Under the pieces are notes generated by a model. It was not told where the DNA came from. It did no database searches and saw only the letters and a program-made list of their open reading frames with translations. Below, piece after piece: positions 1 to 32,421 of a stretch of 32,421 nucleotides of DNA. The stretch is from the NCBI GenBank assembly GCA_015484905.1, contig WFUN01000109.1, positions 1-32,421 on the forward strand, given 5' to 3'. The first letter of the stretch is position 1; each line of letters opens with the position of its first letter. The translations under genes were made by a program, and so were the position numbers. This DNA comes from Hydrogenimonas sp. (lineage in GTDB: Bacteria > Campylobacterota > Campylobacteria > Campylobacterales > Hydrogenimonadaceae).

Positions 1-655
1 CCTTTATACGTCTGTTTTCACCCTTTTTCATTCCTATCATCTGCTCTTCGAAACCCGGAATGAATTGACCGCTGCCGATACGCAGCTCAAAATTCTCCGC
101 TTTTCCTCCCTCGAAAGGCTCACCATTCAAAAAGCCTTCAAAGTCGAAAACCGCCATATCTCCTTCTTCCAGACCGCGATCCTCTTCAACCGATTCGAAA
201 GACGCCTGGGATTCTGCAAGATCTTTTATAAACTCTTCAACCTCTTTTTTGGTTACCCGTGGTGTCTTCACTTCAGGCACCAGCTCTTCGATATTTTCTA
301 TCTCTACTTCCGGACGCAGGCTTAGTTTCATTTCAACTTCGATTCCCTCTTCGCTTCTGTCAAACCTGACGACCGACGGCTCTCCGATTATCTTCTGAGC
401 ATCAAGCTCCAGGTCCTTGCTCGCCCTGTTGAGAACATCTCGCAAAGCCTCTGCTTCCGCATCCTGCAACAGACGCTCTCCGAGTCGCTTCCTTACTACC
501 GACACGGGCGCTTTTCCTGGTCTAAACCCGTCGATCTTCATCTCTTTTGCAGCCTGTCTGGCAATTTTTTCTACCTTTTTGTCGATATCGCCTGCTGCGA
601 TTTTAGCCTCGACGCTGACATTGGCACTATCCGTTTTCTTGGCGGTGACTTCCAT
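1..655 (-). CDS. tig: Trigger factor, N-terminal part (C-terminus runs off the left edge)
   Basis: Reverse-strand translation from ATG at 655: MEVTAKKTDSANVSVEAKIAAGDIDKKVEKIARQAAKEMKIDGFRPGKAPVSVVRKRLGE... with the trigger factor FRPGKAP motif and an FKBP-like segment (EGDMAVFDFEGFLNGEPFEGGKAENFELRIGSGQFIPGFEEQMIGMKKGE). Confidence 0.93.
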   Translation of the reverse strand, partial: MEVTAKKTDSANVSVEAKIAAGDIDKKVEKIARQAAKEMKIDGFRPGKAPVSVVRKRLGERLLQDAEAEALRDVLNRASKDLELDAQKIIGEPSVVRFDRSEEGIEVEMKLSLRPEVEIENIEELVPEVKTPRVTKKEVEEFIKDLAESQASFESVEEDRGLEEGDMAVFDFEGFLNGEPFEGGKAENFELRIGSGQFIPGFEEQMIGMKKGENRRIK

Positions 656-804
656 AAATCCATGATCCTTTGTGTATATATTCAAAATTATAGTTCAATA
701 TTTTACCCAAAGTTGCTTTATAAGTCCACACAGTGACCAAACGCTCCCGCTTTTGTATATTTTCAATCAAAAATCGATATACTTTACAAAAAAGAGTCTG
801 GACA

Positions 805-1389
805 ATGGAGAGTCAAAAAGCTAAAAAGTTCGAAGAGGCCGTGAAAACAATTCTTGAGCTGATAGGCGAAGATCCCGGAAGAGAAGGACTGATAAAAACC
901 CCTCACAGGGTATACAAGGCTTTCTTGCATATGTGCGAAGGGTATAACATCGATCCGAAAAAGGTACTTGGCGACGCACTCTTTGAAAGTAGCAACGACG
1001 AAATGGTGCTCGTACGGGATATCGAGTTCTATTCGATGTGTGAACATCATCTGCTGCCGATCATAGGACGGGCGCATGTCGCCTACATTCCCAACGGGAA
1101 AGTGGTCGGGCTTAGCAAAATTCCAAGAATGGTAAACATCTTTGCCAAGCGGCTTCAGATCCAGGAGCAGATGACCGAACAGATAGCTGACGCCATCATA
1201 AAGACTGTTCAGCCAAAAGGGGTGGCGGTAGTGATAGAGGCACGCCACATGTGCATGGAGATGAGAGGTGTCGAAAAGATCAACTCTACGACCGTAAGCT
1301 CTGCACTTAGAGGGCTCTTTAAAAGCGATGCAAAGACGCGTGAAGAGTTCATGAGCATGGTCAACGCCCCACTGCGCCCCCGTTACTGA
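805..1389 (+). CDS. folE: GTP cyclohydrolase I
   Basis: [40 protein letters not shown]...[30 protein letters not shown]...[12 protein letters not shown]. The start at 805 is preferred over the ORF-track start at 733. Confidence 0.96.
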
Positions 1390-2687
1390 TGCCTCTGAAA
1401 TCTCTGAGAAACCGAATAAACGCTATTTCGCTCTCCCCTGCCTATGGTACCATCACCAGCATCAGCTCCAATGCCATAACAGCCAGCGGTCTGAAAGTCA
1501 GTATCGGCCAGAGTGTAACGATTCTCTCTGAAGGAAGAAGAGAACTTGGAATGGTCACATCATTAAACAATGACTCTTTTACGATATCTCCTTTCGGCTT
1601 CATCGAAGGGATGAAAACGGGAGATAAAGTTCTTCTCAATCACAGAAGCCTCGAGATTCCGGTTGGACCGAATCTGCTCGGACGCATAGTCGATCCGTTT
1701 ATGAATCCGATAGACGGGAAAGGTCCGATCCATCTCGAAGAGTTCGAGCAGATAATGAAGGCTCCCATGGATGTAATGAAGCGCGGACTGATAGATGAGC
1801 ACTTCAGTGTAGGAGTCAAAAGTATAGATGGGCTGCTTACAGCAGGCAAAGGTCAAAAAGTCGGTATCTTTGCCGGCAGCGGTGTTGGCAAGTCGACACT
1901 AATGGGAATGATTGTAAAAGGGTGCGAAGCCCCTGTAAAAGTGGTAGCTCTTATTGGAGAGCGTGGGCGTGAAGTACCAGAGTTTATCGCAAAAAACCTC
2001 AACAACGATCTTAGCAACACGGTCATCGTGGTAGCGACCAGCGATGACAGTGCACTAATGCGCAAATATGGTGCTTTCAGCGCCATGAGTGTTGCTGAGT
2101 ACTTTAAACGGAAAGGAAATGATGTTCTTTTCATGATGGACTCCGTTACCCGTTTCGCAATGGCCCAGCGTGAAATCGGCCTGGCGCTTGGCGAACCGCC
2201 TACCTCAAAAGGATATCCTCCATCTTCACTGACGCTTCTTCCACAACTGATGGAGAGGGCCGGAAAAGAGGAGGGTCGCGGCTCCATAACCGCTTTTTTC
2301 ACCGTTCTGGTCGAAGGAGACGATCTGAGCGATCCGATTGCAGATCAGAGCAGGAGTATACTGGATGGGCATATAGTTTTAAGCAGAGAGCTAACCGACA
2401 AAGGCATCTATCCACCCGTAGACATTCTATCTTCCGCTTCACGGGTAATCAGCGACGTTACAAAAGCAGACCATCTCGAAGCGGCGCAAAAGTTCAGGCA
2501 GCTGCTTGCTCTGTTGAAAGAAAATGAAACGCTTGTGAGGATAGGAGCCTATCAGCACGGAACAGATCCGGCACTGGACGAAGCGCTTTCGAAAAAGAGA
2601 GCCATGACCGATTTTCTGTGCCAAAACGCACAGGAATCCATACCTTTTGAAAAAAGTGTGGAACTGCTGAAGGCAATTGTAGGCTAA
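1389..2687 (+). CDS. fliI: Flagellar protein export ATPase FliI
   Basis: F1-ATPase-like Walker A GIFAGSGVGKSTLMGMI, GERGREVPEFI and DSVTRFAMAQREIGLALGEPPTSKGYPPS, typical of FliI. The start overlaps the folE stop (TGATG). Confidence 0.93.
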   Translation: MPLKSLRNRINAISLSPAYGTITSISSNAITASGLKVSIGQSVTILSEGRRELGMVTSLNNDSFTISPFGFIEGMKTGDKVLLNHRSLEIPVGPNLLGRIVDPFMNPIDGKGPIHLEEFEQIMKAPMDVMKRGLIDEHFSVGVKSIDGLLTAGKGQKVGIFAGSGVGKSTLMGMIVKGCEAPVKVVALIGERGREVPEFIAKNLNNDLSNTVIVVATSDDSALMRKYGAFSAMSVAEYFKRKGNDVLFMMDSVTRFAMAQREIGLALGEPPTSKGYPPSSLTLLPQLMERAGKEEGRGSITAFFTVLVEGDDLSDPIADQSRSILDGHIVLSRELTDKGIYPPVDILSSASRVISDVTKADHLEAAQKFRQLLALLKENETLVRIGAYQHGTDPALDEALSKKRAMTDFLCQNAQESIPFEKSVELLKAIVG

Positions 2688-3070
2688 TCTCGGCTTACAG
2701 AAGCAAAAGCCTCCATGAATGCCCGAGAAAGAAGTTTCTCAAAAATTTCGAAGTCACCACACTCGACACTACCTTGTCTTTGCTTTCTGCCCCATACAGG
2801 TTCCGGGAAAAAAGTGTCATTGTCGAAACGGGCCATTACATGTATATGGACACGCGGAACATAATTCCCGAAAGAAGCCATGTTTATCTTGCATGGACGA
2901 AAAAAGGAGATCATCTCTTTTTCTGTCAACTCATACGCCTTCCATAGCTTCGAGCGTAACCTCTCTGGTACTTCGGTAATCTCTTTATACGGTTTTTTGG
3001 TAAATATTTTTACCCATGGGATTTCACTTTTTTCCCACTCGACGAATATATCTCTGTCTTGATAGATCAT
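2684..3070 (-). CDS. HIT family protein
   Basis: MIYQDRDIFVEWEKSEIPWVKIFTKKPYKE...ASFGNYVPRVHIHVMARFDNDTFFPEPVWG. HIT-like motif in which the first His is Arg (RVHIHVMA). The start is taken as MIYQ rather than the upstream MISCRF. Confidence 0.8.
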   Translation of the reverse strand: MIYQDRDIFVEWEKSEIPWVKIFTKKPYKEITEVPERLRSKLWKAYELTEKEMISFFRPCKINMASFGNYVPRVHIHVMARFDNDTFFPEPVWGRKQRQGSVECGDFEIFEKLLSRAFMEAFASVSRD

Positions 3071-3074
3071 AAAT

Positions 3075-3524
3075 CTACAACTGATCACGTATACCTATTG
3101 CATACCAGACGATCACAAGATTCAGCAAGAAGATCATCATTGAGCTGCCTCTGGAAACCAGGTGCTGCAGCGGGGTACGTTCGGTTGTATGGGTTTTAAA
3201 TGCTATATACATATGAATAATGGTAAGAAGCGTTATAACTCCCACCATAATCAGTTTTGCATGCATTAAAGATGCAAGCTCTGAGCCGGGAGCGTTGGCC
3301 ATAGCGCCGCCTATGCCGAAATGGGAAAAGAGAATCAGGCCGGTAATCCATAAAATGATCAGCCAGAACGTTTCGAAATAACCGTATATAGGGCCAAGAT
3401 GCTCATATACACCCTTTTGCGCCTGCTTGTCCCGCAACAAAATACCGAGCGCGAAAAGCAAAAGTGAACCCCCTACCCATGCCGTGGCAGAGAGTATATG
3501 GATATAAAGAACTGTTTTAATCAA
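3075..3524 (-). CDS. CopD-like integral membrane protein
   Basis: Four predicted hydrophobic helices; MIKTVLYIHILSATAWVGGSLLLFALG...HAKLIMVGVITLLTIIHMY, resembling the CopD/HemJ-like superfamily. Confidence 0.65.
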   Translation of the reverse strand: MIKTVLYIHILSATAWVGGSLLLFALGILLRDKQAQKGVYEHLGPIYGYFETFWLIILWITGLILFSHFGIGGAMANAPGSELASLMHAKLIMVGVITLLTIIHMYIAFKTHTTERTPLQHLVSRGSSMMIFLLNLVIVWYAIGIRDQL

Positions 3525-3911
3525 AACGAACGCCTTTTTGTTTTGTTCATAATATTTTCCGAACCGATGGGTTCTATTCGAAAAACGATCGTAGCAAAAA
3601 CTCCTGAAAATTCTTTTATGGACAAAAAGATATCTCTTGTCTTATCATACAAAACTGCAGGAGCCGACAAAAAGCCGCAAAAAAATCATCGACATTCTCT
3701 CTGATTAATCGGCTCCATAGGTATAATATTTTCACATTTCCGACGTTTATTGTAATATAAATTGGTTTACCGCACAGCCGATCGGCCATATAAACAGCCA
3801 GCTGCAGAACCATATGTTCCAAAAAGTACCAAAAAACAGTATTTACAAGTCCGTATAAAAACCGGCCTGCCGAGATATCTTCTTAAAAACAAAAGGAACA
3901 AAACAGAAGGT

Positions 3912-4553
3912 TCAAAGCCTTTTGCTGCACAACTTCTCAACCGGACACCCATTGCATAAAGGTTTCACCGGCCTGCACAAGACCTGCCCAAAACTTACCA
4001 GCAGCCTGTTCAATCCTGCCCGTTCATCAGGAGTAAGCCTTTTGTTAAGCTCGGTCTGGCTCTGTTGAGGTGTGCTTGTATCCAAAAAACCCCATCTGTT
4101 CGCTATCCTGTGAACATGGGTATCGACCGCCACCCTCTTTTCTCCAAAAGCGGATTCCAAAATTATGTTTGCCGCCTTTGGACCTATACCTTTTATTTGC
4201 AAAAGCTCATTTTCGCTTTGAGGCACCTTCCCATCATATCTTTCAATAAGATAACTTGAAAGATCCAGTATATTTTGTGCTTTTTTTCTGTAAAAACCTA
4301 CCGGATAGATGAGCTTTGCGATCTCCTCGGTATTCATATTCACCATTTCATATGGAGTATGCGCTACCTCAAAAAGCCTTCTACCGGCTTCCAATGTAAT
4401 CTCATCCCTGGTCCTGAAGCTGAGCAGCACAGATACCATAATGGTATAAGGTGTTCGTTTATAGCCATTTTCGAACCGCTTTGCCGGCGCATCCCAGCCT
4501 TCATACTCGGCTTTTAGAGCCTCTATAGCTTCTGCAAACTCTTTCTTATTCAT
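3912..4553 (-). CDS. nth: Endonuclease III family DNA glycosylase
   Basis: Helix-hairpin-helix LLQIKGIGPKAANIILESAFGEKRVAVDTHVHRIANRWG and C-terminal FeS loop CRPVKPLCNGCPVEKLC. Confidence 0.93.
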   Translation of the reverse strand: MNKKEFAEAIEALKAEYEGWDAPAKRFENGYKRTPYTIMVSVLLSFRTRDEITLEAGRRLFEVAHTPYEMVNMNTEEIAKLIYPVGFYRKKAQNILDLSSYLIERYDGKVPQSENELLQIKGIGPKAANIILESAFGEKRVAVDTHVHRIANRWGFLDTSTPQQSQTELNKRLTPDERAGLNRLLVSFGQVLCRPVKPLCNGCPVEKLCSKRL

Positions 4554-4642
4554 AATTTCATAATTTTATTATAATTTCTCTTTAATTAAATTTGATGTAC
4601 CATCCGAAAAGTCCATAAATGGCCGAAAGGGGGTAGAATATT

Positions 4643-5047
4643 ATGAGAAAAGAGATTTTAGCTCTTGCCGCAGGAGCGATACTTTTTACGGGGTGTGCCC
4701 AAAAAGAGATACAAAGCAGTGCCATAGCCCAACCTGAAGGAAAAATTCTGTTGGAGATGAGAACCGATCGTCAGCTTGACAGGACGCTTCTTAAAAACAT
4801 AATTATAGAGGCGGCAAAAGAGGAAGGATGGCTCACTACAACGCTTGGCGAACGAGAAGTCATCGTAGAGAAGTACTTCAGCGAAACAAAAAATATAGCT
4901 GCCGAAGTTTTGCTTCGGGAAAATGGGTACGATATAGAATACAGCAGTGGTCAAAATATCAGCGAACACAAAATCAGATCGCTGCTCGAAGATCTGAAAG
5001 AGGCCATCGATGAAAAGCTTGAAAAGATCGGTCTTGCGAAACACTGA
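4643..5047 (+). CDS. Putative lipoprotein of unknown function
   Basis: Lipobox MRKEILALAAGAILFTGCAQKE; RBS-like AGGGGG upstream; no recognised domain. Confidence 0.7.
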   Translation: MRKEILALAAGAILFTGCAQKEIQSSAIAQPEGKILLEMRTDRQLDRTLLKNIIIEAAKEEGWLTTTLGEREVIVEKYFSETKNIAAEVLLRENGYDIEYSSGQNISEHKIRSLLEDLKEAIDEKLEKIGLAKH

Positions 5048-5059
5048 TTATTCGATATA

Positions 5060-6556
5060 CTATCTTCTGTATTCATTGTGATTGACCGCGACCTTGTAGG
5101 TCGGGTCATCCTCTTCATAGGTACAGTATTTTCCCGCCGCCTTCAAAAGCTTCTTGCAATCATCGCTCAAATGCCGTATGGTCAATCTCTTTCCGGCCTC
5201 TTCATATCTCCTTGTAATCTTATCGATCGCCTCGACACCGCTTGAGTCCATAACGCGCGTTCTTTTGAAATCCATTACCACCTCTTCTTGGTCACCGGCC
5301 ACATCGAACTGATCCAAAAAACCCTGAACAGAGCCAAAGAAGAGTGGACCGTCAAACTCATATATTTTTCTGCTTTTTTCCGTAAACACACGTGTATATA
5401 CTCTTGCATGCTGCCAGGCAAACACCAGAGCAGAAATGATCACGCCTAAAATTACAGCCACAGCCAGATCTGTGAAAATCGTTACAACGGTTACGGTAAT
5501 CAGGACGAAAGCATCTGATTTTGGCATACGGCGCAATCTATCTATACTTGCCCATTCGAAAGTCTCCATACTTACCATAAACATGATGCCAACCAATACG
5601 GCAACCGGAATCTCTCCGATATAATCACTAAATGCCACAACGAAAAGTATCAGAAGTATGGCTGCTGTCGCACCTGAAAGCCGACCCCTTCCACCTGAAG
5701 TATAATTTATAATACTCTGACCGATCATTGCGCACCCGGCCATTCCGCCAAAAACGCCACAGGTGGCGTTACCGATACCGAGAGCAACAGCCTCTTTATT
5801 CGCGTTCCCTTTTTCTCCGCTCATCTCATCCAGTACCGATAACGTAAGCAGAGATTCGATAAGCCCTACGACTGCCATGATGATAGCATACGGGAGTACG
5901 ATTTTGAATGTATCTAATGAAAATGGTACACCCGGCCAGTGAAAGTCGGGCATATCTCCGGCTATGGAGCCAAGATCCGCCACTCTTTTTGTATCAAGAT
6001 CGAAAAACACTGCAATCAGGCTCAACAGTACAATTGCAACGAGACCGGCCGGTACGGTTTTGGTAAATTTCGGCAAAATCAGCATCATCGCCATCGTTGA
6101 AAAGACAAGAGTATACATTATAACGCCTTCGCCTTTGAACATTGGCAACTGTGCCAATGCGATAACAATAGCCAAACCATTGACAAAACCCAAAATAGCA
6201 GGCTGCGGCACAAGGCGGATAAATTTGGCAAGCCTGAAAAGGCCGAAAACCAACTGAATGCCTCCTGCCAGAAGAGTAGCAAAAAAAAGGTATTCCACAC
6301 CATGTACCGCCACAAGTGAAACCATTACGACAGCTACGCTTCCCGTAGCTCCACTGATCATACCGGGCTTTCCTCCAAAAAGTGCCGTTATCAGGCCAAG
6401 AATGAAAGCCGTATAAAGACCTACCAGCGGCGAAATCCCTACTATCAAAGAAAAAGCGATAGCCTCTGGGACAAGTGCGACGGCTACTACCGCTCCGGAG
6501 AGAATATCGTTTTTTGTGCTATGTCCCCCATAGGCTTTTAGTAATTGCGCAAACAT
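5060..6556 (-). CDS. SulP family inorganic anion transporter with C-terminal STAS domain
   Basis: MFAQLLKAYGGHSTKNDILSGAVVAVALVPEAIAFSLIVGISPLVGLYTAFI... and C-terminal VVMDFKRTRVMDSSGVEAIDKITRRYEEAGKRLTI (STAS). Confidence 0.93.
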   Translation of the reverse strand: MFAQLLKAYGGHSTKNDILSGAVVAVALVPEAIAFSLIVGISPLVGLYTAFILGLITALFGGKPGMISGATGSVAVVMVSLVAVHGVEYLFFATLLAGGIQLVFGLFRLAKFIRLVPQPAILGFVNGLAIVIALAQLPMFKGEGVIMYTLVFSTMAMMLILPKFTKTVPAGLVAIVLLSLIAVFFDLDTKRVADLGSIAGDMPDFHWPGVPFSLDTFKIVLPYAIIMAVVGLIESLLTLSVLDEMSGEKGNANKEAVALGIGNATCGVFGGMAGCAMIGQSIINYTSGGRGRLSGATAAILLILFVVAFSDYIGEIPVAVLVGIMFMVSMETFEWASIDRLRRMPKSDAFVLITVTVVTIFTDLAVAVILGVIISALVFAWQHARVYTRVFTEKSRKIYEFDGPLFFGSVQGFLDQFDVAGDQEEVVMDFKRTRVMDSSGVEAIDKITRRYEEAGKRLTIRHLSDDCKKLLKAAGKYCTYEEDDPTYKVAVNHNEYRR

Positions 6557-6646
6557 GACAATATGCCTTCATGAATAGTTAAAATAGGCGCGATTATACC
6601 AGAATCTCTTTTTGCAGACTCTACAGACTTTGAATATGCAGCCAAG

Positions 6647-8022
<1,376 letters not shown>

Positions 8023-8038
8023 TTATCAGGAGAATATT

Positions 8039-9022
8039 ATGGCTAAACAAGATTTGATAGGCGGCAGCATCTGGGAAGAGTACAGTCTCAAGGTACAGCA
8101 GCTGATGAACAACCCAAGAAACCAGGGAGAACTGACAGAAGAGGATGCAAAACGTCTGGGCGGAGAGCTCATAATCGCCGATTACGGTGCAGAAAGCTGC
8201 GGTGACGCCGTACGGCTCTATTGGATTGTAGATCCGAAGACCGACAGGATACTTGATGCGAAATTCAAGAGTTTCGGCTGCGGTACGGCAATAGCAAGCT
8301 CCGATACGATGGTTGAACTGTGTAAAGGAAAAACGGTAGACGAAGCCGTAAAGATAACCAATATAGATGTTGAAAAGGCTATGCGCGATACACCTGACAA
8401 ACCGGCTGTCCCTCCGCAGAAAATGCACTGCTCCGTTATGGCGTACGATGTAATCAAAAAAGCTGCGTCACTTTATAAAGGTGTCGACATGGAGAGCTTT
8501 GAAGATGAAATCATAGTATGTGAATGCGCCCGGGTAAGTCTGGGCACAATCAGAGAGGTAATCAAACTTAACGACCTGAAAACGGTAGAAGAGATTACCG
8601 ACTATACAAAAGCCGGAGCATTCTGCAAAAGCTGCATCAAGCCCGGAGGTCACGAAGAGCGCGAATACTATCTCGTAGATATTCTCGCCGATGTACGCAA
8701 AGAGATGGAGGAGGAGAGACTCAAGGAAGCTGTAAAGAGACAAGAAAGTGGCGAAGAGGTCTCTTTCAAAGATATGACGCTCGTACAGAAGATAAAAGCG
8801 ATCGACAGCGCTCTTGATGAAAGTATACGCCAATATCTTATTATGGACGGGGGAAACATGGAGGTCCTGGATATCAAACAAAACGGTGAATATACAGATG
8901 TCTATATACGATATCTCGGCGCCTGCTCAGGTTGCGCCAGTTCCACCTCTGGTACGCTATACGCGATCGAATCGGTTCTCAAAGAGAAACTGGATCCAAA
9001 CATCAGAGTCCTGCCGATATAG
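8039..9022 (+). CDS. nifU: Fe-S cluster assembly scaffold NifU (three-domain form)
   Basis: N-terminal NifU_N (ADYGAESCGDAVRLYWIVD, FKSFGCGTAIASS), central BFD-like [2Fe-2S] segment (IVCECARVSLGTIREVIK...GAFCKSCIKPGG), C-terminal NifU domain (YLGACSGCASSTSGTLYAIESVL). Confidence 0.95.
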   Translation: MAKQDLIGGSIWEEYSLKVQQLMNNPRNQGELTEEDAKRLGGELIIADYGAESCGDAVRLYWIVDPKTDRILDAKFKSFGCGTAIASSDTMVELCKGKTVDEAVKITNIDVEKAMRDTPDKPAVPPQKMHCSVMAYDVIKKAASLYKGVDMESFEDEIIVCECARVSLGTIREVIKLNDLKTVEEITDYTKAGAFCKSCIKPGGHEEREYYLVDILADVRKEMEEERLKEAVKRQESGEEVSFKDMTLVQKIKAIDSALDESIRQYLIMDGGNMEVLDIKQNGEYTDVYIRYLGACSGCASSTSGTLYAIESVLKEKLDPNIRVLPI

Positions 9023-9027
9023 GCCCA

Positions 9028-9264
9028 ATGCCAATGAACAAAGAAAAGAAAAACTCTTCACTTAAAAACATAGGTATATTTCTGCTCTTTGTTTCGATGG
9101 CACTGTTTTACTGGGGATATCATGAATCGCAACAGATATCCGAACCGGTTGCCGGACTTTTACAAAAAGACAGCGGCGATACAAGAGATATACTATATAT
9201 CAATATAGCGGCAGCCATAATACTGCTTATAGGTGGGTATCTCTCCATGGATGAATACAGATAA
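9028..9264 (+). CDS. Small two-helix membrane protein, possibly DUF3185-like
   Basis: MPMNKEKKNSSLKNIGIFLLFVSMALFYWGYHESQQISEPVAGLLQKDSGDTRDILYINIAAAIILLIGGYLSMDEYR; starts 5 nt after nifU. Confidence 0.6.
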   Translation: MPMNKEKKNSSLKNIGIFLLFVSMALFYWGYHESQQISEPVAGLLQKDSGDTRDILYINIAAAIILLIGGYLSMDEYR

Positions 9265-9271
9265 CCCCTCT

Positions 9272-10408
9272 TTAACCCTGATAAAAGTTCAATACCATCT
9301 TTTGCATTATGGTTATCAGTCGGCTCTGCTGCAGGGCGATATACCCCTCTATCTTCTGTTTGAAAAAATGGTTGGGATATATCGTAAAGACAACCTGCTC
9401 CTGCTCCTTGCTAAACAAAACGGCTGAAATACGCACGTGCACTTTTCGCTGTTGCTGCTCTTTGAGGTCGAAAGCAAGCATTACATGAGTTTCACCATTG
9501 CTGAAGCATCGGGTGTACTCCTGGCGGTTTTTTAATTTGACAGCTATTGAATTGACAGCCAAGCTGTGGATAAAGCCATAAACTTCGGTCCCGTCAGTAC
9601 ACTCTATCGTTATCTCTATGGGCTCACCCGGCATCACTCTTATATTTTCTCTATCTACAGGAGATTTATCGATAAAACGAAGATTGGTCAATATCACCTC
9701 GGCGCGGTTTGGCATTGCATTGACTATGTCGGCTTTAAGAGTATCGGGCAAAAGAGTGTGTTTTAAAAACGTAAAAGGCTCATTCTTCAAAAACGCCGCT
9801 TTTGCCAACGAGGTCTTAAGCCGAAGAAGTCCATTGGCATACCCCAAAACCGTTGCATCTTCACTCAAAGGCATACCGTTGTAAAAATTGTACAGAGTCA
9901 CGCTTTTATGCTCAGAAAAGAAAGTGGAAAATATCTCCTCTTCTCCCCCTTTTGTACAAAAGTCGTATCTCGCGGTTCCGTAACAGATCTTCCCTTTTCC
10001 AAACTTTTGAGCCTGTCGCATATAACGCTCGATGCGCTCCATCAAAGAGTCATATGTATCTTCCTTGTCTACGATGGTAAGAGCTGCGTAAGAGACACTA
10101 ACTCCCGTGTCTTTGGAAAGAGTCTCCTCAATATTTTTTGCAACCTGAACGGCACGATGCAGATGCAGATCCTTCAAAATTGTAAAAAGTCTCCCGTTTT
10201 CGCAAAGCAATAGAGCCGAAAAATCGGTTAATTCCTGAAGAGTGGCAACCGCATTTTCGAAACTCTCCTCCTCTGGCTCCGGCAGCTCAAGAGCAAAACA
10301 CAAAAAGGCCAGCGACACATTGTTCATTTGGACAAACCGGATGTGCGACTTGATTATTCCACGATTCAGTATGGCAGAACTTCTCATTGTGTCGAGACTC
10401 TTTTTCAT
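9272..10408 (-). CDS. Signalling-like protein: degenerate GGDEF-like N-terminal region plus PilZ-like C-terminal region
   Basis: N-terminal layout SALLLCENGRLFTILKD...VSVSYAALTIVD...YDSLMERIERYMRQAQKFGKGKI resembles a GGDEF domain without the GGDEF signature. VYGFIHSLAVNSIAVKLKN resembles a PilZ core strand. Confidence 0.5.
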   Translation of the reverse strand: MKKSLDTMRSSAILNRGIIKSHIRFVQMNNVSLAFLCFALELPEPEEESFENAVATLQELTDFSALLLCENGRLFTILKDLHLHRAVQVAKNIEETLSKDTGVSVSYAALTIVDKEDTYDSLMERIERYMRQAQKFGKGKICYGTARYDFCTKGGEEEIFSTFFSEHKSVTLYNFYNGMPLSEDATVLGYANGLLRLKTSLAKAAFLKNEPFTFLKHTLLPDTLKADIVNAMPNRAEVILTNLRFIDKSPVDRENIRVMPGEPIEITIECTDGTEVYGFIHSLAVNSIAVKLKNRQEYTRCFSNGETHVMLAFDLKEQQQRKVHVRISAVLFSKEQEQVVFTIYPNHFFKQKIEGYIALQQSRLITIMQKMVLNFYQG

Positions 10409-10839
10409 ATCGGTTTGATGACAACCATTATGACAATAACTATCATCAAAATAGTCGGTACTTCATTGTAGATTCGGAAAAATTTCCCACTTTTTGTGCA
10501 GACTCCGGCATCAAGTCTCTTTTTGAACCATCCCAGCGAAAAATGATACGCGATCAAAACAAGCGCCGCAGTCAATTTTATATGCAGCCACATTCCGCTT
10601 TTAAAGAGCGCCGGATTGAGTAACAGCATAGCAGTCCCGCTCAAAAGAGTGGCCCACATGGCCGGCACACCTATAAAGTTGTAAAGTTTGTTCTCCTGTA
10701 TCTTGACCACCTCGACAAAACCTTTGTTATCTTTGTGTTCCTGGTGGTAGACATAAAGTCTGGGCTGATAGAAGAGCATAGCCATCCAGCTTGTAAAGCT
10801 CAATACGTGAAATGCAAGTATCCAGTTGTAATATTCCAT
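10405..10839 (-). CDS. hemJ: HemJ-like (CopD superfamily) protoporphyrinogen oxidase candidate
   Basis: MEYYNWILAFHVLSFTSWMAMLFYQPRLYVYH...GVPAMWATLLSGTAMLLLN...GMWLHIKLTAALVLIAYHFSLGWFKKRL...FFRIYNEVPTILMIVIVIMVVIKP. Confidence 0.85.
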   Translation of the reverse strand: MEYYNWILAFHVLSFTSWMAMLFYQPRLYVYHQEHKDNKGFVEVVKIQENKLYNFIGVPAMWATLLSGTAMLLLNPALFKSGMWLHIKLTAALVLIAYHFSLGWFKKRLDAGVCTKSGKFFRIYNEVPTILMIVIVIMVVIKPI

Positions 10840-10860
10840 TTTTTTCCTTGGATTGAAATT

Positions 10861-10944
10861 TTAAAACCTTTTTTCACAACGCTCTGCCGCTTCCAGCGAG
10901 TTGTAGATACCGCAGCAGCATAACCAAAGAGGTCTGAGACACAC
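10861..10944 (-). CDS. Candidate 27-aa Cys-rich mini-ORF upstream of hemJ (speculative)
   Basis: Reverse-strand GTG start gives (M)CLRPLWLCCCGIYNSLEAAERCEKRF*, ending 21 nt before the hemJ start; weak RBS-like GAGAAAAG. Confidence 0.3.
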   Translation of the reverse strand: MCLRPLWLCCCGIYNSLEAAERCEKRF

Positions 10945-11084
10945 CTTTTCTCAAAACAGTATATTATGACCGAATTCACTTTTTTATCAAAACTTCCGAA
11001 GCAAAAAAGATACCAACTCCATTTTTAAAATATTATAATAACAAAAGATGAAAAAGAAGTCTTTGGCAACAAGCCTGTAAAAAG

Positions 11085-12581
11085 TCATATCATACCACGC
11101 ATCATCAGGCTCCAGTAAAGAGGTTTGAGTATGTACAGATCAAAAGCCCACCACACTCCGCGGGGTATGGAGGGATCAAAGGGAAAAGAGGAGGCCTCTC
11201 CGTCATAATTGAATTCGGCAAGCATTATCTTGCCATACTGCGTTTTGAGAGGACAGACGGTATACCCGTCAAATCTGGCCTGCAAATCCTCTCCTTTTAT
11301 AGCGGCTGTTAAATTTTCCTGCACAACTGCAGCTTGATATCTTGTCGAACCCCCTGTCTTTCCGAGAGGAATACCAAGTATATCTCCAACTCCAAAAACA
11401 TTTTTGTACTTTATATGCTGAAGTGTATATCTATCGCATGCAAGCCAACCTTTTGCCGTCCCTTTCTGCCAGCCAAGAGGAGAGTTGGCCACAATATCCA
11501 CAGCCTTCATTGGAGGTACCACATGTATAAAATCATACTCCATTTCAACCTTCTCTTTTTTGGAAACCATATCGTACTCTTCCAAATCGGGATCATACTC
11601 TCCTTTTGAATAAGATATATGCTCGAATGTGGCTATCTTGTTTTGCGGATCGATCTTTCGAAGAACATGGTTCCATCTGTTGTCAATGTTCCCATACATT
11701 GTGCACACATCCTCTACAAGAGTTCTGTTGTAGTTTTGCAAACCGAAAAGCTTTGAACCGCTCTTGCAGAAACTGGCTCTTATTCTCCTGTGAATGTCAC
11801 TGCCTCCCCCTGGTCCGTTTCCGCGGAGAAAGTCGTTGCTCAGATATAGAATCTTCTGTGGTGCGCCGCCGCATTTGATTGGAGTATCTGGTTGCGTGTA
11901 GATGACATTCAGGGGGTTGGCCTCACTCTTTTTTTGTGCCGCCGCCCTAAGCTGCCCAAACCATCGCCATGTAAGTGCGCCTCCCCTTGCGGTACCTTTT
12001 TCAATGTCATTTAGATATACGCTTGCTATACCGTTTTGTCCTACCAACTCTGCCCTCATGCCTTCAATTCCTTCGTAGTTGTACTGAAGCCCTGTGGCGA
12101 CTACAAGAAAGTCATATTTGATCTTTCCGTTCCTGGCGGTCTCTACGAGATCAGCATCGGGATCAAAAGCGCAGACTTTGTCTTTTATCCATCTCACACC
12201 TTCTGGCAGAAGTTTGGAATTCGGTTTTTTTATCTCCTCCTCGGTGTACAATCCCGCGGCTATAAAAACCTGACCAGGTTGATAGAGATGTGTCTCATTG
12301 GGTGCGATAACGATAATTTCAGCATTTGGCACCGCTTGTCGCAGCCGCGCGGCCGCCATAACTCCTCCCGTACCGGCTCCGACAATTATGATACGGGCTT
12401 TTGCTTTGCTGACGGAATTTTTTTCCTCTCCGGCTTTAAGTGGCACTTTGCCAAACATGGCGGACAGACTTGCCGCTCCCAGCAGTTTCAGCGCTTCCCG
12501 GCGACTCACTCTCTGCGTCTTTGTAATATTTTCGATAATTTTCGAAAAATGGATGAAATCTTTTTTCTCCATAAAAATCAA
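11085..12581 (-). CDS. FAD-dependent oxidoreductase, sulfide:quinone oxidoreductase-like, with Tat-like N-terminus
   Basis: SRREALKLLGAASLSAMFG leader, ARIIIVGAGTGGVMAAARLR FAD site, QPDTPIKCGGAPQKILYLS (SQR-like Cys motif), NVFGVGDILGIPLGKTGGSTRYQAAVVQENL. Confidence 0.8.
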   Translation of the reverse strand: MIFMEKKDFIHFSKIIENITKTQRVSRREALKLLGAASLSAMFGKVPLKAGEEKNSVSKAKARIIIVGAGTGGVMAAARLRQAVPNAEIIVIAPNETHLYQPGQVFIAAGLYTEEEIKKPNSKLLPEGVRWIKDKVCAFDPDADLVETARNGKIKYDFLVVATGLQYNYEGIEGMRAELVGQNGIASVYLNDIEKGTARGGALTWRWFGQLRAAAQKKSEANPLNVIYTQPDTPIKCGGAPQKILYLSNDFLRGNGPGGGSDIHRRIRASFCKSGSKLFGLQNYNRTLVEDVCTMYGNIDNRWNHVLRKIDPQNKIATFEHISYSKGEYDPDLEEYDMVSKKEKVEMEYDFIHVVPPMKAVDIVANSPLGWQKGTAKGWLACDRYTLQHIKYKNVFGVGDILGIPLGKTGGSTRYQAAVVQENLTAAIKGEDLQARFDGYTVCPLKTQYGKIMLAEFNYDGEASSFPFDPSIPRGVWWAFDLYILKPLYWSLMMRGMI

Positions 12582-12606
12582 CTCCTGTCATTAGAAAAAT
12601 CGGATA

Positions 12607-14220
12607 TTATGGCAATATTTTGTCAACGAGAAACTGTATAGACTCTTTTTTATTAAACTCATTGATCTGAAGTACTCCGGTCAGGGTGACGAGCTCTCCT
12701 CTTCTTATCTCTTTATCAAATCCAAATTGAATCGCCTGAAGCAGTCTGCGCCCATTTCCCAATACGAGCTTAAGATGATCGCTGTTTGCACCAATCTGTC
12801 GTGCCTCCAGCACCTGCACATCTTTGATCAGAAACCTGGGACGATTGTTGGCCTCGCCATAAGGCTCGTAATGCTCTATCAGCTCCATAAGCTCCCAGTC
12901 GATCTCATCTATGGGCAGCTCTCCCATAACGTCTTCTTTCGAGACAAACATCGAAGGATCGATCTTTTCTGCGTGATTGCATATCTCATCCCTGAAAGCA
13001 TTCAGGTCCTTTGACGCAAGCGTAAGACCGGCAGCCATCCTGTGCCCTCCGAACCTGATCAGATATCTTTCACTCATTTGCAAAAGAGAGAAAAGATCGA
13101 CCTCCCCGATACTCCTGCCGCTTCCTTTCGCCACACCGTTTTCCATGCACAGTACGATTGCCGGCTTGCCATATCGGTCTACAAGACGGGAAGCTACGAT
13201 TCCAACAACCCCTTCGTGCCATCCCTCTTTGCCTACCACTATTATCGGTGCTGCCGGATCCGCCATTCGCATCGCCTCTTCCATGGTTTTGGATTCTATG
13301 CTCCTTCTTAAGCGGTTCATCTCTTCGAGCTGCAACCAGTAACGATTCGCCTCACCGGAATTTTTCGATCTCAAAAACCTCAACGCCTCGGAAGCATCTT
13401 CCATTCTGCCTGCACTGTTGATACGCGGAGCGACTGAAAATCCGATGTCTGCGGCTGCAAAACGTTTTTTCCCCAAATGGGTCCTGATCGCTTCAAGAGC
13501 CGGACGAGTTGAAGCGCAAAATATTTTCAATCCCTTCCTTACGAGTGCACGGTTGATAGAAACCAGCGGCATGACATCTGCTATGATGGCCAGAGTGAGC
13601 AAATCCAGAAACCGAGACATTTCAAAGTCCATTCCAAGCCTCTTTTTAAGCGCTCCGACAAGGAACCACGCCACCTGTGCACCACAAATTTCAGGGTATG
13701 CAAAACTGCACTCTGCCTTTTTGGGATTGATAATGGCATACGCATCGGGCAGGGTCTGCGCAACGGTATGGTGGTCTGTTATTATCAGGTCAATACCACG
13801 TATTTTACAGATATCGGCTGCTTCAAATGCAGTGATTCCATTGTCGACAGTAATTATTACATCTGCATCGATTCTGTTCAAAAGCGCCGGAGAGATACCG
13901 TATCCATCTTTGAAACGGTTTGGAATAACCACTTCGACAGGATACTCTGCCAGTTCGAAAAACTCTTCCATTATCGCACTCGATACCACACCATCGACAT
14001 CATAGTCGCCTACTACGACAATCTTCTCTTTCTCTTCAATGGCTTGCACTATTCGCTCGACCGCCCGTTGCATATCATGAAAATCGAAGGGATCAGGAAG
14101 ATCTGCCAGCCCTTTGAAACCTTTCTCAAAGCGGGCGGCAAGAAGAGCGGCGATCTTCGCTTTTGTAAGCTTGGGAATATTTGAGTCGATCTCGATGGAC
14201 CTGATTAAAGACCTACTCAT
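12607..14220 (-). CDS. recJ: Single-stranded-DNA-specific exonuclease RecJ
   Basis: [64 protein letters not shown]. Start chosen at MSRSLIRS (14220), not the track's 14325, which runs deep into pyrG. Confidence 0.93.
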
Positions 14221-15847
14221 TTTCAGAATTTTTGGCAGCCAGAGACGCTTTGGCGAATGCCAGAATGGAGGGATTCGGGTTTTGCAGGCGAGAAGTGAAT
14301 TCAGGATGAAACTGAACACCGACAAACCACGGATGACCCACTACCTCTACGGCCTCGATCAGTCCGTTGGACTCTCCGGAAACTATCATACCACCTTTTT
14401 CCAGTTTTTCCCTGTAAGCCGGATTTGCCTCATATCTGTGCCTATGGCGCTCGTAAATTATCTTTTTGCCGCCATACGCTTCAAAAAGTTTGGTGCCCTC
14501 TTTTATCTCGCATGGATATGCGCCCAGACGCATTGTTCCACCAAGCGGACTTTTATGTGTACGTACCTGCTTCTGGCCCAGCCGATCGATAAACTCATCT
14601 ATCAGATAGATAACAGGATGTTTTGTCTTAGGGTCGAATTCGACAGAATTGGCCTCCTCTATTTTCAAAACATTTCTGGTAAACTCTATAAGGCTGAGCT
14701 GCATACCCAGACATATTCCCAGGTAGGGAATCTTGTTCTCTCTTGCATATCGGATCGCTTCTATTTTACCCTCGACTCCACGCACACCAAAACCTCCGGC
14801 AACCAAGATCCCATTCACATCCCCTATCGTCTCTTCTACCCCTTTTTCTTCGATATCTTCGCTGTCTACCCATTTTATGCCTATTTTGGTATCGAGTGCG
14901 GCACCGGCATGTATCAAGGCTTCCGTAAGAGACTTGTAAGACTCTTTGAGGTTTAAATATTTGCCGACGAAGGCTATGGTTATCTCATCGCGCGGTGCTA
15001 TAATCCGTTTGACGAGAATATCCCACTCTTCCATATTTGGCTCGCCATCCGTAAGACGAAAGCGTTTGATCAGAGGATTCATTATCCCATCTTTCAAAAA
15101 GTTTAGCGGCACCTGATAAATCGTGGGAGCATCCATACACTCTATAACACTGTCCATATCGACATCGCAACTGACCGCAATCTTTTTTCTCAACTCTTTC
15201 GGAAGAGGCTTTTCGCATCTGGCAATAATCATATGAGGAGTTATTCCTATTCGTCTCAACTCCTGTACGCTATGTTGTGTCGGCTTGGTTTTCAACTCAC
15301 CGGCAGCCTGAATATAGGGTACCAACGTAACGTGTATATTGATTACATGATCGCTGCCCAGCTCATGCTTGATCTGGCGAATCGTCTCCAAAAAAGGCAG
15401 CCCTTCGATATCTCCGACCGTTCCGCCAAGTTCCACGATCAATATGTCCTTGCCTTTTCCGGCTTCGAATATACGCTGTTTGACCTCTCCCACAATATGG
15501 GGAATCACCTGAATGGTTTTGCCAAGGTACTCACCTTTTCGCTCTTTCGTCAAAACAGAATGGTAGATCTGCCCGGTCGTAAAATTATTCTTTTTGCCAA
15601 GATCTACATTTAAAAAGCGTTCATAGTGGCCAAGATCAAGATCCGTTTCGGCTCCGTCGGCTGTAACGAAGACCTCTCCATGCTCAAGCGGACTCATAGT
15701 GCCCGGATCCATATTCAAATAGGGGTCCATTTTCAAAATAGAGACGTCGAGCCCCGTCTGTTTAAGCAGTGTTCCCACACTTGCTGCGGTAATTCCTTTG
15801 CCAAGCGAGCTCAAAACTCCACCCGTTACGAAAATATATTTTGTCAT
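14213..15847 (-). CDS. pyrG: CTP synthase
   Basis: [67 protein letters not shown], glutaminase motif [15 protein letters not shown]. Confidence 0.98.
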
Positions 15848-15935
15848 ATCTGCCCCAACTCAGTGAATATTTCGGAATTTTAACAAAAGAGCGCTTAAGA
15901 GGCGCCTTGCAGCAACCAGAGCACATATACGGATA

Positions 15936-17540
15936 TCATATTCCCAATCGGCATCTCATAGCTTCCGCTACAAGACGTTTGGCCATCTCTTCACTCTGTA
16001 TAACTATATGACCGATACTCATATCTTCAATCATGCGGGCTTCGGCTTCACTCTGAACCTTTACAACGATATTGGCCAGTGGTGCCGTATGATTAAGTGC
16101 TTTACAAATCAGGCGCATATGATGAGGATTGTCCACCGCCACGATTACGGCACTGACTTTATCTACATCGAAACTCTTCAGAACCTCTTCATTCGCGGCA
16201 TTGGCGAAAAAGATAGGCTCGCCCATCTTCTGACCCAACTCCATTCTGTGTATATCGTGCTCGAGCACGATATACTGAACCTCCTGCTTTTTGAGCTCTT
16301 CTGCCACATGTTGCCCCAAAGGACCGAATCCACAGACTATTATATGATTTTTGAAGCCGGTAGAGTGGAGTATTGGTTCCGGCTCCGGCTCCGTATAAAA
16401 CAGGTCGGCTATCGCTCGTATGTTGGAGAGAATGAATACTGAAATAATCATGGAGAGAACCACAGCTGCCAGCAAAATCTGTACTGAGCGTGGTTCCAGT
16501 AGATCGTTTGAGGATGCAAGAGCGAAAACCGCAAGTGAAAACTCCCCAACCTGTGAAAGCGCCAACGCCGCTTTAACGGCTGCACGAAAGCGTGTAAAAA
16601 ATTGTAGGAAAAATAGAATTATACAGAACTTGACAACCATTATGGAAATAGCGGAAAAAGCGACCAAATCTATATTCTTGAAAACGGTATTCAGATCTAT
16701 CTGCATACCGACTGTAACAAAAAAGAGCCCCAACAGCAGATCCCGAAACGGAATCAGTTCAGCCTCTATCTGATATTTGTATTTTGTCTCGGCTAACATC
16801 ATCCCGGCGAGAAAAGCGCCGAGCGAATAGGTAAAGCCGAACAGATGTGCCAGTTCGGCCGATCCGATTACCAGAAAAAGTACTGTTCCCATGAAAACTT
16901 CCGAAGAGTCCGCTTTTGTAACCCAGCCAAGAGACCACTCGAAAACGTACCTGCCCAATAGGTATATAATTACTCCTACGACCAGAGCGTCTATGGCAAT
17001 TTCAAGAAACATTCCCGCTATATCGCTGTCATTGGAGGAGAAGATGGTAATCATAAGCAGAATAGGAATTACTGCCATGTCCTGAAAAATCAGTATCCCG
17101 ACCGATTTTCTGCCAAACGGAGTCTGAACCTGACCTGTTTCATTCAATGTTTTAAGAACAATCGCGGTCGAAGAGAGTGCAAGAGCAAACCCCGTTATAA
17201 TCGCTCCCTCCATTGTCATCCCGTACCAATATGCAACCCCGCCGAAAAAAAGGGCGCTCAGCAGCAGCTGCATCGAACCGAAAAGAAGAACCTCTTTTCG
17301 CATTGCTATAAGCTGTCTGAATGAAAACTCCAGACCAATGGTAAACATTAAAAAAACTATTCCAAACTCTGCAATTTTCTCCAGCTCGGCAAAATTGCCG
17401 TGATGCAGTCCGAAAATAGCGGAAATTGCGACACCTGTCATTATATAGCCGATAATTGTTGGAATTCCGGCCCTCTTTAAAACCGAATTTATGGCTACAG
17501 AGAGAAACATGCCTGTGAGTATTATTGGAAGATAAGTCAC
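15936..17540 (-). CDS. Monovalent cation:proton antiporter-2 family (KefB-like) with C-terminal TrkA-N (RCK) domain
   Basis: Multiple TM segments (GIPTIIGYIMTGVAISAIFGL, GIVFLMFTIGLEFSFRQL) and HIIVCGFGPLGQHVAEELKKQEVQYIVLEHD. Confidence 0.92.
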   Translation of the reverse strand: MTYLPIILTGMFLSVAINSVLKRAGIPTIIGYIMTGVAISAIFGLHHGNFAELEKIAEFGIVFLMFTIGLEFSFRQLIAMRKEVLLFGSMQLLLSALFFGGVAYWYGMTMEGAIITGFALALSSTAIVLKTLNETGQVQTPFGRKSVGILIFQDMAVIPILLMITIFSSNDSDIAGMFLEIAIDALVVGVIIYLLGRYVFEWSLGWVTKADSSEVFMGTVLFLVIGSAELAHLFGFTYSLGAFLAGMMLAETKYKYQIEAELIPFRDLLLGLFFVTVGMQIDLNTVFKNIDLVAFSAISIMVVKFCIILFFLQFFTRFRAAVKAALALSQVGEFSLAVFALASSNDLLEPRSVQILLAAVVLSMIISVFILSNIRAIADLFYTEPEPEPILHSTGFKNHIIVCGFGPLGQHVAEELKKQEVQYIVLEHDIHRMELGQKMGEPIFFANAANEEVLKSFDVDKVSAVIVAVDNPHHMRLICKALNHTAPLANIVVKVQSEAEARMIEDMSIGHIVIQSEEMAKRLVAEAMRCRLGI

Positions 17541-17745
17541 AATAGGCCTTTTGTTTCAAATTATAGCAAAGTATGTATCTGCGCTTTGAGCGCTTTTTGT
17601 TATATTTGACGATCGCTATATGCAACGTACCTGCATTTTTCTGTATTATTACCACGGCCCGAGCATTGTACCGACATCCGATACATAGAATGATAGCTGA
17701 ATGAATTATGATAAAATAGAGAAATAGCTTAAAAGAGGAGCATGT

Positions 17746-18222
17746 GTGAACCTAACGCATCTTGACGAAAAGAATCGCCCGAAAATGGTCGATGTAGGAG
17801 AAAAAAATCCCACAAAACGGAAAGCCGTCGCCAGTGGTATCATCTCCATGACTCCTGAAGCATACTCCGCTGTCATAGACAATACCGCCAAAAAAGGCCC
17901 GGTTCTGCAAACAGCGGTAGTAGCTTCAATCATGGGAGCGAAAAAGACAGCGGAAATTATCCCGATGTGCCATCCTCTGCTTTTAAATGCAATAGATTGC
18001 AAAGTAGATGAGCTTCCGGATCTGCCCGGTTTCAAACTCACTGTCACGGTAAAACTGAGCGGTAAAACCGGTGTTGAAATGGAGGCTCTGACAGGCGTGA
18101 GTATAGGACTGCTAACCATATACGATATGCTCAAAGCCATCGACAAAGAGATGGAGATCCACGATATACGGCTCGAATCGAAAGAAGGAGGCAAAAGTGG
18201 CTCTTTTAAACGAAAAAAATAA
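17746..18222 (+). CDS. moaC: Cyclic pyranopterin monophosphate synthase MoaC
   Basis: [29 protein letters not shown]...[22 protein letters not shown]...[30 protein letters not shown] start. Confidence 0.97.
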
Positions 18223-18466
18223 AAAGGCCAAAATCGAATATCCATGCGAATGGAGATACAAGGTGATAGGCAAAGAGAAAAAAAATATAGAGAACGCCGT
18301 CAAATCCATACTGGGCGAAAAGGCCCATTCTCTTGCCTTTTCAAAATGCTCACGTAATGGAAGCTATTACAGTTATGAGCTCAAAACCCTCGTGCATAGC
18401 GAAGAGGAACGAATAGATATTTTCAGACAGTTGAAACGACACACTCATCTTGATATGGTACTTTAA
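18197..18466 (+). CDS. DUF493/YbeD-like protein
   Basis: [29 protein letters not shown]...[39 protein letters not shown]; overlaps the end of moaC. Confidence 0.8.
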
Positions 18467-18474
18467 GGATCGAT

Positions 18475-19572
18475 ATGGATATAGAACTCAAAAATTTCTA
18501 CGAAAAAGCCATCGGGAAGGGTCTTGATAAAAGTGAGGCACTCAAAGAGGCGATAGAAAAGAGTATTGAAAGTGTAGTGCACCGATACGGCAGTATGTCT
18601 GCAAGGAACCTGAGTGAAGCATTTTGCGAATCTCTTGCCAAAGAGCTTCCTGAAATTTCCGAAGCTGATGAGAACATCTTGCAATATGCATTTGAACGGC
18701 TTATCGAAACGATTCAGAAACCAAAGGAAAAAGAGATAGAGAGACTGATAATCGAAATAGACCGGCTCCAGCGTCACTTAAATACTGAAGAGCAGGAGCT
18801 TCAAAGAAGTCTGCGTGAGCTTTTCGTTGGCATAGAAAGCGCCGGACACAAAAGCCCTTCCGAAATAAGAAATATATGGAAAGAGGCTCTTGAAAACACC
18901 GAGCTGGGACATGTAGAAGGGTTGGGAATCCTTACCGAAACAATTGAGGCGGCACTTGTAGCTGCGCTGGAAGAGGCAGAAGATATCGAAAGTTCCGTCA
19001 GAGAGGTTGTAAGACAGATAACCCATAAAGCAGTCGGTGAGGGAATTTTGAGCGCAGCAAGAATTCGAGCCATTCTTACAACCATATTGATGAAGGCATC
19101 GGAGCTTGCCGAAGCTACACCCAATCTTGCAGAAGAGATAATACACGGAACAGTTTATGGCATAAACGATGCTCTCATTTCTACAATAAAACAGCTGAAA
19201 AACCAACTCCATTTCGCTCCGGAAGAGCAAGAAGCGGGTCATATCAACTGGAATGAGCTGATACTTATGCTCTCACGCAGCGATGAGCTCTACAAAGAGA
19301 TCATCAACGATGTGGCATCCAGAAACTCCTCTTTTGTAAGAGATATTCTGCTCGGATGTTCAGATGTGATAGGAAACCAGTTTGCGGAATTGAAACGCAT
19401 AAGCACCGAAACTATCGAAATTGCCGGAAAGAAACTCTCTTCGTTCGCAAAAGAGGCGGCCATAAAAGGGGCGGAGCTGAAAGAACAGTTGACCGCCGAA
19501 GCAAAAAAACTCGGCGAAAAGGCATGGAAAAAAGCGCTTGAAATGGCTGAGGCGTACAAAGGCAAGAGATAG
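18475..19572 (+). CDS. Uncharacterised all-helical protein (possibly DUF6781-like)
   Basis: 365-aa ORF with RBS AAGGA; long amphipathic helices and Ala/Glu/Lys-rich coiled-coil composition; no recognised catalytic motif. Confidence 0.7.
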   Translation: MDIELKNFYEKAIGKGLDKSEALKEAIEKSIESVVHRYGSMSARNLSEAFCESLAKELPEISEADENILQYAFERLIETIQKPKEKEIERLIIEIDRLQRHLNTEEQELQRSLRELFVGIESAGHKSPSEIRNIWKEALENTELGHVEGLGILTETIEAALVAALEEAEDIESSVREVVRQITHKAVGEGILSAARIRAILTTILMKASELAEATPNLAEEIIHGTVYGINDALISTIKQLKNQLHFAPEEQEAGHINWNELILMLSRSDELYKEIINDVASRNSSFVRDILLGCSDVIGNQFAELKRISTETIEIAGKKLSSFAKEAAIKGAELKEQLTAEAKKLGEKAWKKALEMAEAYKGKR

Positions 19573-19599
19573 GGGACGCTTTAATAGAATTTTTGGATA

Positions 19600-20688
19600 T
19601 TACTCCATATCTTTTGCCATTACAAAAAGGTCGCTAAAGCTCTCTTTGAAGTCGCGGCAGCGTCCGCATATCTTATCGCCTCCGGTATAAAGAAAGGCAA
19701 CGTTGCACTCTTCGCATATTTCAAACTCATGCTTGACAAGCAGCTGCACTCTGTCGAACGCAAACTCTGTCATACTCAAGGAGCTGCAGCTTTCCATGGC
19801 CTGCGGTTCGCATACGTCATTACATATGGAACATGCAATACATTTACCCATTTGAAAGATGATTCCTGTTCCGTCATGCAAAACCGAAAGAGCTTCCGTC
19901 GGACAGAATACCACACACTCCTGACAATTTGTACAGCTCTGTTTATCTATCTTTTTGTTGATGACAAAAAAGAAGTGGCCATTTTCGGTCTCAATATTTT
20001 CCGGAAAGTTTTCAACTGCCAGCTTAAGGGAGTTTTTCAAAAGCACTCTCTTCAATGGCACCTTTTCCGCTCTGTAGCTCATCATCTCGCTCAAACTCTC
20101 TCCGCTTTCCAAATTTTTCACAACACCGGTCATCTTTTTCAAAATATTACGACGTTCTGTATTCCCGGTATTGTCGGAAACTTTGAAAATTTTTTCGATA
20201 CCTTTTTTCATCCCGCACGATCCAAGAAAATTTCTTGCCTCGTCAATCTTTGCTTCTATCGATCTTAAAACCAGGCCATCGCGGTTTATATGACATCCTT
20301 CGCAATGTGCCATATCGCATGCTATATCTCTGTTTTTCCTGATTACAGCTGAAGCCAAATGTTCACTTGAAAGCGCAGCAAGACATGGAACATCCTCTTT
20401 GCATGATATTTTTTGTTTTGCGCTTTTCGAAAACTCCAGAATAAAGCGGTTGGGATCGAAAGTTTCGCTTATAAGCGCCTCGGTAGGGCAACTTCCGATA
20501 CAGGCGGTACAGCCGGTGCACCTATTTGCATCGAGTGTCAGTTTGCCGCGATCGAAAACCATCGCATTCTCGGGGCATAGTTCGATACAGAACATACACT
20601 CGTTTTTCGCAAAATCGCTCCTCAGGCACTTGAGATAGTCAAATTTAAAAAACTCTCCTTGTTTTATATGTTCATTTTGCATCTGCAA
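19600..20688 (-). CDS. Polyferredoxin-like 4Fe-4S protein with C-terminal CxxC pairs
   Basis: CMFCIELCPE + CTGCTACIGSCP, CEGC, CTNCQECVVFCP + CIACSICNDVCEP, CEECN...CGRC. Confidence 0.88.
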   Translation of the reverse strand: MQMQNEHIKQGEFFKFDYLKCLRSDFAKNECMFCIELCPENAMVFDRGKLTLDANRCTGCTACIGSCPTEALISETFDPNRFILEFSKSAKQKISCKEDVPCLAALSSEHLASAVIRKNRDIACDMAHCEGCHINRDGLVLRSIEAKIDEARNFLGSCGMKKGIEKIFKVSDNTGNTERRNILKKMTGVVKNLESGESLSEMMSYRAEKVPLKRVLLKNSLKLAVENFPENIETENGHFFFVINKKIDKQSCTNCQECVVFCPTEALSVLHDGTGIIFQMGKCIACSICNDVCEPQAMESCSSLSMTEFAFDRVQLLVKHEFEICEECNVAFLYTGGDKICGRCRDFKESFSDLFVMAKDME

Positions 20689-21250
20689 CCCTCTTCTCTT
20701 TGACCAAAGAGGAGTAGTCGGTCAACAAAAACTCGACTGTAAAATCACATATATCGCGATAAAACGGCGTCTGAGCCATCGGTTTTACAGCAATAAGAAA
20801 AGGAACGATCCATCTTATTAGATGTCTGTTTAAAAACTCAATCTGTGTAACTTCATCATTCTGGCTTATCATGCTTTGCATAAATCCCAACTCTATTCCC
20901 GCATGATCGGGAACATAAAGCTTGGAACAATCCAGACTCAAATCATAGCCATGGCTGAAGTAAAACTGCATTACAGGATTTTGCAATCCTATGAGTATCT
21001 CGTTTTTACTGTCCATAACCGATGATTCTATTGGATGGTTGTGAATATTGAACAAAGTGTTGTAATCAATATTCAACTCCTCCTTGATATATTCGACAGA
21101 GTTTTGTTCAAACCATTCAAAAGTATCGTCCCCCACTGTTTTGAGGAGCTCTCGATTTTTTGCAAGATCTCTCAGTGCTCTATCGTCGAGCTCTTCTGTG
21201 AATACGCGCGATAAAAAAGCATATATATAGAGTCTGGTTTTGCTATCCAT
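20672..21250 (-). CDS. TorD/DmsD-like molybdoenzyme chaperone
   Basis: Helical protein MDSKTRLYIYAFLSRVFTEELDDRALRDLA...YVPDHAGIELGFMQSMISQ...FLNRHLIRWIVPFLIAV...PFYRDICDFTVEFL; the PDHxGxELxFM-type motif is typical of TorD-family chaperones. Confidence 0.88.
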   Translation of the reverse strand: MDSKTRLYIYAFLSRVFTEELDDRALRDLAKNRELLKTVGDDTFEWFEQNSVEYIKEELNIDYNTLFNIHNHPIESSVMDSKNEILIGLQNPVMQFYFSHGYDLSLDCSKLYVPDHAGIELGFMQSMISQNDEVTQIEFLNRHLIRWIVPFLIAVKPMAQTPFYRDICDFTVEFLLTDYSSLVKEKRVADAK

Positions 21251-21344
21251 AAAAAGTCCTTGTAATTGTCAGACACCCCCAGATGTCATTGCAAAATCAA
21301 CCTTCTTCGGCCGGTATGTTGTTTTGCACAAAAAATTCAAAAAG

Positions 21345-21755
21345 CTACAAACAGCCTTTAAAAAATGACTTTTTAGGTGGAGGTGGGGCCTTTAGCTCTT
21401 CGGCATGTATGGTATTGCCGTTTCGGTCGTACGATCCGATTATCGTAACTTCATTCCTGTTCAAAGCCTCATCGAATTCGCTACGCTTGATCTTGTCGAG
21501 CTTTATGTTATAAGTCATACCCTCATCGTGCACATAAAGAACCAGCTCCTCTTTTATGGGATCACCAAAATCCCACTCTTTGAAACAACCTTCAAACCCA
21601 CACACTGCACTCTCGAGACGACAATCTTTGAACAGGTCGTTCTTTACACACCATTTTGTTGTCAGAAAGCCTTTTTTCTCAATCTCTTCGGTTTGAGCAA
21701 AGAGAGAAACCGCCAAAACCGTCGCTAACGCGGCAAACACTATCTTCTTCATCAT
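21345..21755 (-). CDS. Secreted Cys-rich protein of unknown function
   Basis: Signal peptide MMKKIVFAALATVLAVSLFAQ; WCVKNDLFKDCRLESAVCGFEGCFKEWDFG...FKGCL; start overlaps the stop of the upstream cytochrome gene. Confidence 0.75.
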   Translation of the reverse strand: MMKKIVFAALATVLAVSLFAQTEEIEKKGFLTTKWCVKNDLFKDCRLESAVCGFEGCFKEWDFGDPIKEELVLYVHDEGMTYNIKLDKIKRSEFDEALNRNEVTIIGSYDRNGNTIHAEELKAPPPPKKSFFKGCL

Positions 21756-22948
21756 TTTGCCTCCGATTTGAGAGTTTTAAGATATGCCACCATATCGTCA
21801 AGACTCTTCTCGTCAAGAGGATAGGGAGGCATCGTAGATTGACGAATGCCATCTACAACATTGTACCACGGTGTATTGGGGTGGGCATTTCTGTTATATC
21901 CCGGAACAACCACCGCATTTGGATCCACTATGGACTCTCGCAAATAGGCAGCAGTCGAATATCCACCGACATTGTCAAGCCCTGGAGCGGCATAGTTTGG
22001 TCCGCTCAAACCACTTATCTGATGACACCCCGTGCAACCGTTTTGCTCTATCAGTTCTCTACCGTGTACTACATCCCCTTTCGCAGCAGCGGTCAATACG
22101 GTAACAAGCTCATCTTTGCCTTTATAATCAGAAAACTTCACAGCTATCCACCCTGAAAGCAGCTTCTGCCCGTCACGATTAAGCTTCTCTCCATCCCATA
22201 TGGCAAATGCTACCGGAAACACCCCTTTTAGGCTTAGATATTCATCCTTTATAGGTCGTATAAGAGTTCCTCTCCATCCATTTGCATCATACTCCATATC
22301 AGCATAAAATTTTTCACTTCCATCTTTGATCTCAGTCATCGAGCGAAAACCCTCTGAAACAAAGGAGCGCTGATAATCTCTTACAGCCAACGCTCCTACT
22401 CTTCTGGCATACTCCGCAGCCTCTTTCCCGAAAACATTTTTGCTGAGTACATTCTGCTGCATGGAGACGTCGCCGTTTCCATTTGGTTCATACACCTCCT
22501 CGATAGCTTTTTGCAAATGGATTATAACCGGTCTGTCATCACTCCCCATCCCTATATAGGGCAACTTTTCAGGATTTTTGTACTCTACTGGAAACTGTAC
22601 GGCAAATCCATCAGCATACTCGTCCGATTTGTATCCGCGCTGCACACTTCTTGTTCCGTCGGACCACTCTATCAAAAAAGCGATATTTTTATCGTCGTGT
22701 ATCGCTTTGACTTTAGCCTCTTTGGCCTTTGCCCCTCTGTTTATCGCGTTGGCCCTCTTATCATTCAAAGTAATAGCACTCTGTGGATAGAGGTGAACTG
22801 TTGTAGCCTTTACGTGCTCCCAGGCTTTAGATTCGGGCGTCAGTTTAGTGACGTCTCTGTCGGTTTTTTTAACCAAAACAATACTATCGGCCATCAATAT
22901 AGATGTAGCCAGCGTGGTCGCAAGCAGCGCAGTAGCAATCTTAATCAT
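21752..22948 (-). CDS. Gamma-type subunit: EB_dh-like heme-b domain fused to a C-terminal mono-heme cytochrome c domain
   Basis: Signal peptide MIKIATALLATTLATSILMADS; DKNIAFLIEWSDGTRS...DGFAVQFPVEY and LSGWIAVKFSDY; one CTGCH motif (22022-22036) with later TMPPYPLDEKSLDDMVAYLKTL. Confidence 0.82.
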   Translation of the reverse strand: MIKIATALLATTLATSILMADSIVLVKKTDRDVTKLTPESKAWEHVKATTVHLYPQSAITLNDKRANAINRGAKAKEAKVKAIHDDKNIAFLIEWSDGTRSVQRGYKSDEYADGFAVQFPVEYKNPEKLPYIGMGSDDRPVIIHLQKAIEEVYEPNGNGDVSMQQNVLSKNVFGKEAAEYARRVGALAVRDYQRSFVSEGFRSMTEIKDGSEKFYADMEYDANGWRGTLIRPIKDEYLSLKGVFPVAFAIWDGEKLNRDGQKLLSGWIAVKFSDYKGKDELVTVLTAAAKGDVVHGRELIEQNGCTGCHQISGLSGPNYAAPGLDNVGGYSTAAYLRESIVDPNAVVVPGYNRNAHPNTPWYNVVDGIRQSTMPPYPLDEKSLDDMVAYLKTLKSEAK

Positions 22949-24041
22949 ATTCCACCACCTTGAACTTGAATTTGTTTACACTGTTTTTGCCCTGAATATA
23001 CCTGTTATCGACCGGTGCGAGCGAAATACCCTGTTTTTTCGCGATATCTTTATAATACTCGCCATCCAACCTGAACATATCCGAATGCCTGTATGCGATA
23101 AGTATGTCCATCAGCTCACTCTCGCCGGTATCTTTACGCTTTTTCATCTCTTTACGCAGCGTTTTCATCGCTCTATGTACTTCTTTGCCAAAAAGTTTTT
23201 CCAACTCTTCCATAGGCACACGACTGCTGCCCTCTATAACTCTTCCTTCAGCATCAAATTTTGGCGGCGCTTCTGTCGGTGGAACATAATAGACATTTGG
23301 TTGCGTTCCGTAATCGCTTCTGAGCGGAAGCGCAACTTTGTATTTATGAACCAGTTTATAGACCTGACCCTCTTCGTCATCCAGAAAACCGACAAATCTG
23401 ATACGTCCAACACACTGCTGGGCGCATGCAGGAGGAAGCCCTTTTTCAACTCTGGGAAAACAGAGTATGCACTTTTCGCTTTTACTGATTTTGGGATTGA
23501 AATATATCTTTTTATAAGGGCAGCCGGCGATACAATAGCGATACCCCTGGCATCGGTCCAAATCTACAAGAACAACACCATCCTGATCCCGTTTGAAAAT
23601 CGCATCACGGGGACATGCGCTCAGGCAACCCGGATTGGAGCAGTGATTGCATATACGGGGAATGTAAAAGAAATAGTTGTCGTTCGGAAACTCTCCTGCA
23701 CCTTCGTCCTCATCCCAGTTGGGCCCCCATGTAGGTTCTATATTCGGTCTAAACTGCGCCCCAAACTGTAGTTCGTCATGGTTGTAGTCCCATGGCACCC
23801 CATAATCTGCTTCGATATTCGGAACCACTCCCGCCTGAAGGTCACCTGCAGCATCGAAGCCGCCACCAAGCTCCATCCAGTTTTTGGGATAACCTGTTCC
23901 AGGATATGTCTCGACATTGTTCCAGTACATGTACTCACGCCCGTTTCTATTGGTCCATTGGGTTTTACATGCAACAGTACAGGTCTGACATCCGATACAT
24001 TTGTTCAAATCCATTACCATTGCCAATTGTCGTTTAGACAT
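22941..24041 (-). CDS. Type II DMSO-reductase-family iron-sulfur beta subunit (NarH/SerB/EbdB-like)
   Basis: QLAMVMDLNKCIGCQTCTVACKTQWTNRNGREYMYWNNVETYPGTGYPKNW; CNHCSNPGCLSACPRDAIFKRDQDGVVLVDLDRCQGYRYCIAGCPYKKIYFNPKISKSEKCILCFPRVEKGLPPACAQQCVGRIRFVG. Confidence 0.95.
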   Translation of the reverse strand: MSKRQLAMVMDLNKCIGCQTCTVACKTQWTNRNGREYMYWNNVETYPGTGYPKNWMELGGGFDAAGDLQAGVVPNIEADYGVPWDYNHDELQFGAQFRPNIEPTWGPNWDEDEGAGEFPNDNYFFYIPRICNHCSNPGCLSACPRDAIFKRDQDGVVLVDLDRCQGYRYCIAGCPYKKIYFNPKISKSEKCILCFPRVEKGLPPACAQQCVGRIRFVGFLDDEEGQVYKLVHKYKVALPLRSDYGTQPNVYYVPPTEAPPKFDAEGRVIEGSSRVPMEELEKLFGKEVHRAMKTLRKEMKKRKDTGESELMDILIAYRHSDMFRLDGEYYKDIAKKQGISLAPVDNRYIQGKNSVNKFKFKVVEYD

Positions 24042-24044
24042 CTG

Positions 24045-24176
24045 TTATTCTCCTTCCATGCACATCAGATCGCCGGTAGCGAAAAATTGCGCGCTGTCAG
24101 CGCAAATACTCTCTATTATCGAGAGCTCAGCATCTATATTGAAGTTGTTTGTTCTACAATATTCTTCACAACTCAT
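24045..24176 (-). CDS. Candidate 43-aa acidic, four-Cys small protein between alpha and beta subunit genes
   Basis: ATG overlaps the alpha stop (ATGA). Codon-by-codon translation: MSCEEYCRTNNFNIDAELSIIESICADSAQFFATGDLMCMEGE*, ending 3 nt before the beta start. Below the 60-aa cutoff of the ORF track. Confidence 0.55.
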   Translation of the reverse strand: MSCEEYCRTNNFNIDAELSIIESICADSAQFFATGDLMCMEGE

Positions 24177-27040
24177 ATACTGGCCTTTTCAAAATCAATG
24201 GCACTGTCATATGCATATTGATTGCCATCCCAAAGACCGCCAAACTTCAAATGCCCCCAACCGTCCGCCATTTCAAGCAGATTTAAAGACATAGGCACTA
24301 CCTCATTGTGCCCTTTCTTAAACTTATACATATATGGATCCCAACCATGCTCCATTACAAGACTGTCTGGCGGGCATGAGCTCGAAACTTTGGCCATTGC
24401 ATAAAACTCGCCAAGACTGTTAAATATCCTTATGGTTTCGCCATCTTTGATACCTTTTTTCTCAGCAACTTTGCGGTTGACCTGAACATAAGGAACACCC
24501 CGCTGCAGACGCTGCAAAATACGGCTCTGTTTCCAGTTGCTATGGATCGACCAGCGGGCGTGCGGAGTCATGAGTGTAAACGGATATTTCGCCGTCTTTG
24601 GCCTGATTCCTTCCAGCGCACTGTTTGTCTCCGCACCCAGCTGTATATACCATTCATGATCCACATAAAAAGTCTGTCTTCCGCTGAGCGTTTCGAGTCG
24701 TTCGAATTTATAGAGTGTGTTTTCAAATGTAAAGTAAGGTCGGTCGCTGTATAGTGGCGAGAGTTTGCCGGCTTTCTCGTTCAGTTGCAAAAAGCCTCCC
24801 GCTTTGTACATCTTTTCCATAGTCCACGGCTGATATTGATCGCACTTTTCAAGTGCCGCTTCTACAGCCATTTTATCATCACCGAGATAAGGTTCAGCTG
24901 CCGCTTCAGACTCTTCGTCAGTATTGGTAAACTCTTTATACGCTATGGAAAGATCGTGGTATCCTTCGCGCGCATATTTCTTGTCGTCAGGCACTTTCGC
25001 TTTATCTCTGTTCTCCGGTCTATTCGCAATCTCTTCAAGCTTTTTCGCTATCAGCGCAAAAATGCTCCACTCATCTTTGGCCTCACCGATCGGCTTCATA
25101 TCCGCAACAGGTTTGGCAAGATTTGTAAAGCGATGGTATCCTGGACTTGTACGGATATCGTAAACTTCGTAATGTGATTTTGCCGGCAGTAGAATATCGG
25201 CCCAGACCGCCGCATTGCTCATGCGATAATCCACATATGCCCAAAATTTCATTTTATTTAAAAATGCCTCTCTATATTCGCTGCCCTTGTTGCGCCTGAA
25301 TTTGGAATCGGCTACAATAATGGCTACTTCAGGTGTCCACCACGGTTTTACAGCGGATTTTTTACCATTTTCACCCTCTTTCAGCACCTGCTCGATCAGT
25401 TCCATATAATCTTTTTTGCTCATCTTCTGTGACCGCTGGACATCTTCATCGCTGAAATAGTGATCGAAAGTCTCCAGCCCGTCTCCATATACGAACTCAC
25501 CGACAAACCCGGATCCGAACCGAGGTTTGTATTTGCTGCCAAAACCACTGAGTACGCCCAAACCGCTCAGGTTGAATTCATTTTCAGTGTTTAACCCTCC
25601 GTAAGGCCCCATGCGTCCCGTCAAGCCACAGATTGAAGCTATATTCCATACCGATTGCAGACCATTGAAATATTTGTTTAAAGAGAAGCCTGTTGTTATG
25701 GTGACGACTTTCGGTTTGGCTATATCGTGTGCGAGTTCACGCACTACATCAGGATGAACACCTGTAATATTCTGTGTCTTTTCCGGAGCATACCGTTTCG
25801 CAGATTTTTTCAGAATTTCGAAAACAGTAGTTACCTTGACTCTGCCATCAAGAGTTTCGACAATCCATTCACCTTCAAGTTCCGGGTCGATCCCAAACTC
25901 TTCCAGCCGAAGTGTTTTGTGTTCGCTCCCTTCAGTACCGGGCATAAGAACCGGCTCGCCCGTCCTTGCATTTATCGCATAAAACTCCTCTTCGAATCTT
26001 TCATGCTCCTCTTCGTTCTTCGCATGCTCCATATCGCTTCTTCGCAAAAGCTTTTTGTTGTCCAAGCGCACAAGAAAAGGAAGGTCTGTAAATATCTTCA
26101 TAAACCCGGGCTTGTAAAGTCTTTCGTTTAAAATTACATTGATTACACTCATTGCCAGAAAGCTGTCCGCGCCGGGCCTGATAGGAATCCAAAGATCCGC
26201 CGATTTTGCCGAACCATTGAACTCGGGAGTAATCACAACAACTTTTCCGCCATTATATTTGCCTTCCCAGACAAAGTGGGCATCGGGAATACGTGAAACC
26301 GAGGGATTTCCTCCCCAAAAAATAGAAACGTCGGTCGTGTACATAAAATCATATGTTCCACCTACGTTTCCTTCACCATAAGCGACCGCTGCTCCGGTAA
26401 ACATGTCACCCAAATATGAAGCCGGGTATATTCGGTAGGCACCCAATTGAGTGGAAAAGCGAAGCGGACCGCCCCGTCTTCCTTCTGTAAGAAGCCCTGT
26501 ACCGGCATGCACCATAAGTTTTCCAGGCCCTTTATCCGGATCGGTCATCACATCCCATACTTTTTGTGCCACTTCCATAGCAGCTTCATCCCAACTGATA
26601 CGTTTCCATTTTCCTTCACCCCGCTCACCTATACGCTTCATAGGATAAAGTATTCGGTCTTTTTCATACATTACTTGTGAATGTTGAACACCTTTATTGC
26701 ACCCTCTTGGATTGAAATCGGGAATTTTCGCGTTAATGGAAGGATATCTGGCAGACTGGTTTTCTCTTGTAACTACACCATTGTGCGACCATACCTCCCA
26801 TGAGCAGTTACCTTGGCAGTTGACGCAGTGATATGCAAATCCATGCTCATCCTTTTTTCCATAAGTGAAACTGAACTCGTTTCTATACATCTCTTCGGTA
26901 TAGGTTGTATTTGGGTAGCCGAACTTTCCATTTTCAACTTTTATGGCGCCTGTTTTGGCGAACAATCCACCCTGTGACGCCACAAGCGCAGCGGTAATTC
27001 CTGAAAATTTAAGAAAATCTCGTCTTTTATTGTTAACCAT
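24173..27040 (-). CDS. Type II DMSO-reductase-family molybdopterin oxidoreductase, catalytic alpha subunit, Tat-exported
   Basis: Tat leader NNKRRDFLKFSGITAALVA; HxxxCxxxC FS0 motif HCVNCQGNCSW followed by RGCNKGVQHSQ; TYDFMYTTDVSIFWGGNPSVSRIPDAHFVWEGKYNGGKVVVITPEFNGSAKSADLWIPIRPGADSFLAM. Confidence 0.94.
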   Translation of the reverse strand: MVNNKRRDFLKFSGITAALVASQGGLFAKTGAIKVENGKFGYPNTTYTEEMYRNEFSFTYGKKDEHGFAYHCVNCQGNCSWEVWSHNGVVTRENQSARYPSINAKIPDFNPRGCNKGVQHSQVMYEKDRILYPMKRIGERGEGKWKRISWDEAAMEVAQKVWDVMTDPDKGPGKLMVHAGTGLLTEGRRGGPLRFSTQLGAYRIYPASYLGDMFTGAAVAYGEGNVGGTYDFMYTTDVSIFWGGNPSVSRIPDAHFVWEGKYNGGKVVVITPEFNGSAKSADLWIPIRPGADSFLAMSVINVILNERLYKPGFMKIFTDLPFLVRLDNKKLLRRSDMEHAKNEEEHERFEEEFYAINARTGEPVLMPGTEGSEHKTLRLEEFGIDPELEGEWIVETLDGRVKVTTVFEILKKSAKRYAPEKTQNITGVHPDVVRELAHDIAKPKVVTITTGFSLNKYFNGLQSVWNIASICGLTGRMGPYGGLNTENEFNLSGLGVLSGFGSKYKPRFGSGFVGEFVYGDGLETFDHYFSDEDVQRSQKMSKKDYMELIEQVLKEGENGKKSAVKPWWTPEVAIIVADSKFRRNKGSEYREAFLNKMKFWAYVDYRMSNAAVWADILLPAKSHYEVYDIRTSPGYHRFTNLAKPVADMKPIGEAKDEWSIFALIAKKLEEIANRPENRDKAKVPDDKKYAREGYHDLSIAYKEFTNTDEESEAAAEPYLGDDKMAVEAALEKCDQYQPWTMEKMYKAGGFLQLNEKAGKLSPLYSDRPYFTFENTLYKFERLETLSGRQTFYVDHEWYIQLGAETNSALEGIRPKTAKYPFTLMTPHARWSIHSNWKQSRILQRLQRGVPYVQVNRKVAEKKGIKDGETIRIFNSLGEFYAMAKVSSSCPPDSLVMEHGWDPYMYKFKKGHNEVVPMSLNLLEMADGWGHLKFGGLWDGNQYAYDSAIDFEKASI

Positions 27041-27051
27041 TCTTGCTCTCC

Positions 27052-28131
27052 TTAACGACGAATCGGAAGATTCATATTATTGCCCCAGGTATCCCAGGCC
27101 CCGGTGTAGACTTTGACATTTTTGTATCCAAGCATCTGTAGTGCGGTCACAATATCTGACCCACGTCCGGCACCCACCTGACAGTAGGCATAAATCGTCT
27201 TGTCTTTGGTTATTCCATATCTTTTAAATGTCTCCTCAAGCTCTTTTACCGGTCGAAAACTCTTTTTTCTCTCAAAATCGGTCACTTTTTTCCACTCAAT
27301 AAAAGTAGACCCGGGTATATGTCCTCCTCGTGCGACATTATCCATTTTGCGTTCACCTATTATCTCTATCATGCTTCGTGAGTCTACAATGACATATTTG
27401 CTATTTTTTCCGTTTTTCAGAATATCCTGCATCGCTTCGTAAACTTCTTTGGTTCCCGCAATTGCAGAGGTATCTATATCGCTTTTATTGATTTTGTAGT
27501 GTGTGTGCTTAAACTGCTTCTCTTTTCCGCGCTGAACGAGAAGCTTTTTCTCTACCTGTTTCATCTGGGCGACAATCTCTTTTTTCTTCGCTTTCAGTTC
27601 AGCCATTCTCGCTCTATCTCCTGCTTTTTTGGCTTTTCTGTAAGCCTTTTTCACTTTGCGTTTTTCAGCTTTCAGCCTGTCATATATCTTTTGATTCGGA
27701 TCGAGCGCCTTGATTCCGTCCTGCCCTCCATCCAGTATGTAGATCTTTTTATGGCCATAAGATTTGAAGTAGCTGTAAACCCCGGTAGCGTTAGGTCCTC
27801 TCCAGTTATCATAGGCAATAATCGTATCACTGTTTTTAATACCTTTGCTGCTTATGTAATGTTGCGCATGTTCCGGGCATTGATATAATGGCTCACACTC
27901 CATATTTCCCATCAGATCGGCATGATGCAAATGGTGAGCATACATATTTCGGGACCCTTTTATATGTCCTCCCTCAAATGCCGTCTCACTGTCTCCGCTA
28001 ACAAAGACATAACCCGGCTTCCCGATCAGTTTTATAGCCTCTTGCGGCTGAATAGTTATCTTATCTGCAGCCAATAGAGCCGATACAGAAAGGGCAGCCG
28101 TTAAGCAAAGTGTCCTGAACCACTGCTTCAT
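27052..28131 (-). CDS. Periplasmic tandem-rhodanese sulfurtransferase with basic coiled-coil insert
   Basis: Signal peptide MKQWFRTLCLTAALSVSALLAADK; rhodanese 1 GGHIKGSRN...IIAYDNWRGPNATGVY (no Cys); charged linker; rhodanese 2 GGHIPGSTFIEW...IYAYCQVGAGRGSDIVTALQMLGYKNVKVYTGAWDTW. Confidence 0.92.
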   Translation of the reverse strand: MKQWFRTLCLTAALSVSALLAADKITIQPQEAIKLIGKPGYVFVSGDSETAFEGGHIKGSRNMYAHHLHHADLMGNMECEPLYQCPEHAQHYISSKGIKNSDTIIAYDNWRGPNATGVYSYFKSYGHKKIYILDGGQDGIKALDPNQKIYDRLKAEKRKVKKAYRKAKKAGDRARMAELKAKKKEIVAQMKQVEKKLLVQRGKEKQFKHTHYKINKSDIDTSAIAGTKEVYEAMQDILKNGKNSKYVIVDSRSMIEIIGERKMDNVARGGHIPGSTFIEWKKVTDFERKKSFRPVKELEETFKRYGITKDKTIYAYCQVGAGRGSDIVTALQMLGYKNVKVYTGAWDTWGNNMNLPIRR

Positions 28132-28360
28132 TACAACTCCTTAATTATTTGTTCAAAGTGTAAACAACACTCGTTTTATGGGGTTAACCTACAACAATTC
28201 ATTATAGAGGCCAGATTCTTGCTTGAACCTTAAAGGCACCGTTTCAACTCAATAGAGGTGAAAAAAGAGCTTTTTGTTCAGTGAATATCGTCTAATATCC
28301 AATAATGATGAAGAGTTGGACAAGTTAAACTGATTGAGAGAGAGGATGCCCATCTGTTTT

Positions 28361-28382
28361 TTAAAACCTTCAATGGTTTTAA
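28361..28382. repeat. Perfect 8-bp inverted repeat TTAAAACC-TTCAAT-GGTTTTAA upstream of the LRV gene
   Basis: Arms 28361-28368 and 28375-28382, 6-nt spacer, 18 bp before the ATG at 28401. Confidence 0.6.
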
Positions 28383-28400
28383 TATATATAGAGAGAAGTT

Positions 28401-29069
28401 ATGTTGACTCCTCCAACCCTTTTTGCTACCATAAATTCAGCTCCGGTGCAATCCCGGTTTAGTCGCAAAAATCAAATCGTGAAAGCGTTATCAATTATGG
28501 AAAGAGAAAAATCATTGAATTTATTGAAAGATAAAAGTCTGGATATCGAAAAGGTAAAAGCGATCTTTGAAAATTTCAAAAATGACCCTGAAATAGTAAG
28601 TCAGGTGGCCATGAATCTAAGTCTGCGCACTTGTATATACGATCGGGAAAAAGAGAAAAGCCCGATAATGAAAGAGCTTCTTATAGAGCTTAGCAGGTCG
28701 GAAGATATGAGTTGTAGATGGGCAGTCGCCAAAAATCCCCATACTCCAACAGATATTTTGATAAAGCTTGCTACGGACGAAGTAAATCTTGTCAGAGCGT
28801 TGGTAGCGGCTAATCCAAATACGCCTGCGGAGGTGCTGAAAAAACTCTTCAACGACGAAAAAATCGTACGTGACGGACTTTCGGGAAATATATCCACTCC
28901 CGTTAAAATTTTATCTTTGCTTGCTGATGATTCTGACAAAATGGTACGGATGAGAGTTGCAGAAAACACTTCTTCTACAGAAAAGATTTTAAAGTATCTG
29001 CTCAAAGATTCGGATGCGAATGTCGCCAAGGCTGCAAAAAACAATCTTGAAAAAAGAGGTATGGCATGA
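28401..29069 (+). CDS. Leucine-rich-repeat-variant (LRV)/HEAT-like repeat protein
   Basis: Repeats CRWAVAKNPHTPTDILIKLATDE-VNLVRALVAANPNTPAEVLKKLFNDEKIVRDGLSGNISTPVKILSLLADDSDKMVRMRVAENTSSTEKILKYLLKDSD. An alternative start is the ATG at 28497. Confidence 0.8.
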   Translation: MLTPPTLFATINSAPVQSRFSRKNQIVKALSIMEREKSLNLLKDKSLDIEKVKAIFENFKNDPEIVSQVAMNLSLRTCIYDREKEKSPIMKELLIELSRSEDMSCRWAVAKNPHTPTDILIKLATDEVNLVRALVAANPNTPAEVLKKLFNDEKIVRDGLSGNISTPVKILSLLADDSDKMVRMRVAENTSSTEKILKYLLKDSDANVAKAAKNNLEKRGMA

Positions 29070-29434
29070 AAGAAGAGTATAATACACCTGCTCTCTATGA
29101 AGGGGTGGAGAATCATCTTTTATCACTTTTCTATTCAGGTGTCTATATAACAAATAGCGAAATTATAGAAATTGGCAGATCGATAGGACTTAATCTTCCG
29201 ATGAAAGAGCGTTCTGCTCTGCTGAAACAGATTTTGCGTCACGCTCATGAGAGTGGAGAGACTTCAAAAATATTGGAAAGTTTCATATATCTGCTTAATC
29301 GTCGCATAGAAGATTATAAAAAACTGGCACAAAGTTTTCCGGAAGCTTCCGTTTTGATAAAAGAGTGGATCCATAAAGCCGACTCTATCATTTTGCTAAT
29401 GAAGCGAGAGATGAGAGGCAATATATATGAATAA
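29066..29434 (+). CDS. Conserved-looking small helical protein of unknown function
   Basis: 122-aa ORF overlapping the upstream stop (ATGA) and overlapping the downstream Mrp start; no recognised domain. Confidence 0.7.
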   Translation: MKEEYNTPALYEGVENHLLSLFYSGVYITNSEIIEIGRSIGLNLPMKERSALLKQILRHAHESGETSKILESFIYLLNRRIEDYKKLAQSFPEASVLIKEWIHKADSIILLMKREMRGNIYE

Positions 29435-30449
29435 AAAGTCATTTCTAAAAGAGCTTGAAAAGATAAAATATCCCGGTCTTGAAAAGTCTATAGTGCAGAT
29501 GAAGGTCGTAAAAGAGATAACGAGCAAAAATGGGAAAGCTATCATTTTACTTTCGATGCAAAACGACGAAGCCTATTTGAAGGTAAAATCTACAATAGAA
29601 GATACTTTTGGCGACAGCGTAAAGGTAAAAAGAGTGACTCCGATAAAAAAGAGTATAAATTATGGAAATACCTCATGTCCCAACAACAGAGCCCCTTACG
29701 CAAAGAGAGTCATAGCGGTTACAAGCGGAAAAGGGGGAGTTGGCAAAAGTACCGTTTCGGTCAATCTCTCCATAGCACTTGCACAAAAAGGGTTCAAAAT
29801 AGGTCTTCTTGATGCCGATGTTTATGGTCCCAATATACCTCGAATGATCGGTACGGCTCACGAAAAGCTTCAATGGAATGAAAACGACAAAATAGTTCCA
29901 AGTGAAAACTTTGGAATCAAAATAATGAGTGTCGCTATGACTACACCATCGTCGGACACACCTCTTGTATGGAGAAGTTCGGTTGCCGTAAGTGCCCTGA
30001 TACAGTTTCTGGAAGATGTGGAGTGGGGAGATCTCGATTTTCTCGTTATCGACATGCCTCCTGGTACCGGTGATATACAGCTGACAATGGCTCAGGAGCT
30101 CCCAATAACGGCTGGAGTCATAGTGACAACTCCGCAGCCGGTGGCACTCGACGATGTCAGCAGAGCCATTATGATGTTCAAAGATATAAATGTCCCGATC
30201 GGTGGTTTAGTAGAAAATATGAGCTATTTCATAGCCCCTGATACCAAGAAGAGATACGATATTTTCGGTAGTGGAGGAGGAGAGGAGATCGCAAGAAGGT
30301 ACTCCATACCTTTTCTGGGCCAAATTCCACTTGACATGCAAATAAGAGAGTTCTCCGACAAAGGAACACCACCGGTCGCACTTGGAAATTCTGATCAGAA
30401 AAGCTGCTATAAACAGATAGTTAAAAATCTGCTGAATGAGATAGTTTAG
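29427..30449 (+). CDS. Mrp/ApbC/NBP35-family P-loop ATPase (Fe-S carrier)
   Basis: VIAVTSGKGGVGKSTVSVNLSIALAQKGFKIGLLDADVYGPNIPRMIG; DFLVIDMPPGTGDIQLTMAQELPITAGVIVTTPQPVALDDVSRAIMMF; NMSYFIAPDTKKRYDIFGSGGG. Confidence 0.95.
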   Translation: MNKKSFLKELEKIKYPGLEKSIVQMKVVKEITSKNGKAIILLSMQNDEAYLKVKSTIEDTFGDSVKVKRVTPIKKSINYGNTSCPNNRAPYAKRVIAVTSGKGGVGKSTVSVNLSIALAQKGFKIGLLDADVYGPNIPRMIGTAHEKLQWNENDKIVPSENFGIKIMSVAMTTPSSDTPLVWRSSVAVSALIQFLEDVEWGDLDFLVIDMPPGTGDIQLTMAQELPITAGVIVTTPQPVALDDVSRAIMMFKDINVPIGGLVENMSYFIAPDTKKRYDIFGSGGGEEIARRYSIPFLGQIPLDMQIREFSDKGTPPVALGNSDQKSCYKQIVKNLLNEIV

Positions 30450-30477
30450 CCATCTTCAGGAATACTCCTGAAGATGG
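30450..30477. terminator. Hairpin between convergent genes, probable bidirectional terminator
   Basis: 12-bp perfect stem CCATCTTCAGGA-ATAC-TCCTGAAGATGG directly after the mrp-type gene stop; no strong T-tract on either side. Confidence 0.6.
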
Positions 30478-30502
30478 AGGGGTGTAGGATACGGCTTTAA
30501 CT

Positions 30503-32011
30503 TTAGTATCTGTACCTTACATAGACTCTTATATCCTGAGCCTTGTCTATTGCACCCATCATTCGTCCCTGTGCACTGTCAACCTCTACAGGAGCTCCAC
30601 CGTCCGCAAAAAATCCGTTGCTTCCTGTATATTTGTAATCCATATATGTATATCTGACCTGCGCTGTAAGTGTTTTGCCTACAAGCTCTTTGTTGAGCCA
30701 TATCTCGTATGCATCACCTCGTGTAGCGAGCTTGCTGCCCGCAAGTGTATCTTCGGCATAGGTAAAACTTCTCCAATATTGGCTACCGTGATTGTACTCG
30801 ACTCCAATTCTCGCATCATCAATAAGCTGACATGGCCAGTTGGCGCCCGCATAGACCGAAGTACCGGTCTTTTTGTCACTACTGCCGAGCATACTGTTTC
30901 CATCCTGCGGATCTGTCTTGCTCGCTGCAAAACTGACGAAGAGATTGGTATCATCGAGCATATCGCTTATTCCATCGCCTATACCCTGTGCAAGAAGACT
31001 GATAGCCCCACCGTACATGTCTCCGACTTGCATAAAATTCCCCTGATAGTCAGGAACTCCATCCCCCGTAACATCGCTTGGAGTTCCGGCAAAGACTATA
31101 CCTGGAAGATTCCAGGCCTTAAAGGCGGTTGTATGTACCGAATACTGGCCATCATCATATGGAACAAATATAAATCCGGCAAGGTCGGTAGATTCATATC
31201 CAGGTACCTTGTTGTAGTCAGTGCCATTCCCGCTGATAACCAGCTGGTTGCTTACTCCATATACAAAACCGGGAGTTATTCCTGCATACCTTATACTGGC
31301 GTTGGTCATACCGCGGCCCATACATATTTTGAAATACATTCCCGATATTCCGGTTACGTTACTCAAATCAAATTTGAAGCTTGCTCCGTCAAACTCCGTA
31401 TTTATGATATGTCCAAGCGGAGACTTCGGGTTCTGATCTTCCCGGTAACTGGCAAGAAGACCGTCCGTAGCGGGTCGCCTACCAAAACTGGCTGTCCATG
31501 GAATATCAGCTCCCAAGAAGCTGTCGCCGAAATATAGCCAATAAGCCTCTTTTACCCTGAGCTCTCCATTGGGGTTGGGTGTCTCGTTTACGATCCAGTC
31601 AAAGTAGTTGAAGTTGGCGCCGAAAGTATTTGTCATCTGACCATACGCTTTGTAGTAACTGATCAGCCCTTTGAATACTACATTACCGGTCGGCGCATAC
31701 CCCATTCCTAGCCAGAGCCTGTTTGAAAAGATCTGATTCCAGCTCGAATTGTCATTTATATCTTTATACCCTATAACATCATAGGCTGTTCTAAAATCTA
31801 CACTCCATTTGATATTGTCATTAAATGCAGCCGCCTTCAACTGACTGATCTGTTTTTTCAATCTTTTTGCATTTAATCCTTTGGTCTGCTTTTTAAGTAC
31901 TGACACCTCTTTTTTTAAAGCTTCAAGCTCTGCTCTTAAATCAGAATCTGATGCAAACCCTATTGTTGCAGTCATAGCGGCCGCTGCCGATAACATAATA
32001 AATTTTTTCAT
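30503..32011 (-). CDS. Outer-membrane porin, DUF3373-like
   Basis: Signal peptide MKKFIMLSAAAAMTATIGFAS, coiled coil LRAELEALKKEVSVLKKQTKGL, then WSVDFRTAYDVIGYKD...IFSNRLWLGMGYAPTGNVVFKGLISYYKAYG and C-terminal aromatic VRYRY. Start preferred at 32011 over 32047. Confidence 0.85.
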   Translation of the reverse strand: MKKFIMLSAAAAMTATIGFASDSDLRAELEALKKEVSVLKKQTKGLNAKRLKKQISQLKAAAFNDNIKWSVDFRTAYDVIGYKDINDNSSWNQIFSNRLWLGMGYAPTGNVVFKGLISYYKAYGQMTNTFGANFNYFDWIVNETPNPNGELRVKEAYWLYFGDSFLGADIPWTASFGRRPATDGLLASYREDQNPKSPLGHIINTEFDGASFKFDLSNVTGISGMYFKICMGRGMTNASIRYAGITPGFVYGVSNQLVISGNGTDYNKVPGYESTDLAGFIFVPYDDGQYSVHTTAFKAWNLPGIVFAGTPSDVTGDGVPDYQGNFMQVGDMYGGAISLLAQGIGDGISDMLDDTNLFVSFAASKTDPQDGNSMLGSSDKKTGTSVYAGANWPCQLIDDARIGVEYNHGSQYWRSFTYAEDTLAGSKLATRGDAYEIWLNKELVGKTLTAQVRYTYMDYKYTGSNGFFADGGAPVEVDSAQGRMMGAIDKAQDIRVYVRYRY

Positions 32012-32057
32012 CCGTACTCCTTGTTTTGTATTGGATTGTAGTTTCAAACAGGTTTAA

Positions 32058-32082
32058 TATTGGTACCTTCGTATCACCAATA
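32058..32082. repeat. Inverted repeat TATTGGT-N11-ACCAATA in the porin leader/promoter region
   Basis: Arms 32058-32064 and 32076-32082, 47 bp upstream of the porin ATG. Confidence 0.5.
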
Positions 32083-32380
32083 CTGCGTACCTACACAATA
32101 CCGGGTATCGACTTTTCCAATGATTTCATAATAAAGCAAAATAAGAAAAAGAGATGCAACTTTTGCCGGGTTTTTCAACTCGTCATTTTGGCCTGTTTTG
32201 TTATATTATATGAGTATTGTATTAAAGATTTCTTATTTGGGTCGAATATTGGGAAATATATTTTTTATATAGTTATAAAATAGAAAGAATTGTGAGCAGT
32301 AAGTTAAAGCATAAATTATACTTATCTCATAATTGAGCGATACTGAATGAAATATGTAGAGTAAAAAGAGAAAACCTCTA

Positions 32381-32421
32381 AGCCCGGCACCGACCTACGT
32401 TCCCACACCCGAGGGGTGCAG
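32381..32421 (-). rRNA. rrf: 3' end of 5S rRNA, partial (continues beyond the right edge)
   Basis: Reverse strand reads CTGCACCCCTCGGGTGTGGGAACGTAGGTCGGTGCCGGGCT, matching the loop E/helix IV/helix I layout of the bacterial 5S 3' end. Confidence 0.8.

Follow-up and report, generated by a model that had tools for sequence, protein, structure and literature searches.

A 43-codon open reading frame between the alpha and beta genes of a Hydrogenimonas molybdoenzyme operon is probably a peptide-independent bridge for translational coupling

Introduction

In an operon of Hydrogenimonas sp. that encodes a type II DMSO-reductase family molybdoenzyme, a small open reading frame (smORF) of 43 codons occupies the space between the genes for the alpha and beta subunits. 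Does this smORF encode a functional small protein, or does it serve the translation of its neighbors? A sequence-only reading of the window (the whole 32,421-nucleotide stretch of DNA analyzed here) had offered three answers: an assembly factor, a metal- or cofactor-binding helper, and a translational coupling device. Comparison with related genomes told against the first two and gave support to the third. Judged by the signatures of frame, start, stop, and Shine-Dalgarno sequence that recur across the genus, the smORF is probably a bridge for translational coupling that works whatever its peptide, and not a gene for a functional protein.

Results

Anatomy of the smORF and its operon

The operon runs in the order rhodanese-like protein, alpha, smORF, beta, gamma, a 136-aa protein, a TorD-like chaperone, and a 4Fe-4S protein. 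Alpha carries the Pfam domains Molybdopterin and Molydop_binding and has 5e7o/4ydd as its top PDB match; its score against TIGR03479 (777 bits) lies under the family cutoff of 985 bits. The beta score against its family profile, 522 bits, lies over the cutoff of 481 bits, and Pfam and NCBIfam profiles identified an ethylbenzene-dehydrogenase-type heme domain and a cytochrome c domain in gamma. The 136-aa protein (positions 21345 to 21755, between gamma and TorD) was without a Pfam or NCBIfam match. It has a signal-peptide-like start, and its C terminus, KKSFFKGCL, is kept in sister species.

The smORF reads ATG...TAA on the minus strand from 24176 to 24045, and its 43 codons specify the peptide MSCEEYCRTNNFNIDAELSIIESICADSAQFFATGDLMCMEGE. 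Its start overlaps the alpha stop at ATATGA (24171 to 24176), an overlapping or adjacent start being the arrangement taken here as a mark of coupling. Its TAA ends 3 nt upstream of the beta ATG at 24041, and the beta Shine-Dalgarno sequence (GGAAGGAGAA) sits within its last codons (Table 1). This anatomy is a direct observation. It agrees with the sequence-only reading in start and stop and in the placement of the beta ribosome binding site, and the composition given there for the peptide (Cys at residues 3, 7, 25, and 39, nine Asp or Glu residues, and one Arg) was correct on re-reading.

Table 1. Positions of the features at the alpha-beta junction of the window
Feature	Position	Strand	Description
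Alpha subunit	24173..27040	(-)	955 aa; type II DMSO-reductase family molybdoenzyme; TGA overlaps smORF ATG
Alpha codons GAA AAG GCC	24180..24190	(-)	Shine-Dalgarno-like AAAAGG about 7 nt before smORF ATG
Candidate bridge smORF	24045..24176	(-)	43 aa; ATGA overlap with alpha; TAA one codon before beta ATG, in frame with beta; peptide unconserved
Alpha-beta spacer	24042..24172	(-)	131 nt; position-homologous to spacers of 56 to 139 nt in 8 sister species; likely a degenerated three-hairpin repeat
Stretch aligning to whole repeat model	24087..24168	(-)	4.3 bits, not significant alone
Beta Shine-Dalgarno sequence AAGGAG	24047..24055	(-)	Inside last smORF codons; read directly from sequence
Beta subunit	22941..24041	(-)	366 aa; type II DMSO-reductase family iron-sulfur subunit; TIGR03478

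An open frame with a characteristic start and stop recurs in long spacers of the genus

The operon was compared in 16 same-genus genomes, the window included. The alpha-beta junction measures 12 to 14 nt in seven of these and 56 to 139 nt in nine, among them the window. The frame set by the ATGA position was open in all nine long spacers; of the 18 alternatives offered by the two remaining forward frames, 4 were open (Fisher, P = 1.5e-4). A start that overlaps the alpha stop was found in eight of the nine: seven, namely the window and six sisters, have ATGA, with the start at -4 relative to alpha, and one has TGATG. The remaining genome, G003, is without an ATG that overlaps the alpha stop. 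In six long-spacer genomes, again including the window, the ORF stop shares the frame of the beta ATG and precedes it by exactly one codon, and the beta Shine-Dalgarno sequence lies inside the ORF; in G008 the stop falls 17 nt before beta.

The end of alpha follows the length of the junction. Among the last alpha codons, GAA AAG GCC is present in 9/9 long-spacer genomes, so that an AAGG stands some 7 nt ahead of the ATGA. AAG GCC occurs in none of the seven short-spacer genomes, where GAA AAA GCA is found instead, though nearby third positions vary freely. Throughout those seven genomes the nucleotide sequence of the alpha end and the spacer, GAA AAA GCA AAT GTG TAA GGTAGGAGAG, does not change from species to species; this alpha end, the equivalent of window positions 24173 to 24190, is frozen while neighboring synonymous sites are free.

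The junction between the 136-aa protein and TorD, with a gap of 63 to 176 nt, served as a control from the same operon and genomes (n = 13). Its -4 frame was open in 3 of 13 cases and an overlapping ATG was present in 0 of 13 (P = 4e-4 and P = 3e-5, respectively, versus the alpha-beta junction); like the Fisher value above, these P values overstate the evidence because the nine long-spacer genomes are not independent lineages. The tree mixes long and short junctions, which points to repeated switches between the two states; a parsimony reading of it by hand gives about five. At the control junction itself (window positions 21251 to 21344; the gap varies over its full range across the genus), most sister species have a hairpin directly after the stop of the 136-aa protein, possibly a processing or attenuation site.

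A dispersed three-hairpin repeat lies in several junctions

Scattered matches to the G008 spacer turned up in 14 other same-genus genomes. Together they outline a three-hairpin element of about 82 nt. Compensatory changes are seen in 11 of its 23 pairs, and the element often stands in head-to-tail clusters with a period of about 97 to 113 nt. Clusters were seen in G008, G003, G016, G014, and G001 and in other same-genus genomes (L150-L186, L209-L227), often at contig ends. Rfam returned no match for the spacers or the repeat. A covariance model of the repeat that was built without the junction copies matched the alpha-beta junctions of G008 (80.8 bits), G003 (41.0 bits), and G005 (32.0 bits). 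The model did not match the spacers of G006, G001, G017, G014, and G009, and those of G006 and G001 were ruled out as dispersed repeats. The ORF lies, then, in a spacer of variable length that repeats have entered in sister species.

The window spacer scored 4.3 bits against the whole repeat model on the right strand, which is at noise level (E = 8.4 in 32 kb), and its likeness to the repeat consensus had a P value of 0.15. A DNA search with this spacer as the query returned itself and noise only. Two diverged copies of the repeat (27 and 24 bits) are present elsewhere in the window's own genome. The window spacer is closer in sequence to the three junctions that carry the repeat than are 99.87% of shuffles (P = 0.0013), none of 1064 other stretches of the window comes as close, and the tree groups the window with G008, G005, and G012. 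Because of this resemblance and this grouping, the window spacer probably descends from the dispersed repeat by decay, on evidence that is suggestive and short of proof.

Junctions in other lineages

A Pseudomonadota metagenome-assembled genome (L057) has a 97-nt alpha-beta spacer that holds a long palindrome belonging to a repeat that occurs at about 40 other places in the same genome. An ORF of 34 aa overlaps both the alpha stop and the beta start there, with ATGA (-4) on both sides, and in two related operons (L052 and L054) alpha and beta overlap directly at -4. L057 shows the same design independently. In Sulfurospirillum sp. SCADC (L017), an 89-nt alpha-beta spacer (5911 to 6000) has its frame closed and the alpha end is altered; the operon is retained. 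In another metagenome-assembled genome (L013, 5863 to 6000), an apparent frameshift near the alpha C terminus would truncate alpha if real; an assembly error is more likely.

A chance opening in inert repeat debris as an unlikely alternative

Could the spacer be inert repeat debris, with the ORF a chance opening and beta initiating on its own Shine-Dalgarno sequence? For the window alone the question is a fair one, since about 5% of dinucleotide shuffles of its spacer keep the ATGA frame open as far, over 43 codons, which makes the opening mildly unusual in a single genome; only with all nine long-spacer junctions of the genus pooled does the opening go beyond chance. GC-rich repeats also have few stops (the spacers of G008, G005, and G009 are open by chance in 38 to 84% of shuffles), the beta Shine-Dalgarno sequence is strong, and the closed frame of the Sulfurospirillum spacer is what inert debris allows. 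However, openness of one and the same frame in 9/9 spacers, an overlapping ATG, a set stop position, and a synonymous switch to AAG GCC are unexpected of debris. The control junction is without such a pattern, and the distant lineage L057 repeats the design. We consider this explanation unlikely, though it keeps a real share of probability.

The peptide is not conserved

In type II DMSO-reductase loci of other genera with an upstream alpha gene, the distance from alpha stop to beta start is 38 nt or less in 59/69. The 43-aa peptide had no homologue among 60 related genomes and no match in NCBIfam, Pfam, or PHROGs. The ORF peptides of the nine long-spacer species vary in length (18 to 43 aa) and in sequence, sister species having unrelated peptides, and the Cys pattern of the window peptide is not retained in the ORFs of sister species. 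G006 and G001 allow a comparison by codon position: they differ very little in their alpha and beta proteins (dN 0.007, dS 0.6), their spacers are 80% identical, and the substitutions fall 8, 8, and 6 times on codon positions 1, 2, and 3, so that nothing in this pair points to peptide-level selection. As a candidate small protein conserved across type II DMSO-reductase operons the smORF was rejected, neither conserved sequence nor amino-acid constraint having been found among relatives.

The assembly-factor proposal fails because the peptide is unconserved, changes are spread equally over codon positions, and alpha and beta are nearly adjacent elsewhere, and the proposed metal- or cofactor-binding helper finds no support on the same evidence, the loss of the Cys residues in sister species included. 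The sequence-only reading had itself named a spacer not conserved as an ORF, or alpha and beta genes directly adjacent in relatives, along with no coding signal, as grounds for abandoning its proposal; the spacer peptide proved unconserved, substitutions were spread equally over codon positions, and the two genes are nearly adjacent in most related loci outside the genus. A narrower version, in which the smORF encodes a genus-specific and fast-evolving assembly factor or metal-binding helper, can point to a complete gene anatomy, to the four Cys of the window peptide, and to the best or joint-best codon score of the ATGA frame in eight of the nine spacers. It is nevertheless highly improbable: residues, length, and Cys pattern vary among species whose alpha and beta proteins are 87 to 93% identical, the three codon positions are substituted equally, and the ORF is absent altogether from seven sister species. 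As far as sequence comparison can tell, these nine natural variants of one operon show selection on the open frame, the start, and the stop without selection on the peptide.

RNA structure around the beta start

The RNA of the window spacer is not unusually stable (z = -0.7); the spacer RNAs of G008 and G003 are stable (z = -2.7 and -2.1). The predicted fold of positions 24176 to 24030 places the beta AUG in a stem. According to the predicted folds, the spacer hides the beta start no more strongly than shuffled spacers do, nor clearly more than in short-gap genomes, and a version of coupling that works by RNA unfolding is disfavored because no excess sequestration was found. A regulatory ORF of the mgtQ type, in which early acidic codons (E4 and E5) destabilize the ribosome and release a stem-loop hiding the beta start, has a known precedent in the mgtC-mgtB gap (PMC8092293) and would suit both the MSCEEYC start of the window peptide and that predicted stem, but we give it very little credence because sister species do not retain the acidic codons, and the cost of opening the beta start exceeds neither that of shuffled spacers nor, clearly, that of short-gap genomes.

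Discussion

A model for the bridge

We propose that the ancestral alpha and beta genes lay a few nucleotides apart and were presumably translated in succession, and that the junction then widened to its present lengths in part of the genus, in at least three lineages by way of the dispersed palindromic repeat. Coupling drops fast with distance, and untranslated RNA invites Rho (review PMC12548453). Across the widened junction, a ribosome finishing alpha would restart at the ATGA, downstream of the Shine-Dalgarno-like AAGG, and would read the spacer as a meaningless peptide. It would then terminate beside the beta start and reinitiate on beta. In this simplest account termination-reinitiation would happen twice, from alpha to the bridge and from the bridge to beta. 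The bridge would keep the output of alpha and beta matched, and the spacer RNA would stay covered by ribosomes and would therefore be protected from Rho. From the comparative pattern we infer that the ORF is translated and that beta depends on it.

Comparison with known systems

A close parallel to the proposed bridge is found in the mycobacterial interspersed repetitive units (MIRUs), which the account in the same review describes as small dispersed repeats at gene starts with an internal ORF coupled at -4 nt (PMC12548453, citing Supply et al. 1997); their coupling is explained there as insertion with minimal effect on expression. Like them, the window and six sisters have an internal ORF at -4 on the alpha side, and the ORF of L057 is coupled at -4 on both sides. 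The spacer is a dispersed repeat copy in G008, G003, G005, and L057; that of the window reaches 4.3 bits only. In the genus studied here, unlike in MIRUs, the upstream coupling is ATGA and the downstream stop usually lies 3 nt before beta and does not overlap it. The hosts are Campylobacterota and Pseudomonadota, and the bridge would be MIRU-like in its working, with no claim of descent from MIRUs.

Three other systems share parts of the design. mgtQ, an 8-aa ORF between mgtC and mgtB of Salmonella, promotes downstream translation (PMC8092293). It too is an intergenic ORF within an operon, and promotion of the downstream gene is what is proposed for the smORF; however, mgtQ frees a sequestered Shine-Dalgarno sequence by way of ribosome-destabilizing codons, and neither sign was found here. 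In synthetic nfORF boosters, an ORF that encodes a nonsense peptide and carries an internal ribosome binding site raises translation in E. coli (PMC13255528). They resemble the smORF in the nonsense peptide and in the strong internal ribosome binding site by the stop, directly upstream of the target gene, but they are engineered in E. coli, whereas the smORF is natural and appears to be coupled to the upstream gene as well. REPs, or GTAG-tagged palindromic repeats, are dispersed palindromes of 20 to 40 bp, and Sulfurovum sp. NBC37-1 has been reported to carry them (PMC3733652). The three-hairpin repeat is likewise dispersed near genes, and many of its copies, when read on the reverse strand, show GTAG beside hairpin 1; at about 82 nt with three hairpins, it differs from REPs in size and build.

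Implications

It is possible, and we offer the idea only tentatively, that small palindromic repeats in several phyla persist in coupled operons by keeping or creating a coupled frame, and that bridge ORFs form a general class of translated smORFs indifferent to their peptides, repeated in this genus and arisen independently in Pseudomonadota. If so, bridges would explain a share of the unconserved intergenic smORFs seen in ribosome profiling. The case also carries a warning that unconserved intergenic smORFs should not be read as functional. The nine variants of one operon offer a clean test bed for translational coupling. They suggest how repeats may enter coupled operons without breaking subunit stoichiometry, which has so far been described mainly for mycobacterial MIRUs.
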